Part shown: positions 1 through 50,085 of the stretch, piece after piece
Numbering within the stretch: position 1 is the first letter of the stretch
Layout: every line of letters begins with the position of its first letter
Assembly: GCA_027083345.1 (NCBI GenBank)
Contig: JALWOZ010000025.1
Span: forward strand, 1-50,085
DNA: 50,085 nt
Source of the DNA: Candidatus Kaiserbacteria bacterium
GTDB taxonomy: Bacteria; Patescibacteriota; Minisyncoccia; Phycocordibacterales; UBA2100
Reading direction: 5' to 3'
Translations under genes and position numbers: made by a program
Notes under the pieces: model-generated
The model's input: only the letters and a program-made list of their open reading frames with translations
Databases searched by the model: none
What the model was told of the DNA's origin: nothing

Positions 1-70
1 GTTTGTGCTAGAGTTACCATGCGCTCTCGCCGTGGAGAGTGTGCGCCCTCAGGCGCACACAATGGACAGC

Positions 71-95
71 ACGCACTCCGTGCGTTCCTTTTCCT
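71..95 (+). terminator. Possible terminator of a gene upstream of the window
   Basis: ACGCA-CTCCG-TGCGT followed by TCCTTTTCCTT; preceded by a second hairpin GTGTGCGCC-CTCA-GGCGCACAC at 39-60. Confidence 0.4.
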
Positions 96-128
96 TAATT
101 GTGATTTTGGAAATGAGTCCGCGCCGCC

Positions 129-154
129 AAAAGAAAAGTCGGCAAAATGCCGAC
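129..154 (-). terminator. Rho-independent terminator downstream of tRNA-Val
   Basis: Minus strand GTCGGCA-TTT-TGCCGAC followed by TTTTCTTTT. Confidence 0.75.
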
Positions 155-165
155 AAGTCAAATTC

Positions 166-242
166 TGGTGGGCGCTGAGGGATTCGAACCCCCGGCCTAC
201 TCGGTGTAAACGAGTCGCTCTAACCAACTGAGCTAAGCGCCC
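166..242 (-). tRNA. tRNA-Val (anticodon TAC), CCA encoded
   Basis: Reverse complement GGGCGCTTAGCTCAGTTGGTTAGAGCGACTCGTTTACACCGAGTAGGCCGGGGGTTCGAATCCCTCAGCGCCCACCA; 7-bp acceptor GGGCGCT/AGCGCCC, TTCGAATC T-loop, anticodon loop with TAC. Confidence 0.95.
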
Positions 243-262
243 TTTAATAAATACAATTTATA

Positions 263-342
263 TCCCGAATATCTCCGGCCGGGCCTACTCGGTGGCTGTA
301 AATAACTTGGAGTCACTCATTAACCAACTGAGCTAAGCGCTC
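263..342 (-). pseudogene. Degenerate tRNA-Val-like copy (tRNA remnant)
   Basis: Reverse complement GAGCGCTTAGCTCAGTTGGTTAATGAGTGACTCCAAGTTATTTACAGCCACCGAGTAGGCC matches the neighbouring tRNA-Val 5' two thirds with insertions around the anticodon loop and a decayed T-arm/3' acceptor. Confidence 0.75.
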
Positions 343-394
343 ATAACCTCTCATGTAGGTTATGTGTTGCGTATTATATGGTATATTAGGCAAT

Positions 395-1165
395 ATGCAA
401 GAGAAGTTAAATTCTACTCAAGAGTTACCACAAATAATTTATGAGGATATTGAATTATTGGTACTCAACAAGCCTGCGGGCTTGGTTATGCATGGCGACG
501 GACGCACAAGGGAGGATACATTAGTAGATTGGCTTATATATAATTATCCAGAAATAAAGGAGGTGGGGGAGGCTTGGCAATCAGATAATGGTGGTGTTAT
601 GTATAGGCCAGGTATAGTGCATCGGTTAGACAGGGAGACAAGTGGAATTTTGTTAGTAGCTAAAACTCAAGAGAGCTATGAGAGTCTTAAAAAGCAATTT
701 AAGAACAGAGAGATACAAAAAGAGTATAGAGTTATATTGAATGGTACATTTAAAGATGATGCACAAAGTGGAACGATAGATAAACCTATAGGCAAGAGTC
801 CAAGCGACTTTCGCAAGTGGAGCGCACAACCTGGCGCGCGAGGCAATATGCGAGAGGCTGTTACGGATTATGAGGTACTTAATATGGTGGGTAAGGGTAA
901 TGATGGGTATAGCTATGTATCAGCTAGGCCCAAGACAGGTCGTACACATCAATTACGTGTGCACTTTAAGGCCGTACATCATCCTGTGTTGGGAGATAGG
1001 CTCTATGGAGCTAATAAGGTGCATAATATAGGAGTAAGGGTGCCACGCACAATGCTCCATGCATGTAAAATTAATTTTAAGAGCTTAAGTGGGATGGAGT
1101 TAACATACAAGGCTCCATTACCAAGAGATTTTATAAATATATTAGATAAACTTGAGTTGACTTAG
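395..1165 (+). CDS. RluA-family 23S rRNA pseudouridine synthase
   Basis: IVHRLDRETSGILLVAKT and RTHQLRVHF motifs; internal ATG at 395 preferred. Confidence 0.93.
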   Translation: MQEKLNSTQELPQIIYEDIELLVLNKPAGLVMHGDGRTREDTLVDWLIYNYPEIKEVGEAWQSDNGGVMYRPGIVHRLDRETSGILLVAKTQESYESLKKQFKNREIQKEYRVILNGTFKDDAQSGTIDKPIGKSPSDFRKWSAQPGARGNMREAVTDYEVLNMVGKGNDGYSYVSARPKTGRTHQLRVHFKAVHHPVLGDRLYGANKVHNIGVRVPRTMLHACKINFKSLSGMELTYKAPLPRDFINILDKLELT

Positions 1166-1309
1166 GTTTTTAATCTGATAGTATACCTCCACGTTTAAAG
1201 ACGTTTGAGTAAGTGTATTTAGTAAATACTAGTATACAAACTGCCAAACAGCTAATTTGTTAGTTGCTTTGTGCATAAGTATCTGATACACTCCTCGCAA
1301 TATAAAAAT

Positions 1310-1495
1310 ATGGCAAGAAAAGCAATGATAGCAAAGGCGAAGAAGTCGCCAAAATATAAGTCACGAGTTATAAGACGTTGTTTTAAATGTGGGCGTATAC
1401 ACGGTTATATGCGTGATTTTGACCTATGTCGTATTTGTTTTAGGGAGGAGGCTCTTAAGGGGCATATTCCAGGAGTAAGAAAATCATCATGGTAA
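1310..1495 (+). CDS. rpsN: Ribosomal protein uS14 (zinc-type)
   Basis: [12 protein letters not shown]...[38 protein letters not shown]; two CxxC pairs. Confidence 0.96.
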
Positions 1496-1884
1496 ACGAT
1501 CCAATTTCAGATTTAATAATTCGCATTAAAAATGCCAGCAGAGTAGGTAAGAGCTTTGTTGCATTACCACACTCTAAGTTGAAAGCTTCTGTAGCGGACA
1601 CCTTACATAAAGCGGGGTTTGTTGGCGAGGTGAGTAAGGAGGGCAAAGGAGTTAAGAAAACTCTAATAGTAGAAATACTTTATAAAAAGGATGGATCTCC
1701 TCGTATAATGGATGTAAAAAGAATATCAAAACCAGGTAGGCGTTTATACAAGAGTGTTAAGCACATATTCCCTGTGCGTTACGGTAAAGGTGCATCTATA
1801 TTCTCTACTCCTAAAGGTATATTGACAGATGTAGAAGCTCGTAAAGAGAGAGTTGGAGGAGAGGAGTTATTTAAAATCTGGTAA
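1489..1884 (+). CDS. rpsH: Ribosomal protein uS8
   Basis: [16 protein letters not shown]... and C-terminal [26 protein letters not shown]. Confidence 0.97.
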
Positions 1885-1919
1885 AGTGTAAATATATAGT
1901 TAAATTTTAATTAAACAAC

Positions 1920-2456
1920 ATGAGCAGGATAGGTAAACAAGAATTAAAGATACAAGCAGGCACTACAGTGTCTGTAGCTGATGATGTTGTAACTGTTAAG
2001 GGTAAATTAGGTACTCTTACAAGAAGAATTTCTCCCCTTGTTTCTGTAACTGTAGATGGTGATATCGTAAAGGTTGTGCCTAGTAATCAATCTAGATTAG
2101 CTCTTGCTTTATGGGGTACTTTCAGCTCACATATTAAAAATATGTTACAAGGAGTAAATGAGCCATTTATAAAGACCCTTGTTGTTGAAGGAGTCGGGTT
2201 TAAGGTAGCACTTAACGGCAAAACTTTAAATTTAAAGGTGGGATATTCTCATGATATTAATTTTGAGGTTCCTGAGGGTATTACTGTGGAGGTTGAGAAG
2301 AATAATATAAAGATATCGGGTATCGATAAAGAGGAGGTTGGGCAATTTGCTGCTGTAGTGCGCTCAAGCAAGAAACCCGAGCCATATAAAGGTAAAGGTA
2401 TTCGTTATGGGGATGAGTTAGTAAGACGCAAGCAAGGTAAGAGGGCCGCAGCATAG
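1920..2456 (+). CDS. rplF: Ribosomal protein uL6
   Basis: MSRIGKQ...; EPYKGKGIRYGDELVRRKQGKRA signature. Confidence 0.97.
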   Translation: MSRIGKQELKIQAGTTVSVADDVVTVKGKLGTLTRRISPLVSVTVDGDIVKVVPSNQSRLALALWGTFSSHIKNMLQGVNEPFIKTLVVEGVGFKVALNGKTLNLKVGYSHDINFEVPEGITVEVEKNNIKISGIDKEEVGQFAAVVRSSKKPEPYKGKGIRYGDELVRRKQGKRAAA

Positions 2457-2474
2457 TTTTAATTTAAATTTATT

Positions 2475-2825
2475 ATGAAAACTGATAAAAAGACATTAGC
2501 AAGGCAAGCAAGACAACGCAGAGTGCGTGCTAAAATTGCAGGTACACAAGAGCGTCCCAGAATATCTATCTTTAGGTCTAATACCGCTCTTAGTGCTCAA
2601 GTTATAGATGACACAAATGGTAAGACCCTTGCGACAATATCTACATCAAATATTAAAAAAGGGAAGGACTTTGGAGATAAGGTTTCGTCTGCTGGTGTGG
2701 AATTAGCAAATTTGATGAAAAAATTAAAAATAACTGAGGCAGTATTTGATAGAGGTGGATATGCGTATATAGGGAATATAAAAGTATTTGCAGATGCTAT
2801 AAGGCAAGGAGGTATTAAATTTTAA
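2475..2825 (+). CDS. rplR: Ribosomal protein uL18
   Basis: RARQRRVRAKIAGTQERPRISIFRSN and VFDRGGYAYIGNIKVFADAIRQGGIKF. Confidence 0.96.
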   Translation: MKTDKKTLARQARQRRVRAKIAGTQERPRISIFRSNTALSAQVIDDTNGKTLATISTSNIKKGKDFGDKVSSAGVELANLMKKLKITEAVFDRGGYAYIGNIKVFADAIRQGGIKF

Positions 2826-2831
2826 TTATTT

Positions 2832-3452
2832 ATGACAGAAGACACAACAAAAAAAGATAAGTCAACAATAGAGACTGATGGAGATGTAGCAGAGGTAATT
2901 GTTAAGGCCCCTCTAACAGATAATTCAGCTCCAAATGTTGAGGCTCCTAAACGTAAGCGTAATGAGTTTGGCTCTAAGAGAAGGTTTGAGAAAAATAAGC
3001 GTCGTGAGCGCCCAGAGAGGCGTCAAGAATTTGAGCAAAAGATAGTAGACATTAGACGAGTTGTTCGTGTTATGGGTGGAGGTCGTCGTTTTAGTTTTTC
3101 TGTTACGATGGTTATAGGAGATAAAAAGGGTAGAGTAGGAGTGGGTGTTGGCAAGAGTAATGATACTTCTTTAGCGATAGACAAAGCAACGAGAGATGCA
3201 AAAAAGCATATGATAACACTTAATTTAACAGAAGAGATGAGTATAGCCCACGATGTAAAGTCTAAATATGGTGCATCTGTGGTAGAAATTAGACCTGCTC
3301 CAGGTAAGGGGCTGGTGGCAGGAGCATCTGTAAGGAGTGTTTTAGAACTAGCCGGAGTAAAGGATGTTACTGCTAAGATTCTTTCAAGAAGCAAAAATAA
3401 GATAAATAATTCAAGAGCAACCATAGACGCTCTAAAGCAGTTAGAGAATTAA
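2832..3452 (+). CDS. rpsE: Ribosomal protein uS5 with charged N-terminal extension
   Basis: FSFSVTMVIGDKKGRVGVGVGKSNDTSLAIDKA; GKGLVAGASVRSVLELAGVKDVTAKILSRSKN. Confidence 0.96.
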   Translation: MTEDTTKKDKSTIETDGDVAEVIVKAPLTDNSAPNVEAPKRKRNEFGSKRRFEKNKRRERPERRQEFEQKIVDIRRVVRVMGGGRRFSFSVTMVIGDKKGRVGVGVGKSNDTSLAIDKATRDAKKHMITLNLTEEMSIAHDVKSKYGASVVEIRPAPGKGLVAGASVRSVLELAGVKDVTAKILSRSKNKINNSRATIDALKQLEN

Positions 3453-3461
3453 TATAACATT

Positions 3462-3908
3462 ATGCAATTACATAACATTAACAAAGGAGATAAATTAGAG
3501 TCTAAAAACCGAGTAGGCAGAGGAGGTAAGAGGGGTAAAACCTCAGGACACGGGCACAAAGGTCAAAAACAGCATGGCAGGCACGGTTTGCGCCCGGAGA
3601 TGCGTGATTTTATTAAAAAACTCCCAAAATTGAGAGGGTTTGGTAAAAATCGTGCCCGCACTGTAAATGGTGATAAATCTACTATCAGGACTGTGGATTT
3701 TAATAGCCTTGCGATTTTTAAGGATGGAGAGACGGTGTCTCCTGCTACTATTGTAGAGAAGGGGCTCCTAAAGAAGGAGGGGAATAAGTTGCCTAAAGTA
3801 AAAATCTTAAACAATGGAGATGTTAAGGGTAAGTATAATGTAGAGGGGTGTTTGGTTTCTGCTTCCGCTAAAGAGGTAATAGAGCAAGTTGGTGGAGAAG
3901 TGAGATAA
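3462..3908 (+). CDS. rplO: Ribosomal protein uL15
   Basis: NRVGRGGKRGKTSGHGHKGQKQ; directly follows rpsE with no rpmD between. Confidence 0.95.
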   Translation: MQLHNINKGDKLESKNRVGRGGKRGKTSGHGHKGQKQHGRHGLRPEMRDFIKKLPKLRGFGKNRARTVNGDKSTIRTVDFNSLAIFKDGETVSPATIVEKGLLKKEGNKLPKVKILNNGDVKGKYNVEGCLVSASAKEVIEQVGGEVR

Positions 3909-3917
3909 ATTTATATT

Positions 3918-5195
3918 ATGATAACTACTTTTATACATAAATTAAAGCTGGTATTTTCAGACAAGGTTTTACGCAATCGTGTATTGTTTGTATTAGGGGC
4001 GTTAGTAATTTTTAGGGCTCTTGCATCCATACCTATACCTGGAGTTGATACTGCTCGTCTGGCAGAGTTTTTTGCTAATAATCAATTCTTCGGAATGATA
4101 AATATGTTCTCAGGCGGAGGACTCTCTAACTTATCTATAATTATGTTGGGGGTTGGGCCATATATTACAGCTAGTATTATAATGCAACTCTCAACAGTAA
4201 TGTCTCCAAAAATGAAGGCAATGCAGATAGAAGAGGGCGAGGCAGGCAAGATGAAGTTTATGCAATATTCTCGTTATCTTAGTGTACCGTTAGCATTCTT
4301 GCAGGGATATGGATTTTTAGCTTTATTACAGAATCAGGGCGTACTTGCCTCAATGGATTTAATGACTACATTGATGAATGTGTTAGTTATAGTTGCTGGG
4401 TCTCTACTTCTGATGTGGGTTGGCGAGCTTGTAACAGAGTTTGGTATAGGTAATGGAGTGTCTCTTATAATATTTGCCGGTATCGTGGCAAGGTTGCCAT
4501 CTGCGATTAATCAATTAGTATTTAGTTATGATGCTTCTCAGATCCCTATGTATATAGGAGTATTGGCTCTAGCCGTATTAGTAACAGCTGTAGTTGTGTT
4601 TATGACAGAGGCGGAGAGACCTATTGCGATTACTTATGCTCGTCAAGCAAGGAGAGGTAATACCGTTGGGACTGGTACTTCTACATATTTACCACTAAGA
4701 GTTAATCAAGCTGGGGTTATACCCATTATCTTTGCTATGTCTTTATTACTTATGCCCAGAATGGCAGCCCAGGTATTAAGCGCTTTGCATGTAGCTTATG
4801 TATCTGGTGCAGCTCAGGTGGTATCTAATTTCTTGGCCAATACTGCTATATATGCTGTGTTATATTTTATATTAGTATTCTTCTTTACGTATTTTTATAC
4901 CGCAGTTACATTTGATCCAGATCAAATAGCTACCAATTTACAAAAGAGTGGAGGGTATATACATGGTTTAAGGCCGGGAGAGGCAACTGCTGAGTATCTA
5001 GGACACGTAATAACACGTATAACATTATTCGGAGCCCTATTTTTAGGTGTGATAGCTGTTTTACCGGTTGGTATGCAATTATTTACAGGTAACCAGACAT
5101 TAACCATAGGTGGTACTGCTCTACTAATAGCCGTGTCTGTAGTCTTAGACTTAGTTAAAAAGGTAGACGCGCAAGTCTCCGTGAGAGAATACTAA
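3918..5195 (+). CDS. secY: Preprotein translocase SecY
   Basis: IPIPGVD; FSGGGLSNLSIIMLGVGPYITASIIMQL; GIGNGVSLIIFAGI. Confidence 0.98.
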   Translation: MITTFIHKLKLVFSDKVLRNRVLFVLGALVIFRALASIPIPGVDTARLAEFFANNQFFGMINMFSGGGLSNLSIIMLGVGPYITASIIMQLSTVMSPKMKAMQIEEGEAGKMKFMQYSRYLSVPLAFLQGYGFLALLQNQGVLASMDLMTTLMNVLVIVAGSLLLMWVGELVTEFGIGNGVSLIIFAGIVARLPSAINQLVFSYDASQIPMYIGVLALAVLVTAVVVFMTEAERPIAITYARQARRGNTVGTGTSTYLPLRVNQAGVIPIIFAMSLLLMPRMAAQVLSALHVAYVSGAAQVVSNFLANTAIYAVLYFILVFFFTYFYTAVTFDPDQIATNLQKSGGYIHGLRPGEATAEYLGHVITRITLFGALFLGVIAVLPVGMQLFTGNQTLTIGGTALLIAVSVVLDLVKKVDAQVSVREY

Positions 5196-5220
5196 ATCCT
5201 TAATAAAGTTTTATATATTT

Positions 5221-5237
5221 GGTATATAATATATACC
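5221..5237. promoter_or_regulatory. Palindromic promoter-like element upstream of prepilin gene
   Basis: GGTATATA-A-TATATACC (8+1+8 perfect palindrome) containing TATAAT at 5225-5230, 8 nt before the ATG at 5239. Confidence 0.5.
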
Positions 5238-5238
5238 G

Positions 5239-5673
5239 ATGGACAAAGGTACTGCTATTTTGGATTCTATAGTCGCAATAGCTCTTTTTGCTGTTTTGTT
5301 TGTGGGGCTGTTTGGACTTTTGCAAGTGGGTGTAAAAACAGTAACAGTGCATAAGGCTCGGGCTGGAGCGTTGACGCTCGCTAGGAGTGAGATCGAGTCA
5401 ATAAGGTCGTTAGACTATTCTGCAGTTGGAGTACAAGGTGGTAATCCCTCTGGTAATGTTGTATCTAGTAAGACTGTGGTATTAAATAATATTACTTATA
5501 CTATTAATGTTGACATAACTTGGCATGATGATCCTGGAGATGGTATAGGCAATGCCGATACTAATCCAAATGATTATAAAGCTGTAAGGGTGCAAGTTAG
5601 TTGGTCAGAGCATGTAGGCAAGACAGGTAGTGTGGTTTTGTCTACTTTTGTATCAGAATTTGTCAAAGAATAA
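5239..5673 (+). CDS. Type IV prepilin-like protein (PilV/GspI-like)
   Basis: Short leader ending KG then TAILDSIVAIALFAVLFVGLFGLLQVG (class III prepilin N-terminus); first of three tandem pilin-like genes. Confidence 0.75.
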   Translation: MDKGTAILDSIVAIALFAVLFVGLFGLLQVGVKTVTVHKARAGALTLARSEIESIRSLDYSAVGVQGGNPSGNVVSSKTVVLNNITYTINVDITWHDDPGDGIGNADTNPNDYKAVRVQVSWSEHVGKTGSVVLSTFVSEFVKE

Positions 5674-5674
5674 T

Positions 5675-6271
5675 ATGTTCAACTTAAATACACAAAAAGG
5701 GATGTCTTTTGTTGAGGTTATTGTATGGGTAGGGATTCTGACATTATTGATGGCTGCTATGGTCTCGGCAATAATCCATGTTTATAGAAGTAATAGTTAT
5801 ACAATAGAGAGAGCTATCGCAGTTTTGTCTGTGCGTAAAGGTTTGGAGAATGTAACGAAATTAGTTAGAGAGTCTAAATATAGTGACTCGGGAGGGTATC
5901 CAATTGTGGCATTTGGAGATAATTCTATTACTTTTTATGCGGATTCTGACCGTGATGGGTCTGTAGAGCAGGTTAGAATATTTTTAAATGGGAGTCTTTT
6001 ACAAAAAGGAGTAGTAGAGCCTACGGGCTCCCCTGCGGTATATACAGGTACCGAGAATATAAGTACTATAGTTAGCAATGTACGTAATATTAGCTTGGGT
6101 AAGAAATTGTTTTACTACTATGATAGTGCTGGGGTAGAGGTTACAGATACAAATGCTTTATTAAGCCCCGTGTTTGTTAAAGTGGATTTGGTTGCTAATA
6201 CAGGTAAGAATCCAACGGTTAATGATTATGAGTTACAGAGTAGTGCATTTATAAGAAATTTGAGAAATTAA
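5675..6271 (+). CDS. Type IV pilin-like / pseudopilin (PilW/GspJ-like)
   Basis: QKG|MSFVEVIVWVGILTLLMAAMVSAI prepilin cleavage motif with Glu+5; internal ATG at 5675 preferred. Confidence 0.75.
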   Translation: MFNLNTQKGMSFVEVIVWVGILTLLMAAMVSAIIHVYRSNSYTIERAIAVLSVRKGLENVTKLVRESKYSDSGGYPIVAFGDNSITFYADSDRDGSVEQVRIFLNGSLLQKGVVEPTGSPAVYTGTENISTIVSNVRNISLGKKLFYYYDSAGVEVTDTNALLSPVFVKVDLVANTGKNPTVNDYELQSSAFIRNLRN

Positions 6272-6272
6272 T

Positions 6273-7772
6273 ATGTTTAGAAGATATATACAACATAATT
6301 TCTTTATTAGGTGTAGGGTTAAGGGAGGATCCATTGTTATGGTTTTAATGTTTGCAGGAGTATTTTTGGTTGCCGTTGGGGCTATATTACAATTTGTTTT
6401 GCAACAAAGTATTAGTGGCAGAGGCAAGGTGGCATTAGAGGAGTCTTTGCAAATAGCGGAGGCAGGATTGGAATATTATAAATGGTATTTAGCACATAAC
6501 CCTACAAGTTTATGGAATGGAACGGTAGAGTATAAAGATCCTCAGACTAGCCAGAGGATTGGCGAATTTAATATTAGTTCAATAACTAATACACAATGTG
6601 GAGATATCATGAGTAGAGATGTTACTGTTATTGGCAAGTCAGATAAGGACAGTCGTTTTACTCGTAAGTTATCAGCAAGGTATATGCTACCTAGTGTAGC
6701 TAATTATTCGTATCTTATAGACGAAGATGTATGGGCTGGCTCAACGCGCTCTATAATAGGACCATATTTCTCTAGTGGTGGAATACGCATGGATGCTACC
6801 CATAACTCTCTCGTAGCTAGTGGGGTTAGTACGTGGAGCTGCGACGGATCATTTGGTTGTAATCCTACTCAAACGAAAGCAGGTGTGTGGGGATCAGGCA
6901 GCCAACCAAATTTATGGCAATATCCTAAAGTGCTAACTGATTTTACAAATATACAACCTGATTTTGTAGATTTAAAGAATAAGGCGACTACATATGGAGA
7001 ATTTTTTCCCAGCGTTTCTAATGGTGCGGGCAATAAAGGTTATCACATAATATTTAAAAGTAATGGTACCTTTGATGTGTTTAGAGTAGATAGTGCAGAC
7101 TATAATTGGGGTTGGGTATCAGGAGGTCTCGCTTATAAGGACTATCATAGTATCTTATCAGAGACTTTTATAGGTAATTATTCATTGCCCAGTACTTGCT
7201 CTTTAATATATGTAGAAGATCAAGTTTGGTTAGAGGGTGTGGTTAGTGGTAAGGTTGCATTGGTAGTTGCAGATACCGTGCATAATTTTGATCCAGATAT
7301 TATTTTGCATGATAATTTAACTTATGCAAATAATAGTACAATAGATGGGATAACAGCCATAGCAGAAGATGATGTATTGGTGTCCGCTAAATCCCCAGAG
7401 GATCTTACTGTTGATGGAATATTTGTTGCTTCTAACGGCAATTTTGGAAGGAACCATTATGTTGAAAATCCTGGTACTTATTGGAATTTTGCTTCTGGGA
7501 GTTGGCAGTATATGCCTGGTGTTGGGGCATCTCAGGATCTAAATACTTTAACAATAAATGGGACCGTTGTATCTGCAAAGCGGACAGGTACTAGCTGGAC
7601 TTATGGAGTGTATAAACAAACAACATGGTGGGGTAGTTATACTTATATTGTAGAAGACTCAGGATTTGCTAATCGAATAAATAAATATGAGAGAGTCCAA
7701 GCATTTGATCCTCCACCTTTTACTCCAAGTTCAGACACCGTACCTTATTATGTTAATTGGCAAGAGTTATAG
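6273..7772 (+). CDS. PilX-like minor pilin/adhesin
   Basis: KGGSIVMVLMFAGVFLVAVGAILQFVLQQSISGRGKVALEESLQIAEAGLEYYKWYLA, PilX-type N-terminus, large extracellular region. Confidence 0.65.
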   Translation: MFRRYIQHNFFIRCRVKGGSIVMVLMFAGVFLVAVGAILQFVLQQSISGRGKVALEESLQIAEAGLEYYKWYLAHNPTSLWNGTVEYKDPQTSQRIGEFNISSITNTQCGDIMSRDVTVIGKSDKDSRFTRKLSARYMLPSVANYSYLIDEDVWAGSTRSIIGPYFSSGGIRMDATHNSLVASGVSTWSCDGSFGCNPTQTKAGVWGSGSQPNLWQYPKVLTDFTNIQPDFVDLKNKATTYGEFFPSVSNGAGNKGYHIIFKSNGTFDVFRVDSADYNWGWVSGGLAYKDYHSILSETFIGNYSLPSTCSLIYVEDQVWLEGVVSGKVALVVADTVHNFDPDIILHDNLTYANNSTIDGITAIAEDDVLVSAKSPEDLTVDGIFVASNGNFGRNHYVENPGTYWNFASGSWQYMPGVGASQDLNTLTINGTVVSAKRTGTSWTYGVYKQTTWWGSYTYIVEDSGFANRINKYERVQAFDPPPFTPSSDTVPYYVNWQEL

Positions 7773-7799
7773 GGCTTTGTGCTATAATGTGTGTTTAAT

Positions 7800-8546
7800 A
7801 TGAAGCATTTGATTGTTGCAAATTGGAAGATGAGTCCGAATGACCCCAAAAGGGCCAGAGACATTTTTGATATAGTTAAAGGTGCTGTAGCGAAGCTCCG
7901 CTCTGTACAGATCATAATCGCTCCGCCGTCCATATTTTTACAAAGTTTAGCATCCAAATATAAAGGGAATAAGATCTCTTTATGCGCACAAAATATAAGC
8001 TCTAGTGAAGATATAGCAAATACAGGTTCCTTAAGTGCCGTACAAGTTGCCAACTCGGGAGGACGGTATGTAATGATTGGCCACTCTGAGGTTGGAGATA
8101 CATTGGACAATCTTAGGGTCAAAACATTTTTGACAGTTAAGCACGGTATGATACCTATAATATTTATTGGAGAGTCTGAAAGAGATAAACTTGGTAAATA
8201 CTTAAAGAATATAAAATTACAAATAAACACAGCACTGAAGGAGTTACAAACCAAAGAGGTGGAGAATGTTATCTTTTGTTATGAGCCTATTTGGGCTATA
8301 GGTCAGGATGATCCGATGGATTCATATGATATACATGCTACAGTTTTATATATAAGAAAAGTCTTAATAGAAGTTTATGGGGATAAAATAGGTCAGAATA
8401 TAAATATATTATATGGAGGATCTGTAAATAGTAATAATATAAAAGATATTTTATCAATAGATGATGTTAACGGAGTAGTAACAGGCAGAGTTAGTACAGA
8501 TACAGAGGAGTTTGTAGAGTTATTAAAAATAGCAAATAGGACATGA
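7800..8546 (+). CDS. tpiA: Triosephosphate isomerase
   Basis: MKHLIVANWKMSP; GHSEVGD; CYEPIWAIG; ILYGGSVNSNN. Confidence 0.96.
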   Translation: MKHLIVANWKMSPNDPKRARDIFDIVKGAVAKLRSVQIIIAPPSIFLQSLASKYKGNKISLCAQNISSSEDIANTGSLSAVQVANSGGRYVMIGHSEVGDTLDNLRVKTFLTVKHGMIPIIFIGESERDKLGKYLKNIKLQINTALKELQTKEVENVIFCYEPIWAIGQDDPMDSYDIHATVLYIRKVLIEVYGDKIGQNINILYGGSVNSNNIKDILSIDDVNGVVTGRVSTDTEEFVELLKIANRT

Positions 8547-9652
8547 AGACACTAAAAGATCTAAAAGAGGTTGATCTAAAAGATAAGGTAGTCTTAATAA
8601 GAGCTGGTTTAAATATACCTATTGATAATGAAGGTGAGGTTATAGATGATTTTAGAATTAGGTCTGTAGTGCCTACTATAGAATTTCTTATAAGACATAG
8701 TAAAAAAGTAATAATAATATCTCACATTGGGCGCAATAGAGCAGAGACTTTAGCGCCGGTATTTAAAGAGATGAAGAAGCATTTACCCTCTTTATCTTTT
8801 GTTGGTTGGACTGAAGGCGTGCCGGAGAAGAAATTAATTTTAATGGAGAATCTTAGGCAAGACCCAAGAGAGACTGCAGTAGATGAAGGGGCCCGTATGG
8901 AATTCGCAAGAGAGATTGTAACTAAAACTAAAGCAGACATCTTTATACAAGATGCCTTTTCTGTGTGCCACCGTAGGCATTCCAGTATAGTGAATGTTCC
9001 GAAAGTGTTACCTAGTTATGCTGGATTCCTTTTGGAGAGAGAAGTTCAACAACTTAGTAAAGCTATTGCCCCGGAGAGCCCCTCACTTTTTATATTGGGA
9101 GGAGCTAAATTTGCAACTAAAGAACCACTCATAAGAAAATTTTTAAATATATACGATTATATTTTCATAGGAGGGGCAATAGCTAATGAATTTTTTAAAG
9201 CACGTTTATATGAAATAGGGGAGTCTTTAGTACATGATGGGGTAATCCCACATGACATTTTATATAATAAGAAGATTATTTTACCAAATGCAGTTAGAGT
9301 TGCCGACTTTAATGGTCATACTGTTTATGTGGACCCTAAAGAGGTGATGCCTAATATGAGAATAGTAGATGCAGTGCCCCCTAGTGATTTACTTACCTTA
9401 GGAGGTGGAGTTAAATTTATCTTATGGAATGGTCCGTTAGGGTATTATGAAGGGGGTTTTAGTCAGGGCACAGAGTCGTTGTTAGAGATGTTTAAAGGGG
9501 GCGCAGCTGAGGTGATAACCGGAGGAGGAGACACCTTAGCGACAGTGGGTAGAGGTTATAGAGACGCTTTTACTCACATAAGCACGGGAGGAGGTGCCAT
9601 GCTTACTTATTTGCAGGAGGGTACTCTGCCAGGTATCAAAGCTCTTGAGTGA
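8543..9652 (+). CDS. pgk: Phosphoglycerate kinase
   Basis: FILGGAKFATKEPLI, LWNGPLGYYE, VITGGGDTLATV, THISTGGGAMLTYL; overlaps tpiA stop. Confidence 0.95.
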   Translation: MKTLKDLKEVDLKDKVVLIRAGLNIPIDNEGEVIDDFRIRSVVPTIEFLIRHSKKVIIISHIGRNRAETLAPVFKEMKKHLPSLSFVGWTEGVPEKKLILMENLRQDPRETAVDEGARMEFAREIVTKTKADIFIQDAFSVCHRRHSSIVNVPKVLPSYAGFLLEREVQQLSKAIAPESPSLFILGGAKFATKEPLIRKFLNIYDYIFIGGAIANEFFKARLYEIGESLVHDGVIPHDILYNKKIILPNAVRVADFNGHTVYVDPKEVMPNMRIVDAVPPSDLLTLGGGVKFILWNGPLGYYEGGFSQGTESLLEMFKGGAAEVITGGGDTLATVGRGYRDAFTHISTGGGAMLTYLQEGTLPGIKALE

Positions 9653-10049
9653 TTTTTTTGGCAGTGTTTGAGAACCAACCATAACTAGGCTTAGGAGAAG
9701 GGTTGTCTTTAGAGCCTTTTGACGATATGTCCCCAGAAGATTCCATAGGTAGGACATGAACATGTGCGTGAGGCACATCCCAACCAGAGACAAACAGACC
9801 TACTTGAGGAGTTTTAAATATCTTTTTATATAGAGTCTTTAATTTCTTAACCACCAGCATTAAATTTGAATATTTGTTGTTAGGCATGTCTTCTACTGTG
9901 GTGTAATGTTCTTTGGGTATTACTAATGTATGCCCTTCTCTGGTAGGGTTTATGTCTAAAAAAGCAAGAGAGTCTTCGTCTTCGTAAACTTTGTGGGCAG
10001 GGATCTCACCTGATACTATTTTACAAAATATACAATCATCCTTTTTCAT
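9636..10049 (-). CDS. HIT family nucleotide hydrolase/transferase
   Basis: CIFCKIVSGEIPAHKVYED...HTLVIPKEHY...VPHAHVHVLPM histidine triad. Confidence 0.95.
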   Translation of the reverse strand: MKKDDCIFCKIVSGEIPAHKVYEDEDSLAFLDINPTREGHTLVIPKEHYTTVEDMPNNKYSNLMLVVKKLKTLYKKIFKTPQVGLFVSGWDVPHAHVHVLPMESSGDISSKGSKDNPSPKPSYGWFSNTAKKITQEL

Positions 10050-10083
10050 TATATGTTAGTATAGCATATACCCACAGTTCTAT

Positions 10084-11796
10084 ATGACATACTCAGATAT
10101 ACTGTTAACATTATTAAAACAAAGAGGCTTAGTGGCCACTAAGGAGATAGAGAGCTTTTTGCATCCTTCATATGAGAAGCATACTCATGATCCGTTCTTG
10201 ATGAAGGATATGGGTAAAGCAGTGAACAGGATTTTAGAGGCTATAAGTAAGAATGAGAAGGTGGTTATATACAGTGATTTTGATGCCGATGGTATACCGG
10301 CCGGAGTACTTTTATATGACTTTTTTAAAAAGATTGAGTTTACTAATTTTAGTAATTACATACCACATAGAGATACAGAGGGTTACGGTTTTCATGCGGA
10401 GGTTGTAGAAAAATCAGCAAAAGAAAGAGTTGATCTAATAATTACTGTAGATGTTGGTATTACGGCAATTGAAGCTGTTGAATTGGCTAATCAGCTTGGA
10501 GTAGACGTAATTATTACAGATCACCATGAACCTAAAGAGCAGGTGCCAAAAGCTGTTGCCGTACTTAACCCAAAGCAAAAAGATTGTAATTATCCATTTG
10601 ATGAGCTTTGTGGAGCTGGAGTGGCATATAAGTTGGTGCAGGCCATTATTTTACAAGTTCGTGAGTCAGTTGAGACGAAGCATGGTGTGCATACTTGCTT
10701 CGTCTCCAATATTATGAGTATGCCTGAGGGCTGGGAGAAGTGGTTATTGGATTTAGTAGCAATAGCTACAGTGGCAGACATGGTGCCCCTTACAGGAGAA
10801 AATCGCGCATTGGTACGTTGGGGTCTTTATGTCTTACATAAGAGTAAGAGACCGGGTATACAAGCACTGTGCAATAAGTTGCGTATAAACCAACGGCTCT
10901 TAGATGAGAACGATATTGGGTTCTCTATAGGGCCTCGCATAAATGCTTCTAGTCGTATGGGGTGTCCAGATGATGCATTTAAATTATTGTCTACTATAGA
11001 TTCTATGGAGGCAGAACATTTAGCCAATAAATTAGAAAGCTTAAATAATAAACGTAAGGGCAGAGTAGCATCTATGGTAAAGAAGATAAATTCTAAGGTA
11101 GAAGCCATGCAAGAATTTGGAGATCTACCGAATGTTTTAGTTGTGGGAGACCCTTTGTGGAGTCCGGCTTTAGTTGGTTTGGTTGCAGGTAGTTTGGCAG
11201 ATAGGTTGGGTAAAGTCGTGTGCGTGTGGGGGAGAGAGGGTACAGGCGTTCTCAAAGGATCGTGCCGTAGTGGAGACGGCACGAGTATAGTTAATATGTT
11301 TGAGAAGTCCGGTGATACATTACTTTACTTTGGTGGACATAATGCGGCCGGAGGTTTTGCGGTTGGGGACGATAATATACATACACTGGGAGAAGTCTTT
11401 TCTAAATCGGTAGACTCTGGGTCAAATATGGTAGTAACCTCTAAAGCGGATATTATACCAGATGCCGATTTAACTTTGAGTAAGGTTAATATTAAAACTC
11501 TTAAAGAGTTTAAGTTACTTGCACCATTTGGGGTTGGGAATCCTAAGCCGGTTTTTGCTTTTAGAGATGTAGAAGTCATATCTATAAGACATTTTGGCAA
11601 AGAGCAGAATCATATAGAAATATTTGTTAAAGATGCTTCTGGGGCATCACGTAAGGCAAGTAAGTTTTTTGCCAATTCTGATAGTTTCAATAGTAGTTTT
11701 AAAGAGGGTAACGTAGTTACCTTGCTAGCAAATTTGGAGGAGAGTAGTTTTGCTGGTAGACGCAGTTTAGAATTGCGTATTGTTGATATATTGTGA
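10084..11796 (+). CDS. recJ: Single-stranded-DNA-specific exonuclease RecJ
   Basis: YSDFDADGIPAGVLLYDF; DLIITVDVGITA; VIITDHHEP; DLVAIATVADMVPL; YFGGHNAAGGFAV. Confidence 0.95.
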   Translation: MTYSDILLTLLKQRGLVATKEIESFLHPSYEKHTHDPFLMKDMGKAVNRILEAISKNEKVVIYSDFDADGIPAGVLLYDFFKKIEFTNFSNYIPHRDTEGYGFHAEVVEKSAKERVDLIITVDVGITAIEAVELANQLGVDVIITDHHEPKEQVPKAVAVLNPKQKDCNYPFDELCGAGVAYKLVQAIILQVRESVETKHGVHTCFVSNIMSMPEGWEKWLLDLVAIATVADMVPLTGENRALVRWGLYVLHKSKRPGIQALCNKLRINQRLLDENDIGFSIGPRINASSRMGCPDDAFKLLSTIDSMEAEHLANKLESLNNKRKGRVASMVKKINSKVEAMQEFGDLPNVLVVGDPLWSPALVGLVAGSLADRLGKVVCVWGREGTGVLKGSCRSGDGTSIVNMFEKSGDTLLYFGGHNAAGGFAVGDDNIHTLGEVFSKSVDSGSNMVVTSKADIIPDADLTLSKVNIKTLKEFKLLAPFGVGNPKPVFAFRDVEVISIRHFGKEQNHIEIFVKDASGASRKASKFFANSDSFNSSFKEGNVVTLLANLEESSFAGRRSLELRIVDIL

Positions 11797-11840
11797 TTAT
11801 GTTATCGTATATATACTTATAAGGTTTAATATATAGACTT

Positions 11841-12524
11841 ATGGATACAAATAATAACAAAGACAAGAAAGAGGTAACAGCGAATTTAAGATCTCCTAAA
11901 AAAGCTAGTTTAAATGCTCAAGAGGCGGTGAAAATAGGGTGGGAGGCTTTTAAAGAACACCCGTGGTTGTCTATCGGTGTTCTTATATTTTCGCAAGTTT
12001 TATCGGTTGGCTTTAACTTTATCTTAACAAATGTTAATGGTGTGTATGAGAGTTTTGCAATGGGTCCTGTTGCAATGGTAACAAATCAGTTGATATCTGT
12101 GTATGTAGCTATGGTAATGATCTATGCTTTTTTAAGAATGTATGACAATAAGGATGTTAACTTGGGTAACATATTGTTGTCTTGGCGTAAATTTGTGAAT
12201 TATTTTTTGGTTACTATTTTAGTAGGAGTGGCGGTGTTGATTGGCTTTATGTTACTTATCATACCAGGTGTTATATTGTCATTTAAATTATCTCTGGCTC
12301 CTTACCTGGTTATAGACAGAGACATGGGCCCAATAAATGCTATTAAGGAGAGTTGGAGGTTAACAAAGGGTAACATAGGTTATCTCTTAAGCTTAGCTAT
12401 ACTTTTATTGGGAGTAAATTTATTAGGATTATTAGCATTGGTGGTTGGACTCGTTGTGTCTATTAGTGTATCTTTTTATGCTGGTATACATGCGTACCGC
12501 ACCATATTAAAGACTAATGAGTAA
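11841..12524 (+). CDS. Multi-TM membrane protein
   Basis: Several hydrophobic segments; SWRLTKGNIGYLLSLAILLLGVNLLG. Confidence 0.6.
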   Translation: MDTNNNKDKKEVTANLRSPKKASLNAQEAVKIGWEAFKEHPWLSIGVLIFSQVLSVGFNFILTNVNGVYESFAMGPVAMVTNQLISVYVAMVMIYAFLRMYDNKDVNLGNILLSWRKFVNYFLVTILVGVAVLIGFMLLIIPGVILSFKLSLAPYLVIDRDMGPINAIKESWRLTKGNIGYLLSLAILLLGVNLLGLLALVVGLVVSISVSFYAGIHAYRTILKTNE

Positions 12525-12930
12525 CATAACTATATATACAGATGGAGGCGCTCGAGGCAATCCGGGTGTTGCTGGCGTAGGTGTTGTTATTTTGACTGGC
12601 ACAGGTGAGGTTTTAGTAGAGTTTAGTAAGTATTTGGGAGATAAGTTAACCAATAACTATGCAGAATATGAGGCAATATATTTGGCGTTGGAGAAGTGTA
12701 TTAAACTGGGGTTGCAGGATGCAGATGTTGAGTTTAAAGTGGACTCTAAATTGGCAGTAGAACAATTAAGTGGTAATTGGAAGGTTAAGGATGTTAATAT
12801 CAGAGAACAATTTAATAAAGTTAATAATCTTTTAGGACAATTTAAAAATGTTAAGTTTACTCATATACCAAGAGAGTTAAATAAGCGCGCAGATGCACTG
12901 GCTAATGAGGCTATGGATAGGCAAGTATAA
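12517..12930 (+). CDS. rnhA: Ribonuclease HI family protein
   Basis: IYTDGGARGNPGVAGVGVVI; NYAEYEAIYLALE; HIPRELNKRADALANEAMD. Confidence 0.93.
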   Translation: MSNITIYTDGGARGNPGVAGVGVVILTGTGEVLVEFSKYLGDKLTNNYAEYEAIYLALEKCIKLGLQDADVEFKVDSKLAVEQLSGNWKVKDVNIREQFNKVNNLLGQFKNVKFTHIPRELNKRADALANEAMDRQV

Positions 12931-12974
12931 ATATGCTAACATTAAATTGATTATAAAGTATTAATATAGTAATT

Positions 12975-13400
12975 ATGAAGGGATTTATAAATGAGTTTAA
13001 GACGTTTTTGATAAAAGGTAATGTCATGGATATGGCTGTTGGCTTCATGTTTGGTGCGGCTTTTGCTACTGTAGTGAAGTCTCTAGTTAATAATATAATA
13101 ATGCCACCTATTGGGTTATTGTTGGGTAAGGTAGACTTCTCAGCATTGTATATATCTTTAGATGGTACACATTATGCTACACTCAAGGCGGCGGAGGCAG
13201 CTAGTGCGCCACTTATTAAATACGGAGTATTTATAAACGATGTGATAGGCTTTGTTATATTAGGCTTTGTCATCTTTATGATGATAAAGGGAGTAAATAA
13301 ACTCCAAGCAAAAAACGAAGAGGAGAAGAAAGAAGAGGCACCAAAAAAGAGTGATGAGGTTTTGTTGTTAGAGCAGATACGAGACGCTTTGGCTAAATAA
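12975..13400 (+). CDS. mscL: Large-conductance mechanosensitive channel
   Basis: FKTFLIKGNVMDMAVGFMFGAAFATVVKSLVNNIIMPPIGLLLGKVDF. Confidence 0.97.
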   Translation: MKGFINEFKTFLIKGNVMDMAVGFMFGAAFATVVKSLVNNIIMPPIGLLLGKVDFSALYISLDGTHYATLKAAEAASAPLIKYGVFINDVIGFVILGFVIFMMIKGVNKLQAKNEEEKKEEAPKKSDEVLLLEQIRDALAK

Positions 13401-14782
13401 TGCGAGCATCCTATATATACTCCGCTGTTTTTGGTTTTCTCTTGGGGATTTTGTGGCAAAGTGTACTTAATTTAAACACCACTTTTGTGGTGTTTTTGGT
13501 TATTTTAGGTTTTTTTCTTTTGGTTATATTACGTTTTAATAACAAAGGTATAGAAAGCATAATATTTATTGTGTTGGTAATATTTTCTATGGTTATTGGA
13601 GTTGTGCGTATGCAAGTAGCACAAGAGGTAAACAATAGCAACAAGAGCGCTCTTAATTATTTAGTAGGAGAGATTGTAGATTTTAAGGCTGTTATAGTTG
13701 ACGAGCCGGACAAAAGAGAGCGTAATATATTATTAACTGTTAAATCTGAGAGAGGGTTTAAGGTATTGGTTAAGGCAAGCGTTTATGGTAAATATAATTA
13801 TGGAGATACAATTAGGGTTGTAGGCAAGTTGGGGAGACCTCAAAATTTTATAAATAAAGACAATGGTAAGGAGTTTGATTATGTTGGTTACTTAGCTAAA
13901 GATGGAGTGCATTATATAATTAAAAGCTACAAGATTACCACCATCTCTGAGAGTAAGGGGTTCGACATTAAAGCTAGGTTATTTTCTATTAAACGCCGGT
14001 ATTTGGATAGTCTCAATAGCCTCATACCGGAGCCTCAATCTGCATTAGCTGGGGGAATCACAGTTGGATCAAGGCGTGCATTAGGTCAGGATTTAACAGA
14101 GGCGTTTAGGAATACAGGCTTAATACATATAGTGGTTTTATCCGGCTTTAACATTACGGTTATAATTATATTTTTATTAAGAGTGTTATCTTGGTTGCCC
14201 AGAGTTATCTCATACTCTTTTGTTGGTTTAATGGTTATATTATTCGCAATACTGACTGGTGCAGATGCTCCGGTCGTGAGGGCTAGTGCCATGGGGATAT
14301 TAGGAGTATTAGCTCTAACATTGAGAAGGACATATGCCATAACCCGGGCACTCATTATAGTTGCGTCTATTATGGTATTTTGGAATCCTTATATATTAGT
14401 TAAGGATATTGCCTTTCAGCTTTCTGTAGTGGCTACACTAGGTTTAATTTATATATCTCCACATATAACCTCTTGTTTGTCTAAGAAGTTGCCGTTTTGG
14501 CTAAGTGAGATAATAGGTACTACTATATCCGCACAAATAGCGGTGTCTCCTTTACTTTTGTTTTATATGAACAAATTAAGCGTAGTCGCGGTATTGGTAA
14601 ATGTTTTAGTATTACCAATCATACCCTTAGCTATGCTGGTCACTTTCTTAGCAGGGTTTATAGGGATGTTTTATACACCTATTGCATTACCGTTTGCTTT
14701 TGGTGCACATGTTATGCTCTCATATGTAATATGGGTAGTAGAGGTCTTTAATAAATTGCCATTTAGTACCTTATCTATATAG
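13400..14782 (+). CDS. comEC: ComEC/Rec2 N-terminal and channel (competence) domain protein
   Basis: GGITVGSRRALGQDLTEAFRNTGLIHIVVLSGFNITVI; APVVRASAMGILGVLALTLRR; lacks C-terminal metallo-beta-lactamase domain. Confidence 0.9.
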   Translation: MRASYIYSAVFGFLLGILWQSVLNLNTTFVVFLVILGFFLLVILRFNNKGIESIIFIVLVIFSMVIGVVRMQVAQEVNNSNKSALNYLVGEIVDFKAVIVDEPDKRERNILLTVKSERGFKVLVKASVYGKYNYGDTIRVVGKLGRPQNFINKDNGKEFDYVGYLAKDGVHYIIKSYKITTISESKGFDIKARLFSIKRRYLDSLNSLIPEPQSALAGGITVGSRRALGQDLTEAFRNTGLIHIVVLSGFNITVIIIFLLRVLSWLPRVISYSFVGLMVILFAILTGADAPVVRASAMGILGVLALTLRRTYAITRALIIVASIMVFWNPYILVKDIAFQLSVVATLGLIYISPHITSCLSKKLPFWLSEIIGTTISAQIAVSPLLLFYMNKLSVVAVLVNVLVLPIIPLAMLVTFLAGFIGMFYTPIALPFAFGAHVMLSYVIWVVEVFNKLPFSTLSI

Positions 14783-15365
14783 ATGTAAATCTATCTTCTA
14801 CGATATTCCAGTTAGTATTGTTTAGAAATGCATCAATGTAAGATCCTTTACCTGTTGTGCCGTAGTCTGGCATATATGCATGCTCCCATACGTCGAGTGC
14901 AAATATTATAGGGAGCGTTACGAAGTGTCCTTGATGTTGCTCACCGGTAAAGCCTATGTGGAATTGCTCACCCTGAACATCGTAGTAGAGTATTGCCCAT
15001 CCTGGGCCACGTAGGTTAGCTGTTGCCTTGAGTAGATTAATACAAGATTCTATAGAGCCGTATTGAGCTGTCAATGCTTGAGCTAGAGCAGAGTCGCTTG
15101 CAAGCTCACTCGCACCTCCCTCAAGCTGAGAGAAGTAGTACTCATGCAATCGCATACCACCAAACTCAAATGAGCGTCTACGGAGCAGTTCAGAGAGTTC
15201 GTGAGTCTTGCCCTCCTCGCTAGAGTATTGCTCGATAAGCTTTGAGATGGCATTAAAGTTAGCAACGTATCCGTTGTATAGGCCTATGTGCGCATTTATG
15301 CCGTCATCCGATAAGCCTTCAAGAGTTGGGATGTTAAATTCTTTTGCTGTGTAATCTTTAGTCAT
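14775..15365 (-). CDS. sodA: Fe/Mn superoxide dismutase
   Basis: INAHIGLYNGYVANFN; GPGWAILYYD; ALDVWEHAYMPDYGTTGKGSYIDAFLNNTNW. Confidence 0.92.
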   Translation of the reverse strand: MTKDYTAKEFNIPTLEGLSDDGINAHIGLYNGYVANFNAISKLIEQYSSEEGKTHELSELLRRRSFEFGGMRLHEYYFSQLEGGASELASDSALAQALTAQYGSIESCINLLKATANLRGPGWAILYYDVQGEQFHIGFTGEQHQGHFVTLPIIFALDVWEHAYMPDYGTTGKGSYIDAFLNNTNWNIVEDRFTSI

Positions 15366-15428
15366 AGTATTAATAGTTATTTAATAATTAAGTTTTATTA
15401 TATTAATTATACAGTATATTTATATATT

Positions 15429-16316
15429 ATGCTCCTCAAATTTAATAGGAAGTTAATATACACATCAACAGTAGTAGTGCTGTTAATGGTAACAGCTTTT
15501 ATTTGGAATGTTGTATATGAGTTACAAGATAATATTTATTTGAAAGTGGCATTTCTAGATATTGGACAGGGTGATGCGATATTTATAGAGTCTCCGATTG
15601 GTGTGCAAGTACTTATAGATGGTGGGCGTGGAGATGAAATATTGAGAGAGCTGGCTAGAGTGATGCCTTTTTATGACAGGTCCATAAATTTGGTAATAGC
15701 TACGCACCCCGATTCAGATCATATCGGAGGATTGCCAACAGTTTTAAAAAGGTTTAGAGTTGATAAAATAATAAGACCAGGTGTGGCGCATAGTACTCCA
15801 GCTACAGAGTCCCTATTATTATCTATATCTAAGGAGAATAACAGTGGGACAAAAGAGATCTTAGCTCGTAGAGGGCAGGTATATGATTTAGGAGGGGGCG
15901 AGGCAGGCAGGGTGGAATTGCATATTTTATTCCCAGATAGGGACGTGAGTGATTTTGAGACAAATACAGCTTCTGTTGTAGCAAGGCTGACCTATGGAGA
16001 CACAAGTGTGATACTCACAGGCGACTCGCCGATAGCTATAGAGGAGTACCTCGTGAGTCTTGATGGTGCGGATTTACAAAGTGATATATTAAAGCTGGGT
16101 CACCATGGTAGCAAGACCAGTAGTAGTGATGCCTTCTTAGGGTTTGTGAATCCTCAGTGGGCAATAATCTCAGCTGGGAAAGATAATAAGTACGGGCATC
16201 CGCATAAGAGTGTGATGGATAAGGTTGCAAGATTCGGTATAACTCCGCTGAGTACAATAGATAAGGGCACAATAAAGTTTAGGAGTGACGGCAAGCAGTG
16301 GCAGTTGGTAAAATAA
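15429..16316 (+). CDS. ComEC C-terminal-like MBL-fold hydrolase
   Basis: VAFLDIGQGDAIFIESP; LVIATHPDSDHIGGLP; ILTGDSP; LKLGHHGSKTSSS; one N-terminal TM segment. Confidence 0.93.
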   Translation: MLLKFNRKLIYTSTVVVLLMVTAFIWNVVYELQDNIYLKVAFLDIGQGDAIFIESPIGVQVLIDGGRGDEILRELARVMPFYDRSINLVIATHPDSDHIGGLPTVLKRFRVDKIIRPGVAHSTPATESLLLSISKENNSGTKEILARRGQVYDLGGGEAGRVELHILFPDRDVSDFETNTASVVARLTYGDTSVILTGDSPIAIEEYLVSLDGADLQSDILKLGHHGSKTSSSDAFLGFVNPQWAIISAGKDNKYGHPHKSVMDKVARFGITPLSTIDKGTIKFRSDGKQWQLVK

Positions 16317-16317
16317 T

Positions 16318-16341
16318 AGCTCGCGTTAGCGAGCTCTTTTG
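16318..16341 (+). terminator. Rho-independent terminator
   Basis: AGCTCGC-GTTA-GCGAGCT-CTTTTG. Confidence 0.8.
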
Positions 16342-16373
16342 TTTGATTTATTTAATGTAGTTGTGAGGTTGAG

Positions 16374-16616
16374 TTATATCAACCCTGCCTCCTTTAGCAC
16401 CTTGTATGCACCATTTTTGTTTATGTTTTTGATTGCTCTTGTCGAGAGAGTCAGGCGCTTGGTGATGCCAAGCTCTGGGATGAAGATACGCTTCTTCTGC
16501 AAGTTAACCTTGCGTCCACGCTTTCCAGTAGGGTTGAACTCAGTAGCACGCGTACGGTTGCTGTAGCCACCGCCTATTTGTGTCTTTTTCTTTGTTACTG
16601 GGCATGTCCTGCTCAT
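16374..16616 (-). CDS. rpmB: Ribosomal protein bL28
   Basis: MSRTCPVTKKKTQIGGGYSNRTRATEFNPTGKRGRKVNLQKKRIFIPELG. Confidence 0.93.
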   Translation of the reverse strand: MSRTCPVTKKKTQIGGGYSNRTRATEFNPTGKRGRKVNLQKKRIFIPELGITKRLTLSTRAIKNINKNGAYKVLKEAGLI

Positions 16617-16681
16617 AATGGCGCTGAGTTTAACATAATGTTATACTCTATGCAATACAGTTAAAATATTAAAAGTTGAGG

Positions 16682-16740
16682 AAATAAATTATAAACCCGG
16701 GGCAGTGGGCGGCTAGGGATAGAGGGTCTATAATTTATTT
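16682..16740. other. 12-bp perfect inverted repeat enclosing a G-quadruplex-like motif
   Basis: AAATAAATTATA (16682-16693) ... TATAATTTATTT (16729-16740), loop GGGGCAGTGGGCGGCTAGGGATAGAGGG (four G-tracts). Confidence 0.75.
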
Positions 16741-16786
16741 GGGAGACTTTTATGGAGATATAAGAATTAGATAATATTTAAGAACA

Positions 16787-17413
16787 ATGAGTATAGACAC
16801 AATATTCCAAATTATAATTTTAATCTTTGCGGTAATAGTGCATGAGGTTTCTCACGGTGTCATGGCATATTATTTAGGAGATATGACAGCTAAGAGGGCG
16901 GGGAGACTCACACTCAACCCATTGCCACACATAGACATGCTAGGTTCAATAATATTGCCGGCACTTATGGTGCTCTCACATTCGCCGATACTCTTTGGTT
17001 GGGCTAAGCCTGTGCCGTATAACCCGTACAATCTGCGTAGGGGAGGTAGGTGGGCCGAGTCTCTCGTGGCCTTTGCTGGGCCACTTAGCAACTTTGTGCT
17101 GGCTATAATATTTGGCTTTGCAATAAGGTTTGGTATTGTGCCAACCGAGGCACTGAGCATAGCCTTTATAGCAGTATATATAAATGTACTATTAGGCATA
17201 TTTAACCTAATACCTATACCACCACTTGACGGCTCTAAGGTATTACCTAGCTTATTGCCACGCACACTGGCAGCTCAATATGCTCAGTTAACAGCATCAT
17301 TGCAGAGGAGTCCGTTTATAGGCTTTGGCTTTGTGTTAGTGCTAGTAATGCTATTTGGTTCAGTACTCAGCACAGCTGTATATGCTGTATCAAAGCTGAT
17401 AATAGGCATGTAG
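16787..17413 (+). CDS. M50 family site-2-type zinc metalloprotease
   Basis: VIVHEVSHGVMAYYLGD (HExxH) and NLIPIPPLDGSKVL. Confidence 0.95.
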   Translation: MSIDTIFQIIILIFAVIVHEVSHGVMAYYLGDMTAKRAGRLTLNPLPHIDMLGSIILPALMVLSHSPILFGWAKPVPYNPYNLRRGGRWAESLVAFAGPLSNFVLAIIFGFAIRFGIVPTEALSIAFIAVYINVLLGIFNLIPIPPLDGSKVLPSLLPRTLAAQYAQLTASLQRSPFIGFGFVLVLVMLFGSVLSTAVYAVSKLIIGM

Positions 17414-17441
17414 TTGCACTGAGAGGAGTTATGTGTATAAT
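17414..17441 (+). promoter_or_regulatory. Sigma70-like promoter of the rplC block
   Basis: TTGCAC -16 nt- TATAAT at 17436-17441. Confidence 0.6.
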
Positions 17442-17447
17442 ACCTGC

Positions 17448-17537
17448 ACCTAAGTTCTTATGAGAGAACCAATGGGCTCAGATTACATTTTGCGTATGAT
17501 GGCCTATTGAAAGATAGGTTATTTTAATTTTCAAATA
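17448..17537 (+). promoter_or_regulatory. Putative 5' leader with two hairpins upstream of rplC
   Basis: GTTCT-TATGAG-AGAAC and CCTAT-TGAAAG-ATAGG-TTATTTTAATTTT (attenuator-like) between the promoter and rplC. Confidence 0.45.
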
Positions 17538-18170
17538 ATGAAGTTTGGTTTAGGGACAAAACAACGTATGACGCAAGTCTTTGATGAGAGTGGTAGAGTA
17601 CAAGCAGCTACCATAGTAAAATCTTTGCCTCTTACAGTAACAGCTTTTAAAGGCAGTGAGGAGGAAGGATACACATCTGTGCAAGTAGGAGCAGGAGAAA
17701 AAAATAAGAAGAATATAGTAAAGGCACAACAAGGACAATTTGGTAAATATGGAAATTTTGCTGTAATTAAAGAGGTGCGAGACGTTGATGCAGGAGAGCT
17801 TAAAGAGGGAGACAAGATAGAGGTAGACACCTTTAAGGTAGGCGATACTGTGCAAGTTAGTGCTATTAGTAAAGCCAAAGGTTTTCAAGGTGTAGTTAAA
17901 CGTCATGGATTCAAAGGGGGGCGCCGTAGTCATGGTAATAAGCATCAAGAGCGTACGCCTGGCTCAATAGGCGCAACAGGGCCAGCTAGGGTGTTTAAAG
18001 GAGTACGTATGGCAGGACGCATGGGAGGTGAGCGTGTCACAGTTAAGAATCTTAAGGTATTACAAATTGACAAAGATACCGATACATTAGTATTATCTGG
18101 AGCAATACCAGGACGCAGAGGTACTCTAATAGAGGTGCTAGGGGTTAAATCTGTAGATTCAAAAGAGTAA
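17538..18170 (+). CDS. rplC: Ribosomal protein uL3
   Basis: MKFGLGTKQRMTQVFDESG; RHGFKGGRRSHGNKHQERTPGSIGATGPARVFKGVRMAGRMGGERVT. Confidence 0.97.
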   Translation: MKFGLGTKQRMTQVFDESGRVQAATIVKSLPLTVTAFKGSEEEGYTSVQVGAGEKNKKNIVKAQQGQFGKYGNFAVIKEVRDVDAGELKEGDKIEVDTFKVGDTVQVSAISKAKGFQGVVKRHGFKGGRRSHGNKHQERTPGSIGATGPARVFKGVRMAGRMGGERVTVKNLKVLQIDKDTDTLVLSGAIPGRRGTLIEVLGVKSVDSKE

Positions 18171-18175
18171 ATATT

Positions 18176-18847
18176 ATGAAAGTAGATATATATACAACAA
18201 AAGGTAAGAAGGATGGTACAGCCACTGTATCTGATATTGTATTCTCAGCTAAGAGCAATGACTCACTTGTGCACCAAGTAGTTGTTAGTATGCAGTCTAA
18301 TGCTCGTATCGCAATAGCTCATACAAAAGACAGGAGTGATGTACGCGGAGGAGGTAAAAAACCATGGAAGCAGAAGGGTACAGGGCGCGCACGTGTAGGC
18401 TCAAGCCGCTCTCCTATTTGGCGTGGAGGTGGAGTAACCTTTGGCCCAACCAAAGATCGTAATTTTAATAAAAAGATAAATTCAAAGATGAGAGCGACAG
18501 CTCTGTATACAGCTTTGTCAGATAAGTTGCGTGCTAATCAAGTATTGTTTGTAGATAAGTTGAGTATAGAGGTACCTAAAACAGCTACAGCTAAGGTTAT
18601 AATTGATGCAATTTCAAAAATAAAAGGCTTTGAGAGTGTAAATGCTAAGCATAATGCTCTGATAATCTTTACAGTTGACAAAGACGTTAATGCTATCAAG
18701 AGTTTTGCCAACTTTGGTAATATATCGGTTAAAGAAGTACGTAATGCAAACCCTATAGATGTGCTTACTCATAAAAATGTGATAATAGTAGATCCAGAGG
18801 CTTCAAGTGCCGTGCTTGAAAGTCGTGTAAATAAAGAAAATAAATAA
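18176..18847 (+). CDS. rplD: Ribosomal protein uL4
   Basis: DVRGGGKKPWKQKGTGRARVGSSRSPIWRGGGVTFGP. Confidence 0.97.
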   Translation: MKVDIYTTKGKKDGTATVSDIVFSAKSNDSLVHQVVVSMQSNARIAIAHTKDRSDVRGGGKKPWKQKGTGRARVGSSRSPIWRGGGVTFGPTKDRNFNKKINSKMRATALYTALSDKLRANQVLFVDKLSIEVPKTATAKVIIDAISKIKGFESVNAKHNALIIFTVDKDVNAIKSFANFGNISVKEVRNANPIDVLTHKNVIIVDPEASSAVLESRVNKENK

Positions 18848-18849
18848 TT

Positions 18850-19179
18850 ATGGCAGATAATAGAAAACAAAAGAATACAGAAATAAACTTCTCTAATATG
18901 AAGGCTTCTGAGGTATTGTTGCGCCCTAGATTAACAGAGAAGGCCATAAGCATGATGGACAATGGAGTATATGTTTTTGATGTATCACCAAGAGCTAATA
19001 AGGTTATGGTTAAGAATGCAATAAATGCGGTATATAAGGTACAACCTGAGAAAATAACAATAACAAGTGTAAAATCTAAAAAGAAGAGAAATGCTAAAAC
19101 AGGTAAAATGGGTGTAAAGAGTGGAGGGAAAAAGGCGTATGTATACCTAAAGAATGGTGATAGCATCTCAATAATGTAA
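18850..19179 (+). CDS. rplW: Ribosomal protein uL23
   Basis: VLLRPRLTEKAISMMDNGVYVFDVSPRANKVMVKNAINAVY. Confidence 0.95.
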   Translation: MADNRKQKNTEINFSNMKASEVLLRPRLTEKAISMMDNGVYVFDVSPRANKVMVKNAINAVYKVQPEKITITSVKSKKKRNAKTGKMGVKSGGKKAYVYLKNGDSISIM

Positions 19180-19189
19180 TAAATTTTTT

Positions 19190-20038
19190 ATGAAAGCACA
19201 TAAACCAACAACACCAGGACGTAGAGGGATGACAAATATCTCATATAATACGGCCCTAACAAGGAGAAAGCCTCTCAAGAGTTTAACAAAAGGGTTTAAA
19301 AGAGGAGTTGGCCGTAATAATGCAGGTAGAATAACAACTCGCCACAAAGGTGGTGGAGTTAAGCGAGCGTATCGCATTATAGATTTTAAGTACAATAAGC
19401 ACGACATACCGGCTAAGATAGAGTCCGTAGAGTACGATCCAAATCGTAGTGCCTTTATAGGTGTGGCACTTTATGCCGATGGAGAGAGGCGTTATGTAGT
19501 TGTGTCTGGTGCGACTAAGGTGGGAGATACATTCGTAGTATCTGCCTCAGATGATACTAAAACACGATTGGGTAATAGACAGCCAATAGGTAAGATGCAA
19601 GTGGGTACTATTGTTTATAATGTTGAGGTTAAACCTAATGGAGGTGCTAAACTTGCTCGTAGTGCCGGCAATTATATAGAGGTTATTGGACATGATCAGG
19701 GATACACTCAAATTAAGATGCCGAGCGGTGAGGTGCGTAAAGTACTTAGCACTTGTTGGGCTACTGTCGGGGAAGTGAGCAATTCGGAGCATAGGCTTGT
19801 AACTCTTGGTAAGGCAGGGCGTAAGCGTAAGATGGGCATACGCCCAACTGTGCGTGGTAGCGCTATGAATTCCGTAGATCACCCATATGGTGGTGGAGAG
19901 GGTAAGGCCGGTCGTGGACGCAGGCGCGCTATCTCTAAGTGGGGTAAGCCAACAGGTATTGGGCAGAAGTCTCGCAAGCCAAAGAAGTACTCAAACAAGC
20001 TTATAGTAAACAGACGTAAGGTAGGTAAGCGAAAATAG
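19190..20038 (+). CDS. rplB: Ribosomal protein uL2
   Basis: GRNNAGRITTRHKGGGVKRAYRIIDF; RPTVRGSAMNSVDHPYGGGEGKAGRGRR. Confidence 0.98.
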   Translation: MKAHKPTTPGRRGMTNISYNTALTRRKPLKSLTKGFKRGVGRNNAGRITTRHKGGGVKRAYRIIDFKYNKHDIPAKIESVEYDPNRSAFIGVALYADGERRYVVVSGATKVGDTFVVSASDDTKTRLGNRQPIGKMQVGTIVYNVEVKPNGGAKLARSAGNYIEVIGHDQGYTQIKMPSGEVRKVLSTCWATVGEVSNSEHRLVTLGKAGRKRKMGIRPTVRGSAMNSVDHPYGGGEGKAGRGRRRAISKWGKPTGIGQKSRKPKKYSNKLIVNRRKVGKRK

Positions 20039-20051
20039 TAATTTTGACTTT

Positions 20052-20081
20052 TTGTCAAGGTAATTAAGCACTTGTTATACA
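20052..20081 (+). promoter_or_regulatory. Possible promoter for the ATP-grasp gene pair
   Basis: TTGTCA (20052-20057) -18 nt- TATACA (20076-20081); preceded by TTGAC-TTTTT-GTCAA hairpin at 20044-20058. Confidence 0.35.
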
Positions 20082-20126
20082 CAATACCCATTTACTTAAC
20101 TAAAATAAAGTTGTTTAATTTTCTCT

Positions 20127-21437
20127 ATGACTAATAAAGTGAAGCCTAAAGAGGTTATTAAAAAGCCCACGAAGAAAAAGATAGTGCTTTTTGTGGGGTT
20201 TAGGAAGCCACAGGAAATTCATAACTGGATTGATGAAAATAATTTGCCATATAGAGTTTTTTCTATTTTAAGTAAAAAGACAAAAAAAGAAAGGCTAAAA
20301 AAAGCTGGAGAGGCCTTTAATGAGATTTTGTTGTGTGACTTTGCAGATGATAATTCTATATCTGAAGCATTGTTGCCTTACAGAAAGAATATCGTAGCTA
20401 TAACCGCTAGAGGTGAAGCAAATTCAACGCGATTGAGGAAGTGTTTACCACACTTACCATATATAAATACACCGACAGAGTCGTCTATCCTATGGGCAAC
20501 TGACAAAATAGAAATGCGGCAAAGAATGCACTCATTTGACGCTAATATTGTTCCTGATTTTGTACTTATAAAGGGTAATAATTCAGAAACTGTGGCAAGT
20601 ATAGAGAAGAGATTAGATTACCCAGTCATGGTGAAGCCGTCTGGTCTAGCCTCAAGCATGCTGGTTACCAATTGTTACCACAGAGACGAGTTAGAGACGG
20701 CATTATCTAGAGTATATAAACAGGCCAATATATTTCATCGTATATATAAAGAGTTTTATAAAGAAGACACGCCACAGGTATTAGTTGAGGAGCTTATGGA
20801 GGGCGAGATGTACTCTGTTGATGGGGTGGTTAATGGTAAGGGTAAGGTTATCTCTTATCCGCCTGTGCATGTTAAGACAGGTAAGCAGATTGGTTTTGAC
20901 GACTACTTTGGTTATCAAAGAATAACTCCATCCAGGCTTGGAAATAAAAGTATAAGAGAGGTCGAAAAGGTGACTAAACGAGCAGTACATGCAGTTGGGC
21001 TGCGCTACTCCTCTTTTCACTTAGAGCTGTTGCGCACTGAAGAGGGTTGGAAAGTTATTGAGATAGCACCGCGTATAGGCGGTTTTAGGCAAGAGATGTA
21101 TAAATTGAGTTACAACATAGATTTAATGCTTAATGATATTAATAATAAATTAAATAAAGAAATCACGGTACCTAAATCCTCACTGGGGTATACAGCTGTG
21201 TTACAGATGTTTGCAAAAAAGGAGGGGTATATTAAGAGGATTACTGGTATTAAAGTTATAAACAACATAGTCTCGATACATGAGGTAAAACAGCATAAGA
21301 AAGTTGGAGACAGGGTTAAGTTTGCTAAAAATGGCGGAGGTAGTGTACTGGATATAACACTACATAATGTAAGCCGTCCAGAGTTGTTGGCGGATATACG
21401 TAGAGTTGAACAAACTTTAAAAATTATAGTAAAATAA
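20127..21437 (+). CDS. ATP-grasp domain ligase-like protein
   Basis: YPVMVKPSGLASSMLV; VLVEELMEGEMYSVDGVV; SSFHLELLRTEEGWKVIEIAPRIGGF - ATP-grasp core motifs. Confidence 0.85.
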   Translation: MTNKVKPKEVIKKPTKKKIVLFVGFRKPQEIHNWIDENNLPYRVFSILSKKTKKERLKKAGEAFNEILLCDFADDNSISEALLPYRKNIVAITARGEANSTRLRKCLPHLPYINTPTESSILWATDKIEMRQRMHSFDANIVPDFVLIKGNNSETVASIEKRLDYPVMVKPSGLASSMLVTNCYHRDELETALSRVYKQANIFHRIYKEFYKEDTPQVLVEELMEGEMYSVDGVVNGKGKVISYPPVHVKTGKQIGFDDYFGYQRITPSRLGNKSIREVEKVTKRAVHAVGLRYSSFHLELLRTEEGWKVIEIAPRIGGFRQEMYKLSYNIDLMLNDINNKLNKEITVPKSSLGYTAVLQMFAKKEGYIKRITGIKVINNIVSIHEVKQHKKVGDRVKFAKNGGGSVLDITLHNVSRPELLADIRRVEQTLKIIVK

Positions 21438-21450
21438 ATTTATACATTAC

Positions 21451-22344
21451 ATGAAGACTTTTTATACAATTAACTTTTCTGAGAGTAACCCTAAGAAAGA
21501 GTTGTTAAGAGAGCTAAAGGCTGCTTTGTTAGGTAAGAATATTGACTATAAGAATATTAAATCTGAAGATGTATTAGTAGATATTGGAGACGGTGTTGTG
21601 CATTCTCCAAAAATTATAGTTAATAACTCTTGTGTGGATATAGAAGATGCATATTTTTGGTTTAGGAGCAAGGGTAATAGTCGTCGCATGATATCAGTCA
21701 TCGCTTCTTTGTTAGATACCTTGGGTGTAGCTTTTTCTGATCCATTTAAAAAGTATGCAAGTAAGATCCATTCTAAGCCAATGCAGGCAATTAGACTAAG
21801 TGGAGCTAATATAAGGATCCCTCGTACACTTATAAGTACTGTGTTAGGACTGACCGCTAATGAGCAATATATAAAAGATAATATGATATTTCCTGTAGTA
21901 TTCAAGGCAGATGGGTCACAAGGCAGGAATGTGTGGAAAGTTAACTCGGTTGAAGATATTAAACATAGGTTATCTCAAGTGTCAGAAAAACGCACAGAAA
22001 TATTTGTAATTCAAGAGGTGGTGACTGGGGCTGACTATGATATAAGAGCATTATTTTTTAAAGATAAATTTATCGGGGCTATACGGAGACAGGGGTCTGG
22101 ATTTTTAAACAATTATTCACAAGGTGGAAATGTTGAGAAGTATACTTTAACAAGCGAAGAAATGGCAATTTGCCAGGAGGCCAAAGCTGTTTCGTTACTT
22201 GATTATATAGGTGTCGATTTCATGGTAGACTCAAAAGGTAGGCCAGTTATTATTGAATTACAAAATGGTCCCGGCTCAAGTGCGATGAGGATAACACACC
22301 CAGGGTTAAATATAGGCGAAAGCATTGTAGATAGTTTGACTTAG
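21451..22344 (+). CDS. RimK-like ATP-grasp protein
   Basis: FPVVFKADGSQGRNVWKV; VIQEVVTGADYDIRALFFKDKFIGAIRRQG; YIGVDFMVDSKGRPVIIELQNGPGSSAMRI. Confidence 0.85.
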   Translation: MKTFYTINFSESNPKKELLRELKAALLGKNIDYKNIKSEDVLVDIGDGVVHSPKIIVNNSCVDIEDAYFWFRSKGNSRRMISVIASLLDTLGVAFSDPFKKYASKIHSKPMQAIRLSGANIRIPRTLISTVLGLTANEQYIKDNMIFPVVFKADGSQGRNVWKVNSVEDIKHRLSQVSEKRTEIFVIQEVVTGADYDIRALFFKDKFIGAIRRQGSGFLNNYSQGGNVEKYTLTSEEMAICQEAKAVSLLDYIGVDFMVDSKGRPVIIELQNGPGSSAMRITHPGLNIGESIVDSLT

Positions 22345-22389
22345 AGCCGATTTCCGTGTAAGATAGCGCCTACTTAAAAAATAAACAGT

Positions 22390-22713
22390 ATGACACGATC
22401 AGTTAAAAAAGGGCCGTATGTATACGACAAACTTCTAAAGAAGGTAGCTGCACAAACACCTGATGGAGGAGCTATAAAGACATGGGCGCGTAATTCGCAG
22501 ATACATCCAGACTTTGTAGGGTATACATTTGCGGTGCATCATGGCAACGGCTTTACAGACGTACTCATTTCAGAGGAAATGGTTGGTCACAGGTTAGGCG
22601 AGTTTGCACCTACTAAGAAGTTTGGCCGTCATGGAGGTAAAATGCAGAAAGAGCTAGATCAGAAGAAGCGTCAAGCAGAGATAGATGCAGCAAAGGCAGC
22701 AAAGGCAGCATAA
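22390..22713 (+). CDS. rpsS: Ribosomal protein uS19
   Basis: MTRSVKKGPYVYDKLLKKV; GHRLGEFAPTKKFGRHGGK. Confidence 0.96.
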   Translation: MTRSVKKGPYVYDKLLKKVAAQTPDGGAIKTWARNSQIHPDFVGYTFAVHHGNGFTDVLISEEMVGHRLGEFAPTKKFGRHGGKMQKELDQKKRQAEIDAAKAAKAA

Positions 22714-22726
22714 TAGATAAGCGATT

Positions 22727-23050
22727 ATGAAAGCATTTCTTAAAAATCACAGACAAACACCACGCAAGACACGTCTTGTGGCAGATTTGGTGCGTGGGAA
22801 GACTGTGGAGAGTGCTATAGCAATGCTTAGCTTTACAGATAAGAAGTCAGCAGTAGCCATAAAGGCCCTTATAGAATCTGCTGTGGCAAATGCTAAGCAG
22901 GCCGGAGTAGATGTGGCAAGGTTGTTTATAAAAGAAATACGAGTAGATGAGGGGTTGAAGATGAAGAGGTGGCGACCACGCGAGCGCGGTAGGGCAGCGC
23001 CATTCCGTCGTAGAACTTCTAAAGTTAGTTTGGTCTTAGGAGAGAAATAA
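22727..23050 (+). CDS. rplV: Ribosomal protein uL22
   Basis: RQTPRKTRLVADLVRGKTVESAIAML; KRWRPRERGRAAPFRRRTSKVSLVL. Confidence 0.96.
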   Translation: MKAFLKNHRQTPRKTRLVADLVRGKTVESAIAMLSFTDKKSAVAIKALIESAVANAKQAGVDVARLFIKEIRVDEGLKMKRWRPRERGRAAPFRRRTSKVSLVLGEK

Positions 23051-23062
23051 ATTTTAATTATT

Positions 23063-23758
23063 ATGACACACACAGTACATCCATATGCACATAGATTAGG
23101 GATAATACGCGACTGGAAGTCTCGTTGGTTCTCTAACAGTAAGGCAGGTTATCGTAATAATTTACGAGTAGATACTAATGTAAGAGTCTTTTTAGATAAG
23201 AGACTTAGGGGTTTGTATGTAGATGCCGTAGATATAGAGAGAGATCGCTCAGAATTGCGTATAACTATTAAGACATCACGACCTGGTATTATAATAGGTA
23301 GGGATGGAGAAGGAAGTAAAAAATTACAAGAAGAGATAAGTAAGGTTGTGCGTAAGAGTTTGGCAGGTACAGGGGATGCAAATAAATTACAAGTAAAAGT
23401 AGACATTGTAGAGGTGCGCTCTCCGGAGTCACGTGCCGCTATTGTTGCGTATATGGCTGTTGAGGGCTTAGAAAGTCGACAACCATTTCGTAGAGTTATG
23501 AAGCAATTAATAGAGAAGGCTATGGCAAACAGAGATGTGCAAGGGGTACGTATACGTATGTCTGGTAGGTTGGGAGGAGCTGATATGGCCCGTTCTGAGG
23601 AGGTGCGTAAAGGTCGTGTGCCTTTGCAAACACTTAGGGCAGATATAGACTATGCCTCTGAGTATGCAATGATTCCACAAGGTAAGATCGGTATTAAAGT
23701 TTGGATATATAGAGGGGAGATTTTCGACGATACCTCAAAAGGAGATAATAATAAATAA
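23063..23758 (+). CDS. rpsC: Ribosomal protein uS3
   Basis: HPYAHRLGIIRDWKSRWFS; SRPGIIIGRDGEGSKKLQEEI; GRLGGADMARSE. Confidence 0.97.
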   Translation: MTHTVHPYAHRLGIIRDWKSRWFSNSKAGYRNNLRVDTNVRVFLDKRLRGLYVDAVDIERDRSELRITIKTSRPGIIIGRDGEGSKKLQEEISKVVRKSLAGTGDANKLQVKVDIVEVRSPESRAAIVAYMAVEGLESRQPFRRVMKQLIEKAMANRDVQGVRIRMSGRLGGADMARSEEVRKGRVPLQTLRADIDYASEYAMIPQGKIGIKVWIYRGEIFDDTSKGDNNK

Positions 23759-23766
23759 ACAAGAAC

Positions 23767-24189
23767 ATGTTATTCCCCAAAAAGACAAAGTACAGGAAGT
23801 GGCAAACAGGGCGTAAAAATCCTGCTAAGCTTAATAAAGTTGCCACAAGAGGCACTAATGTAGTTTTTGGATCTTTTGGGGTTAAGGCTTTAACCCAAGC
23901 TCGTATTACATCTAACCAAATAGAAGCCACAAGGCGTGTTATAGTGCGCACGATAGGGAAGACGGGTAAAATATGGATACGTATTTTCCCCGATAGACCG
24001 TATACACGTAAAGCATCAGAGGTAGGCATGGGTAAGGGTAAAGGAGATCCGGAAGGATTTGTTTGTGAGGTGCGACCAGGTAGGGTTATATTTGAGATAG
24101 ACGGAGTACCTGAGGATGTGGCCAGAGAGGCAATGCGTAAGGCAGGTACTAAATTACCTTTAAAAACAAAGATAGTAGAGCGTAAATAA
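23767..24189 (+). CDS. rplP: Ribosomal protein uL16
   Basis: MLFPKKTKYRKWQTGR; WIRIFPDRPYTRKASEVGMGKGKGDPEGFVCEVRPGRVIFEIDG. Confidence 0.97.
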   Translation: MLFPKKTKYRKWQTGRKNPAKLNKVATRGTNVVFGSFGVKALTQARITSNQIEATRRVIVRTIGKTGKIWIRIFPDRPYTRKASEVGMGKGKGDPEGFVCEVRPGRVIFEIDGVPEDVAREAMRKAGTKLPLKTKIVERK

Positions 24190-24194
24190 TAATT

Positions 24195-24401
24195 ATGAGC
24201 AAGCAAGAGGATTACAAAAAGAAGAGTGTAAAGGATATAAAAGGCATAATTGAAGATGCTTATAAGACTCTGGGTAATGCACGTTTTGGTGCTGCCGGTA
24301 GTAGGGCTAATAACACTCCAGAAGGTAAGAAGGCTAAAAAGGTCATTGCCAGAGCCAAGACAGAATTAAGATTAAGAGAGCTAAAGGATCAAATTAAGTA
24401 A
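24195..24401 (+). CDS. rpmC: Ribosomal protein uL29
   Basis: Position between rplP and rpsQ; KVIARAKTELRLRELK. Confidence 0.85.
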   Translation: MSKQEDYKKKSVKDIKGIIEDAYKTLGNARFGAAGSRANNTPEGKKAKKVIARAKTELRLRELKDQIK

Positions 24402-24410
24402 AATTTAATC

Positions 24411-24659
24411 ATGACTACAAAAGACACAACAAATAGTAAAAAGACATTGACTGGAGAGGTGGTGAGTACATCTATGAAAGACACTGCTAAAGTGGCAGTG
24501 CAGAGGTATGTAAAACATCCAAAATATAAAAAGTTTATTAAAAAGGTTAAAAACTTTTTGGTGCATGATAAGGGCAATACTGCCAAGATTGGAGATAGGG
24601 TAATTATAGAGGAGTGTAGGCCAATATCTAAGTCAAAGCATTTTATAATAAAAAAGTAA
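24411..24659 (+). CDS. rpsQ: Ribosomal protein uS17
   Basis: LTGEVVSTSMKDTAKVAVQRYVKHPKYKKFIKKVKNFLVHDKGNTAKIGDRVIIEECRPISKSKHFII. Confidence 0.95.
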   Translation: MTTKDTTNSKKTLTGEVVSTSMKDTAKVAVQRYVKHPKYKKFIKKVKNFLVHDKGNTAKIGDRVIIEECRPISKSKHFIIKK

Positions 24660-24660
24660 T

Positions 24661-25032
24661 ATGATACAGCCACAAACAATAGTTAAAATAGTAGATAACT
24701 CTGGAGGTAAGGTAGGGCGTGTGTTTAAAGTGCTTGGTGGATCTAAGAAACGCTATGCAAAGGTGGGTGAGCAGGTTATACTCGCTGTGCAGAGCGCAGA
24801 GCCACGTAAGAATGTGAAGAAGAAAGATGTGCTCTGTGGTGTGGTTGTACGGCAAAAGAAAGCCTTTAGGCGTAAAGATGGCTCATATATACGTTTTGAT
24901 GAGAATGCGGTTGTTATAATAGATAAAGTTAAGAAGGAGCCAAAATCAACCCGTATATTTGGCCCAGTACCACGCGAGCTTGGAGAGATGGGTTATCAAA
25001 AGATCCTCTCTATGGCTCCAGAGGTTTTATAA
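24661..25032 (+). CDS. rplN: Ribosomal protein uL14
   Basis: MIQPQTIVKIVDNSGGKVGRVFKVLGG; FDENAVVIID; RIFGPVPRELGEMGYQKILSMAPEVL. Confidence 0.97.
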   Translation: MIQPQTIVKIVDNSGGKVGRVFKVLGGSKKRYAKVGEQVILAVQSAEPRKNVKKKDVLCGVVVRQKKAFRRKDGSYIRFDENAVVIIDKVKKEPKSTRIFGPVPRELGEMGYQKILSMAPEVL

Positions 25033-25044
25033 TTAATATTTATT

Positions 25045-25353
25045 ATGAAAATACGTAAAGATGACAAAGTAATAGTTATAGCCGGTAAAGATAAAGGCAA
25101 TCAAGGTAAGGTACTAAAGGCTATGCCTAAGACCAATAAGGTTGTAGTAGAGGGTGTTAATATAGTCAAAAAGCACATAAAAAGCTCTGGTCAGGAGAGA
25201 GTAGGTAAAATAGTAGAGAAAGCTATGCCAATAGATGTCTCTAACGTAGCACTTATAGACCCAAAAACAAAAAAGGCAACCAGAGTAAGGGTAGAGAAGA
25301 AGGACGGTAAACTAATACGCATTGCTACTAAAAGTGGTAGTCAAATTAAATAA
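25045..25353 (+). CDS. rplX: Ribosomal protein uL24
   Basis: MKIRKDDKVIVIAGKDKGNQGKVLKAMPKTNKVVVEGVNIVKKH. Confidence 0.96.
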   Translation: MKIRKDDKVIVIAGKDKGNQGKVLKAMPKTNKVVVEGVNIVKKHIKSSGQERVGKIVEKAMPIDVSNVALIDPKTKKATRVRVEKKDGKLIRIATKSGSQIK

Positions 25354-25358
25354 ATATT

Positions 25359-25916
25359 ATGGCAAATACAAATATACAAACTGTAAAAGACAAAGCAAAT
25401 AATTTATTTGCATCTATAAAGGGCTCTTTCGGCTACACTAGTCCAATGCAAGCTCCTAAGATAGAAAAAGTTATAGTAGCTACGGGCATAGGTAAGGTAC
25501 AAGGAGATAAAAAGAAGGTGGCTCTTATAGCAGATAGGCTAGCTAAGATAACAGGTCAGAAACCTAAACAAAATGCAGCCAAGATCTCTGTAGCCGGCTT
25601 TAAACTACGTGAAGGAAATATTATTGGTTATCAAGTAACATTGCGTGGAGATAGGATGTATAACTTTTTAGATAAATTGATAAACATAGCATTGCCACGT
25701 ACCAGAGACTTTAGAGGTCTTAATGCAGATTCTATAGACGAGATGGGTAATTATAATATTGGTGTACGAGAGCATACAATATTCCCAGAGACATCTGACG
25801 AGGATATTAGCGATGTATTTGGCTTAGGTATTACCATAGTAACAACAGCAAAAACAAAAGAGGAGGCAGAGGCACTACTAAGAGAGATCGGCATGCCATT
25901 AAAGAAGAATAAATAA
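25359..25916 (+). CDS. rplE: Ribosomal protein uL5
   Basis: SPMQAPKIEKVIVATGIGKVQGDKK; GDRMYNFLDKLINIALPRTRDFRGL; IGVREHTIFPE. Confidence 0.96.
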   Translation: MANTNIQTVKDKANNLFASIKGSFGYTSPMQAPKIEKVIVATGIGKVQGDKKKVALIADRLAKITGQKPKQNAAKISVAGFKLREGNIIGYQVTLRGDRMYNFLDKLINIALPRTRDFRGLNADSIDEMGNYNIGVREHTIFPETSDEDISDVFGLGITIVTTAKTKEEAEALLREIGMPLKKNK

Positions 25917-25929
25917 TAAATAAAGTATT

Positions 25930-26604
25930 ATGAGTACAATTATAGACAATCAAAAAGTGGCAATAAGCCCAGTAGATATGCAAGAGCGTAAAGAGCTAGG
26001 TATACGCACAGGAGACACAGTGCGCGTATGGCAGAAGATAGAGGAGAAGGGCAAGACTCGTCTACAAGCCTTTGAGGGTGTGGTGCTAGCTACTAAGCAT
26101 GGTACTGAGCCGGGAGCAACATTCACAGTACGTAAGGTCGCAAGTGGAGTAGGAGTTGAGAAGGTTTTCCCATTATTCTCCCCAATGATAGATAAGCTAG
26201 AGATAGTAAAGAGAGTGCGTGTACGTAGGTCAAAGCTATACATACTCCGTGACAAGGTTGCAAGAGAGATGAAGAGAGTACTCCGCAGAGGAGAGCAAGT
26301 AGCCATAGCTACTAAGGGTACTGCAGAGCTAGAGGAAGAGCGTAAGCTTGCCGAGGCAAAGCAGAAAGAGATAGACGAGGCGCAGGTCAAGCTAGAGGCA
26401 GAGGAGGCAGCTAAGAAAGAGGCCAAGGAGAAGGCCACAGTAGAAGCTGAGGAGAAAGCTAAGGCAGGCTCTGCTTCGCCAGAGGCTACGCAGGACGACT
26501 CTAAAGAGTCGAAAGAAGAGACCAAAACAGAAGAAAAGCCTGATGATACTAAGGCAGACACAAAGGAGGACAAAGACGTGTCTCCAGAAGATTCAACTAA
26601 GTAA
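25930..26604 (+). CDS. rplS: Ribosomal protein bL19 with long charged C-terminal extension
   Basis: GDTVRVWQKIEEKGKTRLQAFEGVVLATKHGTEPGATFTVRKVASGVGVEKVFPLFSPMIDKLEIVKRVRVRRSKLYILRDK; then about 100 aa of Glu/Lys/Ala-rich tail. Confidence 0.95.
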   Translation: MSTIIDNQKVAISPVDMQERKELGIRTGDTVRVWQKIEEKGKTRLQAFEGVVLATKHGTEPGATFTVRKVASGVGVEKVFPLFSPMIDKLEIVKRVRVRRSKLYILRDKVAREMKRVLRRGEQVAIATKGTAELEEERKLAEAKQKEIDEAQVKLEAEEAAKKEAKEKATVEAEEKAKAGSASPEATQDDSKESKEETKTEEKPDDTKADTKEDKDVSPEDSTK

Positions 26605-26643
26605 AACCCGCTCTGCCGAAGCTTTAGCGAAGTAGGGTATGTA

Positions 26644-26674
26644 AAGGCTTCTCACACTTAAGAGAAGCCTTTTA
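26644..26674 (+). terminator. Rho-independent terminator after rplS
   Basis: AAGGCTTCTC-ACACTTAA-GAGAAGCCTTTT. Confidence 0.85.
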
Positions 26675-26705
26675 AGTGTTATACTGACAAAATTAAAATA
26701 AATTT

Positions 26706-28475
26706 ATGCAAATAAAAAAGATTTTTGCCTACTACTGGCCACATATAAAGAAGTATAAATGGGTTAATGTACTAACTTTTGGATCTTATGGAGTGGCAGT
26801 TATCTTGTCTGATATACTTACTCCGCTTCTATATAAAAAGCTTGTAGACATAATGAGCTCTACCAATATAAGAGATGTAGATACTTGGTATGTCATGAGT
26901 ATAGTATTATTTTGGGGTATATTACTTATTTTATACAATGTATTTTATCGTATTGGGGACTTTGCTATAGCGTATGCCCAAAGTAAAGCTCTTAAAGGGG
27001 CAATGGATGAAGCGTATAAGAGAGTACAACACCATTCGGTAAAGTTCTTTAACGATAATTTTGCAGGATCGCTGGTTGCGAAGGTCCGTCGCTTCTCAAG
27101 CTCTATAGAGACCATCTACGATGTGATTATCTTTCAATTATGGATGCACGGACTAAACTTAGTAGGTATGTTTGTTGTATTCTTGTACCTAGCCCCTTTG
27201 CTGGCCTTTACTTTTGTAATTTGGTTTGCTGCTTATATAGCGATGACGGTATGGTTTATAAAGCGTAAGATGAAGTTAGACTTAGCTAATGCATCAGCTC
27301 AGTCTAATACAACAGGTAAGCTCGCAGACTCTTTAACTAATACATTTAACATAAAGATGTTTGCAAAAACATTGGCAGAGATTAAGCTTTTTAAGGAGAC
27401 CTCATCTGATGAGGAGCAAAAGAGGTATAAGGCATGGAAGTTCCAAATGTGGCAAAATTTAGTGGCCTCAATGTTTGTAGCAGTATTTGAGTTCATCAGC
27501 GTATTTATTTCAGTGAACATGTGGCTTAATGGAGAGTTGTCTGTTGGTACGCTAGTGCTTATACAGACATTTATGTTCGCCTTGTTTAGGATAGTATTTA
27601 ACATGGGTAAGAGTGCAACTAAGTTTATCAAGGCTCTTACAGACGCTCAAGAGATGGTAGATATCTTTGAGACACCTATAGATGTACAAGATGTTGAGAG
27701 GCCAGAGGTGTGTAAGATTAAAGGCGGAGCAATAGAATTTGAGGGTGTCAACTTCTCATACCATGCTGGCGAGCACGAGGGAGAAAAGTTATTTAGTAAT
27801 TTCTCAATGAGCATAAAGAGTGGCGAGAGAGTAGGCCTTGTGGGTCACAGCGGCTCAGGCAAGACGACTCTTACAAAGCTACTCTTAAGATTTATGGATG
27901 TGGACTCTGGTGAGATACTTATAGACGGGCAAAATATTGCAAAGATTAAGCAAGATGATCTTCGTACAAACATAAGTTATGTGCCACAAGACCCAATACT
28001 CTTCCACAGGAGCTTGAGGGAGAACATTGCCTATGGCAAGAGTGATGCTACAGACGAGCAAATAATAGAGGCCGCTAAGGCAGCAAACGCACATGAGTTC
28101 ATCTCAAGCTTGCCCGAGGGGTACGACACCTTGGTGGGAGAGCGCGGAGTTAAGCTCTCTGGCGGTGAGCGTCAACGTGTGGCTATTGCCAGGGCGATGC
28201 TTAAAGATGCTCCGATACTTATACTCGATGAGGCCACAAGCGCCCTTGACTCTATAAGTGAGCGTAAGATACAAGAGGCCTTCGAGAGGCTTATGCAAGG
28301 GCGCACTACCATAGCTATAGCCCATAGGCTCAGCACTATACAGAAGATGGACAGGATAATAGTATTTGACAATGGTGAGGTAGCAGAGCAGGGCACACAC
28401 CAAGAGCTGAGTAAGAGGGAAGGTGGGGTATACGCAGAGCTCTGGGCAGAGCAAAGTAGCGGGTTTATAAAATAG
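26706..28475 (+). CDS. ABC transporter, fused permease/ATPase (MsbA/MdlB-like)
   Basis: N-terminal six-TM domain; Walker A GHSGSGKTTL, signature LSGGERQRVAIARAM, Walker B ILILDEATSALD. Confidence 0.95.
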   Translation: MQIKKIFAYYWPHIKKYKWVNVLTFGSYGVAVILSDILTPLLYKKLVDIMSSTNIRDVDTWYVMSIVLFWGILLILYNVFYRIGDFAIAYAQSKALKGAMDEAYKRVQHHSVKFFNDNFAGSLVAKVRRFSSSIETIYDVIIFQLWMHGLNLVGMFVVFLYLAPLLAFTFVIWFAAYIAMTVWFIKRKMKLDLANASAQSNTTGKLADSLTNTFNIKMFAKTLAEIKLFKETSSDEEQKRYKAWKFQMWQNLVASMFVAVFEFISVFISVNMWLNGELSVGTLVLIQTFMFALFRIVFNMGKSATKFIKALTDAQEMVDIFETPIDVQDVERPEVCKIKGGAIEFEGVNFSYHAGEHEGEKLFSNFSMSIKSGERVGLVGHSGSGKTTLTKLLLRFMDVDSGEILIDGQNIAKIKQDDLRTNISYVPQDPILFHRSLRENIAYGKSDATDEQIIEAAKAANAHEFISSLPEGYDTLVGERGVKLSGGERQRVAIARAMLKDAPILILDEATSALDSISERKIQEAFERLMQGRTTIAIAHRLSTIQKMDRIIVFDNGEVAEQGTHQELSKREGGVYAELWAEQSSGFIK

Positions 28476-28476
28476 G

Positions 28477-29307
28477 ATGGTGACTGAATACAATACAAAA
28501 CGGAGGGCTAAGTACGGGCAGAATTATATTAAGGACCCAAGTTTGGTGCGCAGGTTGTTAGACAAGACGACTGTGGTGGAAAGTGATGTTGTATTAGAGA
28601 TTGGGTCTGGTGAAGGGGCCTTCACCGGTGAGATACTTAGGCGCGCAGATAAGTTGGTAACCATAGAGATAGATAAGGAGAATGTAGAGCACTTGCAAGA
28701 CGCCTATACAGACGAGGTGCAAGCTAAGAAGCTAGAGATAATACACAAAGATGCATTAGAGTTTGAGTCGCGTTGGGCAAAGACGGAAATTAAGAATCAG
28801 GAGTATAAGATAGTCGCAAGTATACCGTATAGTATAAGCTCAGAGCTGTTTAAAAAGTTTTTACTTAAAAAACCGATGCCGAGCGAGGCGTGGTTTACTG
28901 TGCAGAAGGAGTTTGCCTTGCGCGCAATGGGTAAGAGCGAAAATGGACTGTTGTCTGTGTTATTAAATAGTTTTTATGATATGGAGATTGTGCATGAGTT
29001 TGCTCGTGAGGACTTCTCTCCCGTGCCTGGTGTTGACTCAGTATTCTTACAACTTACAGCGCGAGGTGATGTGTCAGAGCCTGTAGAGATGCACTTTGGT
29101 GAGTATAAAGACTTTGTGCGTGACGGCTTTACTCAGCCCATAAAGACTGTGCAAAAGCACTTTAAAAATATTATAAATCCAAACAAGTTGCAACAACTAG
29201 CAGATAAGCATAAATTTAAACTTAAAGAGCGCACAACAGAGCTCACGGCTTGCCAATGGCAAACGTTATTTATTGAATATATCGTATGGCAAAAGAGCAA
29301 GGCTTAG
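28477..29307 (+). CDS. rsmA: 16S rRNA dimethyladenosine transferase (KsgA/RsmA)
   Basis: KYGQNYIKDPSLVRRLLD; VLEIGSGEGAFTGEIL; VASIPYSISSELFKKFL. Confidence 0.92.
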   Translation: MVTEYNTKRRAKYGQNYIKDPSLVRRLLDKTTVVESDVVLEIGSGEGAFTGEILRRADKLVTIEIDKENVEHLQDAYTDEVQAKKLEIIHKDALEFESRWAKTEIKNQEYKIVASIPYSISSELFKKFLLKKPMPSEAWFTVQKEFALRAMGKSENGLLSVLLNSFYDMEIVHEFAREDFSPVPGVDSVFLQLTARGDVSEPVEMHFGEYKDFVRDGFTQPIKTVQKHFKNIINPNKLQQLADKHKFKLKERTTELTACQWQTLFIEYIVWQKSKA

Positions 29308-29319
29308 CCTTGCTCTTTT
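29291..29319 (+). terminator. Terminator overlapping rsmA 3' end
   Basis: AAAAGAGCAAGGC-TTA-GCCTTGCTCTTTT; rsmA stop lies within the hairpin. Confidence 0.85.
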
Positions 29320-29335
29320 GCTGGTGCTTGTACTC

Positions 29336-29624
29336 ATAAGCCGGATTCTGTTTTAATGGTCATTTACCTAGGGTAATTGTTACCAATTACCTCTTGCGAT
29401 TCTCCCCTCGACTAAGCTCGGGGCACGATCTTGCACACAGGTAAGGATTTTGCCGTTTCAGCCTAACTTAATAGGATCGTTTCTGTTCGCACCTCTATCC
29501 CTCGATTACTCTCGGGACGACGGGTATTACCCGCTACCATTTTAACCCTTTGACAAGCTCAGGGTATGTGTCCGGACTTTCCTCACCCTTCGACAAACTC
29601 AGGGCGCGACCAATCTGTACAAGC
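29336..29624 (-). ncRNA. rnpB: RNase P RNA (type A-like)
   Basis: Minus strand has GAGGAAAGTCCGGAC near the 5' end and ACAGAATCCGGCTTATG at the 3' end; internal GGTAGCGGGTAATACCCG, GAGGTGCGAACAGAAA. Confidence 0.93.
29404..29604. repeat. Four copies of a palindromic repeat (approx. CCCtGAGcttgTCGAaGGG) inside rnpB
   Basis: 29404-29423 CCCCTCGACTAAGCTCGGGG; 29499-29516 CCCTCGATTACTCTCGGG; 29546-29564 CCCTTTGACAAGCTCAGGG; 29586-29604 CCCTTCGACAAACTCAGGG. Confidence 0.8.
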
Positions 29625-29689
29625 TATAATATAGTGCCTGTATCACATTGAATTGTCAATTCTATTAAGGTAAGATATTAATAATATTT

Positions 29690-29774
29690 GCCCAGGTGGT
29701 GAAATTGGTAGACACGTGCGCATGAGGTGCGTATGCCGAAAGGCGTGGAGGTTCAAGTCCTCTCCTGGGCACCA
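29690..29774 (+). tRNA. tRNA-Leu (anticodon GAG), CCA encoded
   Basis: GCCCAGG...CCTGGGC acceptor, long variable arm ATGCCGAAAGGCGT, anticodon loop ATGAGGT, terminal ACCA. Confidence 0.95.
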
Positions 29775-29776
29775 GA

Positions 29777-29818
29777 ACAAAGTACGGTAATATTATGCAT
29801 TACCGTACTTTGTTTTTA
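29777..29818 (+). terminator. Terminator of tRNA-Leu
   Basis: ACAAAGTACGGTAAT-ATTATGC-ATTACCGTACTTTGTTTTT. Confidence 0.9.
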
Positions 29819-29861
29819 TGCTAAGATATAGCTAGTATTATAAGTTTTAATTATTGATAAT

Positions 29862-30260
29862 ATGGAAATGATATTTATAAATTTAAATTGGGTTGCTGTT
29901 GCAGTGGGATTTATCGTTAGCTTTGTGCTTGGTGCGCTTTGGTACTCTCCAAAGATGTTTGGCAAGGGTTGGGCAAGGGGTGTGGGGCACGACTTAGATA
30001 AGATGCAAAATGACGGTAAGGGTCCTATGAAATTTAATTTGATTATGCAGGCACTTACTATAGTTGTATATGCCACAGTTATTAACATTGCATTGCTAAT
30101 GGGCTCATATCAATTTGTATTACTTATTATCGCTATGGTTATGCTTTTTATAAAAACAAATGGACTCTGGGGTACTAAAAGTATGTATGCTATACGAGTA
30201 GAGGTAGGCTTTGTGTTTGTAATGGGGATTATAATGTTAGTATCTCAGATACTTATCTAG
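29862..30260 (+). CDS. DUF1761-like small membrane protein
   Basis: FVLGALWYSPKMFGKGWARGVGHD; multiple TM segments; ATG at 29868 also possible. Confidence 0.65.
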   Translation: MEMIFINLNWVAVAVGFIVSFVLGALWYSPKMFGKGWARGVGHDLDKMQNDGKGPMKFNLIMQALTIVVYATVINIALLMGSYQFVLLIIAMVMLFIKTNGLWGTKSMYAIRVEVGFVFVMGIIMLVSQILI

Positions 30261-30287
30261 CTATTTTTGTATTAAAATTATCTAGAT

Positions 30288-31586
30288 ATGTTTAAGAAAT
30301 ATTCAGTATATATATTTCTAGCTATCATAACGTTGATACCTACAATATTATGGCTTAGTGTCCAAACATCCATACCTGGCAATTTGGCTTCTATGGTGGC
30401 AGGGTTGGGCGAGTTGTCTGGTATAGTTGGTACTGTGTTGTTCTCTTTAGTTTTAATGCTATCTACCAGACCTATATTCTTAGAAAAGTATTTTTCAGAG
30501 TTAAATGGACTATATGATTATCATAGCAAGATAGGACAAGTAGCGTTTATGCTATTGCTCGTGCATCCGTTGATGTTGTTACCCAGATATGTGTACAATA
30601 TGCAGGATGCTGTAAAATTCTTCTCTATATCTAATAATTGGCAACAAAGTTTTGGTATTTTGGCTTTGTATCTAACTATTGTTGTTATAATCTTGACATT
30701 GTATCTTAGGCCAAAATACAATATATGGAAGTTTATACATAAATTTTTAGGGGTTGCTTTATTTTTAGGAGCGTTGCATGTATATCTTAGTCCAAGTTTT
30801 GTGTTGCACTCTAGTTGGATATTAAATGTGTATATACTAGGTTGGATGTTTGTCGGAGTAATGCTGTGGCTGTACAGGAGTATATTTGGTAAAAGTCTTA
30901 ATCATATATATAAATATACAATATCAAATATAAGAGCATTAAACGACTCTATAACAGAAGTATCTTTTACTCCAGCTAATGTGAGGGATAGGATAAAGTT
31001 TAGGCCGGGCCAATTTGTATTTTTGAAGATAGTTAATAGCTCATTGTCTAAGGAGCAACACCCTTTTTCTATAGTCTCTCTGCCTGGTGAGGATATATTA
31101 ACCTTAGCAATAAAGAGTCTTGGAGATTATACGGCTAAGTTGAATAGTTCTATACACATATGGGACACAGTATTTATTGAGGGACCTTTTGGATCTTTGA
31201 GTTGTCTTGACGGTAAGCGCAAAAGGCAGGTTTGGATAGCTGGGGGAGTAGGTATAACTCCTTTTGTAAGTATGGCCAAAGACTTAAAAAATAATAGAGG
31301 TTTGAATGTGCATATGTATTATGCTGTTCGTAATGAGTCTGAGGCTGTATATGCGGATATATTAAAAGAGATTGAGAGTAGAATTGATTCATTCACCTTG
31401 ACTATATTTTACTCTGATAAGAGAGGATTTATAACAGCCAAATATATTTATGAGCAAGTGCAAGATATAGGAGATAGGGATATATTAATAGTTGCGCCAC
31501 CTGCTATGGTACACTCTATAAAAGGTGGCTTAGAAGAGTTAGGTATACAAGACAATCATATTTATACAGAAGAATTTAATTTTTAA
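30288..31586 (+). CDS. Ferric reductase-like transmembrane flavocytochrome with FAD/NAD(P)H domains
   Basis: TM His pairs H-x13-H (HSKIGQVAFMLLLVH, HKFLGVALFLGALH); RPGQFVFLKI...HPFSIVSLPG; AGGVGITPFVSMAKDL. Confidence 0.88.
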   Translation: MFKKYSVYIFLAIITLIPTILWLSVQTSIPGNLASMVAGLGELSGIVGTVLFSLVLMLSTRPIFLEKYFSELNGLYDYHSKIGQVAFMLLLVHPLMLLPRYVYNMQDAVKFFSISNNWQQSFGILALYLTIVVIILTLYLRPKYNIWKFIHKFLGVALFLGALHVYLSPSFVLHSSWILNVYILGWMFVGVMLWLYRSIFGKSLNHIYKYTISNIRALNDSITEVSFTPANVRDRIKFRPGQFVFLKIVNSSLSKEQHPFSIVSLPGEDILTLAIKSLGDYTAKLNSSIHIWDTVFIEGPFGSLSCLDGKRKRQVWIAGGVGITPFVSMAKDLKNNRGLNVHMYYAVRNESEAVYADILKEIESRIDSFTLTIFYSDKRGFITAKYIYEQVQDIGDRDILIVAPPAMVHSIKGGLEELGIQDNHIYTEEFNF

Positions 31587-31595
31587 TATAAAGTT

Positions 31596-32303
31596 ATGAA
31601 AAAAGTTACTTTAATATTTATAATATTTTTTGCATCTATAGTGGGTGTTGTGTATTTATATGCATTTCTAAGTGGAGTAGTACAAACATCTCAAGGTGAT
31701 AAAACTCTTAAAGTTGTAGATAGACCTAAAGATAATAAAATACAGAACTCAAAGAAGTTGAATGTAGATAAGAATATTAAATTAGTTGGGTTGGATATAG
31801 CAAAATTTAAAAATAGTTTAATTTATACTAATAATAGCTCTACAATAAGTTTAGCTGAGGTGGCTAAACACACAACAAAAGATGATTGTTATTTGATTAT
31901 AAATAAAAAGATATATAATGTTAGCGGTTTTCTACAGTATCATCCAGCGGGTAGTCGTATTATTTTGCAATATTGTGGACAAGAAGTAACAGGTATATTT
32001 GCTAGGATACACTCTAATAGGGCGTGGGATCTATTGGCTAAGTATAAAATTGGGTCCGTAGCAAGCTCAGTACAGAGTGCAATACCTCAAGTTTTACAAT
32101 ATATAAGCAATTCGTTAATAGAGCAAAATCCTTCCGCTAGAGTAGTTAAGGTAAGTCCTAAAAAACAATTATATATAGCGAAAGTTATATTTGATAATAA
32201 ATTATATGAGGTTCATATTGATTCTAGTGGTAGGATTGTTCAACAAGAGGTAGCAGATGCAGAGAATTGGAGAGTGTGGGAGGTAGACAGGGATGACAAC
32301 TAG
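31596..32303 (+). CDS. Membrane-anchored cytochrome b5-like heme-binding protein
   Basis: N-terminal TM; VAKHTTKDDCYLIINKKIYNVSGFLQYHPAGSRIILQYCGQEVTGIFARIHSNRAWDLLAKYKIG (HPxG and second His). Confidence 0.87.
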   Translation: MKKVTLIFIIFFASIVGVVYLYAFLSGVVQTSQGDKTLKVVDRPKDNKIQNSKKLNVDKNIKLVGLDIAKFKNSLIYTNNSSTISLAEVAKHTTKDDCYLIINKKIYNVSGFLQYHPAGSRIILQYCGQEVTGIFARIHSNRAWDLLAKYKIGSVASSVQSAIPQVLQYISNSLIEQNPSARVVKVSPKKQLYIAKVIFDNKLYEVHIDSSGRIVQQEVADAENWRVWEVDRDDN

Positions 32304-32311
32304 TGTAATAT

Positions 32312-32884
32312 TTGAGTATGTTATACACAGCAAAAGGAGATGATGGCACTACTACAACCTTCGGTTGTGATCAACGAGTGAGTAAGAGCTCTGCGGTGGC
32401 GGAAGCACTCGGCACATTAGATGAAGCTAACTCATATTTGGGTATGTGCAAAGTACAGTCAGTAAGAGTTGGTTTTGTATTGGGTAATCAAGCTGTGGCA
32501 GATATTGTACATGAATTGCAGGATGATATGTTTACTATACAAGCTGAGATTGCCGGAGCTGATAAGGCGATACCTGAGAGTAAGGTTAAATGGCTTGAAG
32601 AAATAATTGCACTAATAGAGTCAGAGCTGCCCTCTATACATAATTTTTTTATCTCAGGAGGCACTGAGCTGGCTGGTAGGTTTGATTTTGCTCGTACTCT
32701 TGTGCGCAGAGCCGAGAGGAGAGTTGTTGGAGTTAATGATGAGTGTTCTGAAGAGGAGATTTTAAGAAAGCCCAGTAAATATACTTTGGCGTATTTAAAT
32801 AGACTTTCTAGTATACTTTATGCTTTGGCGAGATATGCAAATCATAAGCAAGGTATTGTGGAGGATACACCAGATTATAAGTAG
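32312..32884 (+). CDS. Cob(I)yrinic acid a,c-diamide adenosyltransferase (PduO-type)
   Basis: YTAKGDDGTTTTFGCDQRVSKSSAVAEALGTLDEANSYLG; FISGGTELAGRFDFARTLVRRAERRV; YLNRLSSILYALARYAN. Confidence 0.92.
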   Translation: MSMLYTAKGDDGTTTTFGCDQRVSKSSAVAEALGTLDEANSYLGMCKVQSVRVGFVLGNQAVADIVHELQDDMFTIQAEIAGADKAIPESKVKWLEEIIALIESELPSIHNFFISGGTELAGRFDFARTLVRRAERRVVGVNDECSEEEILRKPSKYTLAYLNRLSSILYALARYANHKQGIVEDTPDYK

Positions 32885-32919
32885 CATTTTTAATATAAAT
32901 TTGTTAGAGTAACGGACAT

Positions 32920-32993
32920 GGCGGCCATAGCTCAGTTGGTAGAGCCCTGGTTTGTGGTACCAGTTGTCGTGGGTTCGAGTCCCACTGGTCGCC
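32920..32993 (+). tRNA. tRNA-His (anticodon GTG) with G-1:C73
   Basis: G-GCGGCCATAGCTCAGTTGGTAGAGCCCTGGTTTGTGGTACCAGTTGTCGTGGGTTCGAGTCCCACTGGTCGC-C. Confidence 0.95.
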
Positions 32994-32998
32994 CAGAT

Positions 32999-33898
32999 AT
33001 GCAATATCCTATAGAGGTTAAAGATAATGTTTTTATAACATGGAAGGAGCTAGGGGAGACGCCGCTCCAGGCGCTTGAGAGATTGCGAGAGCAGGAGTGT
33101 ATTGATGCTAGTATGCCGATGACATACGCTGGTAGGCTAGATCCACTGGCTGAGGGAGAGCTGTTGATATTAGTTGGAGAGGAGTGTAAAGATAAGGAGA
33201 GGTATCTTGGATTAGATAAAGAATATGAGGTAGAGATCTTGCTTGGTGCTAGTACAGACACTGGTGATATGATGGGGGTACTTATGCAGAATTCTTTGTC
33301 CAAGTCCGCACGCCTTGGTGCAAGGTGTGCGGACAAGCCCAAACCTTGCCTACCGGCAGGCAGGTCCTGCGGATGGCCTTCAGATGATGTTCTCCTGGAT
33401 GTCTTAAGAAGTTTTGTAGGTAAGGTGATCTGGTCGTATCCGGCATTTTCTAGCAAGACAGTTGACGGCAAGCCACTTTTCTTATGGTCGCTTGAGGGTA
33501 AGATTGACGAGGTAGAGATACCTAAAAGAGAGAGTGAGATATACGAGCTGGAGTTGATAGAACCTGAAAATGAAATTTCTAAGTTTGTTAAGGGTTTGAG
33601 TGTGAGAGAATTGCGAAAGGTTGTATATAAGAAGATGAATAGCATAAAGCCGGTGCCAGCAAATATCGAGAGTAAGAGACTCGGTGCCGACTTTAGGCGA
33701 GGCGAGGTACTTAAGAGTTGGGCAAATTTTCTTATTAATGCACAGAATAATGACGTAAAAGAGTTCACAGTTATAAAGGTGCGTTGTAAGTGCTCTAGTG
33801 GTACATATATGCGTACATTAGCCAAGAAGATAGGTGGTGAGTTAGGCACAGGGGCTATGGCTCTTTCTATTGTACGTACACAAATTGTGGTAACATAA
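32999..33898 (+). CDS. truB: tRNA pseudouridine(55) synthase TruB with repeat-encoded insertion
   Basis: MTYAGRLDPLAEGELLILVGEE; KEYEVEILLGASTDTGD; YPAFSSKTVDGKPLF; KCSSGTYMRTLAKKIGGELGTGA. Listed ORF start at 32918 overlaps tRNA-His; ATG at 32999 preferred. Confidence 0.93.
   Translation: MQYPIEVKDNVFITWKELGETPLQALERLREQECIDASMPMTYAGRLDPLAEGELLILVGEECKDKERYLGLDKEYEVEILLGASTDTGDMMGVLMQNSLSKSARLGARCADKPKPCLPAGRSCGWPSDDVLLDVLRSFVGKVIWSYPAFSSKTVDGKPLFLWSLEGKIDEVEIPKRESEIYELELIEPENEISKFVKGLSVRELRKVVYKKMNSIKPVPANIESKRLGADFRRGEVLKSWANFLINAQNNDVKEFTVIKVRCKCSSGTYMRTLAKKIGGELGTGAMALSIVRTQIVVT
33304..33364. repeat. Palindromic repeats inside truB
   Basis: GTCCGCACGCCTTG-GTG-CAAGGTGTGCGGAC (33304-33334) and CCTTGCCTACCGGCAGGCAGG (33344-33364). 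Confidence 0.8.
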
Positions 33899-33902
33899 AT
33901 AT

Positions 33903-34298
33903 ATGGCACAGATAAACAAATGCACACATAGGTGGAAGTATTGTAACAAATGTCACGATTGGGGCTGTGCTACAGCAGGGTGTCCCAATCAAATACGTGC
34001 TGAGGTTGGTGGCGGGCTCCTTAGTTTTTCTAGTTATAAGTGCACTACTTGTTTGAGTAAAAAGTGCTCATTATGCGATGGAAAATGGTTCGTTTGCAAC
34101 AAATGTGGAGATGGAGGTTGTAGTAATGAAATTTGCCCTAAATATAGGTGGGAGAAAAGTAGCTTCTTTACATCTGGAGGTTGTAAGACTTGCAAAAGTG
34201 GTAAATGTGGTTGTGGTAATTGGACGTGGTCTAAACAGAATGAAGATAGTGCAGGATGTAATAATCCCAGTTGTGGTAAGTATAATAAGATTTCTTAA
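33903..34298 (+). CDS. Cys-rich tandem-repeat protein of unknown function
   Basis: 131 aa with 19 Cys; repeat WKYCNKCHDWGCATAGCPN...CTTCLSKKCSLC / WFVCNKCGDGGCSNEICPK...CKTCKSGKCGC. Confidence 0.75.
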   Translation: MAQINKCTHRWKYCNKCHDWGCATAGCPNQIRAEVGGGLLSFSSYKCTTCLSKKCSLCDGKWFVCNKCGDGGCSNEICPKYRWEKSSFFTSGGCKTCKSGKCGCGNWTWSKQNEDSAGCNNPSCGKYNKIS

Positions 34299-34301
34299 TA
34301 T

Positions 34302-35963
34302 TTAATTTTCGAAATAGGCGATAAAAGAGCATTTACCACGAATGTCGGTGTATTTAAAATCATCAGCATAGACGTTTTGACATTGTCCTGAGACGAATTT
34401 AAGATTTCTTTGTGCGTAATCTTTAAATTCTGCTAAAGTATTCATGCCACAATATGTGCCAGCATTTTCAACTAAGACACGCTTATTATCCAGCTGAGTA
34501 GATTTAAAGTTTAGTGAAGAGAAAGCATTGTTCCAATGTTGTTTGCTTGGTATCTCACATTTTGTAGGTTCTCTATCTAAGATTTTGTCATCCTTTTTTA
34601 CGTAGACTTTTTTTGCGCAATATACACACGAGTTGTTATATGCTCCAACACTCTGTGGTACAACTTTGCACACCTCGTCTTCTAAGCACGAGTTATTGCA
34701 GTATTTATTTAATTCACCATTAGTACGATAAGAATAGGTTGGTACGTTATCTCTACCATCTATTGATACTCTATCACCACACGCAAGGGATGTTTTTGAT
34801 GTTGTTTTGTTACCGGTTTCTTTTTTAGATTCGTTTTCTTTTATTTTGTTACCGTTATTTTTTATGTTTCGGTCTGTAATGGCGTCTTTGTTCTCTACAT
34901 CTTCTCTATCTTTTTGATTTTTGTCTTTTTTATCATTATCTTTTTGTATAATTTTGTCTGTATTATGTTTTTTTCCTTTGCTACTAACATTATCATCAAA
35001 GCCAAATAACCAATCAATAATACGGCCTATAATACCTATTTTATTTTTTGGCGGAGGAGGTGGAGGAGGTGGAGGGATATCAACAGCGCAATTGCAGTTT
35101 GCCTTTGTGGCAACTTTTAATTTATGAACTTTATATTTAGCCTTTATGTTATATTTTCTCCAGAATATGAAATAGTTTTTTTCCCCTATTTTTACGTCGT
35201 CTACAGTTACGGGAGCCGTGAGAGCAACTCTGAATCCTTTCATAAGAGTATTCCCATTATCTGTTTTTATTAGTTTACTGCATTTACAATCCCCGTTAGT
35301 AACGATAATTATCCGCATGTTTATAGGGTCCCACGTTACTTTTGTGACAGTATTACATTCATCATGATGGTTTATGGTTGCGGTTTCTATTTTTGGAGGG
35401 GTTTTGCCAAACAAAAATTCTTTTATTGATTCTTCTGCCTTTGCCTTGCCTTTTTCTGTTATAAAATCCGCAAGACCTTTACCCCCGGCTATTGTTTTAA
35501 TAATGTCCCATGATATACCGACCCAAGGACCAAAGTGAGCATTGACACGCCCATTAAACATTCCAGATTGCATTTTGCCATTAGCGGCAAGTTCGCAGGC
35601 TTGCTTAGGTCTGGTAGATACATCTCCTATATTAGGTCGTTTCTTAATAAAAGGTTTAAATAATGCTTCTGTTTTTATATCACGTCCACGTGATATTTGT
35701 ATAAGCAAACTCTCCATTACCGGTGAAGGTACTTCTGGGCTAATGTATTCTACTGTTTTATCTGCAATTTTACCAATATCAATTTCAGATATATCTTTTA
35801 CTTCGTTAAGACCTGTCTCTTTTAAAAATTTGTCTTCCGTAACTTTTTTTATTGTGTCTTTAGTAATTTGCGTAGCGTCAATTTTTGCATATAGTATGAT
35901 AGGAGCAGATATAAACAAAAATGTTATCCCCAATATAAGCAGGTTCTTTTTGTGTGTAATCAT
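34302..35963 (-). CDS. Large secreted/membrane-anchored protein, poly-Pro and charged linker, Cys-rich C-terminus
   Basis: N-terminal KKNLLILGITFLFISAPIILYA; PPPPPPPPP; KDNDKKDKNQKDREDVENKD region; C-terminal Cys motifs. Confidence 0.7.
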   Translation of the reverse strand: MITHKKNLLILGITFLFISAPIILYAKIDATQITKDTIKKVTEDKFLKETGLNEVKDISEIDIGKIADKTVEYISPEVPSPVMESLLIQISRGRDIKTEALFKPFIKKRPNIGDVSTRPKQACELAANGKMQSGMFNGRVNAHFGPWVGISWDIIKTIAGGKGLADFITEKGKAKAEESIKEFLFGKTPPKIETATINHHDECNTVTKVTWDPINMRIIIVTNGDCKCSKLIKTDNGNTLMKGFRVALTAPVTVDDVKIGEKNYFIFWRKYNIKAKYKVHKLKVATKANCNCAVDIPPPPPPPPPKNKIGIIGRIIDWLFGFDDNVSSKGKKHNTDKIIQKDNDKKDKNQKDREDVENKDAITDRNIKNNGNKIKENESKKETGNKTTSKTSLACGDRVSIDGRDNVPTYSYRTNGELNKYCNNSCLEDEVCKVVPQSVGAYNNSCVYCAKKVYVKKDDKILDREPTKCEIPSKQHWNNAFSSLNFKSTQLDNKRVLVENAGTYCGMNTLAEFKDYAQRNLKFVSGQCQNVYADDFKYTDIRGKCSFIAYFEN

Positions 35964-36015
35964 GTTATCATTATATAGTATAAATCCGTGTAATACTAGA
36001 TAAATAAATTATTCT

Positions 36016-36444
36016 ATGAATAAAAACATTTCATTAATCCTTATTTTTATAGCAATTATATTTGGAGTATGGTTTATGTTTTTAAGAGGTAATCAAGTGA
36101 CTATTCAAAATAATGTGTCTGTACAAAATTTGAATACTATTACTCAATTATCTGATGAGATTGTAGGCAGGTGGCAAAGTGTAGAGGATCCAGCATATAC
36201 TGTTGAGTATAAAGCTGATGGCACTGTAAGGGATTTTAATAACGAACAGGAAATCTTACAGGAGAAATGGGTTATAGATGGTAATGTTGATAAAAAATAT
36301 GGAGAAATGGCTAAATATAAACATCTTCAAATAACCTCAGAGGGTAATTTATTTGATTACGCTATAGTCGAGTTGTCTTCTGATAAATTGTTGCTAAATT
36401 ATTTATCGCACGGTAATATGCTTGAGTATAAGCGCATTAAATAA
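36016..36444 (+). CDS. Small secreted/anchored protein (lipocalin-like fold possible)
   Basis: N-terminal hydrophobic segment; IVGRWQSVEDPAYTVEYKADGTV. Confidence 0.55.
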   Translation: MNKNISLILIFIAIIFGVWFMFLRGNQVTIQNNVSVQNLNTITQLSDEIVGRWQSVEDPAYTVEYKADGTVRDFNNEQEILQEKWVIDGNVDKKYGEMAKYKHLQITSEGNLFDYAIVELSSDKLLLNYLSHGNMLEYKRIK

Positions 36445-36482
36445 GTATCTGTGATAGTTTTTGAGTATAGTGGTTATTTGCA

Positions 36483-36510
36483 TTGACTCTGCACGTTTAT
36501 TTTGTATAAT
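36483..36510 (+). promoter_or_regulatory. Sigma70-like promoter of secE-nusG-rplK
   Basis: TTGACT -16 nt- TATAAT; followed by CGCCC-TAAGG-GGGTG-TTTTTT (attenuator-like) near 36522-36542. Confidence 0.65.
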
Positions 36511-36580
36511 ATGACCATGTTCGCCCTAAGGGGGTGTTTTTTAAAATAAGAAAGGATTATAAATCTAATTAGATATTATT

Positions 36581-36757
36581 ATGGGTTTAATTAAATATTT
36601 ACAGGAGACACAAGCTGAGTTGAAGTTTGTAAAATGGCCAAATAAAAGAGAGACTATCATATATACAACTTTAGTCATCTTAGTGTCGATATCCACAGCT
36701 GTATATCTTGGGTTGTTTGATTTCGTATTTACGAATATTCTTAATAAAATTATATAA
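36581..36757 (+). CDS. secE: Preprotein translocase SecE (absent from supplied ORF track)
   Basis: Translation MGLIKYLQETQAELKFVKWPNKRETIIYTTLVILVSISTAVYLGLFDFVFTNILNKII. Confidence 0.93.
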   Translation: MGLIKYLQETQAELKFVKWPNKRETIIYTTLVILVSISTAVYLGLFDFVFTNILNKII

Positions 36758-36759
36758 TT

Positions 36760-37311
36760 ATGGCAGATGTTAAACAACAAACAGACGGTAAGCGTCATTG
36801 GTATACATTGCAAACATACTCAGGATATGAGGATGCTGTAACTCGCAACCTTATGCAACGTCGCGATTCTATGAATATGCAAAACTTAATATTTGATGTA
36901 GTAGTACCCACAGAGAAAAAGATTGTAGTTAAAGGTGGCAAGAGAGTAGAAGTAAGAGAAAAGATATACCCAGGTTATGTGCTTGTAGACATGATAGTTA
37001 CAGACGAGTCTTGGTATGTGGCACGTAATACACCACGCGTTACAGGTTTTGTAGGCTCTGGTACTCAGCCGGTGCCATTGACAGATATTGAGGTTAAGGA
37101 GCTCTTTGCGAGGATGGAGGCAGATGTGGCAAAGCATGCAATAGATCTATCTGTAGGAGATTCTGTTGTAATTACAGATGGACCATTTAAAGACCTTGAG
37201 GGTAAGGTCGGAGAGGTAGACGAGGAGCGAGGTAAGGTAAAGGTGATGGTACCTATGTTTGGGCGTGATACTCCTGTGGAGCTAGACTTCGTACAAGTTA
37301 ACCCTATATAG
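36760..37311 (+). CDS. nusG: Transcription termination/antitermination protein NusG
   Basis: WYTLQTYSGYEDAVTRNL; KIYPGYVLVDM; VGDSVVITDGPFKDLEGKV. Confidence 0.97.
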   Translation: MADVKQQTDGKRHWYTLQTYSGYEDAVTRNLMQRRDSMNMQNLIFDVVVPTEKKIVVKGGKRVEVREKIYPGYVLVDMIVTDESWYVARNTPRVTGFVGSGTQPVPLTDIEVKELFARMEADVAKHAIDLSVGDSVVITDGPFKDLEGKVGEVDEERGKVKVMVPMFGRDTPVELDFVQVNPI

Positions 37312-37372
37312 CATTACAAATAGTGGACTTTTAGTAAAAAACAAGTAATATACACGGATAAATTAAAATATT

Positions 37373-37798
37373 ATGGCAAAGAAGATAGAGAGAACATTAA
37401 AGCTGCAGATAGAGGCTGGTAAGGCAACACCAGCACCACCTATTGGGCCAGCACTTGGCCAAGTAGGAGTTAACATCGGAGACTTTGTAAACCGCTTTAA
37501 CGACGGTACTAAAGACATGATGGGTAATATAGTACCTACAATAATTAAGGTGTATGACGACAAGAGCTTCGACCTTGAGTTTAAGACTCCGCCAGCATCA
37601 CAGCTTATAATGAAGAAGCTCGGTATCAAGCAAGGCTCAGGTAAGAACCTTACAAAGAAGGTAGGTAAGATAACCCAAGCGCAACTAGAGGAGATAGCTA
37701 CAGAGAAGCTCGCAGATATCTCAGCTAAAGACGCAAAGCAAGGAGCAAAGATAATAGCCGGCACTGCCCGCTCTATGGGTGTTGAGGTTGAGGGCTAG
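37373..37798 (+). CDS. rplK: Ribosomal protein uL11
   Basis: LKLQIEAGKATPAPPIGPALGQVGVNI; C-terminal IIAGTARSMGVEVEG. Confidence 0.97.
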   Translation: MAKKIERTLKLQIEAGKATPAPPIGPALGQVGVNIGDFVNRFNDGTKDMMGNIVPTIIKVYDDKSFDLEFKTPPASQLIMKKLGIKQGSGKNLTKKVGKITQAQLEEIATEKLADISAKDAKQGAKIIAGTARSMGVEVEG

Positions 37799-37810
37799 CT
37801 AAAGTTAAAC

Positions 37811-37857
37811 AACATAATAAAACCACTGGCAAGATTAGCCCGTGGTTTTATTATGTT
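37811..37857 (+). terminator. Terminator after rplK
   Basis: AACATAATAAAACCAC ... GTGGTTTTATTATGTT perfect 16-bp stem. Confidence 0.8.
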
Positions 37858-37860
37858 AAA

Positions 37861-39228
37861 ATGCAAGAGATGAATCAATTGTCTAACATTAAACACCCAA
37901 CAGCAAGGATTAAAACAGGAGGTAAGGTGGTAGTGCTCAATACTGATGCAACCATAAGTTCTGAGGCTACGGCTATGTTGCAGGCTCTGCACTCACGATC
38001 TACAGGGGGGCTTATGTCGCACCTTAAGAGTTTGGCCAAGACAGGCTCTGACAAGTTTATGTCTAGTTTTTATGTGGGTTACGGTCATAAGTCTATCGGT
38101 GACTGTGGTAATACTACTCTCTTTATAGAAGGAGTATCAATGCTCAATGCTAAGGCTATACAAGATTGGAAGCTCTACTCGGGCCAAGAGGCATCTACTA
38201 GGTATATAGACTTCCGTAAGCAGGAGTTTATGAATCCACTAGGTAATAAAAAAGGTGAGAAAGTTCTTGAGGACTGGCGCAAGTTCTATATAGGCTCTAT
38301 GAGCTCTGTGGTAGAGAGCCTTAAAGAGAGATACCCAATGCAAGATGGTGAGAAGGAGGCTGTCTACAATAAGGCCATAAACGCCAGAGCGTTTGATATC
38401 TTAAGAGGATTCTTGCCTGCTGGGGCAACTACCAACTTAGCTTGGTCTACCAACCTAAGGCAGGCCGCAGACAAAGTGGTCCTACTTAGGCACCATCCAC
38501 TAGAGGAGGTTGCCTGCACTGCAGAGGCGATAACCAAGGCGCTGCAGAAGGCTCATCCAAGCTCATTTGGGCATAAGTTATATAAAGACACAGAGGAGTA
38601 TAACAAGGAGTGGATGAAGCGGGATTATTATTATCATAACACCAAGTGCCCAGACTTTAAGCTCTCTAGAGACTCGATAGACAGAGGGTTTATAAAAGAG
38701 TACAAAAGAGAGTTATCTACAAGGCCAAATGCTCATACAGAGCTGCCGCCGCATATTGCCGAGTTGGGAGATTTGCAATTTGAGTTTACTTTAGACTTTG
38801 GCTCATTTAGAGATATACAGAGGCATAGAGCTGTCACTCAGCGTATGCCACTGCTTACAACAAACTTAGGCTTTGAAGAGTGGTATCTGGATGAGTTGCC
38901 GAGTAAGGTGCGAGTGAAGGGCGAGAAGCTTCTAAAGAAGCAGGAGAAGGCTATAAAGGCGCTAAAGACGACTCCAGAGATAGCTCAATATTACACCGCA
39001 ATGGGCTACAAGTGCGCCAATAGGCTAACGGGCGACTTAAAGGCTCTTGTGTACTTAGTAGAATTGCGTAATACACATTTTGTACACCCAACATTGCGCA
39101 AGAGGGCTATACAAATGGCGCATGAGCTTGAGAGTAGATTTAAAGATACTGGACTTAAGATATACTTAGACAATGAGCCAGATAGATTTGATATTAAGCG
39201 TGGTGAGCATGATATAGTGTTAAAGTAA
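37861..39228 (+). CDS. ThyX-like protein with two ThyX-like halves
   Basis: N-half YGHKSIGDCGNTTLFIEGVS...YSGQEASTRYIDF; C-half LGDLQFEFTLDFGSFRDIQRHRAVTQRMPLL; adjacent to dcd, dut, tmk. Confidence 0.8.
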   Translation: MQEMNQLSNIKHPTARIKTGGKVVVLNTDATISSEATAMLQALHSRSTGGLMSHLKSLAKTGSDKFMSSFYVGYGHKSIGDCGNTTLFIEGVSMLNAKAIQDWKLYSGQEASTRYIDFRKQEFMNPLGNKKGEKVLEDWRKFYIGSMSSVVESLKERYPMQDGEKEAVYNKAINARAFDILRGFLPAGATTNLAWSTNLRQAADKVVLLRHHPLEEVACTAEAITKALQKAHPSSFGHKLYKDTEEYNKEWMKRDYYYHNTKCPDFKLSRDSIDRGFIKEYKRELSTRPNAHTELPPHIAELGDLQFEFTLDFGSFRDIQRHRAVTQRMPLLTTNLGFEEWYLDELPSKVRVKGEKLLKKQEKAIKALKTTPEIAQYYTAMGYKCANRLTGDLKALVYLVELRNTHFVHPTLRKRAIQMAHELESRFKDTGLKIYLDNEPDRFDIKRGEHDIVLK

Positions 39229-39229
39229 T

Positions 39230-39766
39230 ATGATTTTATCAGATACAGCGGTATTAAAAGAGATTAAGAAGGGTACTCTTGTGATAGAGCCTTTTAACAT
39301 AGAGAGGCTTGGCAGTAACTCATATGATGTTGCACTTAGTAAGCACCTGGCGGTGTATGAGCAAGAGGAGCTTGATGCCAAGGCGCACAATACCTTAAGG
39401 CACTTTGAGATACCTACTGAGGGCTTTGTGTTGCAACCGGGCGAGCTCTACTTAGGCTCTACAGAGGAGTATACAGAGACGCATAATCACTTGTCTATAC
39501 TAGACGGCAAGAGTAGTGTGGGCAGGCTAGGGATAGACATACACGCTACTGCCGGTATTGGAGATGTGGGCTTTAAGGGGTATTGGACGCTCGAGCTCTC
39601 TGTGACAAAGCCTGTTAGAGTCTACGCTGGTATGCCCATAGGGCAAATAATCTACTATACTGTTGAGGGAGAGGTGGAGAATAGGTATGACACTAAAGGT
39701 GATGCCAAATACTCACAGCAAGAGCATTTGCCCGTGGAGTCAATGATGTGGAAGAATAAGTTTTAA
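39230..39766 (+). CDS. dcd: dCTP deaminase
   Basis: NSYDVALSKHL; LDGKSSVGRLGIDIHATAGIGDVGFKGYWTLEL. Confidence 0.95.
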   Translation: MILSDTAVLKEIKKGTLVIEPFNIERLGSNSYDVALSKHLAVYEQEELDAKAHNTLRHFEIPTEGFVLQPGELYLGSTEEYTETHNHLSILDGKSSVGRLGIDIHATAGIGDVGFKGYWTLELSVTKPVRVYAGMPIGQIIYYTVEGEVENRYDTKGDAKYSQQEHLPVESMMWKNKF

Positions 39767-39769
39767 TTT

Positions 39770-40192
39770 ATGCAAGTTAGAGTTTTAAAAATAAAAGATA
39801 ATGCAAAAGTACCCGTGTTCGCTCATGATAATGACGCGGGTGCAGATGTGTTTGCTATAGAGAGAACTGTCGTGCCTGCTAGAGGCAGAGCTACAATCCC
39901 GACAGGTATTGGGCTCGCAGTCCCTGATGGTTATGTAGCACTTGTATTTGATAAAAGCGGGTTGGCATCTAAGTACGGTTTGTTTAAAGCTGGAGGTGTC
40001 ATAGATTCTGGGTACCGAGGAGAGATCCATGTTATTATGACAAATACTGCAGATAATGACTACATATTTGAAGAGGGAGATAAACTGGCTCAGATAGTAT
40101 TCCAGAAAGTAGAACATCCAGATATGGTCGTAGTATCTGAGTTTGAAGATACCGAGCGAGGTGACTCAGGATTCGGTAGTACAGGTAAATAG
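39770..40192 (+). CDS. dut: dUTP diphosphatase
   Basis: NDAGADVFA; DKSGLASKYGL; GVIDSGYRGEIHVIM; RGDSGFGSTGK. Confidence 0.97.
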   Translation: MQVRVLKIKDNAKVPVFAHDNDAGADVFAIERTVVPARGRATIPTGIGLAVPDGYVALVFDKSGLASKYGLFKAGGVIDSGYRGEIHVIMTNTADNDYIFEEGDKLAQIVFQKVEHPDMVVVSEFEDTERGDSGFGSTGK

Positions 40193-40198
40193 TTTTTT

Positions 40199-40732
40199 AT
40201 GGATAAATTACCAAATAAAATAATAACAGAAATAGGGAATACGGAATACTTTCCAGAGAATTTATCTGAGGCTATAGAGTATAAACCGGTAGTGGCTATA
40301 TTGATGACAAGAGATGCGGTGTCAGGCGGTAAAGAGGTCCTCTTAACCAAAAGTAGAAAGACAGGTAAATGGTATTACCCTGGAGGTAAGATGGATATGC
40401 AGCTGGATACTGATGGTACATACAAGATAGAGGATCCGAAGCTGGCTCTAAGGAGGGAGTTCAAAGAAGAGCTTGGTGTTGAGCTTAGTGTTGATATACC
40501 TCGAAACCCAACTTACACAGAGCCTGTTAAGACAGAGGGTAATTTCTACTTAGTGTATACATATGCGGTAGATGTTACCGATAAAGACTTAGGCGAATTT
40601 ACCCTACAAGAGGGTGATACTGTAGAAGAGTTCCAGTGGGTAACAAGCCCATTTGATTATGATTTAACAGAAGTTGCAAAAAACTCTCTTATAGAGAGTG
40701 GCCTTTTTGGTAAGCCGGACTCAGTAGAATAA
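40199..40732 (+). CDS. NUDIX hydrolase
   Basis: WYYPGGKMDMQLDTDGTYKIEDPKLALRREFKEELGVEL. Confidence 0.9.
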   Translation: MDKLPNKIITEIGNTEYFPENLSEAIEYKPVVAILMTRDAVSGGKEVLLTKSRKTGKWYYPGGKMDMQLDTDGTYKIEDPKLALRREFKEELGVELSVDIPRNPTYTEPVKTEGNFYLVYTYAVDVTDKDLGEFTLQEGDTVEEFQWVTSPFDYDLTEVAKNSLIESGLFGKPDSVE

Positions 40733-40742
40733 ATAATTTAAT

Positions 40743-41378
40743 ATGAACAAAAATAAAAGAGGGAAGTTTATAGTCTTAGATGGCGGAGAGGGAGCTGGTA
40801 AAACTACTGTGGCAAAGGCTGTGGTAGACAAGTTGGGCTGGAATGCCATATACACTCGTGAGCCGGGAGGCTCACAATATGCAGAGAAGATCCGTGAGTT
40901 ATTACTCTCTGATGATGCTAAGCACTCAGATGCAGAGACTCAATTTGCCCTCTTTTGGGCGGCTCGGAGAGATTTCCTTAAGCATGTTGTGATACCGGCC
41001 TTAAATGACGGTAAGACATTAATAACAGACAGATTTGACTCATCTACATATGCGTATCAGATAGTGGCTCAGGGTAACCCAAAGCTCGAGAAGCTTTTTT
41101 GGCAAGTTAGAGACACCTTCTTAGACGGATATGAGCCAGATGTGTATATACTCTTAGATATAGAGCCTACAGAGGGCTTAACAAGAGCTGGGAGTAGAGG
41201 AGAGGCAGAGCTAAATCACTTTGATAAGAGGAAGTTGAACTTCCACCTGCAGGTTAATCAAGGTCTCAGAGACTTTGTGCTTAAGAAGGTAAGTAATGGG
41301 GAAGTGGTAGATGCGAGTCAGGGGGTAGAGAAGGTGATAGCTGATACACTAGAGGTTATTACTAAGACAATGGAATAA
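40743..41378 (+). CDS. tmk: Thymidylate kinase
   Basis: KFIVLDGGEGAGKTTVAKAV; YTREPGGSQYAEKIRELLL; ITDRFDSSTYAYQ. Confidence 0.95.
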   Translation: MNKNKRGKFIVLDGGEGAGKTTVAKAVVDKLGWNAIYTREPGGSQYAEKIRELLLSDDAKHSDAETQFALFWAARRDFLKHVVIPALNDGKTLITDRFDSSTYAYQIVAQGNPKLEKLFWQVRDTFLDGYEPDVYILLDIEPTEGLTRAGSRGEAELNHFDKRKLNFHLQVNQGLRDFVLKKVSNGEVVDASQGVEKVIADTLEVITKTME

Positions 41379-41417
41379 GCAAGACATTTAGCTATAAATT
41401 TGTTACTCTGGAGCGCG

Positions 41418-42491
41418 ATGACAGTCAAACGCAATAAGACAATACAGACACCTCATGGAGAGCTTGTGATGCCCTTCTTTATGCCGGATGCTACGCGCTC
41501 GGGTGTGCGAGGGTTACCTATGGAGGAGATAGTTGGGACGGGTATCAGTGCAATGTGCATGAACACCTACCACTTGATGCTCCGCCCTGGAGTAGAGACA
41601 GTTAAGAGGGCTGGTGGCTTACACAACTTTAGTGGGTGGGGTGGACCTATACTTACAGACTCTGGAGGGTATCAAGTATTCTCTCTTATACATGCCAATC
41701 CAAAGTTGGGGAAGATAACAGAGGAGGGAGCCAAGTTTAGAGATGTATACAGTGGCGCATGGCATATGCTCACTCCAGAGAGGTCTATACAGGTGCAGTG
41801 CGACTTAGGAGTGGACATGATGGTGATACTAGACGATGTGCGCCCTAATGACAGAAGCAGGCAGGAGTTGAGTGAGGCAGTAGAGAGGACTGTAAGATGG
41901 GCCGAGCGCGCGTGGTTAGAGTATCAAAAGCAGGCTAAAGAGCGCGGGTGGACAGAGCAGACGCGCCCAAAGGTATTCGCCGTAGTGCAAGGTGGGCCTC
42001 ACTTAGACCTTAGGCAGAGGTGCTTAGATGGATTGCTTGAGGTTGGCGAATGGGATGGCTTCGGCTTCGGTGGCTTGCATATAGCTGACGATGGAGTGAT
42101 GATGGATGAGTTGGTTAAGGGTGTTGCAGAGATGATTCCAGACGAGAAGCTCAAGTTTGCTCTTGGTGTGGGCAAGCCAGAGGACATCCGTAAGTTTTAC
42201 GAGTATGGGTGGGACATGTTTGATTGCACGCTACCAACAAGGGATGGCAGACACGGCAGAGCATACCTTTGGAATAAGGGAGATGTAAAGATAGAGAATA
42301 TAAATACATCAGTAAATATACATTCAAATGAGCCGTTAGAGCAAGGTTGTGAATGTGGATGCAGAGAGTATAGGCGAGGTTACTTAAGGCACTTATTGCA
42401 AGTGAGTGACACAGCTGCAGGTGCTGTGATAATGCGCCACAATCTGCATGTGTACGCCAAGTTACTTAAAGAGCTTAGAGATGTTGAATAA
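41418..42491 (+). CDS. tgt: tRNA-guanine transglycosylase
   Basis: MNTYHLMLRPG; LTDSGGYQVFSL; FALGVGKPEDI; DMFDCTLPTRDGRHGRAY; HNLHVYAKLL. Confidence 0.96.
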   Translation: MTVKRNKTIQTPHGELVMPFFMPDATRSGVRGLPMEEIVGTGISAMCMNTYHLMLRPGVETVKRAGGLHNFSGWGGPILTDSGGYQVFSLIHANPKLGKITEEGAKFRDVYSGAWHMLTPERSIQVQCDLGVDMMVILDDVRPNDRSRQELSEAVERTVRWAERAWLEYQKQAKERGWTEQTRPKVFAVVQGGPHLDLRQRCLDGLLEVGEWDGFGFGGLHIADDGVMMDELVKGVAEMIPDEKLKFALGVGKPEDIRKFYEYGWDMFDCTLPTRDGRHGRAYLWNKGDVKIENINTSVNIHSNEPLEQGCECGCREYRRGYLRHLLQVSDTAAGAVIMRHNLHVYAKLLKELRDVE

Positions 42492-42509
42492 GTATAGTAT
42501 AGTATAAAC

Positions 42510-42755
42510 ATGAGTATTAAATACAATAACATTTTAGACACTGTAGAAGATGAAGGTGTAAAGGTACAATCTTATTATGGTAAATACTTAGTAAACTCTT
42601 ATGAGGAGGCCCTAGAGCGCGCCAAGGTAATGGACTTTGTAGGTGGTGTGAGAGAGGAGGGCAAGGAGCATGCAATGATGTTTAGCTCTCAAGAGGAGTT
42701 TGATGAGGAGATTAAAGGTAAGGTGTATCCAGTTGCTATAGTGCCTCTTGTGTAG
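42510..42755 (+). CDS. Small protein of unknown function
   Basis: 81-aa ORF, -10-like TATAGT 6 nt upstream, intact between tgt and the next gene. Confidence 0.55.
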   Translation: MSIKYNNILDTVEDEGVKVQSYYGKYLVNSYEEALERAKVMDFVGGVREEGKEHAMMFSSQEEFDEEIKGKVYPVAIVPLV

Positions 42756-42827
42756 TTCAATGCTTTTTGGTTGGTATAATTGTGTATAACTTTGTCTTTA
42801 GTGTGTTGTTTATACTATAATAAAAGA

Positions 42828-43196
42828 ATGCAGAATATAAAAGTCTTAATATTAAGTTTATTAATAGGCGTAACTTTGGCAGCCAGTATAACATATGCCG
42901 CATGGTCTACCAATACTTGGCATGATCCAAATTCGTGGATTTCTAATGGCGCTACAATATCTGCTCAAAAGATAGCAGAGAATTTTGCATATCTTAAGGC
43001 TAGAGTAGGGAGTACTCCCACATGTACACCTGTAACTACTCTAGTGTCTGTTTGTAGTTACGGTGCCAGTTCCTCTGATTGCCCATCTTCTCATCCTGTA
43101 TTGTTGAGTGCGTATAATCAAGGATCTTCGTGTGGAGGAGGTGGAGGGTCAAAAAATTACTACTCCCTCACATGTTTAGGTGTTGTCTGTCAATAA
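42828..43196 (+). CDS. Small secreted Cys/Gly-rich protein
   Basis: MQNIKVLILSLLIGVTLAASITYAAW signal peptide; CGGGGGS near C-terminus; TATAAT 6 nt upstream of ATG. Confidence 0.55.
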   Translation: MQNIKVLILSLLIGVTLAASITYAAWSTNTWHDPNSWISNGATISAQKIAENFAYLKARVGSTPTCTPVTTLVSVCSYGASSSDCPSSHPVLLSAYNQGSSCGGGGGSKNYYSLTCLGVVCQ

Positions 43197-43221
43197 TGGT
43201 CTTTGCTGAGTAGGTAGTCAA

Positions 43222-43896
43222 TTACCAATTTATAATGTTACTATCCGCATGGTGTTGTTTTAAATAGTCATTAGCTTTAGAGAAGTGCTTACAACCTAAG
43301 AACCCTCTATAAGCAGACAATGGAGAAGGGTGGGAAGATTCCAATACTAAGTGTTTATCTTGATTTATGAGAGTCTTTTTAGATTTAGCATAATTGCCCC
43401 ATAATATAAACACTACGTGTTCTTTGTGTTTGGATATTTTGTTTATAACATAGTCTGTAAACTCTACCCAACCTATGTTTGAGTGACTACCCGGATCGTT
43501 TTCTTTCACCGTTAGTATTGAATTTAGCAATAATACACCTTGTTGAGCCCAATGTGATAAGTCTGTATCGGTATTGATAGACCCTATGTCTGCTTTAATT
43601 TCTTTAAATATATTTGATAACGTTGGGGGCGCTGTAATGTCTTTGGGTACAGAAAAGCTTAATCCATTAGCTTGGCCTTTTTTATAATAAGGATCTTGTC
43701 CGAGTATAACTACTCTAACTTTATCAAATGGAGTCTCATTAAATGCTTTGAATATATTCTTGTAAGCGGGGTACACACGCTCTTTTTTATTTGAGTAATC
43801 TAAGCGTACTCTCTTAATTGTTTCTTTAAATGATTTATTATTAATATAATCATGTAATATGTTTGTCCAAGATTGCTCCATATCTAAATTGCTCAT
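43222..43896 (-). CDS. ung: Uracil-DNA glycosylase
   Basis: VVILGQDPYYKKGQANGLSFSV; VLLLNSILTV; HPSPLSAYRGFLGCKHFSKAN. Confidence 0.97.
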   Translation of the reverse strand: MSNLDMEQSWTNILHDYINNKSFKETIKRVRLDYSNKKERVYPAYKNIFKAFNETPFDKVRVVILGQDPYYKKGQANGLSFSVPKDITAPPTLSNIFKEIKADIGSINTDTDLSHWAQQGVLLLNSILTVKENDPGSHSNIGWVEFTDYVINKISKHKEHVVFILWGNYAKSKKTLINQDKHLVLESSHPSPLSAYRGFLGCKHFSKANDYLKQHHADSNIINW

Positions 43897-43983
43897 AATG
43901 ATGAATGATAACAGAATACAATACTTAAGTGTATTGTGTTATAGGTAACGAGTAAAGAGGAGTGATATGGTATTATTGTATAT

Positions 43984-44523
43984 ATGAGTTACGCTATATA
44001 TAATACAGAGGCAGTAGTCTTAAAGAGAGTTGAGCATGGAGAGGCAGATGTATTGCTGTGGATGATTACCAAAGACTTAGGGCTGATAATCGCCAAAGCA
44101 CAAGGTGTACGTAAGTTAGAGGCTAAGATGAGAGGATACCTGCAACTGTTTAAGTATTGTAGGGTTTCTTTGGTTAGGGGTAAATGCATGTGGAGAGTAA
44201 CAGGAGCAGAGATGTCGAGCAATATGACCCCACAAACAATTAAAGACCGCAACCTGCTTAATAGGTTGTCTACTTTTATATGTAGGATAACGCCTTTGGA
44301 ATCTAATACTGTTTGCGAAATCTTTGAATTAATGGTGAATTTAATAAAAAATGATATAAATGTGGACAATATAGATAAATACGAGCTTGTATTAGTAGCT
44401 AAGATATTGGTTAATTTAGGTTATTTAGACGAGCTTAAGGTAGATGAGTTTTATAAAGGGTTAATTACTAGGTATGACTTGGCTACAGATGTTAACAATG
44501 CTATATCTAATAGTCATTTGTAA
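43984..44523 (+). CDS. recO: DNA repair protein RecO (short form)
   Basis: EAVVLKRVEHGEADVLLWMITKDLGLIIAKAQGVRK; 179 aa. Confidence 0.88.
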   Translation: MSYAIYNTEAVVLKRVEHGEADVLLWMITKDLGLIIAKAQGVRKLEAKMRGYLQLFKYCRVSLVRGKCMWRVTGAEMSSNMTPQTIKDRNLLNRLSTFICRITPLESNTVCEIFELMVNLIKNDINVDNIDKYELVLVAKILVNLGYLDELKVDEFYKGLITRYDLATDVNNAISNSHL

Positions 44524-44550
44524 ATGTATTGACGTGGTATAATTTATTCT

Positions 44551-46569
44551 ATGGATATACCCGAAGAATTAAAGAAATCTAAACGTTCAGAATTTAAAGA
44601 AGACGATAATATAGATAAATTAAGGAGTTTGATGTACTCCAGAGAGCGTAAAGGATTTTTGCCTTGGCGTCGGAGGAGTGAGACCCCTAAGGAGAAACCA
44701 TTAGTAAAAGAATCTTGGGAGTATAATAGTCCTCCTAAAAAGTCGCATAACACCACTAAAATGTCTTTAGGTTGGGCTAAGGTTTTGTTGGCTATCTCTG
44801 TAACCTTTTTTATAGCGGCTGGAGTTGGTGCTTTTGCTTTTTTACATAAGACAGTGAGCCCAGTCTCTGAGGACAATGTAGATATTACAATAGAAGGTAG
44901 TACTTCTGCTGTCTCTGGGTCTGTGCTTGAGTTGCAGGTATTAATAACAAATCGCAATGATTCTTCTTTAGAATTGGCAGATGCAGTTATAACTTATCCA
45001 GACGGCACTGTGTCTCCAATAGATTTTAAGACTCCGTTAGATGCTGAGAGATTGCCTCTTGGTTTAGTAGAGGCTCGTAGCGCTCGTCGTGGGACTATAA
45101 GCGCAGTTATATTAGGTAATGCTGGGGAAACTAAAAAGATAAAAGTAGAATTACAGTATAGGTTAAAGGGGGGCAATGTAATACATTCAAAAACAACGGT
45201 TCATAATGTTTTAATTTCTGCAGATGCGATGAGTATAAGTGTAGATGCTGATAAAGAGTTTACTCCTGGTCAAGAGTCTGCTGTTGCTGTTAATATTAAA
45301 TCAAATTCACCTAATATGCTTAGTGGAGTGTTTGTTGATTTGGAGTTACCATTTGGATTCTCTATAGTAAATAGTGCCCCACCGATAAAAGAAGATAAAA
45401 CAGAGTCTAATAGTTTTGCTCGTTGGTATATTGGAGATTTTAGACCTGGAGAGGAGCGTACGTTGCAACTCTCAGGTAAGGTGGACGGGCAGGTGGGAGA
45501 TATACGAGTAATTAAGGCTAAAGTTGGTTCAGGAGCTAAGAGCAATGACCCTATAAAACCAAATACAAATAAAGTAAATAATCTTGGTAACCCAACTCTG
45601 ATATTGGCGCAAGTACAACATGAGATACACATTAAAAGGCCGTTCTTAAGTGTTGAGATCTTAAAAGACGGGCAACCATTGGATGGACTTAATTTTAATG
45701 CTGGTGAGACGGTAGATTTAGAATTAAAATGGCGGAATAATCTAAGTGTACCAATAGATGATGCAATAATTACAGTAGATATGGGCGGTCTAGCCCTTAG
45801 TAAGGGGGGTGTATATGCTGGTTCTAATGGTTTTTATAGGTCGGTAGATAGTAAAATAATATGGAATAGTAAAACAAGCAGAGGTAAATTAAAACATATT
45901 TTACCTGGAGAAGAAGGTAAATTTAAATTTAAGATAACCCCACTGAGCGAATCATTTTTAGCCAGAAAAGCCATCTCTACTACAATAACTTTCTCTGTTA
46001 GCATGGGGGGTAAGCGTCTAGATGAGAGTGGTGTACCTGAGACATTAACTGGACATCTGTCTACTGAGGTAAAGTTAAATACAAATGTCTCACTAAAGGC
46101 ATTCAGTCTCTTTAAGTCTAGTCCATTTGGCCCTCTGGGCCCATTACCACCAAAAGCTGAATATGAGACTGTTTATGCAATAGTTTGGGAGGTCTCTAAT
46201 ACAACCAATGATATAAAGGATGCTATAGTGCGTGCTGAACTACCATATTACGTTACTTGGCTAGACCGTAAAGAACCGGCGAACGAACAGTTAATTTATA
46301 ATAAGACAAATAATACAGTGGAATGGCATTTGGGTACAGTTAAAGCGGGGACAGGACAGGGAAATCTTACTCGTATTGTTGCCTTTGCAGTAGGGTTGGT
46401 ACCTAGTTATACTCAAGTCAATACAACTCCAGATTTAATTTGGAATCAGACTTTTGAAGCGGTTGATACGTATACAAATAAAAAGATAATAAAGAAAGTA
46501 AAGAATGTTACAACAAAAACCATTTATGATGAAGGGTACAAAGAAGAGTATGCTCATGTAGTTAAGTAA
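44551..46569 (+). CDS. Large membrane-anchored protein with repeated Ig-like/DUF11-type beta domains
   Basis: Cytosolic basic N-terminus, one TM (VLLAISVTFFIAAGVGAFAFL), long extracellular beta-rich region. Confidence 0.6.
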   Translation: MDIPEELKKSKRSEFKEDDNIDKLRSLMYSRERKGFLPWRRRSETPKEKPLVKESWEYNSPPKKSHNTTKMSLGWAKVLLAISVTFFIAAGVGAFAFLHKTVSPVSEDNVDITIEGSTSAVSGSVLELQVLITNRNDSSLELADAVITYPDGTVSPIDFKTPLDAERLPLGLVEARSARRGTISAVILGNAGETKKIKVELQYRLKGGNVIHSKTTVHNVLISADAMSISVDADKEFTPGQESAVAVNIKSNSPNMLSGVFVDLELPFGFSIVNSAPPIKEDKTESNSFARWYIGDFRPGEERTLQLSGKVDGQVGDIRVIKAKVGSGAKSNDPIKPNTNKVNNLGNPTLILAQVQHEIHIKRPFLSVEILKDGQPLDGLNFNAGETVDLELKWRNNLSVPIDDAIITVDMGGLALSKGGVYAGSNGFYRSVDSKIIWNSKTSRGKLKHILPGEEGKFKFKITPLSESFLARKAISTTITFSVSMGGKRLDESGVPETLTGHLSTEVKLNTNVSLKAFSLFKSSPFGPLGPLPPKAEYETVYAIVWEVSNTTNDIKDAIVRAELPYYVTWLDRKEPANEQLIYNKTNNTVEWHLGTVKAGTGQGNLTRIVAFAVGLVPSYTQVNTTPDLIWNQTFEAVDTYTNKKIIKKVKNVTTKTIYDEGYKEEYAHVVK

Positions 46570-46616
46570 GAGTGGAGTTGTATGTTTGTTTAAGGTAGTT
46601 TATAGTAACCATATTT

Positions 46617-48002
46617 ATGATTAAAGAAGAGATTAATAATAAGATAAAAATGGATGAGATAATAAGTTTTGCTAAACGAAAGGGGTTCGTTTTCCAAGGG
46701 TCTGATATATATGGAGGAGTTGCGGGATTATATGATTATGGGCCTAATGGAGTAGAATTGTTGAATAATATAAAAAAGTCTTGGTGGTATCATAACGTTC
46801 AATTGAAACCTAACTATTATGGGCTTGACTCTGCTATTTTTAAAGATCCTAGAGTGTGGGAAGCCAGCGGGCACACTACCTCTTTCTCAGATCCTATGGC
46901 AGAGTGTAGAGCTTGTAATACCAGATTGCGAGTAGACAAAGTCTTAGAGGGTGTAGGAGTTGATGCTGACGAGAAGATGAGCGAAGAGGAGATAAACAAA
47001 CTCTTTTACGAGAATAAGGGTAAAATAAAATGTACTAAATGTGGAGGTAATGACTTTACAGATGCTAAGGCGTTTAACTTATTGGTAAAATCTAATATGG
47101 GAGATTTTGCAGAGCAGGGTAATAGTCCTGTATATTTACCTGGAGAAGCTAGTCAAGGTATATATATTAATTTTAAAAATATTGTAGATGCCGTACATCC
47201 TAATATACCTTTCGGTGTGGCACAAATAGGTAAAGCTTTCCGCAATGAGATATCTCCACGCAATTTTTTATTTCGTACTAGGGAGTTTGAGCAGGCAGAT
47301 ACTCAGCTTTTTTTAAAGCCAGGAGACAACGATAAAGAGTATGAACAAATTAAGCAAGATAGGTGGCAATGGTATAAGCAAATAGGCTTGAGTGAGCAAA
47401 ACTTAAGGTGGAAGCAACATAATAATCTAGTATTTTACGCAAAAGATGCTTGGGATATTGAGTATAGCTTTCCTACTTATGGATTTGATGAGATAGAGGG
47501 TGTACACAATAGAGGGGATTATGACCTCACTGTACACTCTAAACACTCTGGGGTAGATTTGTCTTTTATAGAGCAATCAACGAGTGAGAGGTTTATACCG
47601 CATGTACTAGAGACTTCTATGGGTCTTGGTAGGGTATTTTTAGCTGTTTTAGCAGAAGCATATACTATTGATAACTTAGGAGGAGATGAGAGAGTGGTGT
47701 TAAAGTTCTCTAAGGAGCTCGCACCGGTGAAGGTGGCAGTATTACCTTTATTAAAAAATAAACCAGAGTTGGTAGATAAGGCCAAAGAAGTATTTAATAT
47801 GCTCTTACCCCACATGACAACTGTTTATGATGCTAGTGGTTCAGTGGGTAAGAGGTACAGAAGGCAAGATGAAATAGGTACACCCCATTGTATAACAGTA
47901 GATTTTGACTCTTTGGAGGATGATTCGGTAACAATTAGAGATAGGGATACAGGCAAGCAAGAAAGAGTAAAGATAACCGAATTGCTAAAAATACTTACAT
48001 AG
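46617..48002 (+). CDS. glyS: Glycyl-tRNA synthetase (alpha2 type)
   Basis: RKGFVFQGSDIYGGVAGLYDYGPNGVELLNNIKKSWW; FRNEISPRNFLFRTREFEQAD; SVGKRYRRQDEIGTPHCITVDF. Confidence 0.95.
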   Translation: MIKEEINNKIKMDEIISFAKRKGFVFQGSDIYGGVAGLYDYGPNGVELLNNIKKSWWYHNVQLKPNYYGLDSAIFKDPRVWEASGHTTSFSDPMAECRACNTRLRVDKVLEGVGVDADEKMSEEEINKLFYENKGKIKCTKCGGNDFTDAKAFNLLVKSNMGDFAEQGNSPVYLPGEASQGIYINFKNIVDAVHPNIPFGVAQIGKAFRNEISPRNFLFRTREFEQADTQLFLKPGDNDKEYEQIKQDRWQWYKQIGLSEQNLRWKQHNNLVFYAKDAWDIEYSFPTYGFDEIEGVHNRGDYDLTVHSKHSGVDLSFIEQSTSERFIPHVLETSMGLGRVFLAVLAEAYTIDNLGGDERVVLKFSKELAPVKVAVLPLLKNKPELVDKAKEVFNMLLPHMTTVYDASGSVGKRYRRQDEIGTPHCITVDFDSLEDDSVTIRDRDTGKQERVKITELLKILT

Positions 48003-48018
48003 AGTATTATGTAAGTAT

Positions 48019-49038
48019 ATGGATAAGAATCTGACTATTAATATAAGTGTAGGTACTATTATAAAAGTGATAGTCGTTTTGGGTTTGACAGTCTTATTAT
48101 TTCAACTTTATCAATTGGTTTTGGTATTGGTAACAGCTATAGTGATAGCCTCCGCAGTTGAGCCAGCCACAAAAACACTTGTAAAACTTAGGGTCCCTAG
48201 AGTACTAGCAGTTGTATTGATATACATTATGTTACTTAGTGTTTTAGCGGGTGTGGTATATGCATTCGTCCCCCCCTTATTGAAGGAGACTTCAGGGTTA
48301 TTATCGGATACTCCTAGCTTGGTTGAGGTTTTAGGCAAAAGTAATGGTCTAGGCGCTCTACCTGCTGGTGTTGATCTTAATGAGATTGTTAACTCTGTTA
48401 ATCAGTCTGTTACTAAATACTCAGGCAATGTTTTTGCACTTGTTAGCACTGTCTTTGGTGGTGTCCTTACTTTTGTGCTTATAATAGTATTTTCTTTTTA
48501 CTTTGCTGTTAGAGAGAAGAGTATAGAGGAATTCATAAGAGTTATAGTTCCTAAAAAAGACGAAGATTATGTCATCAATTTGTGGGAGCGCTCTCAGCTT
48601 AAAATAGGATTATGGATGCAAGGTCAATTATTATTGGCATTGATAATAGCGGTCCTCACTTTCTTGGGATTGACGATATTGGGAGTTAAATATGCGCTTT
48701 TGCTTGCTGTTGTGGCTGGATTGTTTGAGCTTATTCCAGTATTTGGACCTATTTTATCCGCTATACCTGCATTGGCAGTAGCTTTTGTAACCGGTGGTTT
48801 GCCACTGGTTGGTTTAGTTCTTGCACTTTATATAATAATTCAACAATTTGAGAATCATTTAATATATCCGCTTGTTGTAACAAAAGTAGTAGGAGTACCG
48901 CCATTGATAGTTATAATATCTCTTATTGTGGGAGCGCAACTTGCAGGATTTCTAGGTATTTTATTGTCTGTCCCATTAGCTGCTACTTTGCAAGAAGTTG
49001 TTAAGGATTTAGACAAGTGGAAGCATGAAAAAAAATAA
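48019..49038 (+). CDS. AI-2E family transporter/permease
   Basis: Multi-TM; LFELIPVFGPILSAIPALAVAF; YIIIQQFENHLIYPLVVTKVVGVPPLIVIISLIVGAQLAGFLGILLSVPLAA. Confidence 0.93.
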   Translation: MDKNLTINISVGTIIKVIVVLGLTVLLFQLYQLVLVLVTAIVIASAVEPATKTLVKLRVPRVLAVVLIYIMLLSVLAGVVYAFVPPLLKETSGLLSDTPSLVEVLGKSNGLGALPAGVDLNEIVNSVNQSVTKYSGNVFALVSTVFGGVLTFVLIIVFSFYFAVREKSIEEFIRVIVPKKDEDYVINLWERSQLKIGLWMQGQLLLALIIAVLTFLGLTILGVKYALLLAVVAGLFELIPVFGPILSAIPALAVAFVTGGLPLVGLVLALYIIIQQFENHLIYPLVVTKVVGVPPLIVIISLIVGAQLAGFLGILLSVPLAATLQEVVKDLDKWKHEKK

Positions 49039-50085
49039 GCCACTATATATAACAACGACACTGCCGTATGTGAATGCCAGCCCACACGTAGGGTTTGCGC
49101 TTGAGATTGTGCAAGCCGATGCTTTGGCGCGCTACGCGCGCCTTATGGGCCGTGAGGTATTCTTTAATACGGGTACAGACGAACATGGGCAGAAGATAGC
49201 AGAGGCGGCAACAAAGGCGGGAGTAGAGACGAAAGAGTATGTAGATAAGTATGCGAAAGAGTTTCAGATCCTCAAAGAACAGTTAAATCTTTCTGTAGAT
49301 AAGTTTGTGCGTACTACTGACGAGAATCATATGAAAGCCGCGCAAAAACTTTGGAAGCTTGCTGATGCTAAGGGCGATATTTATAAGAAGAGTTATAAAG
49401 GCCTCTATTGTGTGGGGTGCGAGGCATTTATGAAGGAGAGTGATCTAGACGAGAGTGGGCACTGCCCTCACCATTTGGGTAAACAACTTGAGGAGGTAGA
49501 GGAGGAGAATTACTTCTTTAGGTTAAGTAATTATAAGAGCGAGCTAAAGGAGTATATAAATAAGCTCGAGAGTATAGTGCCCGAGTGGAGACGTAAAGAG
49601 GCACTTAATATATTAGAGGATCTTGATGACTTTAGTATCTCTCGACCAAAGGAGAGGCTAGAGTGGGGTATACCCGTGTCGAATGATGACTCACAGGTGA
49701 TGTATGTGTGGTTTGACGCGCTCTCAAACTACATCTCAACACTTGGCTACCCTAATGAAGACGGCGACTTTCAGAATTTTTGGCAACAAGGTGAGACACT
49801 GCAAGTAGCTGGGAAGGATCAGATAAAGTTCCAATCTATAATATGGCAAGCGATGCTAATGTCGGCAGAGATTAAGAATACCGACACTGTTATCTATCAC
49901 GGTTTTATCACAAGTGCGGGTAAGAAGATGAGTAAGAGCATAGGCAATGTCATTAACCCAAGCGAACTTGTAGAGCGCTATGGCACGGAGGCAACTCGCT
50001 ATATTTTACTCCGGCATGTACACCCATTTGATGACTCCGACTTGACTTGGGAGAGAATGGATGAGTGGTACACAGCCAACTTGGT
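49025..50085 (+). CDS. metG: Methionyl-tRNA synthetase, 5' part (open at window end; absent from ORF track)
   Basis: MKKNKPLYITTTLPYVNASPHVGFALEIVQADALARY; GTDEHGQKIAEAA; GKKMSKSIGNVINPSELVERYG. Confidence 0.96.
   Translation, partial: MKKNKPLYITTTLPYVNASPHVGFALEIVQADALARYARLMGREVFFNTGTDEHGQKIAEAATKAGVETKEYVDKYAKEFQILKEQLNLSVDKFVRTTDENHMKAAQKLWKLADAKGDIYKKSYKGLYCVGCEAFMKESDLDESGHCPHHLGKQLEEVEEENYFFRLSNYKSELKEYINKLESIVPEWRRKEALNILEDLDDFSISRPKERLEWGIPVSNDDSQVMYVWFDALSNYISTLGYPNEDGDFQNFWQQGETLQVAGKDQIKFQSIIWQAMLMSAEIKNTDTVIYHGFITSAGKKMSKSIGNVINPSELVERYGTEATRYILLRHVHPFDDSDLTWERMDEWYTANL

Follow-up and report, generated by a model that had tools for sequence, protein, structure and literature searches.

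Palindromic insertions within coding sequences are best known from Rickettsia and from hairworm mitochondria. The Rickettsia palindromic elements (RPEs; Ogata 2000, 2002) are characterized in PMC10969869 as short palindromic repeats belonging to several families, dispersed through a reduced genome, with many copies lying in frame in unrelated protein genes. In the same account, each family encodes a recurring peptide. RPEs are ~150 bp long, and their repeats are reported to lose identity as they age (PMC6649704, citing Claverie and Ogata 2003). As outlined in PMC6649704, the mitochondrial genes of Nematomorpha carry coding palindromes that are actively kept paired, for which template switching has been proposed. 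Y1 transposases are believed to act on the dispersed hairpins of REP/RAYT systems (REPINs) in the form of folded single strands (PMC3116915, PMC6006769), and REPs can sit inside the transposase gene itself (PMC6006769). For Patescibacteria, no report of coding palindromic insertions was found in the open-access literature searched.

Here we analyzed a hairpin in a 50,085-nt stretch of DNA from a Candidatus Kaiserbacteria genome (the window). Our main reading, to which we give a probability of about 0.62, is that this hairpin is a copy of a non-autonomous palindromic insertion element of ~80-100 nt. This element would have dispersed in two species of a single Patescibacteria genus, reaching about nine sites per species, and it would be mobile via a folded strand whose loop is recognized in trans.

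The hairpin lies between rpmB on the minus strand and a divergent M50 peptidase gene on the plus strand (ATG 16787), with 46 nt separating position 16740 from the ATG. This agrees with the preliminary description of the locus, which was made from the letters alone. Its perfect 12-bp inverted repeat was also confirmed, formed by AAATAAATTATA (16682-16693) and TATAATTTATTT (16729-16740), as was the inner ACCC/GGGT extension, which follows after one A.C mismatch (16694/16728). The enclosed G-run center fits the G3+N1-7 x4 pattern as described, and the hairpin indeed has no T tail and was not called as a terminator. The stem is longer than first noted, with 29-nt arms that are 79% complementary, and no inverted repeat found in the window is longer than this hairpin (Table 1). 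Its RNA fold z of -2.45 is beyond chance, and the decisive point in this respect is the recurrence of the element elsewhere in the genome. There was no gathering-score match to any Rfam family, and assignment to a known RNA family was rejected. Elsewhere in the window, the N-terminal (competence) and C-terminal (metallo-beta-lactamase-like) parts of a ComEC-like protein appear by eye to be two separate genes (13400-14782 and 15429-16316), with an opposite-strand gene between them.

Table 1. Coordinates of the window hairpin, its parts and neighbors, and of the second hairpin family.
Feature	Position	Strand	Basis
Whole hairpin element, family 1 copy	16670..16752	+ (G-rich strand)	covariance-model match 16672-16750, 79.9 bits
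5' arm of stem	16670..16698	+	inverted-repeat search
GAGG, 5' side of purine-rich internal loop, ~17 bp from apical loop	16678..16681	+	
Nearly invariant 25-nt loop GGGGCAGTGGGCGGCTAGGGATAGA	16699..16723	+	18-copy alignment
3' arm of stem	16724..16752	+	inverted-repeat search
GGGA, 3' side of purine-rich internal loop, opposite GAGG	16741..16744	+	
rpmB (ribosomal protein L28), left neighbor	16374..16616	-	
M50 peptidase gene, right neighbor	16787..17413	+	Pfam Peptidase_M50
Family 2 copies, DNA repair genes uvrB/uvrA/recJ	L172 682-757, L172 3085-3162 (G000); L211 4889-4980 (G002)		

The preliminary description had proposed a search of the full genome and its relatives, and the same element recurs in both. 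Further copies in the window's own genome (G000; 658 kb, 31 contigs) were found using a 131-bp query around the window element, at E values down to 1e-17. A core-pattern search placed this family, family 1, at about nine sites in G000 (8-9, two of them degenerate) and at nine in G002, a congeneric species (GenBank WFTK01, Patescibacteria group bacterium isolate S139_169). With up to 3 mismatches allowed (<=3), the pattern was absent from G001 and G003, two further species of the genus, and from 66 other genomes of the same taxonomic family; all genomes compared are fragmented drafts, some of them scanned in stretches only. Among 85k GTDB species genomes, a set that G000 may fall outside, the degenerate exact core pattern was found in the G002 record only. 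When 397 genomes of the order were searched with a covariance model, one significant match beyond G000 was obtained, in G276 (E 1.6e-6); G165 scored at chance level (E 0.0085), yet its loop contains GCTAGGGATAGA. Matches of family 1 in phages and plasmids were at chance level only, and a candidate further copy at window positions 39518-39537 was rejected as a short chance match within a gene. Long hairpins in general numbered 15 in 515 kb of genome stretches versus 1 in a local shuffle.

Six of the sites are common to both species: the convergent rnr/smc spacer, the smpB-tmRNA spacer, the murB coding sequence, the rpsL-rpsG spacer, and the pnp and rplJ leaders. G000 also has the window copy in the rpmB/M50 intergenic region (the M50 leader), a copy in the tsaD coding sequence and a degenerate one in that of dus. 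The copies listed for G002 additionally include the 23S-5S rRNA spacer, the rpsA leader, where the element is directly 3' of a TATAAT box, and the rsmA-RNase P RNA spacer. Orientation relative to the genes is mixed, with both directions found, and at rplJ the inner hairpin is inverted between G000 and G002. The rsmA and RNase P RNA genes are convergent in G000 (window 29277-29700) and lie on the same strand in G002 with the family 1 hairpin between them (L057), which suggests a rearrangement at or near the element in this region. Separately, base pairing is possible in this genus between the spacer directly upstream of tmRNA and the mature 5' end (L049, L050, L107, L110), through AAGTCATTC/GGGGATGACTT and GCAATTCGC/GGGGGTGAATTG and seemingly with compensatory changes. 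This could be a processing or antisense fold.

All family 1 copies fold into one long hairpin, ~80-100 nt in length. In a gap-free alignment of 18 copies the 25-nt loop is nearly invariant, and it is letter-for-letter identical in several copies of both G000 and G002. The inner stem, AAACCC/GGGTTT, is mostly fixed; the outer arms are private to each site and retain their pairing, giving stems of 20-30 bp. Covariance of the stem, another check put forward in the preliminary description, revealed compensatory change in the relatives: 94% of cells in the 13 inner pairs are paired and 10 of the 13 pairs have changes on both sides, values reached by 0/500 shuffles, and a shift by a single column lowers the pairing to 57%. 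Several copies contain a purine-rich internal loop ~17-21 bp below the apical loop, and GAG/GAG or GAA/GAA internal loops resembling the GAGG/GGGA of the window occur in other copies and families. The rplJ and pnp copies, which look young, have the arm sequence GAGKAAACAATTTTCAAACC in common. No hairpin foot is shared among family 1 copies, with the arms varying up to the end of the pairing. An 11-nt loop match to RNase P RNA, AGGGATAGAGG, was noticed by eye and is probably chance.

The stems also differ between their two strands. On the G-rich strand, G.T pairs outnumber A.C by 31:7 (p about 1e-4; 26:6 in a more conservative count) and purine-purine mismatches outnumber pyrimidine-pyrimidine ones by 26 to 7, though this preference is drawn from few sites that are incompletely independent. 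From reading the folds, the wobble bias is seen both where the G-rich strand is sense and where it is antisense. This favors selection on the folded G-rich strand itself, as either ssDNA or RNA, over selection on the neighboring mRNA. Local GC skew showed no relation of consistent sign, and a link to replication direction was rejected.

Comparison of the two species indicates how long the copies have been in place. The 4-fold sites of five genes differ by 39-57% between G000 and G002. Across the six shared copies, the loops differ at 7/150 positions (5%), the inner arms at 23/156 and the outer arms at 57/168. For the three copies that are clearly vertical (rnr, ssrA and murB), the loops differ at 5/75 positions (p about 1e-10 against 39%). 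Set against the 4-fold divergence, this conservation implies that the copies are old at several sites and that the loop is either constrained or homogenized by copying. At rpsL-rpsG, 13 of the 14 changed pairs are altered on both sides, which looks more like arm-to-arm copying or independent insertion than stepwise drift.

Several occupied sites have an empty counterpart in a related species. The murB insert is ~26 codons, the length of the whole hairpin with both arms, and is absent in G001 and G003. The rpsL-rpsG site is likewise empty in both of these species, the tsaD and rpmB/M50 sites are empty in G003, and the rpsA site is empty in G000 and occupied in G002. The tsaD and rpmB/M50 regions of G002 are at contig ends and fall outside this comparison. 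There is no palindrome at the empty murB and rpsA sites, and insertion into pre-existing palindromes was rejected for this reason.

Within coding sequences, family 1 is read in a consistent way. The sense strand of the MurB, TsaD and Dus copies is the C-rich one, and all three are read in a single frame, resulting in PLSLAAHCPGF-like peptides. The dus gene of G002 (L115) has, where G000 carries the degenerate copy, a different in-frame insertion, a very stable GC-rich multi-hairpin stretch (-119.6 kcal/mol) lacking the family 1 core. A hairpin scan of stretches from G000 and G002 identified a second family with three copies, all in frame, in uvrB, uvrA and recJ (Table 1). Family 2 encodes VCEFCSAHQPGVTPPQNCTH-like peptides in UvrB, UvrA and RecJ and has the core CCGCCCAC..CCCGG in common with family 1; in-frame insertion with a recurring peptide is thus found in both families. 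The solved UvrB structure 3uwx lacks the insert, which is a clean extra 30 residues.

Hairpins of similar build occur in other members of the order. A Mur ligase gene (Pfam) of G003 contains an in-frame hairpin with the loop GTGGGCG ... inner hairpin ... TAGGGATA. G276, from another taxonomic family, has two loop families of its own, with three and two copies in 173 kb. These have constant loops on variable stems; the loops are unrelated to that of family 1 and the build is the same, and a GAA/GAA-type internal loop lies ~20 bp below the apical loop (L139, L142, L146). Some G276 copies are in frame in PfkB, ribulose-phosphate epimerase and glycosyltransferase genes (Pfam). The G001 stretches scanned contained zero GC-rich-loop hairpins.

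Among the suggestions in the preliminary description was a small mobile or palindromic element, and the dispersed copies, empty sites and in-frame copies within genes all support it. We infer the mobilizer, the intermediate and the maintenance of the arms from this pattern. The element would spread as a folded single strand, the G-rich strand in the form of ssDNA or RNA, and a putative trans-acting enzyme would recognize its loop and inner stem. After insertion, the arms may be kept complementary by template switching between them, by selection on the folded strand, or by both, with the stem sequence drifting while pairing persists. Inserts in proteins would be tolerated as extra residues. The IS200-like Y1_Tnp profile had zero matches in G000, G001 and G003 and two in G002, where each is associated with different palindromes of its own, and no transposase was found tied to family 1. 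The ends of the element are not conserved between copies, and a target-site duplication could not be read as the species compared are too diverged. Loop conservation and arm divergence also count against the mobile element. A dead selfish insertion should not keep its loops so conserved, and the arms are far more divergent among copies than the loops, which plain replicative copying does not give. The conservation of loops at vertical copies is the strongest point against a purely selfish element, and it leaves room for domestication.

The same loop conservation, together with the covariation and wobble bias, favors a structured element useful to the host. Here a protein would bind the folded G-rich strand (RNA or ssDNA) at a number of places in the chromosome, and such binding could, for instance, serve to regulate or process transcripts from genes of translation and RNA decay (rRNA, tmRNA, RNase P RNA, S12-S7, L10, S1, PNPase), and by eye the sites do appear enriched for RNA and translation operons. 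However, such genes are in any case abundant in reduced genomes, and the copies occur in both gene orientations, inside coding sequences and between the convergent rnr and smc genes. The inversion at rplJ, the absence from two species of the same genus and the lack of a consistent relation with local GC skew also do not fit, and we consider this explanation possible but on balance doubtful. It is improbable that the arms are made from the target, such that the mobile unit is the loop alone and either enters existing palindromes or triggers an inverted duplication of the flank. In its favor, the outer arms are private to each site, and the double-sided changes at rpsL-rpsG are more like replacement than drift. 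Yet a palindrome is absent from the empty murB and rpsA sites, the murB insert covers the full hairpin, and the rplJ and pnp copies share arm sequence.

The hairpin/G-quadruplex switch proposed in the preliminary description, taken to operate in the M50 protease gene's 5' leader, is very improbable. The window copy is in that leader and fits the G3+N1-7 x4 pattern, but the pattern is kept in 10/18 copies and missing in 8/18, while the non-G letters between the G runs are as fixed as the Gs. The M50 site is also empty in G003, and this, along with copies in both orientations, within genes and between convergent genes, makes the proposed structured RNA leader for M50 unlikely as well. We give next to no weight to an ordinary transcription terminator or a chance palindrome: the hairpin is stable and intergenic, but it has no T tail, is upstream of both neighboring genes and is repeated elsewhere in the genome.

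Beyond the mobile element itself, we tentatively raise the possibility that Patescibacteria of this order harbor an undescribed class of mobile hairpins. In such hairpins the apical domain would be fixed, with motifs like GTGGGCG ... TAGGGATA and in some cases a small hairpin within it; the stem would be long and self-correcting, with a purine internal loop ~20 bp below the apical domain. Working as folded single strands of defined polarity, they might enter genes in frame and then be retained at each site by selection, in effect domesticated. The constant-loop/variable-stem design is unusual, and it separates what is kept (loop, pairing and strand polarity) from what is free. Family 1 thereby offers a handle on how palindromes move without an evident transposase, and on template switching versus selection in arm complementarity. 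Families 1 and 2 together show a route by which essential proteins of minimal genomes gain inserts of 25-30 residues.

Like REP/RAYT systems, family 1 consists of dispersed hairpins. However, REPs have a tetranucleotide foot (GTAG-type), a short stem and usually a high copy number, whereas family 1 has a 25-nt fixed loop, a long stem and about 9 copies, and G000 gave no Y1_Tnp match. The two Y1_Tnp (IS200-like) genes of G002 (L256 1250-1787 and L257 1468-2030) each have a palindrome of their own, 11-15 bp with a 3-nt loop, in three copies, two of which are inside the transposase coding sequence, and more copies are found elsewhere in G002. These match the known REP-inside-tnpA arrangement (PMC6006769) and do not imply action on family 1. 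Family 1 is also small, non-autonomous, palindromic and dispersed, as MITEs are, but no parent transposase was found for it and its center is conserved rather than its ends. With the hairworm mitochondrial palindromes it shares inverted repeats inside genes and maintained pairing; the hairworm arms, however, code for conserved regions of the proteins, and the account of them in PMC6649704 mentions no family with a constant loop. In its mode, family 1 resembles RPEs, a likeness drawn from their description rather than their sequence. Both are dispersed palindromic repeats (9 + 9 copies for family 1) and, for families 1 and 2, both include in-frame insertions with recurring peptides. RPEs are likewise not known to have a mobilizer. 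Unlike RPEs, family 1 is only 80-100 nt long, and its arms diverge yet stay paired around a nearly frozen loop. Since pairing is retained while the arm sequence diverges, we do not file family 1 as an RPE.
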